Assembly (NCBI GenBank): GCA_902801205.1
Contig: CADCHE010000010.1
Coordinates: 1 to 64,000, forward strand
Origin: an uncultured Bacteroidia bacterium
GTDB lineage: Bacteria; Bacteroidota; Bacteroidia; Bacteroidales; UBA932
DNA: 64,000 bases
Direction: 5' to 3'
Part shown: one piece after another, positions 1 through 64,000 of the stretch
How the letters are laid out: every line of letters starts with the position of its first letter
Numbering within the stretch: the first letter of the stretch is position 1
Notes under the pieces: model-generated
Database searches by the model: none
Seen by the model: only the letters and a program-made list of their open reading frames with translations
What the model was told of the DNA's origin: nothing
Program-made: the position numbers and the translations under genes

Positions 1-295
1 CGCGGTCGAAGAAACCGGCCTGGCGCTTCAACTGCATCTCGACGAGGAAGCGCGTCCCGTCCTCGTCGGTGCATTCGACGTCAAGCCGGACGTCCTTGTG
101 CGCATCGGTCGGGTTAATCTGCTCCTGCGGGCCGAAGGAGAGGCTCTTGATCTTCCGCTCCGGGATGAGCGCCTGAAGGAAGAGCTGCATCAGCCGCTCG
201 TGGCGCGGCTCGCCGAAAGTCCGTTTGAACCAGCGGTCATAGAGGATGTCGGCATAGCGGCCGAGCGGTCGGGGTGTTGTGTTTGTGTTTTCCAT
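1..295 (-). CDS. Rpn-family PD-(D/E)XK nuclease / putative transposase, 3' truncated by window edge
   Basis: Reading leftward from an ATG at 295, about 98 residues are visible before the window ends. The N-terminus matches the shape of Rpn/PDDEXK-family proteins: a YADILYDRWFKRTFG segment, then a nuclease core with D72, E86 and Q88 in the pattern D-x(n)-E-M-Q (LDVEC ... FLVEMQLKRQ). Family members are annotated as recombination-promoting nucleases or inactivated transposases and occur in many copies in Bacteroidales genomes. It lies about 120 bases downstream of serB on the same strand. The C-terminal half is outside the window, so completeness cannot be judged. Confidence 0.75.
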   Translation of the reverse strand, partial: MENTNTTPRPLGRYADILYDRWFKRTFGEPRHERLMQLFLQALIPERKIKSLSFGPQEQINPTDAHKDVRLDVECTDEDGTRFLVEMQLKRQAGFFDR

Positions 296-413
296 AGTTT
301 AGCATGTATTTCGTTACAAGTTTTCCGTTTCGGCAAAGATGGCACGTAAAAACAGCAATCCTGCACAAAAACAGAAATCCCGCTTAAAGAAACAGAAAAA
401 GCAGCGGCGGGGA

Positions 414-1637
414 TCAGATCTTGCCGACTTCACCGAGATAGCTGTCCTTGAAGCCAAGGAAGTAGAGGACGCCGTCAAGGCCGATGGTGTTGATGGACTG
501 CCGGGCGTTGGCCACGACGCGGGGCTTGGCGTGGAAGGCGATGCCCAGACCCGCCTGCGAGATCATCGGTAGGTCGTTCGCACCGTCACCGACCGCAATC
601 GTCTGCGCCAGGTTGACCTTTTCCGTCTGGGCGATCAGCCGCAGCAGGTCGGCCTTCCGCGCCCCGTCAACGATTTCGCCCACATAGCGGCCGGTCAGCT
701 TCCCGTCCTCGCCGACTTCGAGTTCGTTAGCGTAGACATAATCGATCCCGTACTTCTTCTGGATATATTCACCGAAGTAGGTGAAGCCACCGCTGAGGAT
801 GGCGATCTTGTATCCGTATTTCTTCAGGACGTACATCAGCCGGTCGACCCCCTCCGTAATCGGAAGATGCTCCGCGATGTCCTGCATCACCGAGGCGTCG
901 AGCCCCTTGAGGAGGGCGACCCGGCGCGTGAAGCTTTCCTTGAAGTCGATCTCACCGCGCATGGCCTGCTCGGTAATGGCCTGCACCTGCTCACCGACAC
1001 CCGCTCGCTTGGCCAGTTCGTCGATGCACTCCGTCTGGATGAGCGTAGAGTCCATGTCGAAGCAGATCAGGCGACGCATGCGGCGGTACATGTTGTCCTT
1101 CTGAAAGGAGAAGTCGATGCCCATTTCCGAAGAGATCTTCATCAGGTGCGCGTGCATGTCCTCGTTTTGCGGATTGCCGCGGACGGAGAACTCGATGCAC
1201 GAGCGCACGCTCCGCGCCTCCCCCTTGAGGCTCATCCGGCCGGTCAGGCGTTTGATGGAATCGATGTTGAGGCCTTCTTCGGCAATGATGCGCGCCACGG
1301 CGCTGATCTGCCGGGCGGAAAGGGTGCGGGCGATGATGGTGAGGATGTAGCGGTTCTTGCCCTGGCGGGCAACCCATTCTTCATACTCGTCCTCCCCTAC
1401 CGGTTCGAAGCCGATGTTCACCCCCAGCTCGGTGGCCTTGAAAAGAAGTTCCTTCATTACCTGGCCGGAATTCTCCCCGGCGATGCGGATGAGGATCCCC
1501 AGCGACAGCGAGCTGTGGATGTCGGCCTGGCCGATGTCCAGGATCTGGGCATCGTACCGGGCGAGGATATCCATGATGGAGGCCGTCAGGCCGATGCGGT
1601 CTTTCCCGGTGATCCGGATCAGAATCTGTTCTTTCAT
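414..1637 (-). CDS. serB: Phosphoserine phosphatase SerB with N-terminal ACT domains
   Basis: Hydrolyses O-phospho-L-serine to L-serine, the last step of serine synthesis, in the cytoplasm. The 407-residue protein has a regulatory region of two ACT-like segments (about residues 1-170), then a HAD phosphatase domain starting at the DMDST motif (nucleophile about D194, acid about D196). Later come the cap-region TECIDELAKRAGVG segment and the VGDGANDLPM metal-binding loop. This two-part layout is the usual long SerB form. I chose the ATG at 1637 because the protein begins MKEQILIRITGKDRIGLT there; an in-frame ATG at 1661 would add eight unlikely residues. A -7-like box lies just upstream at 1659-1666. 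The divergent neighbour is an outer-membrane protein gene. Confidence 0.95.
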   Translation of the reverse strand: MKEQILIRITGKDRIGLTASIMDILARYDAQILDIGQADIHSSLSLGILIRIAGENSGQVMKELLFKATELGVNIGFEPVGEDEYEEWVARQGKNRYILTIIARTLSARQISAVARIIAEEGLNIDSIKRLTGRMSLKGEARSVRSCIEFSVRGNPQNEDMHAHLMKISSEMGIDFSFQKDNMYRRMRRLICFDMDSTLIQTECIDELAKRAGVGEQVQAITEQAMRGEIDFKESFTRRVALLKGLDASVMQDIAEHLPITEGVDRLMYVLKKYGYKIAILSGGFTYFGEYIQKKYGIDYVYANELEVGEDGKLTGRYVGEIVDGARKADLLRLIAQTEKVNLAQTIAVGDGANDLPMISQAGLGIAFHAKPRVVANARQSINTIGLDGVLYFLGFKDSYLGEVGKI

Positions 1638-1658
1638 CGCGATGGTGCGTTTTCTGCA

Positions 1659-1666
1659 CAAAGATA
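1659..1666 (-). promoter_or_regulatory. Probable serB promoter -7 box
   Basis: On the minus strand the sequence reads TATCTTTG, a full match to the Bacteroidetes TAnnTTTG -7 element, 22 bases before the serB ATG. The -33 element is weak. It is back to back with the omp promoter at 1696-1726. Confidence 0.6.
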
Positions 1667-1695
1667 CAAAAAGACAACGCTTTTTTCAGGAAACC

Positions 1696-1726
1696 TTGCA
1701 TTATCTACTAAAAAATACTACATTTG
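1696..1726 (+). promoter_or_regulatory. Bacteroidetes-type promoter for the omp gene pair
   Basis: TACATTTG at 1719-1726 matches the TAnnTTTG -7 consensus. A TTG at 1696-1698 sits 20 bases upstream as the -33 element. Transcription would start near 1733, giving a 5' untranslated region of about 115 bases before the gene at 1851. Confidence 0.7.
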
Positions 1727-1850
1727 CAGTTGATGGAAGCGATTCCTTCATCTTTTCGGACGCGCCCGGCATAGGCAGGGCGAGGGCGAAGCCGTTATCG
1801 GACGCCCGAGGAAATAATCAAGAAATAATCATTAAAATTTATAACGCATC

Positions 1851-2564
1851 ATGAAGAAATTCTTTATCGCAGTTGCTGCGCTTGCGCTTGGAGCCGGTAC
1901 GCTCTTCGCGCAGAACGCTAAACTTGAGAAGCCGTTCTATCTCGGCATCCAGGGAGGCCCGATGTTCTCTCTAAGCGAGAACGCCTTCTCTTACCGTGAC
2001 AATGGCAAGACCAAGGACCTCTTCTCCGGTCAGGCTTCCTTCGTCGCCGGCTACGACTTCACCTGGAAGACGGGCGTGCGCCTGAGCGTCAACTATGCAG
2101 GCAAGAACGCCAGCGCCAACAACGTCAAACAGACTAGCGGGGACAACCCTGTCACTGGACTTCCTTTCTTCCCGTACACCTTCAAGAGTATCAACACATT
2201 CGTGGATGTTACACACAATATCAGCAACAACCCTGAAAGCGCATTCATCCCCAAGGTCTACGCCGGCATCGGCTTGGGTCACACTTATGACTTCACTGAT
2301 TCGCACCATCCGTGGCAAACAGCCTACATGACCTCGCCGAACAACGCGTTCGGTTTCCGCTTCGGCTTCATCGCTGAATACCTGCTCACAGAGTCTATCG
2401 GCATCTATGCCGACATCACCGGCGAGGCATACACCGACACTTTCAACGGCCTGCGTCCTGGGAAGGAAGAGCGTAAGGGCAGCGACCGTGACTATGAAGG
2501 TTATCCCGGCTTCCCGCTTGACCTGCGCGGTCTTTGCTCCTTCGGTGTCGCGTTCCACTTTTAA
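1851..2564 (+). CDS. Outer-membrane beta-barrel protein (porin-like family)
   Basis: A 237-residue exported protein. Residues 1-20 form a clear signal peptide (MKKFF, hydrophobic AVAALALGAGTLF, cleavage after A at AQN). The mature part has alternating aromatic/glycine-rich strands (FYLGIQGGPMFSL, FVAGYDFTWKTGVRLSVNYAG, FGFRFGFIAEYL) and ends in FGVAFHF, the terminal-phenylalanine strand typical of Bacteroidetes outer-membrane barrels. It is 15 bases upstream of an OmpA-family gene, shares that gene's promoter and resembles its N-terminal half, which suggests an ancient duplication of the barrel. The exact function is not deducible. Confidence 0.85.
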   Translation: MKKFFIAVAALALGAGTLFAQNAKLEKPFYLGIQGGPMFSLSENAFSYRDNGKTKDLFSGQASFVAGYDFTWKTGVRLSVNYAGKNASANNVKQTSGDNPVTGLPFFPYTFKSINTFVDVTHNISNNPESAFIPKVYAGIGLGHTYDFTDSHHPWQTAYMTSPNNAFGFRFGFIAEYLLTESIGIYADITGEAYTDTFNGLRPGKEERKGSDRDYEGYPGFPLDLRGLCSFGVAFHF

Positions 2565-2579
2565 TATCCCCAAAGCATT

Positions 2580-3593
2580 ATGAATATCAGAAGATTTATC
2601 GCAGCGACCGCCGCCGTTCTGCTTTGCGCCGGCGTTTTCGCCCAGAATGACCGCCCGACCAACTGGTTCATCGGTGCCGGCGGTGGACTTAACATCGGTT
2701 TCGACGGCAAGGACTACAACGACCGTCCCATTTCCCATAGCGGCAATGGTACCGCCCTCGACATCTACGCCGGTAAGTACTTCGGCAACGTGCTCGGTTT
2801 CCGCGCCGGCTACCAGGGCCTGAAGATCTCTGACCAGTACATCGACTACGGCCAGAACAACTATAGCTACATCCATGGCGACCTCCTCTTCCGCGTGTTC
2901 AACTTCCTGGTGCCCTACGCCCATGCAGGTTACGCGAAGGTGACCGATGGTTCCCTGGCCGGTGGTGCCGGTCTCCTGGTGCCCATCAAGATCGGCAAGC
3001 GCATCAATGTCATCCCCGACTTCAAGGCCACGTTCATGAACGGTACGGCCTTCCCGGCCGGTGAAGGACTGGGCCGCAACTTGAGCGGTACGCTGGGCCT
3101 GCAGCTCGCCCTCGGTAAGATTGCCGACAAGGTGGTTGAGGAGCCCGTCGAGGTCTTCCCTCCGATCGCTTACGAGCCCGCCAAGGAAGAACCCAAGCCG
3201 GAACCGGAGCCGGTCAAGGAAGAGCCCGTGAAGGTTCCCGATGTGGAAGAAATCAACAAGGCCTTCCAGGCCGTCGTCCTGTTTGACTTCGACTCCGCCA
3301 AGCTGACGGCTGAGGCCATCCCGGTCCTCGACAAGGCCGTTGCCTGGTTCGAGGAGTTCCCGGAGGTCAAGGCTACGATCGAGGGCCACACCGACAGCGT
3401 GGGTACCGATGTGTACAACCAGGGTCTGTCCGAGCGCCGCGCGAAGGCCGTCTTCGACTACTTCGTCGAGCACGGTGTCGCCAAGGAGCGCATCGACTGG
3501 AAGGGATTCGGCGAAAGCCGCCCGGTCGACACCAACGAGACCGCCGAAGGCCGTCATCACAACCGCCGTATCGAGCTCAAGATCGACGAATAA
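2580..3593 (+). CDS. OmpA-family outer-membrane protein with peptidoglycan-binding domain
   Basis: This 337-residue protein anchors the outer membrane to peptidoglycan. It has a signal peptide (about residues 1-21, ending VFAQN), an N-terminal barrel of about 170 residues, a Pro/Glu/Lys-rich periplasmic linker (about residues 180-220, repeated EEPKPEPEP-like motifs), and a C-terminal OmpA domain. That domain shows FDFDSAKLT, the EGHTDSVGTDVYNQGLSERRA core and a closing GRHHNRRIELKI segment; the Asp and Arg that bind diaminopimelate are present. It follows the smaller barrel gene by 15 bases and is closed by a hairpin terminator at 3615-3655, so the two genes form a bicistronic unit. Codon use is strongly C-ending, as expected for an abundant protein. 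Confidence 0.93.
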   Translation: MNIRRFIAATAAVLLCAGVFAQNDRPTNWFIGAGGGLNIGFDGKDYNDRPISHSGNGTALDIYAGKYFGNVLGFRAGYQGLKISDQYIDYGQNNYSYIHGDLLFRVFNFLVPYAHAGYAKVTDGSLAGGAGLLVPIKIGKRINVIPDFKATFMNGTAFPAGEGLGRNLSGTLGLQLALGKIADKVVEEPVEVFPPIAYEPAKEEPKPEPEPVKEEPVKVPDVEEINKAFQAVVLFDFDSAKLTAEAIPVLDKAVAWFEEFPEVKATIEGHTDSVGTDVYNQGLSERRAKAVFDYFVEHGVAKERIDWKGFGESRPVDTNETAEGRHHNRRIELKIDE

Positions 3594-3614
3594 AGCGGTT
3601 CTCCGCTGAAACAC

Positions 3615-3655
3615 AAGGTCTTGTCTGATAAGCAATTATTAGGCAAGACCTTTTG
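3615..3655 (+). terminator. Rho-independent terminator after the OmpA-family gene
   Basis: AAGGTCTTG (3615-3623) pairs with CAAGACCTT (3644-3652), the stem can extend inward by three pairs, and it ends in a short T tract. It separates the omp unit from the polysaccharide locus. Confidence 0.8.
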
Positions 3656-3744
3656 AATATATAATACCAAAGGATTGGCAGGTAAAAAACAGAAATAGAT
3701 CCTCGCTAGACAAAGATTGAGATGAAGTTGATCGCAAAGTTTTG

Positions 3745-5289
3745 ATGCCCGAATCCAGCTATAACATAAAACGCGTTGCGAAGAACACCGTGATCTTGTA
3801 CGTCCGGATGTTCTTCATGATGCTCATCAGTTTGTACACGACCCGTGTCATTCTCAACACGCTGGGCGTGGAGGATTACGGCGTGTACAATGTTGTAGGC
3901 GGTTTTGTTGGCATGTTCGGCATATTGACGTCCTCTCTGTCAACCGCCATCAGCCGGTTCATCACATTCGGGCTTGGGAAAAGGGATCTCGAAGCGCTGC
4001 AAAAAATCTATTCGACAGCAATCATCATCCAGATTTCAATGGCGATCATTGTCGGATTGCTGATTGAAGGCATTGGCTTCTGGTATCTTTACAACAAAAT
4101 GAATATCCCGGCGGAGCGGATTCCCGCCGCTTTCTGGGTGCTCCAGTGCTCAATCGTCACCTTCGGACTGGGACTATTGTGCGTTCCGTATAACGCGGAG
4201 ATTGTCGCCCATGAGAAGATGGACGTTTTTGCTTACTTTTCCATACTGGACGCCGCGATTGCCCTGTCCAACGTTTTCATTTTAAAGGCCGCCCCCTTTG
4301 ACAAACTGATTCTGTATGCCGTACTGTGCATGTGCACATCCCTGCTGATGCGAATCCTGTATGCCGTTTATTGTAGGAAACACTTTGAAGAGTGCCGCTT
4401 CCGATTCGCTTTCGAAAAAGGGCTGCTCAAGGAGATGGGGAGTTTTGCGGGATGGAACTTTTTAGGGCAAGGTGCATGGATCCTTAACACGACGGGAGTT
4501 AATCTGCTGGTAAACTACTTCTTCGGCGTCACGTTCAACGCCGCACGCGGAATCGCAGATCAGGTCAACGGTGCCATTTCGAAACTCGCCGGAAACTTTA
4601 CTGCGGCCATGAACCCGCAGATTACAAAGACATATGCCGAAGGAAATCTGGAGGCGATGCATAGCTTGATTTTTCGAGGGACACGTCTAGCGAATTATTT
4701 GATGATACTTCTGGCGATACCGATCTGTCTCGAAGCCCCAACGGTCCTAAGATTATGGCTTGGGAATGTTCCGGAACACGCCGTCTTGTTCACACGTCTT
4801 GTCATCATCGGCTCCGTCATCAATTCATCGGGAGGCCCTTTAGTTACAGCTCAATTGGCGACGGGCAATATTAAAAGATATCAAATAATTATTACGCTGT
4901 TCGGCCTTTGGGTTTTCCCTCTAAGTTGGATTGCGTTTAAAATGGGCCTGCCTGCCCAATGGAGTTACTACTTCTTCATTGCAGTCTATTCCGTATTGAT
5001 TTTTGTCCGTATTTATTTGGTGAAGGACTTGATCCAACTTCCTTGGATAAAGTATTGTGTGGCTGTCCTGGGAAGGATTGTCGCAGTTGCAACAACCGCA
5101 TCGGTGATTAGCGCAATTGCCCATTTCACGCTTGAAGAATCCGTTATACGCGTCATCATTGTCACATTTGTAAGCACACTTACGCTTGGCACCTGTGTCT
5201 TATTATTCGGTGTAGAGAAACAAGAGCGGGCCGCGTTGATTGCATATGCGGAAAACATAAAAGCAAAAATCCTCAGGAAAAATGTATAA
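3745..5289 (+). CDS. Polysaccharide flippase (Wzx-like, MATE/PST superfamily)
   Basis: A 514-residue integral inner-membrane protein with about twelve to fourteen hydrophobic segments, no signal peptide, and the N-terminal signature of Bacteroidetes lipopolysaccharide/O-unit flippases (NTVILYVRMFFMMLISLYTTR, then LGVEDYGVYNVVGG). It should move undecaprenyl-linked oligosaccharide units across the inner membrane. A TTG codon lies immediately upstream in frame at 3742, but ATG 3745 is the natural start. It is the first gene of the polysaccharide locus and overlaps the following SDR gene by 8 bases. No consensus promoter was recognised in 3656-3744. With the polymerase-like gene at 27512, it argues for a Wzx/Wzy-dependent route. 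Confidence 0.88.
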   Translation: MPESSYNIKRVAKNTVILYVRMFFMMLISLYTTRVILNTLGVEDYGVYNVVGGFVGMFGILTSSLSTAISRFITFGLGKRDLEALQKIYSTAIIIQISMAIIVGLLIEGIGFWYLYNKMNIPAERIPAAFWVLQCSIVTFGLGLLCVPYNAEIVAHEKMDVFAYFSILDAAIALSNVFILKAAPFDKLILYAVLCMCTSLLMRILYAVYCRKHFEECRFRFAFEKGLLKEMGSFAGWNFLGQGAWILNTTGVNLLVNYFFGVTFNAARGIADQVNGAISKLAGNFTAAMNPQITKTYAEGNLEAMHSLIFRGTRLANYLMILLAIPICLEAPTVLRLWLGNVPEHAVLFTRLVIIGSVINSSGGPLVTAQLATGNIKRYQIIITLFGLWVFPLSWIAFKMGLPAQWSYYFFIAVYSVLIFVRIYLVKDLIQLPWIKYCVAVLGRIVAVATTASVISAIAHFTLEESVIRVIIVTFVSTLTLGTCVLLFGVEKQERAALIAYAENIKAKILRKNV

Positions 5290-6118
5290 CTTCGCTCGTA
5301 AGATCTATCACCTGCTGAAGGGGACGAAGAACACCCCTGTTCCGCCCGTGATCGCGCAAATTTCGACGATGGATGCCAATCAGTTTTTGGCTGGACGGAA
5401 CATCATGATTACCGGAGGAAGCAAAGGGTTGGGATTAGCCATCGCCAACAGATGCGTTTCGGGTGGTGGAAATGTCTTGATTTGCGGACGCGATATCAAC
5501 GCATTGGAAGCAGCATCTAAGAAGATGAACTGCCAATGGAAGGTACTGGACATGCTTGACGTGCATTCATTCGCGGACGTGATGGAGGATGTATTCTCAG
5601 AGGACGGATTCAATGCCGACACCTTGGTTTGCAATGCAGGGATATCCCTTCATGAAGCAGATTTTATCGATGTCACACCGGAAAGCTTTGACAAACAGAT
5701 TGGCACGAATCTCAGAGGAGCTTTCTTTATCGCGCAGGCATTTGCGAAGAAACTGATTCAGGATAACAGGCCCGGCTGCATTCTGTTCGTATCATCGGAG
5801 ACAGGTGAAACGCCGGATTTGCGTCCCTATGGATGGACAAAAGCCGCGACCAACAGCATGGTCCAAGGTTTGGCATACCGGCTGACCAAAAACAATATAC
5901 GCGTCAATGCGATCGCCCCGGGAGTAACCGCTACCGGGATGACCGGATTCGGACCGGAGAACCTGGCATACCGAGACAATCCGACAGGCCGGGTCTATGT
6001 TCCGGAGGAAATGGCGGAAATCGCCGCATTCTTGATCTCCGACCTTGCCGGCCCCATCTCCGGCCAGATCATTACCTGCAACAACGCCAAAACAATTAAC
6101 GCCCGCTGGAGGAAATAA
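5282..6118 (+). CDS. SDR-family oxidoreductase
   Basis: A 278-residue classical short-chain dehydrogenase/reductase. A 35-residue N-terminal extension precedes the Rossmann fold. The NAD(P)-binding motif TGGSKGLG is at 44-51, the structural NAG at 118-120, the catalytic Ser at about 171-172 and the YxxxK pair at Y183/K187; the C-terminal substrate loop is also present. The substrate cannot be read from sequence. It overlaps the flippase gene by 8 bases and is followed 4 bases later by a ThDP-dependent enzyme, with a GGAGG motif in its last codons serving that start. The pairing suggests that the ThDP enzyme makes a carbonyl compound which this enzyme reduces. That is inference. Confidence 0.88.
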   Translation: MYNFARKIYHLLKGTKNTPVPPVIAQISTMDANQFLAGRNIMITGGSKGLGLAIANRCVSGGGNVLICGRDINALEAASKKMNCQWKVLDMLDVHSFADVMEDVFSEDGFNADTLVCNAGISLHEADFIDVTPESFDKQIGTNLRGAFFIAQAFAKKLIQDNRPGCILFVSSETGETPDLRPYGWTKAATNSMVQGLAYRLTKNNIRVNAIAPGVTATGMTGFGPENLAYRDNPTGRVYVPEEMAEIAAFLISDLAGPISGQIITCNNAKTINARWRK

Positions 6119-6122
6119 AATA

Positions 6123-7889
6123 ATGGATACCCATTTTACAGTCGAAAGGAACGTCCAGATCGTCATTTCTTATTTAAAGGCCTACGGCATTCGACGCATC
6201 ATCGCATCACCGGGGACGACAAACATAACCTTTGTCGCCAGCGTACAACAAGATCCCTATTTTGTCGTTTACTCGGCTCCGGATGAGAGATCTGCCGCAT
6301 ATATGGCCTGCGGGATGGCAGCAGAGGCCTGCGAGCCTGTCGTGTTATCCTGCACTGGAGCCACCGCCAGCAGAAATTATATCCCCGGCTTAACGGAAGC
6401 GTACTATCGCCGGCTTCCCGTCCTCGCCCTCACGGCGACTGTCAACACTGCCAGAGTGGCGAACAATGTCCCTCAAGTCATTGACCGGAGTTCCATTCCG
6501 AACGATATCGCACGCATTTCCGTTCATCTTCCCTTTATCAGCGAAGCGGAAGATGAATACGACGTGACCGTAAAAACCGCCAGGGCATTCATTGCATTGA
6601 CAGAGCCTGGCCAAGGGCCTGTCCACATCAATATAGAGACCCGTTACAGCAAAGATTTTTCCATACTGGAACTGCCTGCCGCCAGAATCATCCGACAGGT
6701 ATTGAAAGACGGTGATTATCCCGTACTTCCAAAAGGGAGAATTGGAATCTTTATCGGAGAGCACAAGCCTTTCTCAGAAGAAGAAACGCTTGCAATAGAC
6801 CGGTTTTGCAACGACAACAATGCCGTTGCGCTTTGCGACCAAACCAGCAATTTCAGAGGCGAGTCCAGGGTATTATCTGCCCTTATCTGCTTTCAGAATG
6901 CCTTCTCCGAATTGAAATCATTTGACTTGCTCGTGCACATAGGAGGCATTTCCGGAGACTATTATACCGCGGGAATCTGCAATGCTGCCAAGGAAGTATG
7001 GCGGGTTGATGAACGGGGGGGAGTCATTGATACGTTCCGAAAACTGACGCGCGTTTTTAAAATGGATGAAATGGCATTTTTCAAACAATATGCCCGGGAA
7101 GACGCGCAGGCAGAACCTTCGTTCTGCCACAGCTGGAGAAAAGCAGAAACGGAATTACGGGAACTTATCCCCGACAGCATCCCCTTCTCGAACATCTGGA
7201 TTTCATCTCGCTTGGCCGGGAAACTGCCGGAAAGCAGTACGCTGCATCTTGGGATTCTGAACAGCCTCCGGTCCTGGAACTTCTTTGAAACACCGGAATC
7301 GGTTACATGCTTCAGCAATGTCGGCGGCTTCGGCATCGACGGAGGGTTATCCACATTGATCGGCGCGTCCATCGCCAACAAAGAGCATGTCTTTTTCGGA
7401 GTCTTTGGTGACTTGGCGTTTTTCTATGACATGAATGTCCTGGGGAATCGAAACGTCGGCAATAATTTGAGGATTCTTTTGGTCAACAACGGACGAGGAA
7501 CTGAATTCCGAATGTTCAACCACCCTGCCGCGCAGTTCAAAGAGGATGCGGACCCGCTCATCGCAGCTGCGGGACATTACGGTGCCCAATCCAGGAATCT
7601 TGTGAAGCATTACGCGGAAGACCTTGGCTATCAATACCTGTCCGCATCCGACAAAGGTTCTTTTGAGGAGTCCATACAAGCGTTCCTTTCGGTCGAGAGT
7701 AAGAAATCCATCATTTTCGAAGTATTTGTCAGTCATCAGGACGAAAACGATGCATTGATGGCCATGGGGGCGCTCAAATCAGATCCGGATGCGCCGCAAA
7801 GCATATCCGACAAACTAAAGGCGGTTGCAAAAAAAGCGGTCGGTGGCAGGACCATTCGCGCAGCCAAGATCATGTTGGGGAAGGAATAG
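6123..7889 (+). CDS. ThDP-dependent enzyme, MenD/decarboxylase-like
   Basis: The 588-residue protein has the three-domain layout of thiamine-diphosphate enzymes. The PYR domain carries the activating Glu at about E55 (PDERSAAYMACG). A middle domain follows. The PP domain has a MenD-like segment GGFGIDGGLS (401-410) and the ThDP/Mg motif GD (429-430) ... NN (455-456). The start is the ATG at 6123, preceded by GGAGG; an upstream in-frame ATG at 6045 lies inside the SDR gene. Menaquinone genes are absent here, so MenD itself is unlikely. A role in making an acyl- or keto-modified sugar, or a 2-oxoacid decarboxylase acting with the adjacent SDR, fits the context better. No PEP mutase is nearby, so a phosphonate pathway is not supported. 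Confidence 0.82.
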   Translation: MDTHFTVERNVQIVISYLKAYGIRRIIASPGTTNITFVASVQQDPYFVVYSAPDERSAAYMACGMAAEACEPVVLSCTGATASRNYIPGLTEAYYRRLPVLALTATVNTARVANNVPQVIDRSSIPNDIARISVHLPFISEAEDEYDVTVKTARAFIALTEPGQGPVHINIETRYSKDFSILELPAARIIRQVLKDGDYPVLPKGRIGIFIGEHKPFSEEETLAIDRFCNDNNAVALCDQTSNFRGESRVLSALICFQNAFSELKSFDLLVHIGGISGDYYTAGICNAAKEVWRVDERGGVIDTFRKLTRVFKMDEMAFFKQYAREDAQAEPSFCHSWRKAETELRELIPDSIPFSNIWISSRLAGKLPESSTLHLGILNSLRSWNFFETPESVTCFSNVGGFGIDGGLSTLIGASIANKEHVFFGVFGDLAFFYDMNVLGNRNVGNNLRILLVNNGRGTEFRMFNHPAAQFKEDADPLIAAAGHYGAQSRNLVKHYAEDLGYQYLSASDKGSFEESIQAFLSVESKKSIIFEVFVSHQDENDALMAMGALKSDPDAPQSISDKLKAVAKKAVGGRTIRAAKIMLGKE

Positions 7890-7913
7890 TCCTTGTTCTC
7901 TTGCTTTTGATAT

Positions 7914-9023
7914 ATGAAAATCGGCATCATTACTCTCCCTTTCCACACGAATTACGGTGGTATTCTTCAAGGTTTTGCCCTTCAAAAAGTTGCAAATAAC
8001 CTCGGGCATGACGCAATCACAATTTATCAAGCACCGAAACGATATCCTTTTTATAGAAGTATCCTTCGACTCCCTGTCCGCCTTTTCAAAAGGTTTCTTT
8101 TAAAACAGAATGTTCCTCTCCTTCCAGAAAAAAACCACAATGCATATGTCAAGCGAGAGAATTTAAGACGCCATTTTACGAACAAATTCATAAACAAGCA
8201 TATTCATACTCGTATTATTCGCTCCTTTACAGAAATAAAAAAATTTGAGTATGACGGTTTCATCGTTGGGAGTGATCAGATTTGGCGTCCCAAATACATC
8301 CGCCCGTTCCTATTTGATGCTTTCCTTCAATTCGCCCGGAATTGGGATGTAATACGATGTGCGTACTCTGCTTCTTTTGGAAGCGACCAGTGGGAAATGA
8401 GTACAAACGAAACTGAGCATTGTAAAAAACTGCTGCAGCTATTTAAAGGTGTTTCTGTTAGAGAAGAAAGCGGCGTGGCATTTGTAAAAAAGTATTTTGA
8501 CAGAAATGCTGAATGGTTAATCGACCCAACTCTTCTAATAGATGCCAGCGTGTATTTCAATCTGTTCGCACAAGCCTCTCCATCCCCAGCAAAGGGAAAA
8601 GACTTCATCTATATTCTTGATTCAACACCTGAGAGCATTCAGCTTCGAGATACCTTTATTGAGCAAACGACCCACAAGACTTATAATCTTTCATTGCTCA
8701 AAGAGGAAGCACCTTTGCCCGTGGAGACTTGGCTGCAATGTATAAAAGAAGCGAATACAATTGTAACTGACAGTTTTCATGTATGCGTTTTCTCAATTAT
8801 CTTCAAAAAACAGTTCTTCGTTATTGCTAACCCCTCGCGAGGGATCAGCAGGCTTAACTCGTTATTTCATAAATTCGGCATTGAAAATCGGGTTTTGGAC
8901 AGGGAGACGATTAATAGTATCAAAGACTTTCAACCCATCAACTACAATCTAATTCAGCCTATCCTTGAGCATGAACGCGAAAAAGCATTTGCTTTTTTAC
9001 AACAGAATCTTAACATCGATTAA
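7914..9023 (+). CDS. Polysaccharide pyruvyl transferase family protein
   Basis: This 369-residue cytoplasmic protein starts MKIGIITLPFHTNYGGILQG and carries the family hallmark GSDQIWRP and a C-terminal SFHVCVFSIIF segment. The family transfers pyruvyl groups from PEP to sugars of exopolysaccharides, giving acidic ketals. It is the first of two such genes in the locus; the other is at 19894. Its codons and flanks are noticeably richer in A and T than glf (12225) or the Wza/Wzc genes, as are the two following GT2 genes. That points to a separately acquired block between about 7900 and 11000. Confidence 0.85.
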   Translation: MKIGIITLPFHTNYGGILQGFALQKVANNLGHDAITIYQAPKRYPFYRSILRLPVRLFKRFLLKQNVPLLPEKNHNAYVKRENLRRHFTNKFINKHIHTRIIRSFTEIKKFEYDGFIVGSDQIWRPKYIRPFLFDAFLQFARNWDVIRCAYSASFGSDQWEMSTNETEHCKKLLQLFKGVSVREESGVAFVKKYFDRNAEWLIDPTLLIDASVYFNLFAQASPSPAKGKDFIYILDSTPESIQLRDTFIEQTTHKTYNLSLLKEEAPLPVETWLQCIKEANTIVTDSFHVCVFSIIFKKQFFVIANPSRGISRLNSLFHKFGIENRVLDRETINSIKDFQPINYNLIQPILEHEREKAFAFLQQNLNID

Positions 9024-9128
9024 TTATCAAGGAAATATCAGAGTTTCTTTTATGAATGTCAATTCCTATCAAATTAGAATTCACGGTAAGTTTATAGACA
9101 CCCCATAGAAAGATTTTCCCCTTATTTC

Positions 9129-10043
9129 ATGATTAGCCCAGAAGTATCGATTATTGTCCCCGTATACAACGTTGAGCAGTTTCTCGATGGGTGCCTTCAT
9201 AGCATTATTACTCTTGAAAGGAAGGATTGGGAATTGATTCTTATAAACGATGGAAGCAAAGACAACTCACGATCAATTTGCGAACGATATGCTGAAGCAG
9301 ACAATAGAATCAAAGTCGTAAATAAGGATAACGAAGGCGTCAGTGCAGCCAGAAATCTAGGTCTGCAACTGGCAAAAGGAAAATGGATTACCTTCATTGA
9401 CGCAGACGATGCCATCTCCTCTAATTATCTTCCGGAAAGATTAAATGAAGGTGTTGACCTCTACGTGACTCACTGGCAATATCTTGGCGTAAACGAACTT
9501 GAAGAATGGATGCCTTCTCAGGTTGTTAAAGGAGATGATCTCACGTCTTTATTTGAAAAAAATGCACACTCGACAACGTTTACTACGGTTTGGGGCAAGA
9601 TATTCAAAAAAAAGACATTGAGTCAAAATGGGGTATTATTTGATACACGTCTGCGATTGGGAGAGGATACTTTGTTCTTTATGCAAGTAGAAGCGCTCTG
9701 CAAGTCATTGGTTATCACAGATGGAATCTACTACTACAGAAGGTCGCCTTATGAAAACTGGATTAAAAAGTATATAAACACTCCTGAAGAATCCTTGTTA
9801 TATTATAGCCTCTTTCATCAGTATTACCTCGATTTACGTATAAATGCGCCGAAATTAGTCGTTAATACGCTGAATAACATAAGCAATGTTACAGACTTTT
9901 CATCTCGTTCAAGGTTTCTGTGGAAAATTTCACCACAAGTTATCCGTATGAAAGAACTCCTTTATCATACCATGACGATACGCGAAAAAGTCAAGTTTAG
10001 AATCAGTCGGATTATTTCTTTCTTCTTCCCTCATTTTTCATGA
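9129..10043 (+). CDS. Glycosyltransferase family 2
   Basis: The 304-residue GT-A fold protein begins with the family-2 opening (IIVPVYNVEQFL), followed by INDGSKDNS and the metal-binding DADD at 91-94. It should add a sugar from a nucleotide donor to a lipid-linked acceptor on the cytoplasmic side. The donor and acceptor are not deducible. It follows the pyruvyl transferase after a 105-base gap with no obvious promoter and overlaps the next GT2 by 4 bases (ATGA). Base composition is AT-rich compared with most of the locus. Confidence 0.88.
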   Translation: MISPEVSIIVPVYNVEQFLDGCLHSIITLERKDWELILINDGSKDNSRSICERYAEADNRIKVVNKDNEGVSAARNLGLQLAKGKWITFIDADDAISSNYLPERLNEGVDLYVTHWQYLGVNELEEWMPSQVVKGDDLTSLFEKNAHSTTFTTVWGKIFKKKTLSQNGVLFDTRLRLGEDTLFFMQVEALCKSLVITDGIYYYRRSPYENWIKKYINTPEESLLYYSLFHQYYLDLRINAPKLVVNTLNNISNVTDFSSRSRFLWKISPQVIRMKELLYHTMTIREKVKFRISRIISFFFPHFS

Positions 10044-11032
10044 CCACTCCAACGATCTCAATCATCATACCGGTTTACAATGCTGCACATTACCTTCGTC
10101 AGTGTTTCGACTCGATCCTCTGTCAAACATTCGATCATTATGAGGTCATTCTCATCGATGACGGGAGCACTGACGGCAGTGGAGTGATATGCGACCAGTA
10201 TTGCACGCGGGACCACCGATTTACGGTCATACACCAGAAGAACCAAGGGTCTTCCTCGGCACGAAATCGAGGGCTGGACATTTGCAAAGGGGAATATATC
10301 TGCTTCATTGACGCGGATGACTGGGTCGCAACGAATCATTTACAGAACTTGTACGACACGATCTCAGAACACGACGCAGACGTTGCGATATCTTCTTTTT
10401 ATTTTTTTGATTCAACAGGTGAGCAGCATTATTATGCCAATCACCCTTCAGACCTATCTGCTAAAAACATTATTTTAGAAGGACTTCGAGCCCGGCATCA
10501 CACAGGGGTCGTCTTCAAATTATTCAGATCGGATCTCATTTGTGATCAGCACATCTTCTTCCCAAAGTTCAATTACTTCGAGGACATGTGTTTCAGCATC
10601 TCGACCCTTTTGAAAGCGAAGAAAATAGCATTTACGCCCACGGCAACATATTATTACCGTTATAACAACAATTCGCAGACACACAACAAAGATGCGACGA
10701 AGAGGGCGGCCTCGTTTCAGGAATTTGCGGAAAACTTATCCAACGTTTTCGATCAATTCAATTTATGGGAAGATGATGATTTGAAGTCCGCCCTCATGGA
10801 GCGAATAAATAAAGAAAAAATCCAATTATTGAAGGGGAATTTCAATAAGGATAGTAAAGACGTGCTTCGGCATTATTATCCGGATTCCTATCGCGTTTGG
10901 AAGATTTCATCGCCATCTGATTATTTTTATCGCCTTTCCATAAAGTACACCCATCCTTTGTTTATTAGAATTCTGGCCATCTTCTCCGGGATAAAACAAT
11001 TCATCCATGCACTCCTCCCGAAAAAAAACTAG
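10040..11032 (+). CDS. Glycosyltransferase family 2
   Basis: A 330-residue GT2 with IIIPVYNAAHYLRQ at the N-terminus, IDDGSTDGS, and DADD at 91-94. The region after about residue 230 is helical and lysine-rich, as often in capsule GT2 enzymes. It is translationally coupled to the preceding GT2 through an ATGA overlap and overlaps the following DUF4422 gene by 26 bases. The substrate is unknown. Confidence 0.88.
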   Translation: MTTPTISIIIPVYNAAHYLRQCFDSILCQTFDHYEVILIDDGSTDGSGVICDQYCTRDHRFTVIHQKNQGSSSARNRGLDICKGEYICFIDADDWVATNHLQNLYDTISEHDADVAISSFYFFDSTGEQHYYANHPSDLSAKNIILEGLRARHHTGVVFKLFRSDLICDQHIFFPKFNYFEDMCFSISTLLKAKKIAFTPTATYYYRYNNNSQTHNKDATKRAASFQEFAENLSNVFDQFNLWEDDDLKSALMERINKEKIQLLKGNFNKDSKDVLRHYYPDSYRVWKISSPSDYFYRLSIKYTHPLFIRILAIFSGIKQFIHALLPKKN

Positions 11033-12197
11033 CATTATCGTTGTCACCCACAAGCCCATCAAATTTGAACTTCCCGATTACTACCAGTGGATTCAAGTCA
11101 ACGCGGAAAAGAATGGACGATGGGATGGATATCTTCATGATAATGATATCAACGACAATATCTCCATAAAGAACAATTCGTACTGTGAACTCACAGCATT
11201 GTATTCTCTTTGGAAGAATTCCGACGCTGACATCAAGGGGCTCTGCCACTACCGCCGATTCCTTGGGAACGGGATTCCGGTGTTCCATCAAATGCGGCAC
11301 GGCCTTTACCTGAGGAAAGAACGAATCCCATTTGAAGTTATCAAGAGAAAAAGGATTGAACGACTTCTGAAGAATAAAGACATTCTTGTACCTGCATCTA
11401 TTTTCCCGTATCCAAACACGGCGCATGAGGATCTGCTTCGCTTCGTTTATTTGAAAGATATCAATGTGATGATTGATGCGGTCGAAGCATTCTTCCCTGA
11501 CTACGTTTCGGCGCTATGGAAGGTTCTCTCCTCGACGAATATCCATTACTGCAACATGTTTATCGCATCGAAAGAAGTAACGGATGCATATTGCTCCTGG
11601 CTCTTTGACCTGCTGGGGAAAATAGAAAACCGGATCGATATTTCAGACTACGATCCTCAACATATGAGGATCTTCGGCTACATGGCCGAGGTCCTGCTGA
11701 ATGTTTACATAGAGCGCCATCACTTGAAAAAAGGGGATCTCGAGCAAATCCAACTTGATGAACAGGATACTCCGCTCTCCATGAAGAGGAAACTCGTCCT
11801 TTTCCGGCACGCACTATACTCCTTTTTCCAGAAAGTTCCCCCTCAAAAGTTTCGTAAAGAGCTCTGGTACGCACGAATACGTCACTATCAATCCGCTGAT
11901 ACGGCTCCATCTTCCTCTGACAAAGCCGCTTTCCTGAAAGCGCTTGGCGGAACAGGCATCACCTCCGAAACAGGAAGTGCCGGAGACTATTTGAAAGCGC
12001 AATATGGAGACGTAATCATCAATGCCTATTTCGCGGATGATCAGAATCAAATGTCCAAGATAGCAGAAGCGCTTCATCCGATTGAGGCAGCGTTCAGTCA
12101 AGCATCCATCAACAGAATCTTCTGCACTTTCCCTATCGACCTATCCATTGTAAAAGATTACGCCAGAAAAGGAATCTTCGTTTATCAAGTTCACTGA
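11007..12197 (+). CDS. DUF4422 putative glycosyltransferase
   Basis: A 396-residue protein whose first 240 residues match DUF4422 capsule-synthesis proteins: IIVVTHKP at the start, NGRWDGYLHDND, CELTALYSLWKN, the signature GLCHYRRF, and HYCNMFIASKEV. DUF4422 proteins occur in polysaccharide loci and are thought to be glycosyltransferases. The last 150 residues are not recognised and could be an accessory domain. The start at 11007 overlaps the upstream GT2 by 26 bases; the next in-frame ATG is far inside the domain. Confidence 0.8.
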   Translation: MHSSRKKTSIIVVTHKPIKFELPDYYQWIQVNAEKNGRWDGYLHDNDINDNISIKNNSYCELTALYSLWKNSDADIKGLCHYRRFLGNGIPVFHQMRHGLYLRKERIPFEVIKRKRIERLLKNKDILVPASIFPYPNTAHEDLLRFVYLKDINVMIDAVEAFFPDYVSALWKVLSSTNIHYCNMFIASKEVTDAYCSWLFDLLGKIENRIDISDYDPQHMRIFGYMAEVLLNVYIERHHLKKGDLEQIQLDEQDTPLSMKRKLVLFRHALYSFFQKVPPQKFRKELWYARIRHYQSADTAPSSSDKAAFLKALGGTGITSETGSAGDYLKAQYGDVIINAYFADDQNQMSKIAEALHPIEAAFSQASINRIFCTFPIDLSIVKDYARKGIFVYQVH

Positions 12198-12224
12198 TAT
12201 CGGACAAACTCTTTTAGTAACAAT

Positions 12225-13352
12225 ATGCCTTCCTACCACTACCTCATCGTCGGCTCCGGCCTCTTCGGTTCCACCTTCGCCCATATGGCGACCAAGGCGG
12301 GTAAACGCTGCCTGGTCATCGACAAGCGACCGCACCTGGGTGGAAACGTGTACTGTGAAGACATGGAAGGGATCCATGTGCACAAGTACGGGGCACACAT
12401 CTTCCATACATCCAACAAGGAAGTGTGGGACTTCGTGAACGGCATCGTCCCCTTCAACCGGTACACCAACTCCCCCGTCGCCTCCTACAAAGGCAAGTTG
12501 TACAACCTCCCGTTCAACATGAACACCTTCTACCAGATGTGGGGGGTGACGACGCCCGAAGCGGCGCTCGCAAAGATCGAGGAGCAGCGGGCAGAGGCGA
12601 AAGCGGCGATGCTTGCCGCCGGCGTTTCCGAACCCAGGAACCTGGAAGAGCAAGCCCTGCTGCTGGCGGGGCGCGACATCTATGAAGCGCTGGTCAAGGG
12701 CTATACGGAGAAGCAATGGGGGCGCCCCTGCACGGAGCTCCCGGCATTCATTATCCGTCGCCTCCCCTTCCGCCTCGTTTTCGACAACAATTATTTCAAC
12801 GACAAGTACCAGGGCATCCCGGAAGGCGGCTACAACCTATTGATCGACGGACTGCTGGAGGGCATCGAAACGCGTACCGGATGCGACTTCTTCGCAGACC
12901 GTTCCCAGTGGGAGGGCGTCGCGGAAAAGATTGTCTTTACCGGCAAGATCGATGAGTACTACGCCTACCGGTTCGGAAAGTTGGAGTACCGCACCGTGCG
13001 GTTCGAGACGGAGACGCTGGACACACCCAATTACCAGGGTAACGCCGTCGTCAACTATACCGAGCGGGAAGTACCGTTTACGCGCATCATCGAGCACAAG
13101 CATTTCGAAATGTTCGGGCAGGCCGTTTATGACAACCCCAAGACCGTCATTTCCAAGGAATTCTCCACCGAATGGCGGGAAGGAATGGAGCCCTTTTACC
13201 CGGTCAATGATGAGAAGAACAACGCCTTGTACCAGCAATACAAGGCACTTGCGGATGCAGAGGAGAATGTCATCTTTGGCGGACGCCTGGCCGAGTACAA
13301 GTACTATGACATGGCGCCGATTATCGAGAAAGTATTGAATCTGTGGAAATGA
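12225..13352 (+). CDS. glf: UDP-galactopyranose mutase
   Basis: Converts UDP-galactopyranose to UDP-galactofuranose with reduced FAD. The 375-residue protein opens with YLIVGSGLFGSTFAH (FAD-binding GxGxxG at about 9-14), then RPHLGGNVY, KYGAHIFHTSN and the substrate-binding RYTNSPVASYKGKLYNLPFNM region, and ends with a GRLAEYKYYDM flavin-contact segment. Length and order are typical of bacterial Glf. Its presence predicts galactofuranose in the polysaccharide. It is markedly GC-rich compared with the genes just upstream. It overlaps the next GT2 by 4 bases, so that enzyme is a candidate galactofuranosyltransferase by position only. Confidence 0.95.
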   Translation: MPSYHYLIVGSGLFGSTFAHMATKAGKRCLVIDKRPHLGGNVYCEDMEGIHVHKYGAHIFHTSNKEVWDFVNGIVPFNRYTNSPVASYKGKLYNLPFNMNTFYQMWGVTTPEAALAKIEEQRAEAKAAMLAAGVSEPRNLEEQALLLAGRDIYEALVKGYTEKQWGRPCTELPAFIIRRLPFRLVFDNNYFNDKYQGIPEGGYNLLIDGLLEGIETRTGCDFFADRSQWEGVAEKIVFTGKIDEYYAYRFGKLEYRTVRFETETLDTPNYQGNAVVNYTEREVPFTRIIEHKHFEMFGQAVYDNPKTVISKEFSTEWREGMEPFYPVNDEKNNALYQQYKALADAEENVIFGGRLAEYKYYDMAPIIEKVLNLWK

Positions 13353-14410
13353 AGGAAAAGATTCTGACCCTTATCATCCCAGCCTATAACATGGAGAAGT
13401 ATCTCGACCGATGCCTCTCCTCGTTGGTTGTCAACGACGAGTCGATGGGCCGGTTCGAGGCACTGGTCATCAACGACGGCTCAAAAGACGGGACTTCTGA
13501 AATCGGCCGTCGCTACGAGGGCGCTTATCCGGACACCTTCCGCGTCATCGACAAGGAGAACGGGCATTACGGTTCCTGTGTCAACCGCGGACTGGCTGAG
13601 GCGAAAGGAACGTTCGTCAAGATCCTGGATGCGGATGATTCGTTCGACAATGATGTCTTCACATCATTTCTCGACTTCTTAATGACAGAGGACGTCAAAA
13701 CTCGAGCGGATGTAATCATCTCTGACTATACGGAAGTGGACAACCGGAGAACGCCCCTGAAGACCATTTCTTTTTCCAAACATGATCACTCGTTTTCAAA
13801 AAACGACCTCACATCAAACGACAAGAAAGAATGGTTCATCCACGCCCTGACCTATAGGACTTCCATCCTCCGGGAGCAGAACTATCGGCAGATTGAAGGA
13901 ATCTCATACACCGACCAGGAATGGGCATTTATCCCCATGGCATACGCGTCGGTTCTGTTTTCATTTGGCAAACCGTTGTACCTTTACACAAAAGGGGTTG
14001 AAAATCAGTCCGTTGAGCCGGCCATCCATGCAAAAAACATCTGGATGGAAATGAATGTCATCAAAGAGATCATTTTGTTCTACAGTGGGGCGCTTCCCGC
14101 CTCTGCCAAGGAGAGAGCCCCCTTCCTGCGCGACCGGCTTCTCATCATTGTTGAGAGCATCTACCAACTCTGCCTCCTTACACTCAGGAAATACAAGGTC
14201 CCTCTTGATGCATTGGAAGATTTCGACAACTGTTTGAAGACAAACTGCCCGGGGGAGTATGCCATAACAAACCGATATTCGACGACCATCGCGAAGATGA
14301 AGTTCTTTCCAATAAGGAATTGGAGAGAGAACAAGCGCGGGATCATGTTGCTTCAAAATTTGGCATACGATTTTGCAGATTGGTACAACAATCTGAAATT
14401 GAATCATTAG
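13349..14410 (+). CDS. Glycosyltransferase family 2
   Basis: This 353-residue GT2 starts at an ATG that overlaps the glf stop (ATGA); a GTG two codons upstream is a less likely start. It has LIIPAYNMEKYLDRC, INDGSKDGT and the DADD motif at about 94-97. The segment KENGHYGSCVNRGL is a variant often seen in capsule GT2s. Tight coupling to glf makes a galactofuranosyltransferase plausible, but no diagnostic residue proves it. A 21-base gap precedes the next GT4. Confidence 0.87.
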   Translation: MKEKILTLIIPAYNMEKYLDRCLSSLVVNDESMGRFEALVINDGSKDGTSEIGRRYEGAYPDTFRVIDKENGHYGSCVNRGLAEAKGTFVKILDADDSFDNDVFTSFLDFLMTEDVKTRADVIISDYTEVDNRRTPLKTISFSKHDHSFSKNDLTSNDKKEWFIHALTYRTSILREQNYRQIEGISYTDQEWAFIPMAYASVLFSFGKPLYLYTKGVENQSVEPAIHAKNIWMEMNVIKEIILFYSGALPASAKERAPFLRDRLLIIVESIYQLCLLTLRKYKVPLDALEDFDNCLKTNCPGEYAITNRYSTTIAKMKFFPIRNWRENKRGIMLLQNLAYDFADWYNNLKLNH

Positions 14411-14431
14411 CCTACTGACAAGAGGAAATCG

Positions 14432-15571
14432 ATGGAGAAAAAAAAGGTTTTTTATCTTCTTACCGCCATGCGAATCGGCGGAACAGAGAAAGCTTTTCTG
14501 GGCCTTCTCTCAACGATTGACTATTCTAAAACTGAAGTTCATGTTGGCTTGTTTCACAAAGATGGAGCCCTCCTGAGTTATCTTCCTAAAGAAGTCTTTG
14601 TCGATCATATCGCCCTGGACCCCGAACTCATGGGGAACGACAATATTCCCACGAGCAGCGCCATAAAATTATATTTACGTCGAAAACAACCTTTTCGGGC
14701 AATTGTTTTATCAATTCTATACATTGCATCGTTACTTAACAAAAAGTATAGATATCTCATTTTCAGATATGTACTGAAAGAGGTTCCCGTTTTCAAAACT
14801 CATTTTGAAGAAGCATATGCATTCAGCGGGATCAACGAACTGGTCACATTCTATGTAGCAGAGAAAATATCTGCAGAGACGAAGGTTTGCTGGATTCATT
14901 TCGACGTCGCCAAGGAGCCTTTGACCAGGCCATTCTTTATCCATGAGATGCATTATTTCCAAAGGATTCACCTCGTCTCACAACAAGCAAAACAATCCTT
15001 TGATGGTGTATTTCCATCCCTGGCTGGAAAATCCGTTTTTGTCCCCAACATTGTATTGCGGGAGCAGATCATCGCACTTTCAGAATCAGGGTGTACTTTC
15101 GAAGACGGCTACGATGGGACGCGTCTCCTTACCATTGCAAGGATGTCTCCGGAAAAAGGAATACCAGACGCCCTTCAGGCCCTGCGTGCGTTGATACAGG
15201 CCGGGATACAAATCCGGTGGTATTTTATCGGTAGTGGCCCCAGGATGGAAGAATATAAAAAACTTGCACATAAACTTGATGTCGCTGGCGATGCGGTCTT
15301 TCTGGGGAGCATCGTTAATCCATACCGCTATTTGAAAGACTGTGACATCTATGTACAACCTTCTAAAGGCGAAGGATTCTGCATTGCGATCACCGAAGCG
15401 ATCTGCCTTGACAAGCCCATTGTCGCCACTGACTTTTCCGGAGCGCGCGAACAGTTGACAGGGAGGAAGGATTCACTAATCATCGGGATGCATGCTCCGA
15501 CCCTGGCGGCAGGGATTAGAACCATGATGCAGCACTTGCATTCATCTCCCATTATAAAGGATTTCTCTTGA
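14432..15571 (+). CDS. Glycosyltransferase family 4 (group 1)
   Basis: The 379-residue GT-B protein opens FYLLTAMRIGGTEKAFLGLL and has a GT4 C-terminal half with LLTIARMSPEKGI, the YFIGSGP turn, and the donor-binding EX7E-type segment GEGFCIAITEA. It should be a retaining cytoplasmic transferase. Together with the GT14 and acyltransferase genes that follow it forms a tightly coupled trio; its stop overlaps the TTG start of the GT14 gene. Confidence 0.87.
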   Translation: MEKKKVFYLLTAMRIGGTEKAFLGLLSTIDYSKTEVHVGLFHKDGALLSYLPKEVFVDHIALDPELMGNDNIPTSSAIKLYLRRKQPFRAIVLSILYIASLLNKKYRYLIFRYVLKEVPVFKTHFEEAYAFSGINELVTFYVAEKISAETKVCWIHFDVAKEPLTRPFFIHEMHYFQRIHLVSQQAKQSFDGVFPSLAGKSVFVPNIVLREQIIALSESGCTFEDGYDGTRLLTIARMSPEKGIPDALQALRALIQAGIQIRWYFIGSGPRMEEYKKLAHKLDVAGDAVFLGSIVNPYRYLKDCDIYVQPSKGEGFCIAITEAICLDKPIVATDFSGAREQLTGRKDSLIIGMHAPTLAAGIRTMMQHLHSSPIIKDFS

Positions 15572-16374
15572 AACACGCGTTCCTGATTATCGCTCATAAT
15601 GAGTTTGCTGTACTTCAGCTTCTTGTCAACATGCTGGATGATCCGCAAGTTGACATATACATTCATTTTGACAAAAAGGTTCGCCCGCTCCCGACGATCC
15701 GGACAGAGAAAAGCAGGCTGTTCATTCTGAACGACAGAATCGATGTCAAATGGGGATCCGTCTCCCAGATCCAAACTGAATTCCTGCTCCTTGGAACAGC
15801 CCGGGAAAACGGGCCCTATTCCCATTACCATATTATTTCCGGGACCCACCTCCCACTGCTTCCTGCAAAGGAATTGCTTGCTTTTTATCATCAGCACAGC
15901 GGGCAAGAAATCATGCGGTGCTGGAAAGAGGACCCGGGAGACGCTGATTTCAAAATCCGGCGTATCCACTTTCCGCTCCGGTGGTACAAAAGCCCCTCGA
16001 CCGCAAAACGGGTCCTCTGCCAACGGACCTGGAGCATCGTCATCAGGATCCAACGGATTCTTCAACTGCGCATCAACAAAAAAGCTTTTTTCCATAAGAC
16101 TGACAATTGGCTGAGCCTGACCGAAAAAGCATGTCACTACCTTATGGCGCATAAAAAGGAGATATTGAAAAAGTATCGATGGTCATTTTGCGGAGACGAG
16201 TATTTCGTCGCATCGGAACTATATGGTGCGAAGGAGCACTTCGAGATTTGCGACACCCCGAAGCTTCTATATGTTGATTTCATCAAGGACTCCCCGCGTT
16301 CCATTCCTCTCGGTGAATATGATTCTTTGAAAGGGACCGGATATCTCTGGGCACGAAAATTCACATCGCAATGA
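15568..16374 (+). CDS. Core-2/I-branching-like glycosyltransferase (GT14 family)
   Basis: This 268-residue protein begins KHAFLIIAHNEFAVLQLLVNML, then IYIHFDKKV, NDRIDVKWGSVSQIQTEF and YSHYHIISGTHLPL, the conserved core of bacterial GT14 proteins. The start is TTG at 15568 overlapping the upstream stop (TTGA); the paralogue at 23008 has ATG at the same place and the same MKHAFLI opening, which supports this unusual start. It overlaps the acyltransferase gene by 4 bases. The paralogue is also followed by an acyltransferase, so the pair GT14-acyltransferase occurs twice in the locus. Confidence 0.85.
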   Translation: MKHAFLIIAHNEFAVLQLLVNMLDDPQVDIYIHFDKKVRPLPTIRTEKSRLFILNDRIDVKWGSVSQIQTEFLLLGTARENGPYSHYHIISGTHLPLLPAKELLAFYHQHSGQEIMRCWKEDPGDADFKIRRIHFPLRWYKSPSTAKRVLCQRTWSIVIRIQRILQLRINKKAFFHKTDNWLSLTEKACHYLMAHKKEILKKYRWSFCGDEYFVASELYGAKEHFEICDTPKLLYVDFIKDSPRSIPLGEYDSLKGTGYLWARKFTSQ

Positions 16375-17381
16375 CGATGGCGGCAATCAATACAAGACAA
16401 TCCAATTTTGAATTACTGCGACTGGTCGCCATCCTGATGGTCCTGTTCCACCACGCGACCTATGTTGCACTTGGAGAAGTCGATCAAAGCACAGTCCAGA
16501 CATTGCCATGGGCTGCTTTTTACCGCGTTTTCTCCAACCAACTCTGTCTGGTATGCGTCAATGCCTTCGTCATGATCTCCGGTTGGTTCGGGATACGGGC
16601 GACGCTTAAAGGTGCGTGTTCCCTGCTTTTTCAGGTTGTCTTTCTGTCGGCGCTGGTCACGATTGTCATGGGAATCAGCGGGCATGACATCAAGAAGGCT
16701 GACACACTTTACGCATTGCTGTTCGGATCAAATTACTGGTTTTTCGTTGCATACATGGTGCTTTATGTCCTCTCCCCCATCATCAATCCATTCACGGAAT
16801 CCGCAACGAAAAGGACTTATACGAACGTATTGATCGCTTTTTTCACCCTTGAGACCATCCTCGGATTCTTCCTCGGTTCCGAATTCAACAAAGGATATTC
16901 CGCACTTTCATTTATTGGAATCTATCTCCTTGGAGGCTATCTCCGTAGATATCCCAACCCATTCACTACACTCTCTGCCGGCAAGGACTTGTTCATCTAT
17001 CTCGCACTCTCGCTGGTCTCCGCGGCCGGATTCTACTTCGGGAAAAAATTCTGGGACATCGGATTCCATCTGATTCACTATAATTCTCCGCTCTTGATTC
17101 TTGCATCTGTCTACTTTTTCTTGGCATTCAGCAAGATACAGATCAAGAGCAAGGCCATCAACTGGGCAGCCGCTTCGGCTTTTGCAATTTATCTGATCCA
17201 GGAGCATCCCTTAGTCAAGCCCTTCTATCTCTACTTCATGTTCACACTGGCAGAAACGCATTCCGGACTTCTCTATTTTGGTGCCGTTTGGGGGGTGATC
17301 CTGATCATCGGCTTTTTCTGCATCTTGGTTGACCAGTTGCGTATAGCCTGTTGGAAAGTCCTTATAAAAAAATGCCCATGA
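16371..17381 (+). CDS. Membrane acyltransferase (acyltransferase-3 / OafA-like)
   Basis: A 336-residue polytopic membrane protein with about ten hydrophobic segments and the family opening NFELLRLVAILMVLFHHATYV, in which the conserved Arg and the HH motif are seen. The family O-acetylates or otherwise acylates surface polysaccharides using a cytoplasmic acyl-CoA donor. It overlaps GT14 by 4 bases. Its own stop overlaps an ATG at 17378 that begins only a 20-codon remnant, the original next gene having been interrupted by a toxin-antitoxin cassette. Confidence 0.87.
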   Translation: MTMAAINTRQSNFELLRLVAILMVLFHHATYVALGEVDQSTVQTLPWAAFYRVFSNQLCLVCVNAFVMISGWFGIRATLKGACSLLFQVVFLSALVTIVMGISGHDIKKADTLYALLFGSNYWFFVAYMVLYVLSPIINPFTESATKRTYTNVLIAFFTLETILGFFLGSEFNKGYSALSFIGIYLLGGYLRRYPNPFTTLSAGKDLFIYLALSLVSAAGFYFGKKFWDIGFHLIHYNSPLLILASVYFFLAFSKIQIKSKAINWAAASAFAIYLIQEHPLVKPFYLYFMFTLAETHSGLLYFGAVWGVILIIGFFCILVDQLRIACWKVLIKKCP

Positions 17382-17440
17382 AAGAAAGACTTCTTGAGTG
17401 GCTGATCGGGTCATGCCTTTCCGACAATTCCGATCCATAA
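17378..17440 (+). pseudogene. 5' remnant of an interrupted gene related to the 18226 acetyltransferase
   Basis: ATGA overlap with the acyltransferase stop starts a 20-codon frame whose first residues (MKERLLEWLIG) match the N-terminus of the acetyltransferase at 18226 (MTPKERILEWLIR) at 8 of 9 positions in the KER-LEWLI core. The frame then runs into unrelated sequence and stops at 17440. The simplest reading is that this was the original coupled start of the next operon gene before the RHH-PIN cassette arrived. Nucleotide identity is only partial, so the two starts are not a fresh duplication. Confidence 0.6.
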
Positions 17441-17462
17441 ACTGACGTACAAATAATAACAC

Positions 17463-17496
17463 TTTGCTTGATATTTCACAAAATGTTATATATTTG
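17463..17496 (+). promoter_or_regulatory. Promoter of the RHH-PIN toxin-antitoxin pair
   Basis: TATATTTG at 17489-17496 matches the TAnnTTTG -7 element, with TTTG at 17463-17466 or CTTG at 17467-17470 as the -33 region. It lies 17 bases before the antitoxin ATG in an AT-rich stretch. GTTAT (17485-17489) and ATAAC (17506-17510) flank the box as a possible operator. Confidence 0.6.
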
Positions 17497-17512
17497 CAGA
17501 AAATGATAACAC

Positions 17513-17782
17513 ATGGAAACGTCGAGAATCATACAGACAGGGATCCGGATGGACTTCGCCCTCTATGAAAAACTGAAGCGGAATGCAAAAAAAGAAAGGC
17601 GTTCCGTGAACAATTACATCGTAAATGTCCTTGAAAAATCCGTCGAGGTTGAGATTCCCAAACTGCAATTAAAAGATTTCCAAGTGGATAGCGATATCCA
17701 ATCGCTCGGCAAGACGATGGGGGCTGTAACGGACGAAAAACTGGACAATGATCCTAAACTTAAATACATTTTGTCCAAATGA
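17513..17782 (+). CDS. Ribbon-helix-helix-type antitoxin
   Basis: This 89-residue protein has a short N-terminal basic strand and helix (IRMDFALYEKLKRNAKKERRS, then VNNYIVNVLEKSVE) that fits the Arc/CopG ribbon-helix-helix fold, and an acidic C-terminal tail that would wrap the toxin. It precedes and overlaps a PIN-domain gene by 4 bases (ATGA), the usual VapB-VapC order. It has its own promoter and possible operator, so autoregulation by the complex is expected. The cassette interrupts the polysaccharide operon. Confidence 0.8.
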   Translation: METSRIIQTGIRMDFALYEKLKRNAKKERRSVNNYIVNVLEKSVEVEIPKLQLKDFQVDSDIQSLGKTMGAVTDEKLDNDPKLKYILSK

Positions 17783-18201
17783 AAGTTTTTTTCGACACGA
17801 ATGTGCTTTTGGACCTGCTCATCCATTCCCGACCGGGGCATGATTCTTCAAAGTTGTTGCTGCAAGTCGCCCGGGAGGGAGCCATGGACGGCTATCTCTC
17901 CACGCAATCAATTATCGATGCCGCGTATGTCCAGACACAAACGAACCATTCTGAATTGGAGGGTTTCAAAGAATCCATCCGCATCATTGCCAGTATCTTG
18001 AAAGTCGTTCCTATTGAAAGCCAGGACATTACTTCAGCGAACGACAGCGAAATGAGCGACTACGAAGATGCCGCACAGCTCTCTTGCGCAGAGAACAACG
18101 GATGCGACATCCTGCTTACCAGCGACAAACGGTTCCAGCGGTATTCAACAATGCCCTCCTATACGCCACAGGAACTCGTAAAACTCTTGTTCAGAGATTG
18201 A
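17779..18201 (+). CDS. PIN-domain toxin (VapC-like ribonuclease)
   Basis: The 140-residue protein has the PIN-domain acidic set: D6 in FFDTNVLLDLL, an acidic residue at about D47, D97 in DYEDA, and D116 in LLTSDKRF. These coordinate divalent metal for RNA cleavage in VapC toxins. The D-Y-E-D-A and T-S-D motifs are intact, so it may be active. It is coupled to the RHH antitoxin by an ATGA overlap and is 24 bases upstream of the hexapeptide acetyltransferase, which would be transcribed with it. Confidence 0.85.
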   Translation: MKVFFDTNVLLDLLIHSRPGHDSSKLLLQVAREGAMDGYLSTQSIIDAAYVQTQTNHSELEGFKESIRIIASILKVVPIESQDITSANDSEMSDYEDAAQLSCAENNGCDILLTSDKRFQRYSTMPSYTPQELVKLLFRD

Positions 18202-18225
18202 AACGCGATTTTTGAGAAACGATAA

Positions 18226-18732
18226 ATGACACCGAAAGAGCGCATACTCGAGTGGTTGATCCGGCCGGAACGATACTATATCAAAAAGTACCTGCGATTC
18301 CTGCGGAAAGAAGAAAGATACACCGATTCCTCTCCAAACAAGTTGCTGGCTTTCTGGTACAAAGCCCGCAAAAACCGCCTGGGCGCCCGACTGGGATTCA
18401 TCATCAGTGCCGGTTGCTTCGGAGAAGGGTTGCGACTGGAGCATTACGGTTCCGTCATCGTCAATCCCAAGGCACGGATCGGAAAGAACTGCATCATCCA
18501 CGGAAACTGCTGCATCGGCAGTACGGGCGGCTATCCCGACGACTCTCCCGTTATCGGCGATAACGTCGACATCGGCCAGGGGGCCCAGATCCTCGGTGGA
18601 ATCCGCATCGCCGATGGCGTCCGTATCGGAGCCGGTGCCGTGGTTGTCAAGGATGTTCTGACACCCGGTGTCACAGTCGTTGGCGTTCCAGCCAAACCGG
18701 TTGATAACAAGAATAGTTCGGATGCTTCATAA
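18226..18732 (+). CDS. Hexapeptide-repeat acetyltransferase (serine acetyltransferase-like, LbH)
   Basis: A 168-residue acyltransferase with an N-terminal helical segment (to about residue 65) and a left-handed beta-helix of hexapeptide repeats (VIVNPKARIGKNCIIHG, IGDNVDIGQGAQILG, IADGVRIGAGAVVVKD) ending in VVGVPAKPV. This is the shape of CysE-like enzymes used in polysaccharide clusters for sugar O-acetylation. It is probably not a cysteine-pathway enzyme, because the N-terminal CysE domain is short. Its N-terminus resembles the remnant at 17378. It overlaps the iron-sulfur gene by 11 bases. Confidence 0.83.
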   Translation: MTPKERILEWLIRPERYYIKKYLRFLRKEERYTDSSPNKLLAFWYKARKNRLGARLGFIISAGCFGEGLRLEHYGSVIVNPKARIGKNCIIHGNCCIGSTGGYPDDSPVIGDNVDIGQGAQILGGIRIADGVRIGAGAVVVKDVLTPGVTVVGVPAKPVDNKNSSDAS

Positions 18733-19879
18733 TGTCTCTCAGTTTTCGGAGTGCTTCGGTTGCGGCGTATGCGCCGCAGCATGTCCGAAAAATGCAATTG
18801 CATACAAAGTAGCAGATGCAGGCTTTTACCGTCCTAGCGTCGATGAGACCAAATGTGTCGACTGCGGCCTTTGCATGCGAGTCTGTTCCTATTCCGATCA
18901 CGGCATCGCGCGGAAAGAGAACAGCGAGACCGGCTTCTACTCGGCCTGGAGCAATAACGAACAGACACGCCGGCTGGCAAGCAGCGGTGGAGTTGTTCAG
19001 GAACTTGCGCAAGCATGCATGAAGGCTGGCTATTCTTTCTGCGCCGCTCGTTATGACCATACGGACAACCGGGTCAAGCATACCATTATTGACGACGCCG
19101 CAGACTTGCGTTCCTGTACGGGATCGAACTATATCCAGAGCGACTTTGTCACCGATGGAATAGGAAAGCTCCAGGCCAGCCAGAAGTATCTCGTGATCGG
19201 GACGCCCTGCCAGATCGATTCCCTTCGCAGGTTGATTCGTCTTCAGAAAAGGGAAGATGATTTTATACTCGTAGACTTCTTCTGTCACGGGGTTCCCTCT
19301 ATCCGGATGTGGGATAAATACCTGTCTTACACACGGAAAACCGGCTTTCAAGAAGTCCGGTTCCGCGACAAGAGGGAAGGTTGGCACGAAGCGTCCTACC
19401 GCATCGTCCTCGCCAAGGAGGGGGAACGCCTCTGGGAATCGAAACTGACGGACGGAGACTTGTTCTACCAGTTTTTTTTGCGGGACCGGTGCCTGAATGC
19501 GGCATGCTACGGCCCCTGTAAATTCAAGACGGTCCATTCGGCCGCAGATATCCGCGTCGGTGACATGTGGGGAAGGAAATTCAGCGGCGACCGGCAAGGA
19601 GTCAATGTTGTGATTACGTTCTCCGAAAAGGGAGAAAAAGTTTTTAAAGGGTTGAAGACTTGTACTATCCATGTGGAGGATAAGGAGCAAGCCCTGGACG
19701 GGCAAATGACATGCAACGCCAAACGCCCGCCATCCTATCCGTATGTTTACAAGGCACTTCATACGAGTAAGTCGCTTCCAAGGATTCAACGGGGAGCCTT
19801 GCTTCGGGAGTTTCCAGGGCGAGTCAAGAGCAGACTCGTCGCATATACTCAAATCCTGAAGCGCCATTTTGTCAAATAG
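18722..19879 (+). CDS. Coenzyme F420 hydrogenase/dehydrogenase beta-subunit-like iron-sulfur protein
   Basis: A 385-residue cytoplasmic protein with two N-terminal 4Fe-4S ferredoxin motifs (Cys 11, 14, 17, 21 and Cys 45, 48, 51, 55), followed by the FrhB N- and C-terminal domains (VIGTPCQIDSLRRL and DFFCHGVPSIRMW). I take the ATG at 18722 because it starts directly before the first Cys cluster; an in-frame ATG at 18668 lies inside the upstream gene. Such proteins are common beside polysaccharide pyruvyl transferases in Bacteroides-type loci, as here, but their redox reaction is not established. True F420 use is not implied. Confidence 0.85.
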   Translation: MLHNVSQFSECFGCGVCAAACPKNAIAYKVADAGFYRPSVDETKCVDCGLCMRVCSYSDHGIARKENSETGFYSAWSNNEQTRRLASSGGVVQELAQACMKAGYSFCAARYDHTDNRVKHTIIDDAADLRSCTGSNYIQSDFVTDGIGKLQASQKYLVIGTPCQIDSLRRLIRLQKREDDFILVDFFCHGVPSIRMWDKYLSYTRKTGFQEVRFRDKREGWHEASYRIVLAKEGERLWESKLTDGDLFYQFFLRDRCLNAACYGPCKFKTVHSAADIRVGDMWGRKFSGDRQGVNVVITFSEKGEKVFKGLKTCTIHVEDKEQALDGQMTCNAKRPPSYPYVYKALHTSKSLPRIQRGALLREFPGRVKSRLVAYTQILKRHFVK

Positions 19880-19893
19880 CGTTCTGCATCCAC

Positions 19894-20991
19894 ATGAGAA
19901 TCAATACAATAACATGTCACGACGTGTATAACCACGGAGCCTCCTTACAGGCCTTCGCGCTGCAGGAATATCTCCGGAGTTTGGGACATGACGTTCAGAT
20001 TATCGACTATAAACCGGACTATCTCAGCCAGCACTATCGGCTTGACGACGTTAATCCTGTCTATGACCGCCCCATCATCCGCTGGCTTTACATGTTGGCA
20101 AAACTGCCTTCCCGTATGTTACTTCGTCCCAGGAAATGGGCGTTCGACCGGTTTACAAAAAAGTTCCTTCTCCTGACACCGAGGCGTTATCACAGCAATG
20201 ACGAGTTGAAAGAGAATCCCCCACAAGCGGACCTGTACATTTGCGGAAGCGACCAGATCTGGAATACGATTTTTCCCAATGGCAAAGACCCTGCTTTTTA
20301 TCTTGATTTCGCGCCACGGGGCAAAAAACGGATCGCTTATGCAGCCAGCTTTGCCACAAGAGAGGTGGAGACGTCTTGCTTTGGATTCGTATCGGACATG
20401 CTCTCGCACCTAGACGCCATTTCCGTTCGCGAAAGATCTTCCCTTGCACTCCTGGAAGCGCTGGGGAGGAAAGATGGGACCGCCGTTTGCGATCCGGTAT
20501 TCCTGATGGACCGGGCTTTTTGGTCGCGCTTCGCAGGCAAACCGACGCATAACGTCCGCCCCTACCTCGTCGTTTATGATTTCGAACAGTCGGAGTCTGT
20601 ACGCCGCATCGCTGAGAGAGTCGCCGCTGAAGAACGTCTGACCATCTGCAACATCGGACCACGCAAGCTTTCTTACGCGCACAGGAACTACACATCCTCC
20701 GGACCGAAGGATTTTGTCCGTCTCATTCGAGATGCCCGGTTCGTCCTGTCGAACTCCTTCCACGCGACTGCGTTTTCCATGATCTTTCATGTTCCCTTTT
20801 TCATCGTAAAAAGAAGCGAAGCGATCAATGAAAGAATGCAATCGCTGTTAACAGATTGTTCTTTAGTCCACCGGATCGTTGAATGCCCGGACCATCTGGC
20901 TTCTTTCTCCGTCGACTACGATAACGTAGAGGCGCACCTGAATCCTGTTATTTCCGAGAGCAAACGCTTCATACAAAGTATTTGTTTATGA
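19894..20991 (+). CDS. Polysaccharide pyruvyl transferase family protein
   Basis: This 365-residue protein has the N-terminal NHGASLQAFALQEYL segment, the GSDQIWNTIF hallmark and a C-terminal SNSFHATAFSMIF motif. It is the second pyruvyl transferase of the locus and only distantly similar to the one at 7914. It follows the iron-sulfur protein by 14 bases, a pairing seen in many Bacteroidales capsule loci, and overlaps the next GT4 by 4 bases. A role in pyruvylation of one residue of the repeat unit is the family-based guess. Confidence 0.86.
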   Translation: MRINTITCHDVYNHGASLQAFALQEYLRSLGHDVQIIDYKPDYLSQHYRLDDVNPVYDRPIIRWLYMLAKLPSRMLLRPRKWAFDRFTKKFLLLTPRRYHSNDELKENPPQADLYICGSDQIWNTIFPNGKDPAFYLDFAPRGKKRIAYAASFATREVETSCFGFVSDMLSHLDAISVRERSSLALLEALGRKDGTAVCDPVFLMDRAFWSRFAGKPTHNVRPYLVVYDFEQSESVRRIAERVAAEERLTICNIGPRKLSYAHRNYTSSGPKDFVRLIRDARFVLSNSFHATAFSMIFHVPFFIVKRSEAINERMQSLLTDCSLVHRIVECPDHLASFSVDYDNVEAHLNPVISESKRFIQSICL

Positions 20992-22097
20992 GAATCCTTC
21001 AAATGCACAGGAACCTCGGAGCAGGTGGAATCGAGGCACTGGTTTTCCACCTCAGCAATGCGCTGGCAAAAGAGCATGATGTCACGGTCTGCACAATCAA
21101 CACGCCATCAACGGCGGATCACTTTTTCGCGAGGCTTGATCCGCACATAAAAAAAGAAACGATCGGAATGACTCCGGGCAACAATCCGCTCGGAACCGTA
21201 ATCAAGATTTTCCGCTATATTCGAAAAGGTCATTTCGATATCGTCCAACTGCACGGCTTTTTTTATTTTTATTCATTGGCCATCATCCTACTGCACAAGC
21301 GGACGCATTTTTTTTATACCGTCCATAGCGACGCATCCAAAGAAAACAATCCATGGGACATCCGGTTGTTTCGTTTGAAACGCTTTTGTTTCCGCAAGAA
21401 GTGGATGACCCCCATCACTATCTCTCACGCGTCCCAAGAATCGTTCCGGAATTTGTACGGCTGTGGGAGTGAAATGATCTACAACGGGATCGAGAAGCCG
21501 GAAACAGGCAATGGTGTCCGGCTTAGGGAAGCCTTTCACTTGCTGCCCTCCACAAAGGTATTTATTCACCCCGGGCGTTTATCACGAGAAAAAAACCAGA
21601 TCTGGCTCTGCCGGATTTTCGACCGGCTGGTACGGGAAGGGAATGATGTTGCGCTGATCCTTGCCGGTCCTGCACATTTCCAACAGGTCCTGGAAGAGAT
21701 TTCTCCGTTTTTCTCTGACCGCATCATGTATGTCGGAGAACGTTCCGACATTCCCGCTCTTATGGCCCAATGCCTGGGAATGTGTCTCTGCTCCCAATAT
21801 GAAGGAATGCCCATTGTCCTGCTCGAAGCACTTGCAACCGGGTGTGTCCCCGTATGCACCCCCGTCGGTGGAATCGTCAATGTCATCAAAGATGGTGTCA
21901 ACGGGGTGCTTTCCACGGAAGTGTCTGAGGAATCGTATTACCAGGCCTTGAAAGGGTTCCTGGCGTCATGCGACCGTCCGGACTGGCTACAAGGAATCAA
22001 AGAAAACTGCAGGCAATCTTTTGCAGGGTTCGACATCCGGATCACCAGCAAACAATACGAAGAATGTTACAAAAAAACGCTCCTCCGTACCCAATGA
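20988..22097 (+). CDS. Glycosyltransferase family 4
   Basis: The 369-residue GT-B enzyme starts MRILQMHRNLGAGGIEALVFHLSNAL. It has FIHPGRLSREKNQ in the second Rossmann domain and the GT4 donor-site segment YEGMPIVLLEALATG. The ATG at 20988 overlaps the preceding stop (ATGA); a TTG two codons upstream is less likely. It overlaps the following GT8 gene by 4 bases. Confidence 0.88.
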   Translation: MRILQMHRNLGAGGIEALVFHLSNALAKEHDVTVCTINTPSTADHFFARLDPHIKKETIGMTPGNNPLGTVIKIFRYIRKGHFDIVQLHGFFYFYSLAIILLHKRTHFFYTVHSDASKENNPWDIRLFRLKRFCFRKKWMTPITISHASQESFRNLYGCGSEMIYNGIEKPETGNGVRLREAFHLLPSTKVFIHPGRLSREKNQIWLCRIFDRLVREGNDVALILAGPAHFQQVLEEISPFFSDRIMYVGERSDIPALMAQCLGMCLCSQYEGMPIVLLEALATGCVPVCTPVGGIVNVIKDGVNGVLSTEVSEESYYQALKGFLASCDRPDWLQGIKENCRQSFAGFDIRITSKQYEECYKKTLLRTQ

Positions 22098-23011
22098 AAC
22101 CGATACCCCTCGCCATTGCATTCACACCCAATTACTTCGTGCCGGCCGCCACGATGCTGCGTTCCCTGCTGGACGCATCGGAAGGCGCCTACGAAGTCAT
22201 CTGCCTGGTGACCGACCCGATCCCGCAGCAGATGCAGGAGAAACTCCAGCGGCTCGGCGATGGACGTCTCTCCTTCACCCACATTCCGATGAAGGGACGG
22301 ATGGAGGGGATCTACATCGACCCGCGCTACACCGAGGCGGCCTCGTTCCGCCTCCTGCTGCCGGAACTCCTGCCCGAGTACGAGTCGGTCGCCTACATTG
22401 ACTGCGACGTCATCGTCCGGCAGGACATCGGCAAACTCTTCGAAACGACGGACCTTGGAGACAACTACCTGGGCGCCGTCTTCGAAGCGCCGATTGAAAA
22501 CCAGGCGGAGCGGTTCCGCGCCCTGGGCTGCGACCCGTCACGCTACTTCAACTCCGGCTTCCTGCTGATGAACCTGGCCGCGATGCGGAAAGACAAGGTG
22601 TCGGAGAAACTGTTGGAGGCCTGCAAAGTCGACTGGCTGGAATTCCCGGACCAGGATGCCCTCAACCAGGTCTGTCAGGGAAAGGTTCTGCCACTCAGCC
22701 CGGTATACAACGGCATCCGGACGTTCTTCATTCCGGAATACAAGAAAGAATTCACCGCGCAGTACAGCGATGCCCTCTGGGAACAAGTCCAGCGCGAAGC
22801 GACCATCCACTACACCGGCGGAAAGCCCTGGAACATTTTCTCCGTCCGCTTCGCCGACTGGTGGCGCACCTATGAAAGCCTGCCGGAAGAGATCCAGCAG
22901 GAATGGACGCCGCCCCGGAAAGCGGCCACACTCTGGAAACTGTACCGCATCCGCCCGGCGGGCACCCTTCTTGAGGGGTTCCGACGCCTGAAACAAGTCT
23001 TGAAGCGATGA
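22094..23011 (+). CDS. Glycosyltransferase family 8
   Basis: A 305-residue retaining GT-A enzyme. It has IAFTPNYFVPAATMLRSLL at the start, the DxD motif in YIDCDVIV (D103, D105), FNSGFLLMNL, and the C-terminal HYTGGKPW that binds the nucleotide phosphates. This is the LgtC/galactosyl- or glucosyltransferase layout. Codon use is strongly GC-rich, like the GT14 that follows and unlike the genes on either side, which suggests the pair travelled together. The ATG at 22094 overlaps the upstream stop; an ATG further upstream is inside the previous gene. Confidence 0.9.
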   Translation: MKPIPLAIAFTPNYFVPAATMLRSLLDASEGAYEVICLVTDPIPQQMQEKLQRLGDGRLSFTHIPMKGRMEGIYIDPRYTEAASFRLLLPELLPEYESVAYIDCDVIVRQDIGKLFETTDLGDNYLGAVFEAPIENQAERFRALGCDPSRYFNSGFLLMNLAAMRKDKVSEKLLEACKVDWLEFPDQDALNQVCQGKVLPLSPVYNGIRTFFIPEYKKEFTAQYSDALWEQVQREATIHYTGGKPWNIFSVRFADWWRTYESLPEEIQQEWTPPRKAATLWKLYRIRPAGTLLEGFRRLKQVLKR

Positions 23012-23874
23012 AACACGCCTTCCTCATCCTGGCTCACAACGAATTCGAGGTGCTGCGCCGCCTGGTCGCCGCCCTGGACGACCCGCGGAACGACATATTT
23101 ATCCACTTCGACCGGAAAGTCGTCACCCTGCCGGCGCTCGAGACGCAGCACGCTACGCTTACCGTCCTGGAAGAACGGATCGATGTCCGCTGGGGCGGGC
23201 TCAGCATGCTACAGGCGGAAGTCGCCCTGTTCCGGGCGGCCTGCTCCCGGGGGCCCTACCAGTATTATCATCTGCTCTCCGGGGTCGACCTGCCCCTCAG
23301 GAGCCAGGACAGCATCCATGCTTTCTTCGACCGGAACAACGGAAAGGAATTCATCGGTTACACCCTGACGCAGATGACGCCGGAGTACGTACGGAAAATG
23401 CAACGCCGGCACCTCTTCTACGAGCATTTCAAGAGCCGCAACTTGGTTATCAGGCTCATCCGGAGCGCCTTCATCCGCGCGCAGGAATGGCTCGGCATCT
23501 ACCGGAACAAAAACATCGACTTCAAGAAGGGCTCCCAATGGGTGAGCATCACCGACGGGATGGCGCGTTATTTCCTGGCGCATGAGGGATGGATGATGAA
23601 GGTGTTCCGCGGCACATTCTGCTGCGACGAGGTGGCGATGCAGACGCTCTGCTGGATGTCACCTTACCGGGAGCATCTCTACAACACGACGGACGACGGC
23701 ACCGGCTGCTTGCGTGCTATCGGGTGGCAGGTCCATGACGGGTGGAGCCAACTGATTGATTACAATGCCGGCGACTACGAAAAGCTGGCTGCCTCCCCCG
23801 CCCTCTTTGCCCGGAAGTTCAACGGATCCGACCCTGCGTTTCTCGACCGGATTTCCTTGCTTTCACGACGATGA
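23008..23874 (+). CDS. Core-2/I-branching-like glycosyltransferase (GT14 family)
   Basis: A 288-residue paralogue of the protein at 15568: MKHAFLILAHNEFEVLRRLV, then IFIHFDRKV, ERIDVRWGGLSMLQAE, YQYYHLLSGVDLPL and the C-terminal WVSITDGMARYFL region. GT14 enzymes form branches by beta-1,6 linkage in characterised members; the linkage here is unknown. It overlaps GT8 and the acyltransferase by 4 bases each. The acyl group could be placed on the branch sugar it adds; this is inference from the repeated gene order. Confidence 0.87.
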   Translation: MKHAFLILAHNEFEVLRRLVAALDDPRNDIFIHFDRKVVTLPALETQHATLTVLEERIDVRWGGLSMLQAEVALFRAACSRGPYQYYHLLSGVDLPLRSQDSIHAFFDRNNGKEFIGYTLTQMTPEYVRKMQRRHLFYEHFKSRNLVIRLIRSAFIRAQEWLGIYRNKNIDFKKGSQWVSITDGMARYFLAHEGWMMKVFRGTFCCDEVAMQTLCWMSPYREHLYNTTDDGTGCLRAIGWQVHDGWSQLIDYNAGDYEKLAASPALFARKFNGSDPAFLDRISLLSRR

Positions 23875-24953
23875 CCTCCAATCCTTCCCTATTTGACAAA
23901 CGCCAGTCTTCCGTCATCGAGTGGCTTCGGTTTGCCATGGCCTGCATGGTCGTGCTCTTGCATGCCGCCGGGAAAGGAGAACTCGGCCATGATACGTTTT
24001 CTTATATCAGGATTTTGCTCGCCCATGGCATCTGCCGCGTTGCCGTGCCCGTCTTTTTTATCATATCCGGATACCTTTTCTTCACAAAGTTGTCGGAATG
24101 GAACGCCTCCGTTTGGAGAAACAAGGTGAAAAAGCGCATCCATTCGCTGCTGATCCCATACATCGCCTGGAACACCCTCGCCCTTTTCATCTTCTATGCG
24201 TACGCCGTCATCCGCGCACACCGAGGAGGTGAGGTCCCGGTTTCCTTCCCGGCTTTCTTCCAGCAACAGAAAGGGTTCATGTACCTTTGGAATACCAGCA
24301 ATGGGTCTCCCATTGACTACCCGCTCTGGTTTGTCAGGGATCTCTTCCTCCTGTCACTGGGGGCTCCGATCATCCATGTTTTCCTCAAGAAACTGAAGAT
24401 TCCAGGATTACTGCTGCTGGTCCTTGGTTTGTTTTCCATCAAATCTTTTCCCCAAGGAGTGTTGTTTTATGCAATCGGGGCTTATCTCCAGATGAACCGG
24501 AAAAACCTGCTGGCGGTTTTCTCGATATTTCATGTACCCTGCAGCATCGCCGCCTTGGTCTGCCTTGTTTTGCTATGCGTTTCTTTCTTTGAACAAGGAT
24601 GGTGGTTCCAGATATCGCAGAAAGGTTTCATCTTATTCGGGACGCTCAGTACTTTCCATTTGGCCGATATTCTCGTCGGAAACAAGGAAATAGAGCGAAA
24701 CGCATTCCTTTCCAGATGCAGTTTCTTCATTTTCGCCGCGCATGGAATCCTGATTCTGGATGATTTTGCCTTCTATATTTGCTTACATCTGTTCAACGGC
24801 TCCAGCTTGACCGTACAAATGGCCGATTTGGTCTGCCGGACCGGTTTGACAATCCTCATCTGCCTGCTACTGTATTACTTGACAGAACGTTTCCTGCCTA
24901 AAACTACTCGATTCCTGACCGGGAATCGGTCTTCTCGTCTTTCACATGCATAA
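23871..24953 (+). CDS. Membrane acyltransferase (acyltransferase-3 family)
   Basis: A 360-residue polytopic protein opening SSVIEWLRFAMACMVVLLHAAG, with the conserved Arg and a His in helix 1, then AHGICRVAVPVFFIISGYLFF and about eight more hydrophobic helices. It belongs to the same superfamily as the protein at 16371 but to a different branch, with the RVAVPVFFIISGY motif typical of O-acetyltransferases. It overlaps GT14 by 4 bases and the downstream phosphotransferase by 8. Confidence 0.87.
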   Translation: MTSNPSLFDKRQSSVIEWLRFAMACMVVLLHAAGKGELGHDTFSYIRILLAHGICRVAVPVFFIISGYLFFTKLSEWNASVWRNKVKKRIHSLLIPYIAWNTLALFIFYAYAVIRAHRGGEVPVSFPAFFQQQKGFMYLWNTSNGSPIDYPLWFVRDLFLLSLGAPIIHVFLKKLKIPGLLLLVLGLFSIKSFPQGVLFYAIGAYLQMNRKNLLAVFSIFHVPCSIAALVCLVLLCVSFFEQGWWFQISQKGFILFGTLSTFHLADILVGNKEIERNAFLSRCSFFIFAAHGILILDDFAFYICLHLFNGSSLTVQMADLVCRTGLTILICLLLYYLTERFLPKTTRFLTGNRSSRLSHA

Positions 24954-26532
24954 AGTCATCAACTTCTTTTTGGAGCCCTTCGGAAAGGAGTGGGCTTTTT
25001 TTATCGCCCTCTGGCTGTTGGCCTCCTCCGCCGACGTATATTTTTGGTCCATTCACGGGAATCCCGCTTTCGGGATATACATGGGAATACATGGATTCAT
25101 TCAAGTCTACGCCATCGTTCTGCTGCTTGGACTATTCCGGAACCGGTTCCGGACCATCCTCCAATGGATCCTCCTGGCTCTCGGCGTGCTCAACCTTTGT
25201 GCGGACACTTGCGTCCACCGGATCATGCATTTCGGCTTCACGGGAGACATGGTCGCCATTATCCTGGGATCCAATTTTTCGGAAGCCTCTGAATTCCTCC
25301 CGATGTACGTCACCCCTCAGGCCATTCTATTCATTGTTTCCGTCATTGCACTCGCATTCCTTGTCCTTTATTTCCGGAAGACGATTTCTGCGTGGATGAA
25401 GCCATGGCTGCAATGGGGCCTGGCCTTTGTACTGCTGTCTTTTATCCTCCTCGTTTCTGTCCGACATTCACGAAACTGGGAAGGCGTTTTCCTGAATAAA
25501 ATCGGTCTTTTCCTCTCCTATGATGCTCCTGTGGACCTGACAGGATACCGGACGGAACCGGAAATAGAAGTGACTGGCGAGCAGCCGGAAACGGTTGTCA
25601 TGATCATCGGCGAGTCGCTTTCGAAGAGGCATTGCTCCTTGTATGGATACCCGCGTCAGACTACCCCTTTCTGGGATGCAATGGCGGCCGACTCCTCCCT
25701 CATCGTATACAATAACGTTTCGTCCGCCTATACGAATACGGTCGGCGCATTCCAAAGGCTCCTGACGACGTACGACAACCACGCGCCGGAGGATACCGTG
25801 TGGTACAAATACACGTTTCTGGAGGATGTCATGTCGATGGCCGGATACAGGACGACGTGGATCTCCAACCAGAGTTCCTCCGGGATATACGACAACATCG
25901 TTGCCAAGTTCGCAGCCTTGTCCGACACCGTTGAATGGGTCGGGCCCAAAGGGTTGGGAATCGGGAAAACAAACAAAGACGAGGACGTCTTCCCCTTCAT
26001 CCAGACGCTTGTAGCAAGCACGACTCTTGACAAGAATTTCGTGATCATCCACTTGATGGGTTCACATGAAGGTTTCGGTTCGCGGTATCCGGCCTCTTTT
26101 GCCCGATTCACAGAAAAAGACTATCCGGACAAACCGGAAGGACAGCGATCGACATTGGCCGAATACGACAATTCCGTCCTCTACAGCGACTACGTCGTAT
26201 CGACCATCATGCATCTGTTCGATGAAAAAGAGGCGTTGGTCCTCTTTTTCCCGGACCACTCGCTGGACATTTACGACAGCGATCCCTCCTATGCAGGCCA
26301 CGCACGGACCGGAAACGAAGTCTCGGTGCGCGCCGGTGAAGATATTCCATTCATCCTGTACCCGACTTCCCGATACAAGGAAGCATTTCCCGACAAAATG
26401 GAGAGGATAAAATCCGCATGCAGCAATGCATTCAACACAGAAGACCTGATCTATACCATCATGGACATCTGCAACATCAAGTTTGCAGAAAATGTGTCCG
26501 TAGAAGAAAAATCGCTCCTGCAACTCAATTGA
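24946..26532 (+). CDS. Alkaline-phosphatase-fold phosphotransferase (EptA/CptA-like phosphoethanolamine transferase)
   Basis: This 528-residue protein has five N-terminal transmembrane helices (to about residue 172) and a periplasmic sulfatase-fold domain. The metal-binding Glu is in IIGESLSKRHCSLYGYPRQT (E223), the nucleophilic Thr is in SAYTNTVGAF (T263 or T265), and a late metal pair lies in FFPDHSLD. This matches lipid A/core phosphoethanolamine transferases more than LTA synthases, because of the R/K-H-x-SLYGY-R-TTP pattern. In this locus it may decorate the exopolysaccharide or lipid A with phosphoethanolamine or phosphoglycerol. It overlaps the acyltransferase by 8 bases. Confidence 0.85.
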   Translation: MHKVINFFLEPFGKEWAFFIALWLLASSADVYFWSIHGNPAFGIYMGIHGFIQVYAIVLLLGLFRNRFRTILQWILLALGVLNLCADTCVHRIMHFGFTGDMVAIILGSNFSEASEFLPMYVTPQAILFIVSVIALAFLVLYFRKTISAWMKPWLQWGLAFVLLSFILLVSVRHSRNWEGVFLNKIGLFLSYDAPVDLTGYRTEPEIEVTGEQPETVVMIIGESLSKRHCSLYGYPRQTTPFWDAMAADSSLIVYNNVSSAYTNTVGAFQRLLTTYDNHAPEDTVWYKYTFLEDVMSMAGYRTTWISNQSSSGIYDNIVAKFAALSDTVEWVGPKGLGIGKTNKDEDVFPFIQTLVASTTLDKNFVIIHLMGSHEGFGSRYPASFARFTEKDYPDKPEGQRSTLAEYDNSVLYSDYVVSTIMHLFDEKEALVLFFPDHSLDIYDSDPSYAGHARTGNEVSVRAGEDIPFILYPTSRYKEAFPDKMERIKSACSNAFNTEDLIYTIMDICNIKFAENVSVEEKSLLQLN

Positions 26533-26536
26533 CACG

Positions 26537-27508
26537 ATGAAAATCAGCATTATCATGCCGGTATACAACGCGGAGAAGACAATCCGCGAGAGCCTGGACA
26601 GTATACAGGAACAGTCCTTCCGCGATTTCGATATTGTCTTCATCGATGACTGCAGCACCGATGGAACGAGCGCGATCCTGGAGGCATTCCAAAAAGACAG
26701 CGGCATCCCGTGCAGGATTGTCCGGCAAGAGAAGAACGGAGGGGTTGCCGCAGCCAGGAACCGGGGACTTCAAGAGGCGGCAGGAGAATTCCTGGCTTTC
26801 GTCGATGCCGACGACAAGATCGAGCCCCGGGCACTTGAGCTGGCCATCGCGGCCGTGCAGGAGGATACGGACATCATCGGATGGGACTGGACGCTGGGAT
26901 TTGAAAAGATCGGACGGCACATGCGCCAGGCGGACTACGGAACGCCTCTGGAAGCCATCAAGAACCTGACCGGCGGAACGATGCGATGGAACCTCTGGCT
27001 GTTCATGATCCGTCGTGACCTGGTAATCCGGAACGGCATCCGCTTTATCGACGGAGCCAACATGGGAGAGGATATGATGTTCGTGCTGAAAGCATTCCAG
27101 TACGCACATGGGACCGTCCAGATTCACGAACCGCTGTATCGGTACAATGCCGTAAACACGGCCTCCATCAGTAAACAATTCGACACGATACGGAGGAAAG
27201 AGGTAGAGACGAATGTTCTCGAAGCGGAACGAAGCCTTCGCGATTCCGAATACGTAAGCCAGCTGGGGGACTCGGTCCAGTTCCTGAAATTGTATTTGAA
27301 ACTTCCTCTGCTGATCAGTGATACCCGCTCGGATTACGAACTTTGGTACAATTGGTTCCCGGAGTCCAATGCATTCGCCATGAAAAACAAAGCGCTCCCG
27401 CTCCGAACCCGGCTGCTGCAAGGAATGGCAGCCAAAAGACTTTGGTGGGGCGTCAGAATGTACTATCTTTGCGTTTACAAATTCATTTACGGCATTATCT
27501 ACCGGTAG
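26537..27508 (+). CDS. Glycosyltransferase family 2
   Basis: A 323-residue GT2 with ISIIMPVYNAEKTI, FIDDCSTDGT and DADD at 90-93, and a C-terminal helical part after residue 230. It is four bases downstream of the phosphotransferase and three bases upstream of the polymerase-like gene. Its donor is unknown. Confidence 0.88.
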   Translation: MKISIIMPVYNAEKTIRESLDSIQEQSFRDFDIVFIDDCSTDGTSAILEAFQKDSGIPCRIVRQEKNGGVAAARNRGLQEAAGEFLAFVDADDKIEPRALELAIAAVQEDTDIIGWDWTLGFEKIGRHMRQADYGTPLEAIKNLTGGTMRWNLWLFMIRRDLVIRNGIRFIDGANMGEDMMFVLKAFQYAHGTVQIHEPLYRYNAVNTASISKQFDTIRRKEVETNVLEAERSLRDSEYVSQLGDSVQFLKLYLKLPLLISDTRSDYELWYNWFPESNAFAMKNKALPLRTRLLQGMAAKRLWWGVRMYYLCVYKFIYGIIYR

Positions 27509-27511
27509 GCG

Positions 27512-28780
27512 ATGAAGAAGTTGATTATTCCCACCATCCTGACCATCTTGGTCAGTTTCTATATATTCCAGGTCCAGTTCCGGTTCCTTCCGATGGGCCT
27601 GAATACCAAAATAATTATCGCCGCCATCGGTGTTTTCATATTCGGGGTACAGTGCATCCATAACCACGAAATCCGCATGTCCCGCCGAACCCTGGTCTCC
27701 ATTTTGCTTGCCGTAGCCTTTTCCATTTGGTGCCTGTTCTGCATTACCATGAACGGCACGGATGACAACACCTATACCAACTATTGCTGGCGATCTTTCG
27801 GGACCTGGCTTGGCGGTGCCTATGCCGTTTGTTTCTTCCTTCGCCGGAGACACCAACGGATGGATTTGGAGCTCCTGACCCGGTACATGGCCATTGTCTG
27901 CATCGCACAATGCGCCATAGCCCTGCTGATCGACAATGTCCCCTTCGTGAAACGGATTGTCGACTCACTGATTTACGGAGGGCCGGAAGAGTATCAGCCC
28001 CTTAACCGTCTGTACGGTTTTGGCGCCGCCCTGGATACAGCCGGCGTCGTATTCAGCGTTACGCTCGTACTCGTTGCGCACCAAATCGTCCAATGGCAGA
28101 AAAACCCGACGGGCAAGCGATTCCTGTCGTCCTATTTGATTGCATTCATTCTGATCACGATTGTCGGAAACATGATTGCCCGTACAACAACCGTCGGTGC
28201 GGCAATCGGATTGGGGTATATCCTTTTTTCGTATATCAGGATCCAGCGCGGAGGGTTCATCGCAGGAGAGAATATGCGTTTCTATGGAATCCTCGCCGGC
28301 CTGCTGATTGCGGCCATCGTCATCAGCGTCAGCCTGTACAATTCCAGTCCTGTCTTCAAAGAGCATCTGCGTTTCGCCTTCGAAGGTTTTTTCAACTGGG
28401 CGGAGACCGGTGATTTCAGCACGGACTCCACCGACAAACTGAATTCCGTCATGTGGATCTGGCCCGAAGACACACGGTCCTGGATCATCGGCACGGGCAT
28501 TTTCGGACACTATGTCTATGCAACCGATATCGGTTACTGCCGGTTTACCTTGTACTGCGGGCTGCCGGGCTTGGCCCTCTTTTCCATCTTCTTCATTTTC
28601 AACCACCTCTCCATCCAGTCGAAATTCCGGCATTCTTCCTTTCTCTCACTCTGCCTGATCGCCATCACCTTCATCATTTGGATAAAAGTCTCAACCGATA
28701 TCTTCTTCATCGACGCACTGCTCTTCTGCCTGGACGATGATACCAACACCTTGTCACCATGCGAATCATCTATTGCATAG
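27512..28780 (+). CDS. O-antigen polymerase / ligase-like membrane protein (Wzy-like)
   Basis: A 422-residue protein with about ten to twelve hydrophobic helices and a larger non-membrane loop in the C-terminal half (about residues 285-335, containing FEGFFNWAETGDFSTDST), the usual topology of Wzy/O-antigen ligase-type proteins. Sequence conservation in this family is low, so the call rests on topology, loop position and context. It would join repeat units on the periplasmic face, with the flippase at 3745 and the Wza/Wzc-like genes at 32915-36047. It overlaps the next GT4 by 22 bases. Confidence 0.72.
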   Translation: MKKLIIPTILTILVSFYIFQVQFRFLPMGLNTKIIIAAIGVFIFGVQCIHNHEIRMSRRTLVSILLAVAFSIWCLFCITMNGTDDNTYTNYCWRSFGTWLGGAYAVCFFLRRRHQRMDLELLTRYMAIVCIAQCAIALLIDNVPFVKRIVDSLIYGGPEEYQPLNRLYGFGAALDTAGVVFSVTLVLVAHQIVQWQKNPTGKRFLSSYLIAFILITIVGNMIARTTTVGAAIGLGYILFSYIRIQRGGFIAGENMRFYGILAGLLIAAIVISVSLYNSSPVFKEHLRFAFEGFFNWAETGDFSTDSTDKLNSVMWIWPEDTRSWIIGTGIFGHYVYATDIGYCRFTLYCGLPGLALFSIFFIFNHLSIQSKFRHSSFLSLCLIAITFIIWIKVSTDIFFIDALLFCLDDDTNTLSPCESSIA

Positions 28781-29892
28781 CGGGGACGTACCGGGCTGCG
28801 GGAATGGAACGTGTCCTGGCGGATAAAACCGCCTGGCTGGCCGCCCGGGGGCACGAGATCCACATCCTGACGACGGACCAACGGGGGCTGCCCTCCGCTT
28901 TCGAAATGGATCCGTCGATCCGGTTCCGGGACCTCGGCATCAACTACGAAAAGGATAACGGACGGTCGCTCCTCTCTAAAATCCTGCGGTTCCCCGCCAA
29001 GCAGTTCCTCCATCGGCGACGGCTGAAAAAAGCGCTGATGGAGATCCGCCCCGACGTGGTGGTCTCGATGTTCTGCAACGATGCTTCTTTTCTCCCGAAA
29101 ATCAAGGACGGCAGCAAGAAAGTGCTTGAGGTCCATTTTTCACGGTTCAAGCGATTGCAATATGGTAGGAAAGGGCTCTGGGCGCTTGCTGACCGAATCC
29201 TGAGCCGGAAGGATCTCAAGGACGCCAGGGCCTTTGACAGATTCATCGTTCTGACTGAAGAAGACAAAAGGTACTGGGGGAATCTGCCGAATATGGAAGT
29301 GATCCCGAATTCCATCTCCTGGAGCATCGAACACCCCGCCCCCCTGACTGGAAAGACCGTCCTCGCTGTCGGCCGGTATTCGTACCAAAAAGCGTTCGAC
29401 CGATTGATTGCTGCATGGAGGATACTTCGGGAAACATCCCCTGCCGCAGGGGAGTGGACACTCCGCCTGGTCGGCGATGGAGAATTGCGCGAAGCACTGG
29501 ACCGACAGATTGCGGAAACGAGCCTGCAAGACTGCGTGCAGCTTAGGAAGGTTGAAAAAGACATGATCTCTGTCTATCAAGAAGCATCGATCCTGGCGTT
29601 AAGTTCCCGTTACGAGGGCCTGCCGATGGTGCTGCTGGAAGCCCAGGCCAACGGACTGCCCATCGTCTCCTTCGCATGCAAATGTGGTCCACGCGACGTG
29701 GTCCGTCAAGGAGAAAACGGGATACTGGTGCCGGAAGGAGACATCGAAGGACTGGCATCAGCGCTGAAAACATTGATTGAAGATCCGGCCCTTTTGAAAA
29801 AAATGGGGCAGCAGGCTTGGAAGGATGCTGCCCTGTGGGACCGTGAAACCATTATGAGACGATGGGAGAACCTGTTCGAAAGCATATTGTAG
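28759..29892 (+). CDS. Glycosyltransferase family 4
   Basis: A 377-residue GT-B enzyme that starts MRIIYCIAGTYRAAGMERVLADKTAWL, with AVGRYSYQKAFDRLI and the donor-binding segment SSRYEGLPMVLLEAQANGLP. The GMERV loop is the acceptor-side glycine loop of GT4s. It overlaps the polymerase-like gene by 22 bases and the next transferase by 31 bases, among the longest overlaps in the locus. Confidence 0.88.
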   Translation: MRIIYCIAGTYRAAGMERVLADKTAWLAARGHEIHILTTDQRGLPSAFEMDPSIRFRDLGINYEKDNGRSLLSKILRFPAKQFLHRRRLKKALMEIRPDVVVSMFCNDASFLPKIKDGSKKVLEVHFSRFKRLQYGRKGLWALADRILSRKDLKDARAFDRFIVLTEEDKRYWGNLPNMEVIPNSISWSIEHPAPLTGKTVLAVGRYSYQKAFDRLIAAWRILRETSPAAGEWTLRLVGDGELREALDRQIAETSLQDCVQLRKVEKDMISVYQEASILALSSRYEGLPMVLLEAQANGLPIVSFACKCGPRDVVRQGENGILVPEGDIEGLASALKTLIEDPALLKKMGQQAWKDAALWDRETIMRRWENLFESIL

Positions 29893-30977
29893 TCTCAGCC
29901 GTAAACCTGCGCAAAGGTGGGACGCTGACCATCCTGCGGGAATGCCTCCACTACCTTGGTTCCAGGCCGGACTTGGAAGTGACAGCCTTGGTGCACGACC
30001 GGCATCTCTGCGATGTCCAGGGAGTACGATATATCGAGATTCCCTGGAGCACACGCAGTTGGGGAAGACGTCTCTGGTGTGAGTATGTGACGATGCATCG
30101 GATTTCAGCATCGATGCCGGAAGCAGACTTGTGGCTGTCGCTGCACGACACGACTCCACGGGTCCGGGCAAAACGGCAGGCGGTGTATTGCCACACCTCG
30201 TTTCCCTTCCTGAAGGTGCATGCAAGGGATTTTTTGATGAATCCCAAAATTCCGGTCTTCGCCAAACTGACCCGGTTTGCTTACCGGATCGGCGTACGGC
30301 GGAACAAATACCTGATTGTCCAGCAAAACTGGTTCCGTGAGGGATTGAGCAGGCTGGTGCACTTCCCCGCCGACCGGATCATCATTGCTCCGCCCAACTT
30401 CAAGCCGCTCCTTTCTGCCCCGTTTTCCGGAGAGGAGCGTGGAAAGGTTCCTGTGTTTCTCTATCCGTCGACACCCGATTGTCACAAAAACTTCGAAACA
30501 CTCTGCCAGGCGGCCGGTCTTTTGGAACAACGGCTGGGGACAGACCGGTTCAAAGCCGTCATTACAGTCAGCGGGAACGAGAACCGATATGCCGCTTGGC
30601 TGAAGAAAAGATGGGGACATGTGTCCTCCATCGATTTCCATGGCTTCATGTCCAGGGAGGAACTGATTGTTGCATACAAAGAGTCGGATTGCCTTGTATT
30701 TCCGTCACGGGTCGAAACGTGGGGACTTCCGATTTCCGAATTCATGGCGACCGGGAAGCCCCTGCTGCTCGCTGATTTGCCATACGCCCATGAAACGGCA
30801 GAAGGGGCATCGCAAGTCGCCTATTTCCAGGCGGAAGACGCTTCCTCGCTTGCATCGCAGATGCTCGCGCTGGTTGAGGGAGACCTTTCTGCATTCACAC
30901 CCGTTTCAGCGAAGGCGAAGAAGTTTCCCTTCGCCGAAAACTGGGACGGATTGTTCAATATCTTAATGAAGGAATGA
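29862..30977 (+). CDS. Glycosyltransferase, GT4-like
   Basis: This 371-residue protein opens HIVVSAVNLRKGGTLTILREC and has a GT-B C-terminal half with FLYPSTPDCHKNFETLCQA and the donor-site ESDCLVFPSRVETWGLPISEFMATGKP. It resembles mannosyl/rhamnosyl-type group 1 transferases. It starts inside the end of the upstream GT4. Its stop (TGA, 30975-30977) overlaps the start of the truncated copy of the next gene, so the junction with the toxin-antitoxin cassette is exact. Confidence 0.85.
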   Translation: MGEPVRKHIVVSAVNLRKGGTLTILRECLHYLGSRPDLEVTALVHDRHLCDVQGVRYIEIPWSTRSWGRRLWCEYVTMHRISASMPEADLWLSLHDTTPRVRAKRQAVYCHTSFPFLKVHARDFLMNPKIPVFAKLTRFAYRIGVRRNKYLIVQQNWFREGLSRLVHFPADRIIIAPPNFKPLLSAPFSGEERGKVPVFLYPSTPDCHKNFETLCQAAGLLEQRLGTDRFKAVITVSGNENRYAAWLKKRWGHVSSIDFHGFMSREELIVAYKESDCLVFPSRVETWGLPISEFMATGKPLLLADLPYAHETAEGASQVAYFQAEDASSLASQMLALVEGDLSAFTPVSAKAKKFPFAENWDGLFNILMKE

Positions 30978-31012
30978 TGAAAATCTTACAGCTCGGTAAG
31001 TTCTTTTATTAA
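30974..31012 (+). pseudogene. 5' remnant (first codons) of the glycosyltransferase at 31804
   Basis: ATGATG overlapping the upstream stop begins a frame reading MKILQLGKF, identical for 28 bases (30977-31004) to the start of the intact GT4 at 31804-31831, then FY and a TAA at 31012. The gene was evidently coupled here originally. The HipB/HipA cassette now separates this stub from the complete copy. Confidence 0.8.
30977..31004 (+). repeat. 28-bp direct repeat, left copy
   Basis: Exact match to 31804-31831, beginning at the ATG and ending after codon 9 plus one base. The flanks differ on both sides (G versus T before; T versus A after). The spacing between copies is 827 bases and brackets the HipB/HipA cassette. 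Confidence 0.95.
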
Positions 31013-31028
31013 TATTTGTATTTCTTAT

Positions 31029-31058
31029 ATATTATCCATATCTTATGGTCCATAATAT
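31029..31058. promoter_or_regulatory. Palindromic candidate HipB operator
   Basis: CCATA (31036-31040) and TATGG (31044-31048) form a perfect inverted repeat around TCT, flanked by ATATTAT and ATAATAT half-sites. It lies 22 bases before the XRE-family antitoxin gene in a very AT-rich stretch, where an autoregulatory operator is expected. Confidence 0.5.
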
Positions 31059-31079
31059 ATAAAAAATTATAATATTATT

Positions 31080-31427
31080 ATGGAAGACATCAAATGGATG
31101 TCAGACGCCCAGATCCTGCAAGGAATGGGAGACAAACTCCGTGAGTGGCGGCTGGACAGCAATCTGTCGCAGTCTGATGTCGCCATGAAAGCGGAGATAT
31201 CCCTCATTACGTACATGAACATGGAGCATGGGAAAGGGTGCCGGTTGTCCCATCTGATCCGTGCGCTTCGCGTCCTCGACAAGTTGGATGCTCTAGAGTG
31301 GTTCTTGGAAGAACGGCAGATATCCCCGATTGCTTATCAAAAATTCGAGCAAGGGCTCAAAGTCCGCAGACGCGCATCGAAAAAGAGAACAGATGATCCA
31401 GACCATGACAATACTCCTGTTTGGTAA
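31080..31427 (+). CDS. XRE-family HTH antitoxin (HipB-like)
   Basis: A 115-residue DNA-binding protein with a helix-turn-helix at about residues 17-70 (MGDKLREWRLDSNLSQSDVAMKA, then ISLITYMNMEHGKG) and a basic C-terminal tail (KVRRRASKKR). It precedes and overlaps a decayed HipA gene by about 35 bases, the usual hipB-hipA order, and has a palindromic candidate operator upstream. Because the partner toxin is broken, the protein may now act only as a local repressor. Confidence 0.8.
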   Translation: MEDIKWMSDAQILQGMGDKLREWRLDSNLSQSDVAMKAEISLITYMNMEHGKGCRLSHLIRALRVLDKLDALEWFLEERQISPIAYQKFEQGLKVRRRASKKRTDDPDHDNTPVW

Positions 31428-31792
31428 ACCCATCGGAGTAATCAGGCTGGAAGACGATGGCTTCTGCGCCTTCCAGTATACGCCGGAATTCTGTCGGAGT
31501 GGCCTGGAACTTGTCCCCCGCCTACGATATGGGTTTTTGCTATAATCCAAGGGGACAGTGGGCCAACGCGCATCAGATGTCCGTCGCCGGGAAACGCGAC
31601 CATATCACCCAAAACGACCTGCTGGTTTTTGCCGCAAAACAGGATATAAAAGATCCGGAAGAAGTCATCCAGCAAGTCGAATATGGCATCTCCCGTTTTC
31701 CGGAGCACGCCGATGATTGCGGCGTTCCCAAGTCAGAAACCGATTACATCATGGCTCAAATCAATGAGCGACGGAAAGAATTGACGCATTGA
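31393..31792 (+). pseudogene. HipA-family toxin pseudogene with large internal deletion and frameshift
   Basis: The first 40 codons (MIQTMTILLFGKPIGVI ... YTPEFCRSGLEL) match the N-terminal HipA/HipS segment. Near 31505-31520 the frame jumps, and a second frame continues with WNLSPAYDMGF and the HipA C-terminal tail (MSVAGKRDHITQNDLLVFAAKQD ... RRKELTH) to 31792. The entire kinase core, with the P-loop and catalytic Asp, is missing. Both joined segments would normally encode a similar L-S-P run, so a deletion by short homology is the likely cause. It cannot be an active HipA kinase. Confidence 0.8.
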
Positions 31793-31803
31793 TATTTCCC
31801 TCT

Positions 31804-31831
31804 ATGAAAATCTTACAGCTCGGTAAGTTCT
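31804..31831 (+). repeat. 28-bp direct repeat, right copy
   Basis: Identical to 30977-31004; this copy is the functional start of the GT4 gene. It marks the right border of the inserted HipB/HipA cassette. Confidence 0.95.
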
Positions 31832-32922
31832 ATCCAATCCGGGGCGGCGTGGAGAAAGTGATGTGGGACCTCACGCGTGGCCTGGCCGCCCGGGGCGTAT
31901 CCTGCGACATGCTCTGCGCGGCAGGAGACGGAGAGAAAGAAACCCGCATCATTCCGCTGGGTGAAACGGGCCGCGTCATCGTCGTACCCGCCCTCTTCAA
32001 GGCCGCCGCCACGATGATCACCCCGCAGATGATCTCCTGGCTCCGGAAACACCGGAACGACTACGACATCATCCACATCCACCATCCTGACCCGATGGCC
32101 TGCCTCGCGCTGTGGCTGAGCGGCTACAAAGGGCGCGTCATCCTGCACTGGCACAGCGACATCCTCAGCCAGCGCTTCCTCCTGACCCTGTACCGCCCGC
32201 TGCAAAGCTGGCTGATCCGCCGCGCGGAGCGCATCGTCGGGACGACGCCGGTCTATGTCGCCGAATCGCCCTGGCTGCAGAGAGTGCAGGACAAGGTAAC
32301 GTACGTTCCCATCGGTATCGAGCCCGTCCCTGTCGATGAAGCCGGCGCCGCCCGCATCCGGGAGAAATACAAGGGCAAAAAACTGGTCTTCTCCCTGGGC
32401 CGGCTCGTCCCCTATAAGGGTTTTGCCTACCTGGTCGAGGCCGCCCGCTACCTGGACGACAGTTACCACATCCTCATCGGCGGGAGCGGGCCGTTGCGCG
32501 GGGAACTGCAGGAGCGGATCGACGCCCTGGGGCTCACCGACCGCGTCACGCTGCTGGGCTACCTTGAGGACGCGGCGATCCCCGCCCTGTTCGGTGCCTG
32601 CGACGTATTCGTCCTGAGTTCGGTGATGAAGACCGAAGCCTTCGGCATCGTCCAGATCGAAGCCATGTCGGCCGGGAAACCGGTCATCGCCACGCGGATT
32701 CCCCATTCCGGCGTCTCCTGGGTGAACGAAGACGGCGTTTCCGGGGTCAATGTCGCGCCGGAAAATGCGCTGGAACTGGCAAAAGCCATTCAATTTATTT
32801 GTAATTCTTCAGAGAATTACCGAACTTTGACTGATTGTGCGCGGAAGCGTTTCATGGAGATGTTCACTTCCGGGCGCATGATTGACGGAATCATGAAACT
32901 TTACGGATTGAGCGATGAATAA
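31804..32922 (+). CDS. Glycosyltransferase family 4
   Basis: A 372-residue GT-B enzyme. It has MKILQLGKFYPIRGGVEKVMWDL, IIHIHHPDPMACLAL, FSLGRLVPYKGFAYLVEA, the GGSGPLR turn and the donor-site segment KTEAFGIVQIEAMSAGKPV. The start is the ATG of the 28-bp repeat; an in-frame ATT/ATG a few codons upstream is not needed. The gene is GC-rich like the core genome, and so are all genes from here to 37755. It overlaps the export lipoprotein gene by 8 bases, so it sits at the head of the export module. It may add the last or first sugar; this is not deducible. Confidence 0.88.
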   Translation: MKILQLGKFYPIRGGVEKVMWDLTRGLAARGVSCDMLCAAGDGEKETRIIPLGETGRVIVVPALFKAAATMITPQMISWLRKHRNDYDIIHIHHPDPMACLALWLSGYKGRVILHWHSDILSQRFLLTLYRPLQSWLIRRAERIVGTTPVYVAESPWLQRVQDKVTYVPIGIEPVPVDEAGAARIREKYKGKKLVFSLGRLVPYKGFAYLVEAARYLDDSYHILIGGSGPLRGELQERIDALGLTDRVTLLGYLEDAAIPALFGACDVFVLSSVMKTEAFGIVQIEAMSAGKPVIATRIPHSGVSWVNEDGVSGVNVAPENALELAKAIQFICNSSENYRTLTDCARKRFMEMFTSGRMIDGIMKLYGLSDE

Positions 32923-33682
32923 GATCCATCTGTTTTTGCTGGCGGCCACGGCAATCCTGTTGGCTTCCTGCGCATCTCCGCGTAAGGTGCAGTACCTGCG
33001 CGATGTCGAATACGGCGAGGTGTATCCGGCCTCGCACGCTCCGGAGCTGCGCCTGCAGCCGGAAGACCGGCTGGCGATCCAGGTGTTCAGCAGCGAGCCC
33101 AAGCTGGCTGCGCCCTTCAACACCGTCACCGGGATTGACGAAGGCGGGAACTCCGTCTATACGGCTGCCCACTACCTCGTGGACAAGCACGGCGATATCG
33201 ACTTCCCCGTGCTGGGCAAGCTGCACGTAGAGGGGAAGACAACCATCGAAGTCAACAACGAGATCACCCGGCAGATCATCGACCTGGGGCACATCAAGGA
33301 ACCCGTGGTAAAGGTCGAGTTGGAGAATTTCCATATCACTTTCCTGGGAGAGAACAACAACGGCATCCTCACCGTCAAGGGTGAGAGCCTCAACATCTTG
33401 GAAGCGGTTGCCCAGATCGGGAATCTTTCACGACAGACCCGGATCAACGACATCATGGTCATCCGCACCGAGAACGGGCAGCGCCAGGCCTACCGGGTGA
33501 ACCTGCAGACCAAAGACCTCTTCAATTCGCCGGTCTACTACCTGCAGCAGAACGACCTGATCTACATCAAGCCGCGCGGCCTGCGCACCTCGCAGAACCT
33601 GCAGGCGATCAACAGTACCTTCTCGCCGATTATCGCCATAGCGAACGTGGTGTCCAACATCCTCATCTGGCGCAAACTCTAA
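32915..33682 (+). CDS. Polysaccharide export lipoprotein (Wza-like)
   Basis: A 255-residue outer-membrane lipoprotein. The signal peptide ends in a lipobox with Cys at about 19 (LLASCAS). A polysaccharide-export (PES) domain follows (RLQPEDRLAIQVFSSEP, VDKHGDIDFPVLGKLHVEGKT), then one SLBB-like domain and a C-terminal hydrophobic segment (IIAIANVVSNILIW). The protein should form the outer-membrane channel for the polymer. It is 4 bases upstream of the Wzc-like gene, the standard export pair. Confidence 0.93.
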   Translation: MNKIHLFLLAATAILLASCASPRKVQYLRDVEYGEVYPASHAPELRLQPEDRLAIQVFSSEPKLAAPFNTVTGIDEGGNSVYTAAHYLVDKHGDIDFPVLGKLHVEGKTTIEVNNEITRQIIDLGHIKEPVVKVELENFHITFLGENNNGILTVKGESLNILEAVAQIGNLSRQTRINDIMVIRTENGQRQAYRVNLQTKDLFNSPVYYLQQNDLIYIKPRGLRTSQNLQAINSTFSPIIAIANVVSNILIWRKL

Positions 33683-33686
33683 GTCC

Positions 33687-36047
33687 ATGGCCATGACCAA
33701 CACCCTGAACAACCAGAAGAAGGATCAGGTCAACCTGGTGGACCTCTTCTTCTACCTGCTGCGCTACTGGTACATCTTCCTGCTGTGCATCCTCGTGGCG
33801 TGCGCCTACGCCTACTACCGCTACGAGAAGACGCCCTTCACCTACCGGAGCAGCGCGCAGGTCATCATCAAGAACCCAGCGAACTCCCCGACGACGACCA
33901 ACCTCGCCCGTTACAGCGAACTGATCAACCGGGTGAACCTGTCGAACGAGATGATGACCTTCCGTTCCAAGACCTTGATGGCCGAGGTCGTGAAGGTCCT
34001 CGACCTGGACGTCAGCTACACCGAGCACCAGCGGCTGCGCGATATCGAGCTCTACAACCGCACCCCGGTCAAGCTCTGGTTCTCGCGCCACGAGAACCCG
34101 CTGGAGAGCCTCTCCGTGAAGGTGACGCCCAAGGACGCCGAGACGCTCATCCTCGAAATCCCCGGCGAGAAGGCCATGCCCATCCATCCGGGCGACACCG
34201 TCACCCTGAGCGGCGTACCTGTCCTCTTCCAGCCGACGGGTTACTACTCCAATTTCCTGGGGCGGACCGTGCATATCAACAAAATTCCCGTGGCAAATGC
34301 CGCGGCCACTTTCTCCGGGCGCCTGACCGTCACACAGACCGACAAGCAGAATGCCGTCCTCACCCTTTCTGAACAGGATTTCTCCCTGCAGCGCGCCAAG
34401 GACATCCTCGTCACCCTCGTGGACAAGTACAACGAGGCCGCCGTGCAGGAGAAGGAAGACCTCGCCCGCAACACGGCGGAGTTCATCAACGAACGGCTCG
34501 CCATCATCGAGAAGGATCTCACCGACGTGGAGATGCGCCTGGCCAACTTCAAACGGACCCAGCGCGTCGTCGACGTCAATGCCGCGGCGAACAACTACCT
34601 GAATCAGAGCAACGCCGACCAGGCGGAAATCATCCGGACCGACACGAAGATCTCCCAGGCGGAACAGATCAAAGACTTCGTGCAGAATACCTCCTACGGG
34701 GAGATGATCCCGGTCCAGGCAAGTTTGGACAACAACGCGAGCGTAGACAAGGCCGTCGCCGAGTACAACGCGCAGGTATTGCGCCGCCGCGCCCTGGTGG
34801 ATGCCAGTAGCGAAAGCAGCCCGGCCGTCCGCGAGTTGGAGAGTTCGATGCAGGTGCTCAAGCAGAACATCGTCAGCAACATCGACAACCTGATCGCCAG
34901 CCTGAAGATGAACAAACGGGACCTGCAGCGCCACGAAAGCGAATCGCTGGAGAAGTTCTCCGCCATGCCGACCAAGGCGTTGGAGGAAGTCTCAATCGAA
35001 CGGCAGCAGAAGATCAAGGAACAGCTCTTCCTCTTCCTGCTGAACAAGCGCGAGGAGAACGCCCTGACCCAGGCCATGGTCGAGGACAACGCACGCATGG
35101 TCGACACGGCCATCGGCTCGTCCATTCCGATCTACCCGAGCAAGCAGCGAATGCTGCTCATCGCCTTCCTGATCGGCCTGCTGGCGCCCGCCGTCGTGCT
35201 GCTGGCCCGCCTGCTGCTCGACAACAAGGCCCGCACCCGCAAGGATATCGAAGACGCCGTCTCGATGCCGTTCATCGCGGAAGTACCGCTCAAGAAAGTC
35301 AAGCGGAGCGTGCGCAAAAAGAACAAAGGCATCCATCTCGCCTATGATCCCGAATCGAAGGGCCTCTTCACGGAGTCGCTCCGCATGCTCTGCACCGACC
35401 TCGAGTTCATGAAGCCGGAAGGCGTGACCAACACCGTCCTGGCGACGACGTCCATCACCATCGGCGCCGGGAAGACCTTCCTCACCACGAACATCGCGGC
35501 CTGCCTGGCCGACGCCCGCAAGAAGGTCGTAATCGTCGACCTCGACCTGCGCAAGCGGACGATCTCCGATTCGTTCGGCCTCAAGCACAAGGTCAACGGC
35601 CTGACCCACTTCCTGCTGGACGATACCCTTTCCATCACGGACATCATCCATCCGGACGTCATGCGCGGCGTCGACCTGATTCCCGCCGGGCACATTCCGC
35701 CGAACCCGGTCGAACTGCTCGGCCGCAAGCGTTTCGACAACCTGATCGAGGGCCTGCGCAAGGAGTACGACTATGTCCTGCTCGACTGCGTGCCGTTCAA
35801 CGCCGTGGCGGACCTGATGATCATCAACCGCGTGGTGGACATGAACCTCTTCATCGTCCGCAGCGGCCAGCTTGACCGTCGCGCCCTGCCGCTCCTGGAA
35901 GAGATCAACAAGAGCAAGAAACTCACGAACCCGGGCATCATCCTCAACGGTTCGGCCGTCCGCGCCAGCTACGGTTACGGCTATGGCTACGGCTATGGTT
36001 ACGGCTATGGCTACGGATACGGTTACGGATACGGAGAAAAGGAGTAA
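33687..36047 (+). CDS. Polysaccharide co-polymerase and tyrosine autokinase (Wzc-like, BY-kinase)
   Basis: This 786-residue inner-membrane protein controls chain length and export. A Wzz domain with TM1 (about 27-45) leads into a long periplasmic coiled-coil region and TM2 (about 488-510). The cytoplasmic BY-kinase domain has Walker A (TSITIGAGKTFLTTN, about 589-602), Walker A' (VVIVDLDLRK, about 614-622) and Walker B (VLLDCVP, about 695-700). Walker A has IGAGKTF in place of the common GEGKS form. The C-terminus is a run of 11 Tyr-Gly pairs, the autophosphorylation cluster. It is coupled to the Wza-like gene. Confidence 0.94.
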   Translation: MAMTNTLNNQKKDQVNLVDLFFYLLRYWYIFLLCILVACAYAYYRYEKTPFTYRSSAQVIIKNPANSPTTTNLARYSELINRVNLSNEMMTFRSKTLMAEVVKVLDLDVSYTEHQRLRDIELYNRTPVKLWFSRHENPLESLSVKVTPKDAETLILEIPGEKAMPIHPGDTVTLSGVPVLFQPTGYYSNFLGRTVHINKIPVANAAATFSGRLTVTQTDKQNAVLTLSEQDFSLQRAKDILVTLVDKYNEAAVQEKEDLARNTAEFINERLAIIEKDLTDVEMRLANFKRTQRVVDVNAAANNYLNQSNADQAEIIRTDTKISQAEQIKDFVQNTSYGEMIPVQASLDNNASVDKAVAEYNAQVLRRRALVDASSESSPAVRELESSMQVLKQNIVSNIDNLIASLKMNKRDLQRHESESLEKFSAMPTKALEEVSIERQQKIKEQLFLFLLNKREENALTQAMVEDNARMVDTAIGSSIPIYPSKQRMLLIAFLIGLLAPAVVLLARLLLDNKARTRKDIEDAVSMPFIAEVPLKKVKRSVRKKNKGIHLAYDPESKGLFTESLRMLCTDLEFMKPEGVTNTVLATTSITIGAGKTFLTTNIAACLADARKKVVIVDLDLRKRTISDSFGLKHKVNGLTHFLLDDTLSITDIIHPDVMRGVDLIPAGHIPPNPVELLGRKRFDNLIEGLRKEYDYVLLDCVPFNAVADLMIINRVVDMNLFIVRSGQLDRRALPLLEEINKSKKLTNPGIILNGSAVRASYGYGYGYGYGYGYGYGYGYGYGEKE
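35970..36035 (+). repeat. Eleven-unit hexanucleotide repeat encoding the Tyr-Gly tail
   Basis: Eleven consecutive 6-base units of the form TAY-GGN code for Tyr-Gly pairs at the C-terminus of the Wzc-like kinase. The units use TAC/TAT and GGC/GGT/GGA alternately, so the tract is imperfect at DNA level. Gain or loss of units would change the number of phosphorylatable tyrosines without a frameshift. Confidence 0.9.
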
Positions 36048-36056
36048 GCGGAGAGC

Positions 36057-36467
36057 ATGACCATCGCAGTTGATTTCGACGGAACGATCGTCGACCACAA
36101 GTACCCTGACATCGGAAAGGAAAAACCCTTTGCGATCGATACGCTCAAGCAGCTGGCGGCCGAAGGGAACAAACTGATTCTCTGGACATCCCGCGACGGC
36201 GACCTGCTGCAGGAAGCCGTGGACTACTGCCACAAGCGCGGCCTGGATTTCTACGGGATCAACAGCAACCGGCCCGTCGGCTCGCTCTTCGAGGGCCGCT
36301 CGCTCAGCACGTCCGTGAAGGTGGTCGCCGACGTCTACATCGACGACAAGAACCTCGGCGGCCTGCCGGACTGGGGCACCATCTACGAGATGGTGAACGG
36401 ATTCCGCATGGAACGGCGGCATAAGAAACAGCACAAGAGCTTCTGGAAACGGCTTTTCGGAAAATGA
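36057..36467 (+). CDS. HAD-like hydrolase (BT0820-type small hydrolase)
   Basis: A 136-residue single-domain protein with DFDGT at residues 6-10 (nucleophile D6, acid D8), LILWTSRDG as motif II, and a DVYIDDKNLGG segment as motif IV. It lacks a cap domain. This is the BT0820-type branch of the HAD superfamily, often annotated only as a hydrolase. It follows the kinase by nine bases and overlaps the PqqD-like gene by 4 bases. A phosphatase or nucleotidase role is possible; the substrate is unknown. Confidence 0.75.
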   Translation: MTIAVDFDGTIVDHKYPDIGKEKPFAIDTLKQLAAEGNKLILWTSRDGDLLQEAVDYCHKRGLDFYGINSNRPVGSLFEGRSLSTSVKVVADVYIDDKNLGGLPDWGTIYEMVNGFRMERRHKKQHKSFWKRLFGK

Positions 36468-36724
36468 AAGTGATCGGTGAATGCACGCTCCGGGAAGTGC
36501 AGGGGAAGAAGGTCCTGCTGATTTTCGGCGGTCCCCATCCCCGCTACCTGGAGGTCAACGACTCCTTCGCCCTGTTGTGGGAGAAGGCGTCCGAAGGTGA
36601 ATTCACCGCCGACGACCTCGCTTCCGTCCTGACGCGCACCTACGGAATGGCTTCTGCGCAGGCCCGCGCAGAAGCCGATGCCACGATCGCACTCTGGAAA
36701 CAGCACCAGCTCCTGACAGAATGA
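36464..36724 (+). CDS. PqqD-like small protein
   Basis: An 86-residue protein resembling the PqqD fold: a short beta-strand region (VLLIFGGPHPRYLEVNDSFALLWEKA), then a helical half (EFTADDLASVLTRTYGMASAQARAEADATIALWKQHQLL). PqqD-like proteins act as peptide-binding chaperones in RiPP pathways, but stand-alone copies beside nucleotidyltransferases in polysaccharide loci are also common in Bacteroidales and are uncharacterised. No radical-SAM enzyme or precursor peptide is seen here. It is coupled on both sides by ATGA overlaps. Confidence 0.7.
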   Translation: MKVIGECTLREVQGKKVLLIFGGPHPRYLEVNDSFALLWEKASEGEFTADDLASVLTRTYGMASAQARAEADATIALWKQHQLLTE

Positions 36725-37755
36725 CGACCTTGTTGTTCCCCGATATGATGACCCTCGTCCGGAGCGGGCTCTTTGACAGGATGCCCTCCCCGGAAGAGTT
36801 GGAGCGCATCGCCTCCCTGGAACTCGGCCAGTGGAAAGAGATCGTGACGATGGTGCGCGAACAGACGGTCAGCGGCATCGCGAGCCACGCCGTCACGCGC
36901 ATCGCCGAGACGGTCCGCGTCCCCGACAGCATCCTCTTCAACCTGATGGCCGATGCGGAGCGGATCGCCGTCCGCAGCCGGCGCATCATCCGCACGGCGG
37001 AGAAAATCGACGAAGTGCTCTCGGCGCAGGGATTCCATCCCGTCGTCATGAAGGGCCCTGCCGTGGCCGCCTGGTATCCGAAACCGGAACTGCGGGTCAG
37101 CGGCGACATCGACCTGTACTTCCCGCCTGAAGAGATGGAACCGGTGCGGGACTGGATCTCGAAAGCCGGCCTGCCGACGAAAAAGGCGCCGGACGGCAGT
37201 TTCCATTTCGATACGGAAGGGACGGACGTCGACGTGCACGGGGCCTATTTCGACCTGCACTGCGATGCCTCGCTGCTGCCGGGCGTCCCTTCCCCGGAAG
37301 CCACGCTCCTAATGCTGTCCGCCCACATCCTCAAGCATGCCTGCGGCACCGGCGTCGGCCTGCGGCAGCTTTGCGACATGGCCATCGCCTACCACGCGCT
37401 GGACGGCCAGTATGAGCCGGATGCGCTGAAAGCGCTCTACCAGCGGACGAAGACCCTGAAATGGAACCAGCTGCTCTCCGCTTTCCTCAACACGTGGCTG
37501 GAAGCGCGGGTTCCGGACTTCGCTCCGGAGCGCCCGGTATCCCCCGCTCCGCTGGAAAAGATTGTCCTGGAAGGCGGGAACTTCGGCCATTTCGCCGCAC
37601 AGCGGCAGAAGGCGATGACGGGTTCCGAAGGCCGGCGGAAAGCGGACACCTTGCTGCGAATGCTGAGGCGGCTTCCCTTCTCGATGAAATATGCGCCCGG
37701 AGAGACGATCTCCAGGCTGCGAGCACTCACCAACGGAAACATGCGCCGCCGCTAA
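36721..37755 (+). CDS. Nucleotidyltransferase-family protein (NTP_transf_5-like)
   Basis: A 344-residue cytoplasmic protein with the polymerase-beta nucleotidyltransferase signature KGPAVAAWYP ... SGDIDLYF (metal Asp pair at about 129 and 131) and a third acidic residue in TDVDVHGAYF. The C-terminal part contains HILKHACGTGVGLRQLCDMA, characteristic of this family. It is the last gene of the polysaccharide locus and is followed by a hairpin at 37789-37818. Its biochemical role is unknown; the PqqD-like gene directly upstream suggests a protein-protein pair. Confidence 0.8.
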   Translation: MTTLLFPDMMTLVRSGLFDRMPSPEELERIASLELGQWKEIVTMVREQTVSGIASHAVTRIAETVRVPDSILFNLMADAERIAVRSRRIIRTAEKIDEVLSAQGFHPVVMKGPAVAAWYPKPELRVSGDIDLYFPPEEMEPVRDWISKAGLPTKKAPDGSFHFDTEGTDVDVHGAYFDLHCDASLLPGVPSPEATLLMLSAHILKHACGTGVGLRQLCDMAIAYHALDGQYEPDALKALYQRTKTLKWNQLLSAFLNTWLEARVPDFAPERPVSPAPLEKIVLEGGNFGHFAAQRQKAMTGSEGRRKADTLLRMLRRLPFSMKYAPGETISRLRALTNGNMRRR

Positions 37756-37788
37756 GGCTGGCAGCGACTCCTTCCGACGATTACGGCA

Positions 37789-37818
37789 ACGCCGGTTTTC
37801 CGCAACGGGAACCGGCGT
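37789..37818. terminator. Hairpin between convergent genes
   Basis: ACGCCGGTT (37789-37797) pairs exactly with AACCGGCGT (37810-37818), with further pairing possible in the loop. It lies between the end of the nucleotidyltransferase gene (plus) and the minus-strand reading frame at 37822. The T tract is weak, so efficiency is uncertain. Confidence 0.6.
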
Positions 37819-37821
37819 ATT

Positions 37822-37986
37822 CTATTTCTGAAGCTCCGCCTGGCCTTCGCCGGAGCCCGGCTCCTCGGAAGTGTCGGTCGCGGCTTCCTCTTCGCCGGAC
37901 TTCCGTTTGTCATTGTCCTTGTCGGAGACAGGCGGACGCGGGATGATGACGACCTTGGAAGGGGACTTGGGTTCGAACTTGGACAT
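37822..37986 (-). CDS. Small charged hypothetical protein
   Basis: A 54-codon frame with no recognised domain (MSKFEPKSPSKVVIIPRP at the start, then a long Lys/Asp/Glu/Ser-rich tail). It starts ten bases after the stop of the membrane protein at 37997 and could be translated from the same message. It has no Shine-Dalgarno. It sits between that gene and the convergent hairpin, and its composition is unlike a random antisense frame. The call is tentative. Confidence 0.4.
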   Translation of the reverse strand: MSKFEPKSPSKVVIIPRPPVSDKDNDKRKSGEEEAATDTSEEPGSGEGQAELQK

Positions 37987-37996
37987 GTCAGTGGTA

Positions 37997-38692
37997 TTAA
38001 GGTTGAACAGTACTCTGGCGGGAAGGGCATTCCGCCCGCTTTCCCAGGAAAGCATCGATCGCGTCGATGGCCCTGTCCAGATCGGAAACGTCCGTATACC
38101 GGTCCGGGGCGGCCTGGGCCGTCAGCCAGCGGACGGCATAGCGGCCGAAGTCCGTGCCGAGGAATCGGGGGACGGAAATGATGCCGCCGGCCGTGATCTC
38201 ACCGACGTTGGCTTCATGGACGGTCCCCTCGAAATGGGCGTTCCGCTCCGCCAGGTGGCGGTTGACGTGCGCGACCACGAGATCGCACGCATCATAGGCG
38301 CGGATGATGTCCATCGACAGAGGGGTGTTCCCCATTTTCTGGAAGAGGGAGGACATTTTGAGCAGGGAGAGGGCGTCTTGGCTGAGGGACATCGAGACAT
38401 CCGCGAGCAGCACGCCGCTGTGGTAGCTGACGGAGTCTTCCGGCACCTGCGCCAGGGCGTCTCCATGCTTCTGGAAGAAAAACGCCGAAGCGCGTTCCTG
38501 GTACAGGTAATCGCGGACAAGGGCGATGTCTTCGCGGTTGGAGGCCAGCTCCATCCGGACGAGTTCAAGGGCGTGCCGTACGTCCTTCCGGTCACGGGAC
38601 CGGTCGATCATCCCCTGGATGGCGAACGTGATGGCGATGCCGAGGATGACGGAGAGGACATTGCCCAGGAAGCTGGATACGGATTCTTTCAT
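37997..38692 (-). CDS. Membrane-anchored protein of unknown function (DUF6090-like)
   Basis: A 231-residue protein with a single N-terminal transmembrane helix (about residues 8-27, LGNVLSVILGIAITFAIQ), then a charged helical soluble region (DRSRDRKDVRHALELVRMELASNRE onward). This topology resembles the small membrane proteins grouped as DUF6090. No catalytic motif is seen. It is a separate minus-strand unit with a good Bacteroidetes promoter at 38712-38742, convergent with the polysaccharide locus. Confidence 0.6.
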   Translation of the reverse strand: MKESVSSFLGNVLSVILGIAITFAIQGMIDRSRDRKDVRHALELVRMELASNREDIALVRDYLYQERASAFFFQKHGDALAQVPEDSVSYHSGVLLADVSMSLSQDALSLLKMSSLFQKMGNTPLSMDIIRAYDACDLVVAHVNRHLAERNAHFEGTVHEANVGEITAGGIISVPRFLGTDFGRYAVRWLTAQAAPDRYTDVSDLDRAIDAIDAFLGKRAECPSRQSTVQP

Positions 38693-38711
38693 CGAAAAGC
38701 GCGTATTTTTC

Positions 38712-38742
38712 CAAAAATAGGTAATTCCTTGAAAAAGAACAA
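38712..38742 (-). promoter_or_regulatory. Promoter of the membrane protein gene at 37997
   Basis: On the minus strand TATTTTTG (38712-38719) matches the -7 element, and TTG (38740-38742) lies exactly 20 bases upstream as the -33 element. The ATG is 20 bases downstream of the -7 box. The -33 element abuts the hairpin at 38743-38790. Confidence 0.75.
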
Positions 38743-38790
38743 GAGGGTGACCAAAAAGTCAGATTGACTTAAGGTCATCCTCTTTTTTTT
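38743..38790. terminator. Strong hairpin with T tract, downstream of the transposase gene
   Basis: GAGGGTGACC (38743-38752) pairs with GGTCATCCTC (38773-38782) with one G-U pair, and an inner AGTCA/TGACT stem adds stability. Eight Ts follow on the plus strand and a mixed T-rich stretch on the minus strand. On the minus strand it would end transcripts from the transposase gene before the promoter at 38742. Confidence 0.75.
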
Positions 38791-38888
38791 GTATGATGGA
38801 GTGAGGGAGGAAGGGAGTACCCTCCCAGAGGACTCCGTTCCGCTTCGCTCCACTCCCCTTTCCCAATTTCCCTTTTCACTTTCCCCTT

Positions 38889-39860
38889 TCACTTTCCCGC
38901 GGGGAAAAGGGAATCCACAACCAGCAGGTCCAATTTCAGGACCCGTCGGATCTGCTGATTCGAAGCATGATACTTATAATGGAGTGTCCGGGCGACCGCT
39001 ATTTTCTCATCAGGATCGAGCAGCGATGGCCGGTCTACCCTGTAGTCCCTTTGACTGATCATCCTGGCAACCGGGTATATTTCCTCGTCAGACAAGACAA
39101 CCAGATCCCCCAGCCGGCACGCTTCCTCACTGTATGCTTCCATATTCTTTGAAAGCGCGTAGAAGTAATGATGCGCATCACGGAACAGCGGTTCCCCAAG
39201 GTCAAAACGGATATAACTCGCCTGCTCGATCATGTCACCCCGAACGGTCAGGTTGTCCGGAAGCGAAATCCTGCTACGGAACGACAGTTTGCGCTTTTGG
39301 CGGAAAGGTATCCTATTGAAAACCGTCCCCAGCTTTCGTTGCGCTGAATAATTGAAGTACAATGCACCCCCGCTCCAAGGATAAGAATAGGGCGTGAACC
39401 TCCGATACGCAACAAACCCGTTTCGATGTATATACGCTATTTCGTTACGCACCATCTCCAGGCTGTCGACCGCGACAGGCTCGTCACACCGAAAGGAACC
39501 AAGGTCACAAAAACGACCGCCCGATTGTAAATGTTTCCGCAACCGGTAACGAAACAACTCGACGAAGCGAAAACAACCCGAACGCTCTCCAAGAAAAAGC
39601 GCATGGATATGGTTACTCATATGCGCATCAGTCAGCACGACAAGTCCTGCCTCCTCCGCACTGATCGCCATGTTGGAAACAGAAAAACGATAATCCCTTT
39701 CAGAAAGATTCAGCACCTCCGTCGATATCCCCGGAGTAAAGACATGCCAAACTCCCCCATATCGTTGAAGCAAAGCGTTAAAATGATCCGAACATCTTTT
39801 CTCCCGGTCAGAGAAAGAAACACCGCGCGAACTGGACGCATCTGAATAGAACTTATCCAT
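38889..39860 (-). CDS. Y1 (HUH) transposase, IS200/RAYT-like
   Basis: A 323-residue protein with the HUH motif in DAHMSNHIHALFL (His at about 84 and 86) and a likely nucleophilic Tyr at about 143 in RNEIAYIHRNGFVAY, followed by PYSYPWSGG, the order seen in REP-associated tyrosine transposases. A long C-terminal region contains a helical segment with NQQIRRVL that may bind DNA. I start at the ATG at 39860; an upstream TTG adds two residues. No accessory TnpB is present. The hairpin-repeat array at 39982-40547 begins 121 bases from its start, as expected if the array is made of elements this enzyme recognises. Confidence 0.75.
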   Translation of the reverse strand: MDKFYSDASSSRGVSFSDREKRCSDHFNALLQRYGGVWHVFTPGISTEVLNLSERDYRFSVSNMAISAEEAGLVVLTDAHMSNHIHALFLGERSGCFRFVELFRYRLRKHLQSGGRFCDLGSFRCDEPVAVDSLEMVRNEIAYIHRNGFVAYRRFTPYSYPWSGGALYFNYSAQRKLGTVFNRIPFRQKRKLSFRSRISLPDNLTVRGDMIEQASYIRFDLGEPLFRDAHHYFYALSKNMEAYSEEACRLGDLVVLSDEEIYPVARMISQRDYRVDRPSLLDPDEKIAVARTLHYKYHASNQQIRRVLKLDLLVVDSLFPAGK

Positions 39861-39981
39861 TACCAATACCTAACAACTACTATCTCACGCCACCGTGGCA
39901 ATGATGATCAAAAGTGCAAATAAAAAACGGAACTGACAAATGTTTCGGTCACATTTTCTCCTCTCTCAGCAGTTGAGCGAC

Positions 39982-40547
39982 CTCCCCGGGGTGCGCTGGA
40001 CAGGGGATTCGCACCGCAGATCCGCCGACGAGTCTCCCGGAGTGCAACAGGCCGAGGTTTTGCACCTCGGACCCGCTCGAGCAATTCCACAGGCCCGCCA
40101 ACGAGCTCCCCGGGGTGCGCTGGACAGGGGATTCGCACCGCTGATCCGCCGACGAGTCTCCCGGAGTGCATTAGACCGGGGATTTGCACCGCTGATCCGC
40201 CGACTGAAGTGCGCCCCGGAGTGCATCAAACCGAGGTTTTACACCTCAGGTCCGCTCGAGCAATTCCACAGGCCCGCCAACGAGCTCCCCGGGGTGCGCT
40301 GGACAGGGGATTCGCACCGCTGATCCGCCGACGAGTCTCCCGGAGTGCAACAGGCCGAGGTTTTGCACCTCGGACCCGCTCGAGTAATTCCACGAGCCCG
40401 CCAACGAGCTCCCCGGGGTGCGCTGGACCGGGGATTTGCACCGCTGATCCGCCGACGAGTCTCCCGGAGTGCTACAGACCGAGGTTTTGCACCTCGGACC
40501 CGCTCGAGTAATTCCATGAGCCCGCCGACAAGTCTCCCCGGAGACGA
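39982..40547. repeat. Array of alternating 52-bp (A) and 72-bp (B) hairpin repeats
   Basis: Nine full units and a partial one start at 39982 (A), 40034 (B), 40106 (A), 40158 (A-like), 40212 (B-like), 40285 (A), 40337 (B), 40409 (A), 40461 (B) and 40534 (partial). Each starts with C-T-C-C-C(C)GG and contains GTGC ... GCAC arms around a CCG(A/G)GG core, forming a hairpin. The arms change in a compensating way (GTGCG/CGCAC in A, GTGCAA/TTGCAC in B), which supports a folded structure. B units also hold CCGAGG/CCTCGG. The block lies between a Y1 transposase gene and the 3' end of a tRNA. No protein is coded; frames stay open only because the units lack stop codons. Confidence 0.9.
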
Positions 40548-40572
40548 TAATCGGTGTTTCTATCCAATGAAA

Positions 40573-40608
40573 GAAAAAAAACCCTCGTAGAAGGCAATCT
40601 ACGAGGGG
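40573..40608 (-). terminator. Terminator of the tRNA-Arg transcript
   Basis: CCCTCGTAGA (40582-40591) pairs perfectly with TCTACGAGGG (40598-40607). Reading on the minus strand, the hairpin is followed by a run of eight Ts (40581-40574), so it ends transcription coming from the tRNA gene. Confidence 0.85.
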
Positions 40609-40614
40609 CAAATG

Positions 40615-40686
40615 TAGTCCCAATAGGAATCGAACCTATATTTAAGGTTTAGGAAACCTCCGTTCTATCCGTTGAACTATGGGACC
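40615..40686 (-). tRNA. tRNA-Arg, anticodon CCU
   Basis: The minus-strand sequence folds as a cloverleaf: acceptor GGTCCCA with TGGGACT (one G-U), D arm GTTC...GAAC, anticodon stem GAGGT/ACCTT with loop TTCCTAA (anticodon CCT), and T arm ATAGG-TTCGATT-CCTAT. The discriminator is A, and CCA is not encoded. A terminator follows at 40573-40608. The upstream gene on this strand is rpmF. Confidence 0.9.
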
Positions 40687-40731
40687 ATCCGGAAGGATTC
40701 CGAAAAAAAGATGAAAAGCGGGCCGGGCCGT

Positions 40732-40914
40732 TTACTCGGCGCTCTTCTCGATGATCTGACGACCCCGGTAGTAACCACATTCGGGGCAGACGTGGTGATA
40801 CATCACCGTCGCGCCGCAGTTGGAGCAGGTCGCGAGGGTAGGAACCGGAGCGAAATCGTGGGTTCTTCTCTTGTCTCTTCTCTGTTTGGAGACTTTGTGT
40901 TTCGGATGTGCCAT
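40732..40914 (-). CDS. rpmF: 50S ribosomal protein L32
   Basis: A 60-residue protein starting MAHPKHKVSKQRRDKRRTHD with a C-terminal zinc ribbon (Cys 30, 33, 43, 46 in CSNCG ... CPECG). This is the Zn-binding form of L32, a structural part of the large ribosomal subunit. It follows the DUF177 gene by 22 bases, the widespread yceD-rpmF arrangement, and both should be read from the promoter at 41501-41532. Confidence 0.97.
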   Translation of the reverse strand: MAHPKHKVSKQRRDKRRTHDFAPVPTLATCSNCGATVMYHHVCPECGYYRGRQIIEKSAE

Positions 40915-40936
40915 AGCAGTTTATTGTTTTATTGTT

Positions 40937-41473
40937 TTATTCTTCAACGCCTTTCTTTTTCATCAACTCCCCCAGGGCGGCAAAGGGAGAGGAACCTTCC
41001 TCTGGCTTCTGCTCGATGCTTTCGGAATGCAGGTGCTTCACCGCGTCGGGGTTGCACTCCCCGTCCGGATGGACGCGCTGGACCGGCAACGCCAGGCAGG
41101 CGTAGTCGTAGACCGTCTGGCTGAGGTCGAAACCGGGCAGCGAAGGGTCGGCATACACCGTTTCCCGTCCGTCCGCATCCTCTTCTTCGGCCGCCTCACC
41201 GGCGCCGAACACGATCCGGAGCGCGAATGACGAAACCACGGGCAGAACCAGGTCTTCCAGGCAGCGGTCACATACGACCGTGAGGGTTCCCTCCAAGTCA
41301 CCGTCGACCAGCAGTTCGCGGGCCGTCTTCTCGACCTCCCAGGACACCTTCACATCGGCGTCCAGCACCTCTGCATTTTCGAATTGTGCAAAGAACGTCT
41401 TCCCGGCGCTGGCGTGGAAACGGGTCCTGCCCGGCGCCAATCCATTCAAGGGAACGGTAAAAACTTCTTTCAT
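40937..41473 (-). CDS. DUF177 (YceD-like) protein
   Basis: A 178-residue protein of the DUF177/YceD family, which is linked with ribosome or 23S rRNA maturation and is almost always next to rpmF. It has a metal-knuckle-like CDRC (Cys 68 and 71) and the C-terminal helix FAALGELMKKKG. The acidic insertion around residues 90-110 is common in Bacteroidetes members. It is the first gene of its operon. Confidence 0.88.
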   Translation of the reverse strand: MKEVFTVPLNGLAPGRTRFHASAGKTFFAQFENAEVLDADVKVSWEVEKTARELLVDGDLEGTLTVVCDRCLEDLVLPVVSSFALRIVFGAGEAAEEEDADGRETVYADPSLPGFDLSQTVYDYACLALPVQRVHPDGECNPDAVKHLHSESIEQKPEEGSSPFAALGELMKKKGVEE

Positions 41474-41500
41474 CGGTTCTCAAAAACAGATTAAGGGATG

Positions 41501-41532
41501 CAAAGGTATAAAAAATTTTCCTTAATTGAAAC
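41501..41532 (-). promoter_or_regulatory. Promoter of the DUF177-rpmF operon
   Basis: On the minus strand TACCTTTG (41501-41508) is a perfect -7 element, with GTTT about 20 bases upstream as a weaker -33. It is 27 bases before the DUF177 start and lies in the gap after typA. Confidence 0.75.
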
Positions 41533-41543
41533 TTTTCAAGGGT

Positions 41544-43355
41544 TTATTCATCGTCCCCTCCACCGCCGTTGCGCTTGCGGTCCATCGGATCGAGCAAGAT
41601 CTTGCGCATGCGGATGTGGTGCGGTGTCACCTCGACGAGCTCATCCTCGCGGATATACTCCAGCATTTCCTCCAGCGACATGCGGATAGCGGGCGGCAGG
41701 AGGATCTTCTCGTCCGATCCGGCGGCACGCACATTCGACAGCTTCTTGGTCTTGCAGATGTTGATGTTGAGGTCGCGGTCGCGCGTGTGCTCGCCGACCA
41801 CCTCGCCGCAGTAGATTTCCTCACCGGGCTCGACGAAGAACTTGCCGCGGTCCAGCAGCTTGTTCATCGAGTAGGCGATCGCAGTGCCTGTCTCGAGCGA
41901 AACGAGCGAGCCGTTCGTGCGGCTTTCGATCTCGCCCTTGTACGGCTGGTATTCCTTGAAACGGTGCGCCATGATGGCCTCGCCCTGCGACGCCGTCAGC
42001 AGGTTGCTGCGCAGCCCCATCAGGCCGCGGGTCGGAATGTCGAAGGTCAGCAGGGTCCGGTCGCCGCGCGGTTCCATGTGCAGGAGGGCGCCCTTGCGGC
42101 GGGTGGCCAGTTCGATGGCGGTGCCGACGAACTGCTCGGGCACTTCGATGGACAGGTCCTCGACCGGTTCGCAGCGCTGGCCGTTGATGGTCTTGTCCAG
42201 CACCTTCGGCTGGCCGACCTGGAGTTCAAAGCCCTCGCGGCGCATCTCCTCGATGAGGACGGACAGGTGCAGGATGCCGCGGCCGTAGACGATGAAGGAA
42301 TCGGCGGTCAGGCCGGGCTTGACGCGCAGCGCCAGGTTCTTCTCAAGCTCTTTCTCCAGACGCTCCTTGATGTGGCGAGAGGTGACGAACTTGCCGTCCT
42401 TCCCGAAGAAAGGAGAGTTGTTGATGGAGAAGAGCATGCTCATCGTAGGCTCGTCGATGGAGATCGGAGGAAGTGCCTCCGGATGCTCGAAGTCGGAGAT
42501 GGTATCGCCGATCTCGAAGCCGTCGATACCGACGACGGCGCAGATGTCGCCGCAGCGGACGGCGTCGACGTTGGTCTTGCCCAGGCCGTCGAACACCATC
42601 AATTGCTTGATCTTGTGCCGCTCGACCACGTCATACCGCTTGCAGAGGCTCACCTGGGTTCCGGAAACGAGCGTACCGCGCGTGACTTTACCGACGGCGA
42701 TCCGGCCCACGTAGGGCGAATACTCCAGCGAGGTGATCTGCATCTGCGGGTTACCTTCGACGATCTTCGGCGCGGGAATCTCTTCCAGGATGGTGTCCAG
42801 CAGCGGGGTGATGTCCGCAGTGGGCTTCCGCCAGTCTTCCGACATCCAGCCCTGCTTCGCGCTGCCGTAGATGGTCTTGAACTCGAGCTGTTCCTCCGTC
42901 GCGTCAAGGGCGAACATCAGGTCGAACACCTCTTCCTGGACTTCTTCCGGACGGCAGTTCGGCTTGTCGACCTTGTTGATCACGACGATCGGCTTCTTCC
43001 CGAGCTGCAGGGCCTTGTGCAGCACGAAACGGGTCTGCGGCATGCAGCCCTCGAACGCGTCGACGAGCAGCAGCACGCCGTCCGCCATGTTGAGCACGCG
43101 CTCCACCTCGCCGCCGAAGTCGCTGTGGCCGGGGGTATCGATGATATTGATTTTGACGCCTTTGTAAGTAACGGAGACATTCTTGGCCAGGATGGTGATC
43201 CCACGCTCACGCTCGATGTCGTTGTTGTCGAGGATCAGTTGCCCGAGGTTCTCCGGATTGCGGACCAGGTTGGCCTGGTAGATCATCCGGTCCACCAGCG
43301 TCGTCTTGCCATGGTCGACATGCGCGATCAGCGCAATGTTTCTGATTTCCTGCAT
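41544..43355 (-). CDS. typA: Translational GTPase TypA/BipA
   Basis: A 603-residue translational GTPase with AHVDHGKTTLVD (G1) near residue 11, ERERGIT as switch I, DTPGHSDFGGE (G3), NKVDKPNCRPEEV (G4), then EF-G-like domains III and V and the BipA-specific C-terminal domain. It binds the 70S ribosome and aids 50S assembly and stress growth. The ATG at 43355 starts MQEIRNIALI and gives the usual length; upstream in-frame ATGs lie inside thrC. It has its own promoter at 43379-43409, so it need not be part of the thr unit. Confidence 0.97.
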   Translation of the reverse strand: MQEIRNIALIAHVDHGKTTLVDRMIYQANLVRNPENLGQLILDNNDIERERGITILAKNVSVTYKGVKINIIDTPGHSDFGGEVERVLNMADGVLLLVDAFEGCMPQTRFVLHKALQLGKKPIVVINKVDKPNCRPEEVQEEVFDLMFALDATEEQLEFKTIYGSAKQGWMSEDWRKPTADITPLLDTILEEIPAPKIVEGNPQMQITSLEYSPYVGRIAVGKVTRGTLVSGTQVSLCKRYDVVERHKIKQLMVFDGLGKTNVDAVRCGDICAVVGIDGFEIGDTISDFEHPEALPPISIDEPTMSMLFSINNSPFFGKDGKFVTSRHIKERLEKELEKNLALRVKPGLTADSFIVYGRGILHLSVLIEEMRREGFELQVGQPKVLDKTINGQRCEPVEDLSIEVPEQFVGTAIELATRRKGALLHMEPRGDRTLLTFDIPTRGLMGLRSNLLTASQGEAIMAHRFKEYQPYKGEIESRTNGSLVSLETGTAIAYSMNKLLDRGKFFVEPGEEIYCGEVVGEHTRDRDLNINICKTKKLSNVRAAGSDEKILLPPAIRMSLEEMLEYIREDELVEVTPHHIRMRKILLDPMDRKRNGGGGDDE

Positions 43356-43378
43356 AAAACACTTCTGAATAAATCCGA

Positions 43379-43409
43379 CAAATTTACGGATTTTCCGGCG
43401 AATACACAA
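43379..43409 (-). promoter_or_regulatory. typA promoter
   Basis: On the minus strand TAAATTTG (43379-43386) is a full -7 match, with TTG (43407-43409) 20 bases upstream. The -33 element lies just beyond the thrC stop codon (43414). Confidence 0.75.
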
Positions 43410-43413
43410 ATGG

Positions 43414-44736
43414 TCAGGCGCCGGCCCTTGAAAGCAGGTACGCCTTGAATGCGTCGAACTGCGCAGGGAGCGGCACGGACTGTTTCCGTCCGGCCATGAA
43501 GGCCTGCAGCCGTTCGGGTACAGGCACGGCATCCGCGCGGCCGAGGGCACGCGCCACGGTATCCGGGAACTTGGCGGGATGCGCCGTCTCGCAGAACAGG
43601 CCCGTCTCCCCTTCCTGCAGGCCGGCGGAGAGGGCGCGGAAGGCGCAGGCGCCGTGCGGATCGAGCAGGTACCCGTGTGCGGAGAGGCAGTCACGGATGG
43701 TGGATAGGATCTCCGGGTCGTCCGTACGGAAGCCGGAGATGTCAGCGCGGATCCGCTCCCAGTCACCTCCGTACAGGTCGAGGATGCGCGCGAAGTTGCT
43801 CGGCGCCCCCACATCCATCGCATTGGCGAGCGTCGTTACGCTCTGGCGCGGCGTATAGATGCCGGTGCGAAGGTATTCCAGGAAAACGTCGTTGCGGTTG
43901 TTCGCCGCGATGAAGCGGTGGACCGGCAGGCCGGTGCGGGCCGCGAAGAGTGCGGCGCAGAGGTTGCCGAAATTGCCGCTGGGCACACAGACGACCAGGC
44001 GGTCGGCCATCCCGCGGCGGGCCATCTGGGCATATCCCCAGAAATAGTAGAACGCCTGCGGCAGGAAGCGGGCCACATTGATGCTGTTCGCGGAAGTCAG
44101 GCACATCCGCCCGCGCAGGTCCGCATCGAGAAAGGCGGCCTTGACAAGCGCCTGGCAGTCATCGAAACTGCCGTCGATCTCCAGCGCGGTGATGTTCTGT
44201 CCGAGGGTCGTGAACTGGCATTCCTGCACGGGGGTGACCCGTCCCTTCGGATACAGGACGAAGACCCGGCAGCCCTCCACGCCCAGGAAACCGTTCGCCA
44301 CGGCGCTGCCCGTATCGCCGGACGTCGCCACGAGCACGTCCACCGTCTTTCCGCCGGAGAGGGTCCCGCCCAGGCTCCAGGCGAGCAGGCGCGCCATGAA
44401 ACGCGCCCCCACGTCCTTGAAGGCCAGGGTCGGCCCGTGGAAGAGTTCGAGCGAGGCGATGCGGTCCGTCACCGGCACGGCCGGACAGTCGAACGATAAC
44501 GTATCGGAAACGATGCGGTGCAGGTCCTCCGCAGGGACATCTTCCCCGAAGAAGGCTTCCGCGACCCGGGCGGCGACTTCCGTGAAAGACATCGCGGGCA
44601 TCTCGCGGAAAAAGGCTTCCGGCAGGCGGGGGATCCGTTCCGGCATGTACAGGCCGCGGTCAGGGGCCAGCCCGGTGAGGACGGCCTCACGCAGGGAGAC
44701 CGCCGGCGAGCGTCCTTCTGTGCTGTAGTACTTCAT
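43414..44736 (-). CDS. thrC: Threonine synthase
   Basis: Converts O-phospho-L-homoserine to L-threonine with PLP. The 440-residue protein opens MKYYSTEGRSPAVSLREAVLTGL (the Thr-synthase N-domain). The PLP Lys is in FHGPTLAFKDVGARF (K107), followed by VATSGDTGSAVANGF, the phosphate-binding loop. Length and order fit the bacterial long form. It lies 7 bases downstream of thrB in the same direction. The upstream aspartokinase-homoserine dehydrogenase gene is not in this window. Confidence 0.96.
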   Translation of the reverse strand: MKYYSTEGRSPAVSLREAVLTGLAPDRGLYMPERIPRLPEAFFREMPAMSFTEVAARVAEAFFGEDVPAEDLHRIVSDTLSFDCPAVPVTDRIASLELFHGPTLAFKDVGARFMARLLAWSLGGTLSGGKTVDVLVATSGDTGSAVANGFLGVEGCRVFVLYPKGRVTPVQECQFTTLGQNITALEIDGSFDDCQALVKAAFLDADLRGRMCLTSANSINVARFLPQAFYYFWGYAQMARRGMADRLVVCVPSGNFGNLCAALFAARTGLPVHRFIAANNRNDVFLEYLRTGIYTPRQSVTTLANAMDVGAPSNFARILDLYGGDWERIRADISGFRTDDPEILSTIRDCLSAHGYLLDPHGACAFRALSAGLQEGETGLFCETAHPAKFPDTVARALGRADAVPVPERLQAFMAGRKQSVPLPAQFDAFKAYLLSRAGA

Positions 44737-44743
44737 CGGCGTG

Positions 44744-45670
44744 TCAATAAGCGATCAGGCGGGCGCCCCGGTTCGAAACCTTGACGACATAACTGTGATA
44801 GTCGATGCCCCGCGCCGCGAAATGCTGCTCGAAGATCTCGCCGGCCTTGCGAGCCTTCTCGCGGCGGTCGGCCAGGGCGAACACCGAAGGGCCCGAACCG
44901 GCGATATTCATCGCCAGCGAACCGCTCTGGAGGACCTTCTCGCGGAGTTCGTCGAAGCCGGGAATGAAGCCTTTCCGGTAGGGTTCCGCGATGGCGTCGC
45001 GCATCGAGCGGCCCACCAGGCCGATGTTGCCCGAATACAGGCCGGCCACCAGGCCACCGACATTGCCCCACTGGGCGACGGCCGCATGCATGTCCACCTT
45101 CGGCGGCAGGATGCTGCGGGCCTCCTTGGTCGAGACAACCAGGTGTGGATGCAGGACGGCGCAGTAGAAATCACCCGGAACGGGCAGTTTGATCAGGTCG
45201 AGCGGCTCGTAGCCACGGATCAGCACGATGCCGCCCATCACGGCCGGCGCCGCATTGTCGGCGTGGTAGCCGCCGCTGGCGAGGTTCTCCCCTTCCATGG
45301 CACACAGGACGACTTCTTCTTCGGAAAGCGGAGCCCCGAAAAGTTCGTTGATACCGAAGGCTGCCGCGGCGCTGGACGCGGAACTCGAGCCGATACCGGA
45401 GCCGGGAAAGATCTTTTCTCGGATGACGACATCCACCTGCGCCCGGTTTCCGGTCAGTTCCATGAACTTCCGGATAACGGGCGTAATGACGTTCTGTTCA
45501 GGATCTTCCGGCAGCGGAACGCCGGACCGGTTGACGATGGTGAGGCCGTCGCCGTCACGCACGGACATCTCCAGCACATCGCCCACTTCATCCAGGGCGA
45601 GCCCCATGATATCGAAACCGCAGCCGAGGTTCGCAATCGAAGCCGGCGCGAATACATTCACTTTCTTCAT
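44744..45670 (-). CDS. thrB: Homoserine kinase
   Basis: Phosphorylates L-homoserine with ATP ahead of threonine synthase. The 308-residue GHMP kinase has VFAPASIANLGCGFDIMGLAL (N-terminal motif), the ATP loop PGSGIGSSSASSAAAA at about 89-104, and the C-terminal SLAMNIAGSGPSVFAL motif. I start at MKKVNVFAP (45670); in-frame ATGs further upstream run into argH. A 56-base gap separates it from argH, so it could be read through from the arg operon or from a weak local promoter. Confidence 0.95.
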   Translation of the reverse strand: MKKVNVFAPASIANLGCGFDIMGLALDEVGDVLEMSVRDGDGLTIVNRSGVPLPEDPEQNVITPVIRKFMELTGNRAQVDVVIREKIFPGSGIGSSSASSAAAAFGINELFGAPLSEEEVVLCAMEGENLASGGYHADNAAPAVMGGIVLIRGYEPLDLIKLPVPGDFYCAVLHPHLVVSTKEARSILPPKVDMHAAVAQWGNVGGLVAGLYSGNIGLVGRSMRDAIAEPYRKGFIPGFDELREKVLQSGSLAMNIAGSGPSVFALADRREKARKAGEIFEQHFAARGIDYHSYVVKVSNRGARLIAY

Positions 45671-45726
45671 GGCGTTTTCGTTCGTTCTACGCCATAAAGA
45701 TAGGAATTTTCCGGAGAAAAACGCCG

Positions 45727-47058
45727 TCAGCGGACCAGATTCTCCAACGCGGCGCTGACTTTCCCAAAACCGAAGCCGCTCAGGATGCGTTCCATCTTGG
45801 CGTGGATGCGGTCGTTGCACAGGTTGCCCAGGGAGCCTTCGTGGGTATGGTGCAGGGTGCCGTGGTAGTCGAAAGACCCGGCCCGGATCTCATCCGCGAC
45901 CTGCCTGTAGGCGTCGCGGAAGGGCACGCCGGCAGCAACCCGGTGGTTCACTTCCTCCACGCTGAAAGCCAGCTTGTACTTCGGATCGTCCATCACGCCC
46001 CGGACCACCTCCATGTTGCGGACGGCGAAATCCACGATGTCCAGGCAGTCGTCCATCTCGTCGAACAGCGGGAAGAACAGTTCCTTGAGCAGCTGCATGT
46101 CGCGGAAATAACCGGACGGGAGGTTCCCCGTCAGCAGCCGGATGTCCCCGGGAACCCCCTGCAGCTTGTTGCAGTGGGCGCGGACAAGTTCGAAGACGTC
46201 GGGATTCTTCTTGTGCGGCATGATGCTGGATCCGGTCGTCAGGGCGTCGGGCAGATGGATGAAGCCGAAATTCTGGCTGGAGTACAGGCAGCCGTCCACG
46301 GCCAGGCGGCCGACGGTCTCGGCCAGGGAGGCGTAGGCGAAAGCCACGGTCCTTTCCATCCGTCCGCGCGTCATCTGGGCGTAGACAACGTTGTAATCCA
46401 GGTCGTCGAAGCCCAGCAGGCGGGTCGTCATCGTGCGGTCGAGCGGAGCGGAGGATCCGTAGCCGGCGGCGGAGCCGAGCGGATTCTGGTTCGCGACATC
46501 CCAGGCGGCTTTCAGCACCACCAGGTCGTCGCACAAACTCTCGGCGTAGGCGCCCAGCCAGAGCCCGACGGAAGAGGGCATCGCCACCTGCAGGTGGGTA
46601 TATCCCGGAATCAGCACGTCCTTGTAGCGCTCGCTCGCCGCCTGCAGGGTCTCGAAAAGCGCCTGTACTTTCCCGACCGTCCGCTCGATCCGCGAACGGG
46701 CGAAGAGTTTCAAGTCGACGAGCACTTGGTCGTTGCGGGAACGTCCGGTATGCACCTTCTTCCCGATGTCGCCGAGCCGCCGGGTCAGCAGCAGCTCGAC
46801 CTGCGAGTGGACGTCCTCGATGCCATCCTCGATCTCGAAACGGCCTTCCGCCGCGTCGCGGTAAAGGGTTTTGAGTTCCGGCAGCAGGCGGTCCAGGTCT
46901 TCGCGGGGAAGCAGCCCGACCTGCGCGAGCATCGTGATGTGGGCGATGGTACCGAGTATGTCGAAGGGGGCGAGCTGAAGGTCCAGCTCCCGGTCCTTTC
47001 CGATGGTGAAGGCCTCGATGCGGCCGTCGATTTCAAATCCTTTGTCCCAGAGTTTCAT
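45727..47058 (-). CDS. argH: Argininosuccinate lyase
   Basis: Splits argininosuccinate into arginine and fumarate. The 443-residue protein belongs to the fumarase/aspartase superfamily, with the signature GSSIMPHKKNPD at about 272-283, TGRSRNDQVLVDLKLF and GYTHLQVAMPSSVGLWLG in its three domains. It is the last arginine gene of the operon, nine bases after argE. Confidence 0.96.
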   Translation of the reverse strand: MKLWDKGFEIDGRIEAFTIGKDRELDLQLAPFDILGTIAHITMLAQVGLLPREDLDRLLPELKTLYRDAAEGRFEIEDGIEDVHSQVELLLTRRLGDIGKKVHTGRSRNDQVLVDLKLFARSRIERTVGKVQALFETLQAASERYKDVLIPGYTHLQVAMPSSVGLWLGAYAESLCDDLVVLKAAWDVANQNPLGSAAGYGSSAPLDRTMTTRLLGFDDLDYNVVYAQMTRGRMERTVAFAYASLAETVGRLAVDGCLYSSQNFGFIHLPDALTTGSSIMPHKKNPDVFELVRAHCNKLQGVPGDIRLLTGNLPSGYFRDMQLLKELFFPLFDEMDDCLDIVDFAVRNMEVVRGVMDDPKYKLAFSVEEVNHRVAAGVPFRDAYRQVADEIRAGSFDYHGTLHHTHEGSLGNLCNDRIHAKMERILSGFGFGKVSAALENLVR

Positions 47059-47067
47059 GTTCTTGCG

Positions 47068-48117
47068 TCAAATTTCAAGTCCATCGAGCAGGCGGACGTA
47101 CAAGTCCGCGCCGGCGGAGATCTCCTCCAAGAAAATGTATTCGTCGGCCGTGTGCGAACGGGCGGAATCCCCGGGGCCGATCTTGACCGTCGGGAACGGG
47201 ACCAGGGCCTGGTTGCTCGTCGTCGGAGAGCCGAAGGTCTCCAGGCCGGCCGACAGCCCCCGCTGCACGAAGGGATGCTTCAGGGGCAATGAGGAACTGC
47301 CGATGCGGGTCGAGCGCTCCTGCACCTGGCAGGGCACCGCCTCCTTGATCAGGGCCAGCAGGTCCGGATTGGTGTATTCGCCGTTCGGACGGACATCCAC
47401 CACGAAGGTGCAGCGGTCCGGTACGACATTGTGCTGGGTCCCCGCCTGGATCTGGGTGACCGTCATCTTGACCGGCCCCAGGAACGGGGAGACCTTCGGG
47501 AACTGCCAGGTACGGAACCACTGGATGATGTCCATGGCCTTGTAGAGGGCGTTGTCCCCCTCTTCGCGCGCCGCGTGCCCGCTGCGGCCGGTAACGGTAC
47601 AGTCGAGCACCATCAAGCCTTTCTCGGCCACGGCCATCTGCATCCGGGTCGGCTCGCCGATGACACCGAAGTCCACGGGGCCGATTTCAGGCAGGATGGA
47701 TTCGATGCCGTTTTTCCCGCTCACTTCCTCCTCGGCCGTGGCGGTGAAAACCAGCCGGTACGGCTGCGAACGCGCGGAAAGGGCCGCGTACGCCTGCAGC
47801 AGGGCCATCAAGGAACCTCCGTCGTCATTGCTGCCCAGCCCATACAGGCGGCCCGCCTCCACGGTCGGCGTGAAAGGGTCCCGCGTGTATCCGGCAGCCG
47901 GACGGACGGTGTCGATGTGGGCGTTCAGGAGCAGCGTAGGGCGGCCGTCCGGTTCGCCGGCGGCCATCCAGAGGTTGTTCCCCTTCCGCCGGACCGGAAA
48001 CCCCTGCGCCTGCAACCAGCCTTCCAGGAAGGTGCAGGCCTCCCCTTCCTCCCGGCTGAAGGAAGGAATCCGGATCAAGGCTTCCAGCAGGGCGGTCGTA
48101 TCCATGGGCTCAGTCAT
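47068..48117 (-). CDS. argE: ArgE-type deacylase (N-succinyl/acetyl-citrulline deacylase)
   Basis: A 349-residue M20-family metallopeptidase: the AHIDTV metal site (H67, D69), LGSNDDGGSLMALL (metal D98/D99), ATAEEEVSG (catalytic/metal Glu about 129-130), and a dimerisation domain with the lid. In Bacteroidetes this enzyme removes the succinyl group from N-succinylcitrulline; the neighbouring argF' and argD and the lack of a separate argJ support that. The ATG at 48117 overlaps the argB end by 8 bases; an ATG at 48105 is an alternative. It is cotranscribed with argB and argH. Confidence 0.88.
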   Translation of the reverse strand: MTEPMDTTALLEALIRIPSFSREEGEACTFLEGWLQAQGFPVRRKGNNLWMAAGEPDGRPTLLLNAHIDTVRPAAGYTRDPFTPTVEAGRLYGLGSNDDGGSLMALLQAYAALSARSQPYRLVFTATAEEEVSGKNGIESILPEIGPVDFGVIGEPTRMQMAVAEKGLMVLDCTVTGRSGHAAREEGDNALYKAMDIIQWFRTWQFPKVSPFLGPVKMTVTQIQAGTQHNVVPDRCTFVVDVRPNGEYTNPDLLALIKEAVPCQVQERSTRIGSSSLPLKHPFVQRGLSAGLETFGSPTTSNQALVPFPTVKIGPGDSARSHTADEYIFLEEISAGADLYVRLLDGLEI

Positions 48118-48895
48118 CCGATTCGGGATTCGCCTGGACCGACGTGCCGCCGGAGAGGGCGGACGGGGACGTGATGACGACTTTCGACACACCGGCGGCG
48201 ATGGCGTCGAAGGCATTCTGCAGCTTCGGGATCATTCCCTCAGAGATGACGCCGGAGCCTACCAGCGCTTCGAAATCGTTCTTCGTGATCACCGGGATGA
48301 CGCTGGAAGGATCGGACATGTCGCGCAGGACGCCGGGCGTCGAAGAGCAGAACGTCAGCGTGACGTCGAAACGCGACGCCATGGCCTGGGCCACGGACGA
48401 GGCGATCGTGTCGGCATTCGTGTTCAGCATGTTGCCCTCCTTGTCGTGGGTCAACGGCGCGAGGACCGGCACGGCACCGGCCGCGATCAGATGCTCCAAA
48501 GCCTTGACATTCACGTATTTCACATCACCGACAAAGCCGAAATTGACCAGCTCGGCCGGACGTTTCACGCTGAGGATCAGGTTCATGTCCGCTCCGGTCA
48601 GGCCGACGGCGTTGACCCCGAGCGCCTGCAGGCGGGCGACGACGTTCTTGTTCACGAGGCCGCCGTAGACCATCGTGACGACCTTCAGCATCTCGGCGCT
48701 GGTAATCCGGCGGCCGGAGATCATCTGCGTCTCGATACCCAGCCGGTCGGCCAGGGCCGTGGCGATCTTGCCGCCGCCATGCACCAGGATCTTGTTTCCC
48801 CGGATCCGCGAAAACGACATCAGGAGGGACTGCAGCGAGGATTCTTCCTCCACGACAGGCCCGCCGACCTTGATGATATTCAGTGTCTCTTTCAT
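48110..48895 (-). CDS. argB: Acylglutamate kinase (ArgB)
   Basis: Phosphorylates N-succinyl- or N-acetylglutamate at the gamma carboxylate. The 261-residue amino-acid kinase has IIKVGGPVVEE, VHGGGKIATALADRLGI, VGLTGADMN and the C-terminal EGMIPKLQNAFDAI segment. Length is typical of ArgB. I start at 48895 (MKETLNIIKVGG), which overlaps the argF' stop by 4 bases. Feedback inhibition by arginine cannot be judged from sequence alone. Confidence 0.95.
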   Translation of the reverse strand: MKETLNIIKVGGPVVEEESSLQSLLMSFSRIRGNKILVHGGGKIATALADRLGIETQMISGRRITSAEMLKVVTMVYGGLVNKNVVARLQALGVNAVGLTGADMNLILSVKRPAELVNFGFVGDVKYVNVKALEHLIAAGAVPVLAPLTHDKEGNMLNTNADTIASSVAQAMASRFDVTLTFCSSTPGVLRDMSDPSSVIPVITKNDFEALVGSGVISEGMIPKLQNAFDAIAAGVSKVVITSPSALSGGTSVQANPESDD

Positions 48896-49839
48896 AAGCT
48901 TTCCAACATTCTTTTCATCACGACCTGGGCGGAGACGACCCGGTTGGCCGCCTCGGGGATCACGATGCTCCGGGGCGAGTCGATCACCGCGTCGGAAACG
49001 ATCATGTTGCGGCGCACGGGCAGGCAGTGCATGAAGTATGCGTTGTCCGTCACGGCCATCTGGCGCGTGTCCACCGTCCAGGAGCGGTCGGTGGAAAGGA
49101 TCTGCCCGTAGTGCGTATAGGAAGACCAGTTCTTGGCGTAGACGAAGTCGGCGCCTTCGAAGGCCTTCATCTGGTCGTATTCGATCCGGGCGCCGGCCGT
49201 GAACTGCGGGTCGAGTTCGTACCCTTCCGGGTGCGTGATGACCAGGTCGACGTCGGCCGCATTCATCCATTCGGCGAAGGAGTTCGGGACGGCCTGCGGC
49301 AGCGCGCGCGGATGGGGGGCCCAGGTGAGCACCACCTTCGGGCGCTTCTTCGTGCGGTACTCCTCGATCGTGATCAGGTCCGCGAAAGCCTGGCAGGGGT
49401 GCACCGTGCCGGATTCCAGGCTGATGACCGGTTTGCCGGAATATTCGATGAACTGCCGGAGGATGGTTTCGCCATAGTCGAAACCGCGGTCTTTCAGCCC
49501 GGCGAAAGAACGGACGCCGATGAGGTCGCAGTAGCTGCCGATGACCGGAATGGCCTCACGCAGGTGCTCCGGCTTGTCGCCGTCCATCACCACGCCCATT
49601 TCTGTCTCGAGTTTCCAGCTGTCACCGTTCACGTTGAGGACGATGGCGTTCATGCCCAGGTTCAGGGCCGCCTTCTGGCTGGAAAGCCGCGTACGGAGGC
49701 TGCTGTTGAAGAAAATCAGGATGATGGTCTTGTTCTTACCGAGGTTCTGCCAGGCGAAGGGGGTTGCCTTCACCTGCGCCGCTTCAGCGAGGGCCGCATC
49801 CAGCGGGCCGATATCGCTTACATGGAGAAAACTTTTCAT
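48892..49839 (-). CDS. argF': N-succinylornithine carbamoyltransferase (ArgF')
   Basis: A 315-residue transcarbamylase with FFNSSLRTRLSSQKAA (carbamoyl-phosphate site, SxRTR form) and CLPVRR late in the protein. Proline 90 (DKPEHL) matches the residue known from the Bacteroides fragilis enzyme to select N-succinylornithine over N-acetylornithine; the acetyl-specific enzyme has Glu at the equivalent place. This identifies the succinylated arginine pathway. It is coupled by ATGA to argB and lies 11 bases after argD. It carries no ornithine-binding HPxQ signature. Confidence 0.93.
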   Translation of the reverse strand: MKSFLHVSDIGPLDAALAEAAQVKATPFAWQNLGKNKTIILIFFNSSLRTRLSSQKAALNLGMNAIVLNVNGDSWKLETEMGVVMDGDKPEHLREAIPVIGSYCDLIGVRSFAGLKDRGFDYGETILRQFIEYSGKPVISLESGTVHPCQAFADLITIEEYRTKKRPKVVLTWAPHPRALPQAVPNSFAEWMNAADVDLVITHPEGYELDPQFTAGARIEYDQMKAFEGADFVYAKNWSSYTHYGQILSTDRSWTVDTRQMAVTDNAYFMHCLPVRRNMIVSDAVIDSPRSIVIPEAANRVVSAQVVMKRMLESL

Positions 49840-49850
49840 ATATCAGGAGG

Positions 49851-50972
49851 TTAGAGGCATTCTTCCAGGGCCTTGATGAAGATGTCGACGTCTTCCTTGC
49901 TGGTCGTCAGCGGGGCGAGCAGGCGGATCATGTTCTTCCCGGACACTCCCGTGAAGACATGCTTTTCAAAGAGGAGGCGCTTGCGCAGTTCGGCAATCGG
50001 TTCCGTGAACTCGATGCCGACCATCAGGCCCCGGCCGCGCACTTCGCGGATCTTGGGCGAATCCGGCAGCGAGGCGCGCAGGTAATCGCCCACCTCGGCC
50101 GCCCGGGCGACGAGGTGCTCCTTCTCGATAATGTCGCAGACCGCGATCGCCGCGCTCATGGCCAGGTAGTTGCCGCCGAACGTGGAGCCCAGCATGCCCT
50201 TGGTCGCCTCGAACATCGGCGAGATCAGCACGCCGCCGATCGGGAAGCCGTTGGCGATGCCCTTGGCCACCGTCACGATGTCCGGCTCGATGCCGGCCCA
50301 CTGGTGGGCGAAGTATCTGCCCGTCCGGCCGCAGCCGCTCTGAACCTCGTCGAGGATGAGGACGACGCCGCTCTCGGCCGTCACGCGGCGGAGTTCACGC
50401 AGGAATCCGTCTTCCGGCAGCCGGATGCCACCGACACCCTGGATTCCCTCGATGATGACGCCGGCGACATCGCCGCCCGCAATCGCGGCCTTGACGGCTT
50501 CGATGTCGTTCAGGTCGACGAAGGTGACTTTCTGGTTGGCGTTGAAGGGAGCGACGATCTTCGGATTGTCCGTCACCGCCACCGCAGCGGAAGTCCGACC
50601 GTGGAAACTACCCCTGAACGCCACGATCCGGTCTTTCCCGGTATGGAAGGAGGCCAGCTTGATGGCATTTTCATTGGCTTCGGCCCCGGAGTTGACCAGG
50701 AAGAGGGAATAGTCCTCCAGCCCGGAGAGCTTGCCCAGCTTGTGGGCGAGGGAGATCTGCAGCGGGTTCACCACGCTGTTGGAATAAAAACCGATGGTAT
50801 TCAGCTGCTTCGTGACAGCTGCCACGTAGTCGGGGTGGCAGTGGCCGACCGAAATGACGGCATGGCCGGCATAGAAATCCAGATATTCCTGGCCGTGATC
50901 GTCCCACACGCGGGTTCCCTGCCCGCGGGTCAGGGTCACATCATATAAAGAATAAACGTCGAATAATTCCAT
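49851..50972 (-). CDS. argD: Acyl-ornithine aminotransferase
   Basis: A class III PLP aminotransferase of 373 residues. It has NSGAEANENAIKLA, the GSFHGRTSAA loop, ILDEVQSGCGRTGRYFAHQ and the Schiff-base Lys in VTVAKGIANGFPIGG (K237). It converts N-succinylglutamate semialdehyde to N-succinylornithine in this organism by inference from the neighbours. It is 11 bases from argC and argF'. Confidence 0.94.
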   Translation of the reverse strand: MELFDVYSLYDVTLTRGQGTRVWDDHGQEYLDFYAGHAVISVGHCHPDYVAAVTKQLNTIGFYSNSVVNPLQISLAHKLGKLSGLEDYSLFLVNSGAEANENAIKLASFHTGKDRIVAFRGSFHGRTSAAVAVTDNPKIVAPFNANQKVTFVDLNDIEAVKAAIAGGDVAGVIIEGIQGVGGIRLPEDGFLRELRRVTAESGVVLILDEVQSGCGRTGRYFAHQWAGIEPDIVTVAKGIANGFPIGGVLISPMFEATKGMLGSTFGGNYLAMSAAIAVCDIIEKEHLVARAAEVGDYLRASLPDSPKIREVRGRGLMVGIEFTEPIAELRKRLLFEKHVFTGVSGKNMIRLLAPLTTSKEDVDIFIKALEECL

Positions 50973-50983
50973 GATCGATGGGT

Positions 50984-51964
50984 TTAAAAACGGCTCCCTT
51001 TCAGGTGGAGGCCGGTGTCCTCGGGCAGTCCGAAGACGAGGTTCATATTCTGTACGGCCTGGCCGGACGCACCCTTGACCAGGTTGTCGATAACACTGAC
51101 AATGTGAAGTTTATGGCCGTATTTCCGGACGCCGAGCAGGCACTTGTTGGTATTGACGGCCATCTTCATGTCGGGATAGGCGTCGAGGACGTGGACGAAC
51201 GGCGCCGTGCGGTAATAGTCGCGGTACAGCGCTTCGGCCTCCTCGCCGGACAGGGTGGTGTCCAGGTAGGCCGACACGAGGATGCCGCGCGCGAAATCGC
51301 CGCGGACGGGCACGAAGGAGATCTCGCCCCCGAAATGCGGCGCCAGGGTGCGGAGGGTCTCCCCCACCTCGCCCAGGTGCTGGTGCGTGAAAGGCTTGTA
51401 GACGGAGAGGTTGTCGCTCCGCCAGCTGAAATGGGTCGTCTCGGAAGGGGCCTGTCCGGCACCCGTAGATCCGGTGATGCCGGTCACATGCACTTCAGGC
51501 AGCAGGTCGGCCGCGGCCATCGGCAGCAGCGCCAGCTGGATCGCCGTGGCGAAGCAGCCGGGATTGGCGATGTGCCGGGCGGTCCGGATCCGGTCACGGA
51601 AGGCTTCCGGAAGACCGTACACGAAGCCTTCGGCGTCGGCGGCCAGGCGGAAGTCCTGGCTCAGGTCGATGACGGCGCCCGCGTACCCTTCAGGAAGGGC
51701 GTGCACGAAGGCCTTGGAGCGTCCGTGCCCCGAGCAGAGGAAGACGACATCCGCCTCCTGCACGGGCGCATCGGCGCTGAAACACAGGTCCGTCTCCCCC
51801 ACCAGGTCGGCATGGGCGGACCAGACCGGCGCACCGGCGTGGCTCGCGCTCTGCGCGAACACGACGCGGGCGGCGGGATGGTTCAGCAGGATACGGAGGA
51901 GTTCTCCGGCCGTGTATCCGGCGGCGCCGACGATGCCGACGCGTATCTGTTCAGCCGCACCCAT
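50984..51964 (-). CDS. argC: N-acetyl/succinyl-gamma-glutamyl-phosphate reductase
   Basis: A 326-residue NADPH-dependent reductase with VGIVGAAGYTAGELLRILLNHP (Rossmann loop) and the active-site Cys in HIANPGCFATA (C137), followed by the TGITGSTGAGQAP and HEL-like domains. The ATG at 51964 follows the argG stop by one base; upstream in-frame codons belong to argG. It sits between argG and argD in the operon. Confidence 0.95.
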   Translation of the reverse strand: MGAAEQIRVGIVGAAGYTAGELLRILLNHPAARVVFAQSASHAGAPVWSAHADLVGETDLCFSADAPVQEADVVFLCSGHGRSKAFVHALPEGYAGAVIDLSQDFRLAADAEGFVYGLPEAFRDRIRTARHIANPGCFATAIQLALLPMAAADLLPEVHVTGITGSTGAGQAPSETTHFSWRSDNLSVYKPFTHQHLGEVGETLRTLAPHFGGEISFVPVRGDFARGILVSAYLDTTLSGEEAEALYRDYYRTAPFVHVLDAYPDMKMAVNTNKCLLGVRKYGHKLHIVSVIDNLVKGASGQAVQNMNLVFGLPEDTGLHLKGSRF

Positions 51965-51965
51965 C

Positions 51966-53714
51966 TTACAACTCCTTTTCGAGCGCTTCGCCCTCGTCCT
52001 TGTGGGTGGCATAATAGGCCTTCAGCGGGATGGAGGTGAGCTTGATGAAGCCCTTCGCATCTTCGGCCGTCCAGCCCTTCTGGGTCTCTCCGTATTCTCC
52101 GAACTTGTTCTTTACCAAGTCGTTCGGCGAGTCGACTCCAACGGTCTGGAAACCGTAGGGACGCAGTTCCATCGTCACCTTTCCGGACACGTTGCGCTGG
52201 CTGCTGGTCAGCATCGCCTCGATGTCACGCATCACCGGCTCCAGGTACTGGCTCTCGTGCAGGAACATGCCGTACCAATTGGCCACCTGGTCCTTCCAGT
52301 ACTGCTGCCACTTGCTGAGGGTGAACTTCTCCAGGAACTTGTGCGCGGCGATGATGAGCATCGGCGCAGCGGCCTCGAAGCCCACGCGGCCCTTGATGCC
52401 GATGATGGTGTCGCCGACGTGCATGTCGCGGCCGATGCCGTAGGGCGCGGCGATGGACTCCACTTTCTGGATCGCCTGCACCCGGTCGGCGCACTTGCGG
52501 CCGTTCACGCCGACCAGCTCGCCCTCCTTGAATTCGAGGACGATCTTCTCGGTACCGGTCTTCGTCACCTGCTTGAGATAGGCCTCTTCGGGAAGTCCCT
52601 GCTTGGAGTCGAGGATTTCGCCGCCGCAGATGGACGTACCCCAGAGACCTACATTATAAGAGTACTTGAGTTTCTTGAAATCGGCCTTGAAGCCATGCTC
52701 GTTGAGGTAGTCTACCTCGTACTGGCGGGTCAGGCCCATGTCGCGGGTCAGGGTGATGATTTCGATGTCCGGCGCCATCACCTGGAAGGTCATGTCGAAA
52801 CGGACCTGGTCGTTCCCTGCCCCGGTGGAGCCGTGCGCGATGGCGTCGGCGCCGATGGACTTGGCGTACCGGGCGATGGCCATCGCCTGGAAGATGCGCT
52901 CGGAGGAGACGGAAATGGGGTAGGTCCCGTTCCTGAGCACATTGCCGAACACCATGTATTTCAGGCTCTTGTCGTAGTACTCCTTGGTCACGTCGAGGGT
53001 CACGTAGCCCTTGGCGCCCAACTCGTAGGCCCGGGCTTCGTTCTCCTTGAGCTGGGACTTGCTGAAGCCGCCGGTGTTGGCGCAGGCGGCATAGACCTCG
53101 TACCCGCGTTCCTTGGTCAGGTACATGATGGTGAAAGAGGTATCCAGTCCGCCGCTGTAGGCGACGACCACCTTCTTCTTGTTGGGATTGTAGAGCATGC
53201 CCGTGCAGAGACAGCGGGTGAAGTTGTTGCGGCGGAGCACGTCGTAGTTGACGCAGCTCTCGCAGCCCTTCCAGAACACGGGATCGGTAGTGAGCTCGGA
53301 GAAAGTCACCGGAACGTAACCCAACTCGGTGTTGATCTTCATCACGGGCAGGCCGGTCGTCAAGCCGAACAGCTTGGCGTGGGGAAACCGCTGCCGCGAA
53401 AGGTCGAACGCCTTTTTCTTGATCCGTTTGGCCAGGTTGTGTCCGCGGAACTTTTCCTTGACGATGAGTCCGGAATTGGCCACGAATTCCTCGTGGCTCC
53501 AGGACTCGATGTAGCAGAAACCGGCGAATTCAGTTCCCTTGAGCGCAATGATCGCCTTCCCTTCTTTCATTTTCTGCGCGATATATTCGGGCTTGCGCTT
53601 TGCAATGCCGGTTCCGCGGACTTTGGCCGCGTCTTCGATGGTCTTGAGGATCTCGTCCACGTATCCCAGGTGCTTCTCCGAAGCCACCTCTACCGTAAAG
53701 TCATTCTTTGTCAT
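51966..53714 (-). CDS. argG: Fusion of GNAT acetyltransferase with argininosuccinate synthase
   Basis: One 582-residue reading frame. Residues 1-150 are a GNAT domain (motif A region FRGHNLAKRIKKKAFDL at about 89-105). A short Cys-rich linker (Cys 151, 154, 168, 170) leads directly into ArgG at about 179 (AYSGGLDTS at 185-193, GSTGAGNDQVRFD, YGIGRDMHVG). In Bacteroides-type genomes a GNAT gene usually sits just before argG as a separate gene, so the fusion looks derived. The GNAT part is the best local candidate for the missing N-acylglutamate synthase; this is inference. An in-frame ATG at 53198 could also give ArgG alone. It lies 16 bases after argR. Confidence 0.9.
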   Translation of the reverse strand: MTKNDFTVEVASEKHLGYVDEILKTIEDAAKVRGTGIAKRKPEYIAQKMKEGKAIIALKGTEFAGFCYIESWSHEEFVANSGLIVKEKFRGHNLAKRIKKKAFDLSRQRFPHAKLFGLTTGLPVMKINTELGYVPVTFSELTTDPVFWKGCESCVNYDVLRRNNFTRCLCTGMLYNPNKKKVVVAYSGGLDTSFTIMYLTKERGYEVYAACANTGGFSKSQLKENEARAYELGAKGYVTLDVTKEYYDKSLKYMVFGNVLRNGTYPISVSSERIFQAMAIARYAKSIGADAIAHGSTGAGNDQVRFDMTFQVMAPDIEIITLTRDMGLTRQYEVDYLNEHGFKADFKKLKYSYNVGLWGTSICGGEILDSKQGLPEEAYLKQVTKTGTEKIVLEFKEGELVGVNGRKCADRVQAIQKVESIAAPYGIGRDMHVGDTIIGIKGRVGFEAAAPMLIIAAHKFLEKFTLSKWQQYWKDQVANWYGMFLHESQYLEPVMRDIEAMLTSSQRNVSGKVTMELRPYGFQTVGVDSPNDLVKNKFGEYGETQKGWTAEDAKGFIKLTSIPLKAYYATHKDEGEALEKEL

Positions 53715-53730
53715 TGTTTTATGTTCGTTT

Positions 53731-54210
53731 TCAATTGATTCTTTTATTTATAATGCCGTGGAGCAGGGCGTCCAGGGCGCCGGTGACTTCCGCATGGGTA
53801 GATCCTTCGCGCAGCACCAGCAAGACAGTGTCGTCACCGGCCAGTGACCCGAGGACCTGTTTCGGCCGCTGCGCGTCGATGATGGCGGCGATCATGTTCG
53901 CATGCCCCGGCAGCGTGGAGATGACGGCCAGCTGGCCGGAGAACTCCAGCCGCTCGATGCTGTCGACCAGGATGTCCGTACCGTGACGCGGGACACTGGA
54001 TGCACTGCCGGGTGCCGGAAGCCGGTAATAGTAACCCACATCATCATGGACCTTGGTAATCCGGAGCTCACGGATATCACGGGAAAGCGTTGCCTGCGCC
54101 ACGTCGAAACCATGCTGCGCAAGCAGGGCGGACAACTCTTCCTGGTTGGCCACCTTCTGCTCGGCGATGATTTTCCGAATCTGCCGCTGGCGTTCCAATT
54201 TTCCTCTCAT
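53731..54210 (-). CDS. argR: Arginine repressor ArgR
   Basis: A 159-residue regulator with an N-terminal winged helix (QIRKIIAEQKVANQEELSALLAQHGFDVAQATLSRDIRELR) and a C-terminal hexamerisation/arginine-binding domain (GDDTVLLVLREGSTHAEV). The ATG at 54210 gives a standard-length protein; in-frame codons upstream run into the divergent promoter. It heads the arginine operon, so it should repress its own operon when arginine is plentiful. Candidate ARG-box half-sites lie upstream. Confidence 0.95.
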   Translation of the reverse strand: MRGKLERQRQIRKIIAEQKVANQEELSALLAQHGFDVAQATLSRDIRELRITKVHDDVGYYYRLPAPGSASSVPRHGTDILVDSIERLEFSGQLAVISTLPGHANMIAAIIDAQRPKQVLGSLAGDDTVLLVLREGSTHAEVTGALDALLHGIINKRIN

Positions 54211-54212
54211 AA

Positions 54213-54270
54213 TGAAAAGATATTCAATAACCGCCCCAAATATATGCATAATTTTCCGATATATATTCAA
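54213..54270. promoter_or_regulatory. argR operon promoter region with candidate ARG boxes
   Basis: On the minus strand TATATTTG (54237-54244) is a -7 match, with TTTG at 54268-54271 as a rather distant -33. The same stretch holds TGAAT/ATTCA half-sites (about 54221-54228 and 54262-54270) and the palindrome TATGCATA (54243-54250), similar to the AT-rich ArgR operators of other bacteria. The boxes are degenerate, so the assignment is tentative. Confidence 0.45.
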
Positions 54271-54280
54271 ATTTTTGTAT

Positions 54281-54288
54281 TATTTTTG
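54281..54288 (+). promoter_or_regulatory. guaA promoter -7 box, very close to the start codon
   Basis: TATTTTTG at 54281-54288 matches the -7 element and ends only eight bases before the guaA ATG at 54297. Transcription from it would begin at or within a few bases of the start codon, giving an almost leaderless message. The -33 region is weak. Confidence 0.55.
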
Positions 54289-54296
54289 CATCCGTT

Positions 54297-55880
54297 ATGA
54301 CAGAAAAGATCATTATCCTCGATTTCGGCTCGCAAGTGACCCAGCTCATCGGGCGTCGGCTGCGTGAACTCGGCGTCTTCTGCGAAATCCATCCTTTCAA
54401 CAAAATCCCCGTCCTGGACGCTTCCGTCAAGGGTGTCATCCTGTCCGGAAGTCCCTGCTCGGTACGTGACAAAAACGCCCCGCAGGTCGACCTGACCGGC
54501 ATCAAGGGACATCTTCCGCTGCTCGGCATCTGCTACGGAGCGCAATACCTGGCGCACTGCTTCGGCGGCGAGGTGAACGGTTCCCTCTCCCGCGAATACG
54601 GACGCGCCATGCTGGAAGTCCGCCAGCCGGATTCCCCGCTCCTGCGCGGTGTAAGCCTGCGTTCGCAGGTCTGGATGTCACACGGGGACACCATCGCCGC
54701 CCTGCCGGCGGGTGCGGAAGTCATCGCCTCCACGGCCGACGTGGAGAACGCTGCCTACTGTTTCAGGGGAGAAGACACCTACGCGGTACAGTTCCATCCG
54801 GAGGTTTTCCACACGACGGAAGGCGCGAAGATGCTCGGCAATTTCGCGCTGGGGATCTGCGGCTGCAAGGGCGACTGGACGAGCGCGGCATTCATCGAGA
54901 CGACGGTCGCGGCGCTCAGGGAGCAGATCGGGGACGAGAAGGTCATCCTCGGACTGAGCGGCGGGGTGGATTCCACCGTCGCTGCCGTCCTGCTGCACAA
55001 AGCCGTCGGTGCGAACCTCACCTGTATCTTCGTCAACAACGGACTGCTGCGCAAGAATGAATATGAAGACGTGCTGGCCTCCTACAAGGACATGCAGTTG
55101 AACGTGATCGGCGCGGACGCGGAGGAGGAGTTCCTGTCCGCCCTCGCCGGAGCCGAGGAACCGGAGGCGAAGCGGAAGATCATCGGTGCCAAGTTCATCG
55201 AGGTGTTCGAGCGGTATGCACGCACCATCGAAAACGCCCGCTGGCTGGCCCAGGGGACGATTTATCCGGACGTCATCGAGTCGGCCGGCATCGAGGGCAT
55301 CGCGTCGAAGATCAAATCGCACCACAACGTGGGCGGCCTGCCGGAGAAGATGAACCTGAAGATCGTGGAGCCGCTGCACATGCTGTTCAAGGACGAGGTG
55401 CGCCGTGTGGGACGTGCGCTCGGCATCAAGGAGGAGCTCATCGGGCGGCATCCTTTCCCGGGGCCTTCGCTGGCGATCCGTATCCTCGGCGAGGTCACGC
55501 GGGAGAAACTGCGGGTGCTGCGTGAGGCGGACGACATCTATATCCGCGGCTTGCGCGCCTACGACTGTACGGCCCTGCACCTGCCGTCGGCCTCCGATCC
55601 GCGGGTCGAGGCGAAGAACCTCTACGATGCGATCTGGCAGGCGGGCGTGATCCTGCTGCCGGTCCGCAGCGTGGGCGTGATGGGGGACGAGCGGACGTAC
55701 GAACATCCGGTGGCGTTGCGGGCGGTGGTTTCCACCGACGCGATGACGGCCGACTGGTTCCATTTCCCGTACGATTTCCTTGCGGATGTCAGCAACGAGA
55801 TCATCAACAAGGTGGCCGGCGTGAACCGCGTCGTTTACGACATTTCGTCGAAACCACCGGCAACCATCGAATGGGAGTAA
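54297..55880 (+). CDS. guaA: GMP synthase (glutamine-hydrolysing)
   Basis: Amidates XMP to GMP. The 527-residue protein has a class I glutamine amidotransferase domain ([12 protein letters not shown] with Cys 79; FHPEV), then the ATP-pyrophosphatase domain with the PP-loop [12 protein letters not shown] at about 219-230, and the C-terminal dimerisation domain ending with PPATIEWE. Length and order are standard. It diverges from argR. Its stop codon lies in the loop of a perfect 20-bp inverted repeat (55858-55900). Confidence 0.97.
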
Positions 55881-55900
55881 CTCCCATTCGATGGTTGCCG
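55858..55900. repeat. Perfect 20-bp inverted repeat around the guaA stop codon
   Basis: Bases 55858-55877, the last 20 bases of the guaA coding sequence, are exactly complementary to 55881-55900, with the TAA stop as a three-base loop. It would form a long hairpin in the mRNA, but no T tract follows, so it is not a typical terminator. The right arm lies wholly outside the gene. Confidence 0.9.
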
Positions 55901-56083
55901 CCGCAAATTCCTACCCCTCAGTCACTTCGTGACAGCTCCCGAGGGAGCGCCGCCCCCTTCCCGTTCCCCCTCGCCGGGGGAAGGCTGTCGCTGCGCTCCG
56001 AATGGGAGTAACCCATTCGATGGTTGCCGCCGCAAATTCCTACCCCTCAGTCACTTCGTGACAGCTCCCGAGGGGAGCGCCGC
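55868..56083. repeat. 131-bp tandem duplication including the guaA tail
   Basis: The unit beginning CGAATGGGAGTAA at 55868 is repeated from 55999; the copies align to 55953 and 56083 with one 2-base gap and small changes near the end. Between them is a GC-rich hairpin-rich segment (CCCCCTCGCCGGGGG) and TCACTTCGTGA. The block fills the gap between guaA and hisIE and has no coding potential. Confidence 0.85.
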
Positions 56084-56099
56084 ACCGGGGCCGATGGGA

Positions 56100-56708
56100 T
56101 CAGCGGTGACGCTTCCGGAGCTCCTGCTCCATGTCGGCGATGCCCAGCCCCTGGCTTTCCAGCAGCACAAGCAGGTGGTAAACCAGGTCGGAAGCCTCAT
56201 ACAAGAGCCGCTCCTTGTCACCCTTGACCGCCTCGATCACCGTTTCCACAGCCTCCTCGCCTACTTTCTGCGCCATCCGCGGCACACCGGCATTGAACAG
56301 CGACGTCGTGTACGACTTCTCGGGCATCTCCTTGTGCCGGCCTTTGATGACCGTTTCCAGGTAACGGATGAACCCGGTCGACTCAGGTACAGCGTCTCCC
56401 CAGCAGGTCATCGTGCCAGTATGGCAGGCCGGGCCGTCCGGGACGGCGCGCACCAGGAGGGTATCCGCGTCGCAGTCGGCGTCGACCGAGACCAGATGCA
56501 GGTAGTTCCCACTGGTCTCTCCCTTGGTCCACAGCTCGTTACGTGAGCGGCTGAAGAAAGTGACCAGGCCGGTCTGAAGGGTTTTTTCCAAGGCCTCGGC
56601 ATTCATGTAGCCGAGCATCAGCACCTGGAGGGTGCGGTCGTCCTGGACGATGGCGGGCACCAGCCCGCCGGCGTTTTTCGAAAAATCGATGTTCTGGATG
56701 TCTATCAT
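56100..56708 (-). CDS. hisIE: Bifunctional phosphoribosyl-AMP cyclohydrolase / phosphoribosyl-ATP pyrophosphohydrolase
   Basis: A 202-residue fusion. The N-terminal HisI part runs to about residue 105 (VLMLGYMNAEAL, FFSRSRNELWTKGETSGN, then the Zn/Mg Asp-Cys segment VDADCDADTLL). The C-terminal HisE part has SYTTSLFNAG and QKVGEEAVETVIEAVKGD. It performs steps 2 and 3 of histidine synthesis. It is the last gene of the his operon, 14 bases after hisF, and stops next to the duplicated block at 56083. Confidence 0.95.
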   Translation of the reverse strand: MIDIQNIDFSKNAGGLVPAIVQDDRTLQVLMLGYMNAEALEKTLQTGLVTFFSRSRNELWTKGETSGNYLHLVSVDADCDADTLLVRAVPDGPACHTGTMTCWGDAVPESTGFIRYLETVIKGRHKEMPEKSYTTSLFNAGVPRMAQKVGEEAVETVIEAVKGDKERLLYEASDLVYHLLVLLESQGLGIADMEQELRKRHR

Positions 56709-56722
56709 GGCATTCTTTCTTT

Positions 56723-57484
56723 TTATAATCTGACTGCAATGCCCGCCTCGCGCAGCGACTGCTTGAGGGCGGGAATGGATATTTCTCCGAAGTGGAAGAT
56801 GCTGGCGGCCAGCGCGGCATCCGCCTTGCCCGCTGAAAGCACCTCCACGATGTGTCCGATGCTGCCGGCCCCGCCGGAGGCGATCACCGGGATGGACAGC
56901 CGCTCCGACAGGGCGGCGTACTCCGCTACGGCATACCCGTTCCGGGTGCCGTCGTGGTTCATCGACGTGAAGAGGATCTCGCCCGCACCGCGTTCCTGCA
57001 CCTCACGGGCCCAGGAAAACAACTCGCGGTCGGTCGGCGTCTTCCCGCCGTGGGTCGTCACGCGCCAGAAACCGTCTTCCGGCACGAAACGGGCATCGAT
57101 CGCGGCCACGACGAACTGGGAGCCATAGGCCGCGGCGATCTCCGAAATGAGTTCCGGCCGCAGGACGGCGGCCGTGTTGACCGTGATCTTGTCAGCGCCG
57201 GCATCGAGCAGCCGAGCCGCATCCGCCAGCGAAGAAATGCCCCCGCCGACAGTGAACGGGATGTCGATGCGCTCGGAAATGCGGCGGACGAGGCCGGTGA
57301 AGGTGGAACGCCCTTCCCGTGAGGCGCTGATGTCCAGGTACACCAGTTCGTCGGCTCCCTGCGCCCCGTACCAGGCCCCCATCTCCACAGGATCCCCCAC
57401 TTCACGGAGTCCTTCGAAGTTGATACCTTTGACGACGGCGCCGTCCTTGACGTCCAGGCAGGGGATGATCCGTTTGGCTAGCAT
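56723..57484 (-). CDS. hisF: Imidazole glycerol phosphate synthase, cyclase subunit
   Basis: A 253-residue TIM barrel with [11 protein letters not shown] (catalytic D11), AAIDARF (catalytic Asp about 130), [12 protein letters not shown] and [10 protein letters not shown] at the phosphate sites. With HisH it makes imidazole glycerol phosphate and AICAR. It overlaps hisA by 7 bases. Confidence 0.96.
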
Positions 57485-58209
57485 GTACCGTCCCCTCCCC
57501 GGAACACCTTTTTCAGGTCGATGCGTCCTTCATACAAGGCCTTTCCGACAACCGCCGCACGCAAGCCGGCAGCGGCGCAGGCCTCCAGGTCCGCCAGGCC
57601 GGCAACCCCTCCGCTGACGATGATGTCCACGTCCGGGAAGGCGTCCTGCAAGCGCCGGTAGAAGGCCGTGTCAACCCCCTGCAACGTGCCATCGCGCGCG
57701 ATTTCCGTGACGATGGCCTGGCGGACGCGCCCACCGAAGCGGTTCAGGACATCTTCCGCCGTCAGCGAGGAAGTATCGAGCCAGCCCCGGGTCGCGACGC
57801 AGCCGTCGCGCAAGTCCAGGCCCAGGATGATCCGCTCGCCGTACCGGTCGAGCCAGCGGGAGAAGGTGTCGGGATCCGTCACGGCGATGCTGCCGCAGAT
57901 GGCGAATGACGCACCGGCTTCCAGGACGGCCTCCAGGGAGGCTTCCGACTTGATGCCGCCGCCGAATTCAACGGCCAGGCAGGTTTCGCGCACGATGCGG
58001 CGCAGGACCTCGACATTCACGGGCGCGGCCGCCTTCGCCCCGTCCAGGTCGACCAGATGGAGCCGGCGGGCGCCTGCCGCCTGGAAGGCGGTCGCCGCCA
58101 CGAGGGGATCTTCCTCGTACACTTTCGACCGGGCATAGTCCCCCTGGGTCAGGCGGACACATTTGCCGCTGATGAGGTCGATGGCGGGGATGACGTTCAA
58201 CGTATTCAT
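57478..58209 (-). CDS. hisA: ProFAR isomerase
   Basis: A 243-residue TIM barrel, paralogous to hisF, with [15 protein letters not shown] (catalytic Asp 11), [16 protein letters not shown] and [15 protein letters not shown]. It catalyses the Amadori rearrangement of ProFAR to PRFAR. It overlaps both hisH and hisF by a few bases, so the H-A-F set is translationally coupled. Confidence 0.96.
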
Positions 58210-58811
58210 AATGAAAGGAAGTTTTTCAGGATGACGGCACCGGCCGGTCCGCTTTTCTCCGGGTGGAACTGCGTACCGAAGAAATGCCCGCGCTGCAGGG
58301 CGGCGCTGAACCGGCAGCCGGCATACTCCGTGACGGCGACGGTTTCATCCGGGGCATATTCCGGATAATAAGAGTGCACGTAATAAACATAGGTCCCGTC
58401 CGGAATGCCGCGGAAAAGCGGGCCGGAGAGATTCTCGACGGCATTCCAGCCCATGTGCGGGATCTTTGCGCCGGCATCGGCCGGGAAACGGCGGACCCGC
58501 GGGGAGAAGACCCCCAGGCAGTCGGTTCCCCCCTCCTCGCTGGAACGGCAGAGGAGCTGCACGCCGATGCAGATGCCCAGCACGGGCACGTCAAGCGAAC
58601 GGACGATGCCGGAAAGGGTTTCGCCGCCGGGAAGCGGACGGTTCAGCCGGGCCATTGCCGAAGAAGCCTCCCCGACACCGGGCAGGATCACATGGCTGGC
58701 CGCGCGCAGGTGCGCCGGATCGGCCGTCACTTCGAACGCCGCCCCGAGGCGCTTGAGCGCATTTTCCACCGAGAGGATGTTCCCGGCTTCATAGTCTACG
58801 ATCGCAATCAT
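58206..58811 (-). CDS. hisH: Imidazole glycerol phosphate synthase, glutaminase subunit
   Basis: A 201-residue class I glutamine amidotransferase with ILPGVGEASSAM and the nucleophilic Cys in VLGICIGVQLL (C81), plus FHPEKSG near the end (catalytic His and Glu). It delivers ammonia to HisF. It overlaps hisC::hisB and hisA by 4 bases each. Confidence 0.96.
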   Translation of the reverse strand: MIAIVDYEAGNILSVENALKRLGAAFEVTADPAHLRAASHVILPGVGEASSAMARLNRPLPGGETLSGIVRSLDVPVLGICIGVQLLCRSSEEGGTDCLGVFSPRVRRFPADAGAKIPHMGWNAVENLSGPLFRGIPDGTYVYYVHSYYPEYAPDETVAVTEYAGCRFSAALQRGHFFGTQFHPEKSGPAGAVILKNFLSL

Positions 58812-60457
58812 AGCACGCCTTTGCTGGAAGGGAGGTCATAAGGGAACGGACTGCGCGCCACCGCCATCCTGAGCGCCCGGGCGAAAGCCTTGAAAATGGC
58901 CTCGGCCTTGTGATGGGCGTTGTCGCCGCGCGCTTCCACGTGCAGGTTGCATTTTGCGCCGGTGCAGACGGACTGGAAGAAATGCGAAAACATTTCCGTC
59001 GGGATGCCGCCGACCTGTTCGCGGTCGAAACGGACCTGCCAGCGGAAGTCGATGCGGCCGCCGAAATCCAGGAGGACCAGGGCGTCGCAGTCATCCATCG
59101 GCAAGGCGAACCCGTAGCGGCCGATGCCGCGCTTGTCGCCCAAGGCGGCGGCGACGGCCTCTCCCAGGGCGATACCGACATCCTCCATGGTGTGATGCTC
59201 GTCGACCTGCAGGTCCCCTTGCGCGGACACCCGCAGGGAGACACCGCCATGGTGGGGAATCTGCTCGAGCATGTGGTCCAGGAAAGGCAGTCCGGTTGCA
59301 ATCTCGCAAACACCGGATCGCTCGAGATCGAGATCGACCAGGATGGCCGTCTCACGCGTGGTACGGCGGACAACCGCGTGCCGGTCGCCCAGCAGGGCGA
59401 CGTCGGCTGCGCCGCGGTGGACGGGGACGCCCATCACTTCCAGCAGGCGGTCGTTCTCCGAAGGCGTGCCCACGGAGATGCGCAGGCAGCCCTCGCAACC
59501 CTTAACCCGGGTGCGGTTGCGCACGATGACGCCCGCATCGAGCAGGCGCCGGTACAATCCGTCGGCATCGTCCACGCGGACCAGCAGGAAGTTGGCCTCG
59601 CTCGGATAGATTTCCCGGACGAAGGGGCTCGCGGACAGCGATTTCTGCAGCCGGATGCGCTGGGCGGTCACTTCCGCCACATGGTGGTCGAGCACGGCGG
59701 GATCCAGACGCGTCAGCGCCATCCGCTGGGCGAGGATATTGATGTTGTACGGATACTTCACCCGGGAGAACAGGGCGATGACGGCCGGCGCCGCCATGGC
59801 CAGGCCGATCCGCAGACCGGCCATGCCCCAGGCTTTGGACAGGGTCTGGAGGATGACCAGACGGGGATACCGGTCCAGCAGCGGAAGGAGCGAAGGCGTG
59901 GAAGCGAAATCAATGTAGGCCTCGTCGACGACCAGGATGCCCGGGAAGGACTCCAGCAGGCGCTCGATCTGTTCCTGCGGGAAAACATTCCCGGAAGGAT
60001 TGTTCGGGGAGCAGAGGAAGAGCAGTTTCGTTTTCGCATCGCAGGCCGCCAGGAGGGCCGCCTCGTCCAGCGAGAAATCGGCACGGAGCGGAACGGGACG
60101 GAAGGCGATGTCGTTCATCGCAGCGGCGACGCCGTACATCCCGTAACTGGGAGCGATGGAAACGGCATTGTCCTCCCCCGGATTGCAGAAGACGCGGTAC
60201 AGCAGGTCGATGGCTTCGTCGCTGCCGTTCCCCAGGAACAGGCGGTCGGCGGAAATGCCTTTCAGCGCGGCGACCTTCTCTTTCAAGACCTTCTGGCGGG
60301 GATCCGGATAGCGGTTGATGCCATTTTCGTACGGGCTCTCGTTTGCATCCAGGAAGACTTCCGGCTGGTTGTCGCCGCACTCGTCACGCGCCGTTGAATA
60401 CGGATCGAGGGCGAGGATGCACGGACGTACGAGGGAAAGGGCTTCTTCAGGGTTCAT
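58808..60457 (-). CDS. hisC/hisB: Fusion of histidinol-phosphate aminotransferase and imidazoleglycerol-phosphate dehydratase
   Basis: A single 549-residue frame. Residues 1 to about 348 are HisC: class II aminotransferase, DANESPYENG, CSPNNPSGN, VVDEAYIDFA, and the PLP Lys in LQTLSKAWGMAG (K208). After a short linker, residues 362-549 are IGP dehydratase (VVRRTTRETAILVDL, FLDHMLEQI, DEHHTMEDVGIALGEA, HHKAEAIFKAFARAL). The HAD phosphatase domain that usually precedes IGP dehydratase in HisB of related bacteria is absent, so the histidinol-phosphate phosphatase must be elsewhere. The order C then B is normal for the operon; the fusion is not. It is coupled to hisH by 4 bases. Confidence 0.93.
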   Translation of the reverse strand: MNPEEALSLVRPCILALDPYSTARDECGDNQPEVFLDANESPYENGINRYPDPRQKVLKEKVAALKGISADRLFLGNGSDEAIDLLYRVFCNPGEDNAVSIAPSYGMYGVAAAMNDIAFRPVPLRADFSLDEAALLAACDAKTKLLFLCSPNNPSGNVFPQEQIERLLESFPGILVVDEAYIDFASTPSLLPLLDRYPRLVILQTLSKAWGMAGLRIGLAMAAPAVIALFSRVKYPYNINILAQRMALTRLDPAVLDHHVAEVTAQRIRLQKSLSASPFVREIYPSEANFLLVRVDDADGLYRRLLDAGVIVRNRTRVKGCEGCLRISVGTPSENDRLLEVMGVPVHRGAADVALLGDRHAVVRRTTRETAILVDLDLERSGVCEIATGLPFLDHMLEQIPHHGGVSLRVSAQGDLQVDEHHTMEDVGIALGEAVAAALGDKRGIGRYGFALPMDDCDALVLLDFGGRIDFRWQVRFDREQVGGIPTEMFSHFFQSVCTGAKCNLHVEARGDNAHHKAEAIFKAFARALRMAVARSPFPYDLPSSKGVL

Positions 60458-60493
60458 ATGTTCTGTTTGTTCGTTTCGTTCTGAAAGATTCGT

Positions 60494-61810
60494 TCATTTT
60501 CCTTCCGGGGCGGTTTCCGACTGCCCGAGACGGACGGAGACGGCGGCGGCGTGCGCATCCAGGCCTTCGGCAAGCGCCATCGCACGGATGGTTTCGCCCA
60601 GGCCCTGCAGGCCTTCCCGGGTCAGTTCCTGAAAGGTCATCTTCCGCTGGAAGGCATCAAGGCCCAAGCCGCTGCACGAACGCGCCCACCCGCCCGTCGG
60701 CAGGGTGTGGTTCGTCCCGGAAGCATAGTCGCCGGCGCTTTCAGGCGACCAAGGACCGACAAAGACACTGCCGGCCGCGGTGATCCGGTCCGCGATGTCC
60801 CAGGGATCCGCCATCGAAACGATCAGGTGCTCGGGAGCATATTCATTCGCAAAATCGACCACGGCGTCGCGGTCCGGGAGCACGACGAGGCGGCTGCGGG
60901 AAAGCGACCGCAGGATGTTCTCGCGGCGTGAAAGCCCCTCCACCTGCGCAGCGACCGCCTCCGCGACGGCATCGGCGACACCTTCCTCCGTACAGACCAG
61001 GACAGACTGGCTGTCCGGTCCGTGCTCCGCCTGCGAGAGGAAATCGGCGGCGACGAATGCGGGATCCGCCGTCGCGTCCGCCAGCACCATCACTTCGGAA
61101 GGGCCGGCCGGCATGTCGATCGATACTTCCGACAGGCCGAGCAACTGCTTGGCCTTGGTGACATAGCGGTTGCCGGGGCCGAAGATTTTGTCACGGCGCG
61201 GGATCGATGCCGTTCCGTACGCCATGGCGGCGACGGCCTGCGCCCCGCCGACCTTGTAGATGTCGGTCACGCCACAAAGCGCCGCCGTGAAGACGACGGC
61301 CGGATGGACGCGTCCGTCCGGTCCGGGCGGCGAGCACAGCAGGATATCCTCACAGCCGGCCACCCGGGCCGGGACCGCCAGCATCAGGACTGTGGAGAAC
61401 AGCGGGGCACGGCCGCCGGGGACGTACAGGCCGACCCGCCGGATCGGCACCGCCTTCTGCCAGCAGACGACCCCCGGGGCGGTTTCCACCCGCACAGGCG
61501 CAGAGCGCTGCGCTTCGTGGAAGCGGCGGATGTTGTCCCAGGCCTTTCGGATGGCGTCCTGCAGCGCCGCCGGGACCAGCGCCTGCGCTTCCCGGATCTC
61601 CTCCGGCGTGACTTTCAGTCCCTGGGGAAGGAAGACCTTGTCGAAACGCTCCGCGAAGGCCAGCAAGGCCTCGTCGCCACGGGTCCGGACGGCGTTCAGG
61701 ATATCCCGGACCCCCTGCTCGACCTGCGCGTCGTCCGAGGCGCCGCGACTGCAGAGTGCGGGCCATTGCGACCGGTCGGGGCAGACCTGTTTTTCCATGT
61801 TCAGCGTCAT
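60494..61810 (-). CDS. hisD: Histidinol dehydrogenase
   Basis: Oxidises L-histidinol to L-histidine in two NAD-dependent steps. The 438-residue protein has RVGLYVPGG, KVGGAQAVAAMAYGT, KIFGPGNRYVTKAKQLL, and the catalytic Glu-His in NEYAPEHLIV, with SGTNHTLPTGG near the end for the zinc. Start and length are standard; in-frame upstream extension is not needed. It follows hisG by 13 bases. Confidence 0.96.
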   Translation of the reverse strand: MTLNMEKQVCPDRSQWPALCSRGASDDAQVEQGVRDILNAVRTRGDEALLAFAERFDKVFLPQGLKVTPEEIREAQALVPAALQDAIRKAWDNIRRFHEAQRSAPVRVETAPGVVCWQKAVPIRRVGLYVPGGRAPLFSTVLMLAVPARVAGCEDILLCSPPGPDGRVHPAVVFTAALCGVTDIYKVGGAQAVAAMAYGTASIPRRDKIFGPGNRYVTKAKQLLGLSEVSIDMPAGPSEVMVLADATADPAFVAADFLSQAEHGPDSQSVLVCTEEGVADAVAEAVAAQVEGLSRRENILRSLSRSRLVVLPDRDAVVDFANEYAPEHLIVSMADPWDIADRITAAGSVFVGPWSPESAGDYASGTNHTLPTGGWARSCSGLGLDAFQRKMTFQELTREGLQGLGETIRAMALAEGLDAHAAAVSVRLGQSETAPEGK

Positions 61811-61823
61811 GAATAAAAATTCA

Positions 61824-62675
61824 TTAAAGGATCATCTTTTCGACCGACAGCACCAGGATGCCTTCCGCGCCGATCGCCTTGAGCTGCTCGATCTTTTCCC
61901 AGAGGAGCGAAGCATCGACAACGGAATGCAACGAGTACCAGCCCGACTGGGCCAGCGGCAGCACCGTAGGGCTCCGCATCGCAGGGACGATCCGGATGGC
62001 CTCGTCCAGGGCGTCCGCAGGAATATTCATCAGCAGGTACTTCTTGTCGCGGCTGTCTTTGACAGCGTTGAACCGGGAGAGGATCTGCTGCAAGATCCGG
62101 CGTTTCTCTTCCGAAAGAGAGCGTCCGGCAACGACGACCGCCTCGGAGGCGACCACCCGTTCGACCTCCACAAGGCCGTTGCTCACCAGCGTGCCGCCCG
62201 AAGAGACGATGTCGAAGATGGCGTCGCCCATGCCGACGGCCGGGGCGATTTCGACCGATCCGGAAATCGTCATGATCTGAGCGTGGATCCCCTTCTCCGC
62301 CAGGAAACGGCCGAGGATGTTCGGGTACGAGGTGGCGATCCGCTTTCCCTCGAACCAGGAGAGGCCGGGATAGTCCACCGCCTTGGGCAGCGCCAGGGAG
62401 ATACGGCAGCCGCCGAACCCCAGGCGGTCGACGACGTCGATTTCCCCGCCCCGTTCCAGTACTTCATTGTAACCGACGATACCGATGTCGGCCACGCCCA
62501 TCGAAACGGCTTGCGGAATGTCGTCGTCCCGCAGGAAGAGGATCTCGGCGGGGAAACTGGACGACCGGGAAAGGAACTTCCGCTTGCTGTCGTCTACATC
62601 GATGCCCGCCTCTGAAAGCAATGCGAGGCTCTGCTCGCTCAGGCGACCTTTCGCCTGGATGGCAATTCTTAACAT
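61824..62675 (-). CDS. hisG: ATP phosphoribosyltransferase (long form)
   Basis: First enzyme of histidine synthesis, feedback-inhibited by histidine in the long form. The 283-residue protein begins MLRIAIQAKGRLSEQSLALL, has DIGIVGYNEVLERG and the phosphoribosyl loop VSSGGTL, and carries the C-terminal PII-like regulatory domain (from about 210) that defines the long form, so HisZ is not needed. I choose the ATG at 62675; an in-frame ATG at 62735 lies in the attenuator. It heads the operon after the leader. Confidence 0.96.
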   Translation of the reverse strand: MLRIAIQAKGRLSEQSLALLSEAGIDVDDSKRKFLSRSSSFPAEILFLRDDDIPQAVSMGVADIGIVGYNEVLERGGEIDVVDRLGFGGCRISLALPKAVDYPGLSWFEGKRIATSYPNILGRFLAEKGIHAQIMTISGSVEIAPAVGMGDAIFDIVSSGGTLVSNGLVEVERVVASEAVVVAGRSLSEEKRRILQQILSRFNAVKDSRDKKYLLMNIPADALDEAIRIVPAMRSPTVLPLAQSGWYSLHSVVDASLLWEKIEQLKAIGAEGILVLSVEKMIL

Positions 62676-62709
62676 ATTCTTGACCTTGTTCGTTTCACAT
62701 ACATAAGGA

Positions 62710-62742
62710 GAAAGGCCTGCACCAACGAGGGGCAAGCCTTTC
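62710..62742 (-). promoter_or_regulatory. his leader hairpin (attenuator stem)
   Basis: GAAAGGCTTGC pairs with GCAGGCCTTTC over 11 pairs (one G-U) in the minus-strand leader, between the leader peptide and hisG. It is the natural terminator or antiterminator stem for histidine attenuation. The T tract after it is short, so the termination mechanism may include Rho or another fold. Confidence 0.65.
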
Positions 62743-62779
62743 GAAATATCTGTCTTACAAGCGGATATCCACGAATAAC

Positions 62780-62830
62780 TTACCTCTCGGGGGAGGGGTG
62801 GTGATGATGGATATGCGCGTTGAAAACCAT
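62780..62830 (-). CDS. Histidine operon leader peptide
   Basis: A 16-codon frame reading MVFNAHIHHHHPSPER, with five His codons in six positions, just upstream of hisG. Ribosome stalling at the His run under histidine starvation would switch the leader fold. The frame is too short for usual gene callers, but its position, composition and a hairpin downstream (62710-62742) make a chance match unlikely. Confidence 0.9.
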   Translation of the reverse strand: MVFNAHIHHHHPSPER

Positions 62831-62851
62831 GTTTCTTCCTTGTGTTCTTGA

Positions 62852-62882
62852 CAAAGATCGCAATTATATTTGAATATCCAAA
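62852..62882 (-). promoter_or_regulatory. Promoter of the his operon
   Basis: On the minus strand GATCTTTG (62852-62859) matches seven of eight positions of the -7 box, allowing for the two variable bases, with TTTG (62879-62882) 19 bases upstream. Transcripts would start about 15 bases before the leader peptide. Confidence 0.6.
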
Positions 62883-62906
62883 AAAACTTGCGATAAATAT
62901 TCAAAA

Positions 62907-64000
62907 TTACTGAATGAACCCGGCGAAATAACCGGCGAAGAACACATTCGTGATCAGGTACCCGATGACCGTGGACACGATGACCGAGATGAGGCCCGGC
63001 ATCATGAAACTGTGGTTCAGCAGGTACTTGCCGATAACCGTCGTACCGGAGCGGTCGAAATTGACCGTCGCGATATCAGAAGGATAGTTCGGGATGAAAA
63101 AGTAACCGTAGACGCTCGGGAGGACGCCAAGGAGCACCGGCCCGGCGATACCGAGCTGGTAGGCCAGCGGGAGCATCGCCACGACGACGGCGCCCTGCGA
63201 ATTGATCAGCACGGAAACGAGAAAGAACACGAAGGCGATCGACCAGGGATACGAGGTCACCAGATCGGCCAGCATGACTTTCATCTCGTCCAGGTAATTG
63301 CCGAAATAGGTATCGGCCAGCCAGGCGATGCCGTAGATGGCGACGACGGCCACCATGCCCGACTGCCAGACGGCGCCGGCGACAGCTTTCTTGGGCTGCG
63401 CCTTGCAGAACATGATGTTGATGGCGGCAGCCGTCAGCATGATGATCTGGATGATGATGTTCATCTTCGGCAGATTGATGGCTGAGGCCAGGGTGACGCT
63501 CTCCCCTCCCCTCGTCACATGGATCATCTGGCAGAAAGCGAAGCCGACGATCACGAGCAACGACGCGAGGAACACGAACACGGAGGCGCGGGCTTCCTTG
63601 GTGATCTCCTTGTCGAGGGTCGTTGCGGAAGATCCGTACATGTACTTGTACATTTCCGGATCGGACTTGCGGAGCAGGAAATCAGGATCCTTGTCCAGGT
63701 CCTTTCCGCGGCGGTAGGACGCGGCGGAGGCGCAGAGGATGCCGATGACGCAGGCCGGGAGCGTGACCATCAGCACCTGCGGGATGGAAACCATGTACCC
63801 GTTGGCGTTCGAGATGGTGACGAAGGCGACGACCGCAGCGGCGATCGGCGAGCAGGTGATGCCCACCTGGGACGCGATGGAGGCAACGCCGCAGGGCCGC
63901 TCGGGGCGGATGTCCTTCTTGAGGGCGATGTCGCAGATGATCGGCATGATTGTGTAGACCACATGGCCCGTACCCACCAGCACCGTCAGGAAGAAGGTCA
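62907..64000 (-). CDS. Anaerobic C4-dicarboxylate transporter (DcuA/DcuB family), 5' truncated by the window
   Basis: About 365 residues of a polytopic membrane protein are visible, ending NVFFAGYFAGFIQ. Segments typical of the Dcu family are present: GTGHVVYTIMPIICDIALKKDIRPERP, VASIASQVGITCSPIAAAVV, and GVLPSVYGYFFIPNYPSDIATVNFDRSGTTVIGKYLLNHSF. The family exchanges fumarate and succinate in fumarate-respiring anaerobes. DcuA and DcuB cannot be told apart here. The N-terminal 70 or so residues lie beyond 64000. Confidence 0.92.
   Translation of the reverse strand, partial: TFFLTVLVGTGHVVYTIMPIICDIALKKDIRPERPCGVASIASQVGITCSPIAAAVVAFVTISNANGYMVSIPQVLMVTLPACVIGILCASAASYRRGKDLDKDPDFLLRKSDPEMYKYMYGSSATTLDKEITKEARASVFVFLASLLVIVGFAFCQMIHVTRGGESVTLASAINLPKMNIIIQIIMLTAAAINIMFCKAQPKKAVAGAVWQSGMVAVVAIYGIAWLADTYFGNYLDEMKVMLADLVTSYPWSIAFVFFLVSVLINSQGAVVVAMLPLAYQLGIAGPVLLGVLPSVYGYFFIPNYPSDIATVNFDRSGTTVIGKYLLNHSFMMPGLISVIVSTVIGYLITNVFFAGYFAGFIQ

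Follow-up and report, generated by a model that had tools for sequence, protein, structure and literature searches.

Between a Y1/HUH transposase gene and a tRNA-Arg gene, in the window (the whole 64,000-nt stretch of DNA analysed here, from a gut-type bacterium), lies a tandem array of nine repeat units at 39982-40533 with a short remnant behind it. Tandem Repeats Finder (TRF) recovers the array (scores 594 and 577) at the place, and with both of the neighbours, that an earlier sequence-only reading of this DNA had given. The features, in window coordinates, are as follows:

38889-39866, minus strand: Y1/HUH transposase gene, a putative divergent RAYT (TnpA-REP-like), from catalytic residues, an AF2 model and Foldseek
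39867-39981, no strand: spacer from the transposase start to the array, read from the sequence
39982-40033, plus strand: unit A1, 52 nt, core 39991-40014
40034-40105, plus strand: unit B1, 72 nt, core 40042-40065
40106-40157, plus strand: unit A2, 52 nt, core 40115-40138
40158-40212, plus strand: unit A3, 55 nt, which interrupts the alternation, core 40166-40189
40213-40284, plus strand: unit B2, 72 nt, core 40221-40244 with a single arm substitution
40285-40336, plus strand: unit A4, 52 nt, identical to A2, core 40294-40317
40337-40408, plus strand: unit B3, 72 nt, core 40345-40368
40409-40460, plus strand: unit A5, 52 nt, core 40418-40441
40461-40533, plus strand: unit B4, 73 nt, core 40469-40492
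40534-40543, plus strand: remnant of a further unit, its first 10 nt only
40574-40607, minus strand: intrinsic-terminator-like hairpin and T-run of the tRNA-Arg gene, read by eye from the sequence
40614-40686, minus strand: tRNA-Arg (anticodon CCT), from ARAGORN and Rfam RF00005

The units, all in direct order, run A B A A B A B A B with lengths of 52, 72, 52, 55, 72, 52, 72, 52 and 73 nt; thus the two unit types described earlier are present, but their alternation is not strict, as A2 and A3 are adjacent. Each of the nine contains a GTG-N18-CAC core, a pattern met 0.12 times per kb in a 400-kb control drawn from this genome and related ones, and each has CGGG or CGGA directly 5' of that core. 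Measured from core to core the distances are 51, 73, 51, 55, 73, 51, 73 and 51 nt, and the unit sizes of 52 and 72 nt depend on the register chosen: units advance by 51 nt, or by 73 nt after a B unit, and the B type consists of the A framework with about 20 extra nucleotides. The array starts 121 nt from an ATG at 39860, the likely start of the transposase (115 nt from a TTG at 39866), and about 80 nt separate it from the 3' end of the tRNA-Arg, with the terminator-like hairpin in between. A CRISPR, which the sequence-only reading had rightly set aside, is ruled out, as the whole unit is repeated and there are no unique spacers; a coding repeat was also rejected, given that 52 plus 72 nt does not divide by three and that the open reading frames across the array fall in several frames on both strands. 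Two other tandem repeats occur nearby, a 13-nt repeat (TCCCCTTTCACTT, 3.3 copies) at 38854-38898, at the 3' end of the transposase gene, and a repeat on the hexamer GCTACG (11 copies) at 35968-36034.

In the transposase, H84 and H86 (the HxH motif), Y143 and N147 are invariant in all 29 aligned sequences (copies with stops left out). The window protein itself is unmatched in Pfam and NCBIfam at E 0.001, and REP_Tyr_transpos and Y1_Tnp are also unmatched at E<=1; at that same level 12 of 29 family members match NCBIfam REP_Tyr_transpos (NF047646; best 2.7e-8) and 13 match Pfam Y1_Tnp (PF01797; best 1.6e-5). An AF2 model built on the 29 sequences has a mean pLDDT of 91.6, and its best Foldseek match is 4er8, a REP-bound RAYT (probability 1.00, E 0.02, with none at 0.001). 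By profile and predicted fold the family thus appears to be a divergent RAYT, which bears out the RAYT-like identity first proposed for the gene. The model also has a mostly helical C-terminal domain of about 150 aa, whose Foldseek matches are short, helix-turn-helix-like and weak, none of them at E<=0.001 (for example the DeoR DNA-binding domain, probability 0.84 over 35 residues, E 1.1). When 295 genomes of the order were searched with a profile at E 1e-10, near-full-length relatives were found in the genome from which the window comes and in one other of its genus only, and eleven other genomes, one of them of the same family, matched over the catalytic part only. Two other settings for the gene were rejected: a defence system (three PADLOC families, JetB, Cas5 and Cas5b, matched one or two of the 29 members each at E 0.005-0.03, taken as chance) and a plasmid or phage origin (the protein is unmatched at E 1e-5 in plasmid and phage collections).

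The sequence-only reading had called the units hairpins with compensating arm changes, and here the evidence is weaker than was claimed. The arms of the window units could pair as GTGCG/CGCAC or GTGCAA/TTGCAC, but single-stranded folding with DNA parameters, on both strands of eight units (A4, identical to A2, was omitted) against dinucleotide shuffles, gave z-scores from +1.0 to -2.2; only B3 reached -2, and the other seven folded no better than shuffles. When the covariance of the arms was checked, one of six arm pairs was found to change on both sides and three were invariant, but the covariation is near chance, its score being reached by 51 of 500 shuffles. Because covariation is near chance and only B3 folds, we describe the window units as dyad-symmetric, with the hairpin as a candidate form. 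Across the wider family, 17 of 50 arrays have inverted repeats in their consensus unit above the level of mononucleotide shuffles (p<0.05), which is roughly seven times as many as expected but not universal. In the family of units found at the closest relatives of the window transposase, L043 and L054, 70 unique aligned units share GTGNGC-N15-GCNCAC, in which GTG and CAC are nearly invariant and the inner GC is less so; the fourth stem pair can form in half of the units only, so that both a single-stranded hairpin and a duplex dyad are compatible with them.

How far such arrays accompany related transposases was surveyed in 101 genomes, 51 of which, own genome included, have protein matches at E 1e-5. 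We examined 96 non-redundant loci, namely the window, a paralogue in its own genome, 89 further loci that were the best-ranked of at least 150 listed (the fragment G031:C39 was skipped), and five from a second search, from which seven duplicates were dropped and in which the named relatives are uncultured Bacteroidales or Bacteroidia MAGs, some of them from rumen or omasum by record. With L044 not counted, a flanking array with a score of at least 100 is present at 45 of 95 loci, and at 34 of 95 its period is 46-56 nt or a multiple thereof. The flank periods are 50 nt (6), 51 nt (29), 52 nt (8), 73-75 nt (4) and others (13). Self-comparison at lags of 30-90 nt gave the same picture, with 56 of 184 flanks self-similar and 47 of these peaking at a lag of 50-52 nt, whereas seven of 660 control pieces, which are plain genomic stretches not selected as intergenic, resembled themselves in this way, with a lag of 52 in two and of 74 in two; the excess recurs among weaker flanks. 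The control DNA contains arrays of 52 and 74 nt (L115 2316-2833, L116 19074-19428 and L121 5838-5974), which may be dispersed copies of other families.

A tree made by a quick method places the window protein with L043 and L054 (support 99). In this tree 29 of the 32 loci with 51-nt arrays fall in one part of 60 rows, a clustering that stands out against shuffles. Within the core clade, 22 of 61 loci lack an array by self-comparison (L028 among them has a TRF array), and an outer clade of 24 has a single 51-nt array. Where both flanks carry units, these are on the same strand at 11 of 14 loci, inverted at two and unrelated at one, and with the units of the window also direct, the suggestion that the elements occur in paired form, in the REPIN or BIME sense, is not supported. 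A super-period of two or three units stands clearly above the single-unit period in five of 24 long arrays, and strict A/B alternation was therefore rejected as a general rule. At L043 (1040-1660) a 12-unit array upstream of a gene that we take to be mqnE-like is built from two alternating unit types, with an identity of 0.62 at lag 51 and 0.89 at lag 102.

The sequences of the units behave quite differently from their spacing. In 630 pairs of array-bearing loci, with similarity judged at the shuffled 99.9% level, units are similar in three of three pairs at a tnpA identity above 0.60, in nine of 54 at 0.40-0.60 and in five of 573 below 0.40. The window units show no significant similarity to those of their closest relatives, L043 and L054, and one genome, G023, holds three transposases with three unrelated units. 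The pitch appears to outlive the unit sequence, because similar units are found mainly between close transposases while a pitch of 50-52 nt is far more widespread, and it is this sequence-independent pitch that is the surprising part. A short candidate motif may be common to the units, comprising a GC-rich tetranucleotide, A or G, TTT and often a G after it. In 32 units, one per locus with four near relatives dropped, its likelihood at width 8 is 61.6, compared with at most 51.7 in five dinucleotide-shuffled sets and at most 36.8 in six genomic sets, and it is above controls also at widths 12 and 16; since the controls had fewer random starts and the shuffled sets come close, we treat this motif as a lead only.

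Units are also found away from the transposase. The L054 genome has array matches on ten contigs besides the home contig, some of them at contig ends and possibly halves of one locus, and one being a single unit; the L043 genome has them on one. Steps between units in these two genomes are 50-52 nt in 60 of 62 cases (57 of them exactly 51), the other two being 41 and 48 nt, and no transposase was found beside the remote arrays in the available flanking sequence. The array of L063 has matches, some weak, on seven contigs of G023 besides its home and on seven contigs of G047, in which a home gene was not established. In the own genome of the window, BLAST at E 10 returned only short weak matches, one of them at C12:108717 (E 1.3), where a sequence-only profile also placed a unit (E 5.4e-5, a rough value). 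A second, degenerate unit lies 51-52 nt from the first, both contain GTG-N18-CAC, and the pair, which rests mainly on one unit and is the sole remote copy found in this genome, is intergenic and follows what is presumably a sugar-transferase-like gene. High copy numbers (over 100) were not seen in the own genome or in the four relatives' genomes searched.

The search for units elsewhere, which the sequence-only reading had proposed, thus gave remote arrays in relatives and one remote two-unit copy at home. That reading had held that a lack of copies elsewhere together with random arm mutations would speak against a REP-type unit; this is not what was found, because arrays occur away from the gene in relatives and a remote copy exists in the own genome. 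A difference in copy number, a check also proposed earlier, was looked for between two species at a syntenic site whose flanks are about 93% identical. About four units stand in tandem in G047, against two and a separate third in G023, but the site differs in other DNA as well, so that this is no clean whole-unit change.

The tRNA is not a constant neighbour. At 57 relatives' loci a tRNA is present at three, one of which is tRNA-Arg(CCT), and an array derived from or targeted to the tRNA was rejected on this count and because no tRNA lies at the locus of the sole DNA match outside the genus. None of the 18 relatives with at least 1 kb downstream of tRNA-Arg(CCT) has a tandem array there (L187, with 85 nt, was left out). 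Two distant transposases of the same superfamily do lie downstream of this tRNA, one at L177 (G017:C56), which is among the 18, and another, found separately, at L089 (G044:C12), with a 52-nt array in between. In same-genus relatives where the region could be compared, rpmF adjoins tRNA-Arg(CCT). The window copy is at a different site from its closest relatives, because the L043 and L054 transposases lie between genes that we take to be the mqnE-like gene and glnS.

Of the known systems, the 'REPtrons' formed by REP sequences and RAYTs are the nearest. According to the available parts of two sources (Quentin 2018, PMC6006769; Nunvar 2010, PMC2817692), these also have repeats on the flanks of a Y1 HUH transposase, a separate family for each transposase, with repeats elsewhere in some genomes. 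The present system differs in its direct tandem arrangement at a pitch of about 51 nt, in the lack of GT[AG]G directly 5' of the core in all 70 unique units of the L043/L054 family, and in its C-terminal domain of about 150 aa; a BIME or REPIN moreover contains two inverted REPs, whereas the units here are direct. The terms 'tandem' and 'array' do not occur in the accessible portion of the Quentin text (PMC6006769). In Pseudomonas fluorescens SBW25, as far as the accessible text goes, REPIN clusters lie beside each RAYT, and GI-GIII include tandem arrays in which two REP types alternate in a highly ordered way, with spacings of 112 and 72 bp (Bertels and Rainey 2011, PMC3116915). The part of PMC3733652 that was available also mentions REPs reiterated in tandem. 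Tandem REP arrays as such are therefore already known. The SBW25 arrays are, in that text, described for one genome, whereas the pitch reported here is common to unrelated arrays across many genomes of a genus, and the open-licence literature searched yielded neither a description of a family-wide pitch nor one of arrays of this sort from Bacteroidales. TnpA-REP subclass 2.6, by its published description in the available text of PMC6006769, resembles the present family in its occurrence in Bacteroidetes, its flanking 'atypical secondary structures' and its copies elsewhere, but has a median length of 179 aa rather than about 310 aa and the motif YIH[QN]NP rather than YxxRN.

The ends of IS200/IS605 elements carry two end hairpins in direct orientation, and most two-sided arrays here are likewise direct. 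An IS200/IS605 insertion sequence was nevertheless rejected, as near-identical mobile copies are absent and the gene is single-copy in its own genome, where the next match is 26% identical.

We propose that the units are probably the cognate recognition sites of the neighbouring RAYT-type single-stranded DNA transposase, forming a REP-like family that in this genome resides mostly at its home locus; the best reading is of a REP-like system whose units stand in direct tandem at a fixed pitch rather than as inverted pairs. The local amplification of REP-like elements tied to a RAYT-like transposase, as suggested from the window sequence, finds support in the arrays both beside and away from the transposases of relatives. 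The enzyme would recognise the dyad-symmetric core of each unit, as a single-stranded hairpin or as a duplex site, and would cut at a fixed distance from it, after which modules of one, two or three units would be re-joined in direct order. Such a process would account for tandem growth in whole-unit steps, for the super-periods of 102 and 153 nt seen in some arrays, and for units being seeded now and then at other intergenic sites. We infer such whole-unit cutting and joining, and with it the building of arrays by the transposase, from the class of the enzyme, the regularity of the steps, the super-periods and the presence of copies elsewhere; no cleavage site can be read from the array sequences. 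Counting against the proposal are the 22 of 61 core loci that have no array by self-comparison, the single 51-nt array in the outer clade, the fourth stem pair that only half of the L043/L054 units can form, the unlikeness of the window units to those of L043 and L054, poor folding, the restriction of palindromes to 17 of 50 arrays, the single remote copy in the own genome and the absence of a clean whole-unit change between species.

One possibility is that replication slippage or unequal recombination has multiplied a palindromic segment and that the transposase is a bystander. This would accommodate the variable copy number, the super-periods of two or three units in five of 24 long arrays, which slippage can also produce, the near absence of remote copies from the own genome and the 22 of 61 core-clade loci without an array by self-comparison. 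However, slippage gives no reason for a pitch of 50-52 nt common to arrays of unrelated units, for the strong enrichment of arrays beside this transposase family over control DNA, or for the copies elsewhere, and we regard passive expansion as distinctly unlikely. Transcribed hairpins, forming an array of structured RNA, are a still different reading; the units are able to self-pair as single strands, but the tRNA is the sole Rfam match at gathering score, seven of eight folded units do no better than shuffles under DNA parameters and covariation is near chance, so that the structured RNA mooted from sequence is, in our view, highly improbable.

It is also conceivable that the dyad cores are duplex binding sites of the C-terminal domain, with the array serving in autoregulation of the gene or in chromosome organisation and cutting being secondary. 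The half-sites GTG and CAC of the L043 and L054 units, nearly invariant with an inner position that is often mismatched, would suit a duplex operator, as would the poor single-stranded folding of the window units, the helix-turn-helix-like matches of the C-terminal domain (DeoR among them) and the position of the window array just upstream of the gene. However, those fold matches are weak, with none reaching E<=0.001, arrays are found on the downstream side of genes and at remote places as well, and helical phasing as a cause of the pitch is unsupported, with no phase coherence in the arrays of other periods (28 arrays, p 0.18-0.28). We consider a duplex operator array unlikely.

Within the preferred reading of the units as cognate sites of the transposase, we offer more tentatively, as an idea that could well prove wrong, that the enzyme measures off a fixed length from the dyad core, about 51 nt and, in places, 73-75 nt. 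The geometry would be kept while unit sequences are replaced wholesale as specificity changes; the spacing would be conserved, with perhaps only the motif of a GC tract plus TTT shared, and arrays would gain and lose one to three units at a time. Many diverged pairs of enzyme and array, at roughly one pitch in one genus, amount to a natural experiment, in which the measuring rule of the enzyme and its sequence specificity can be studied apart, and in which cognate pairs lend themselves to exchange and in vitro assay. A 2021 abstract (PMC8266576) describes the mechanism of REP dissemination as poorly understood.

The own genome of the window holds two further genes of this kind. A second Y1 transposase, 26% identical to that of the window, is at G000:C2:124539-126197 (L012, L173, L174), with a 73-nt tandem array of 4.5 copies on one side and a 92-nt piece, about one unit, on the other; further copies of its array unit were not found in this genome at E 1. 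A third and more distant Y1-like gene lies at G000:C8:100743-101135 (L228).
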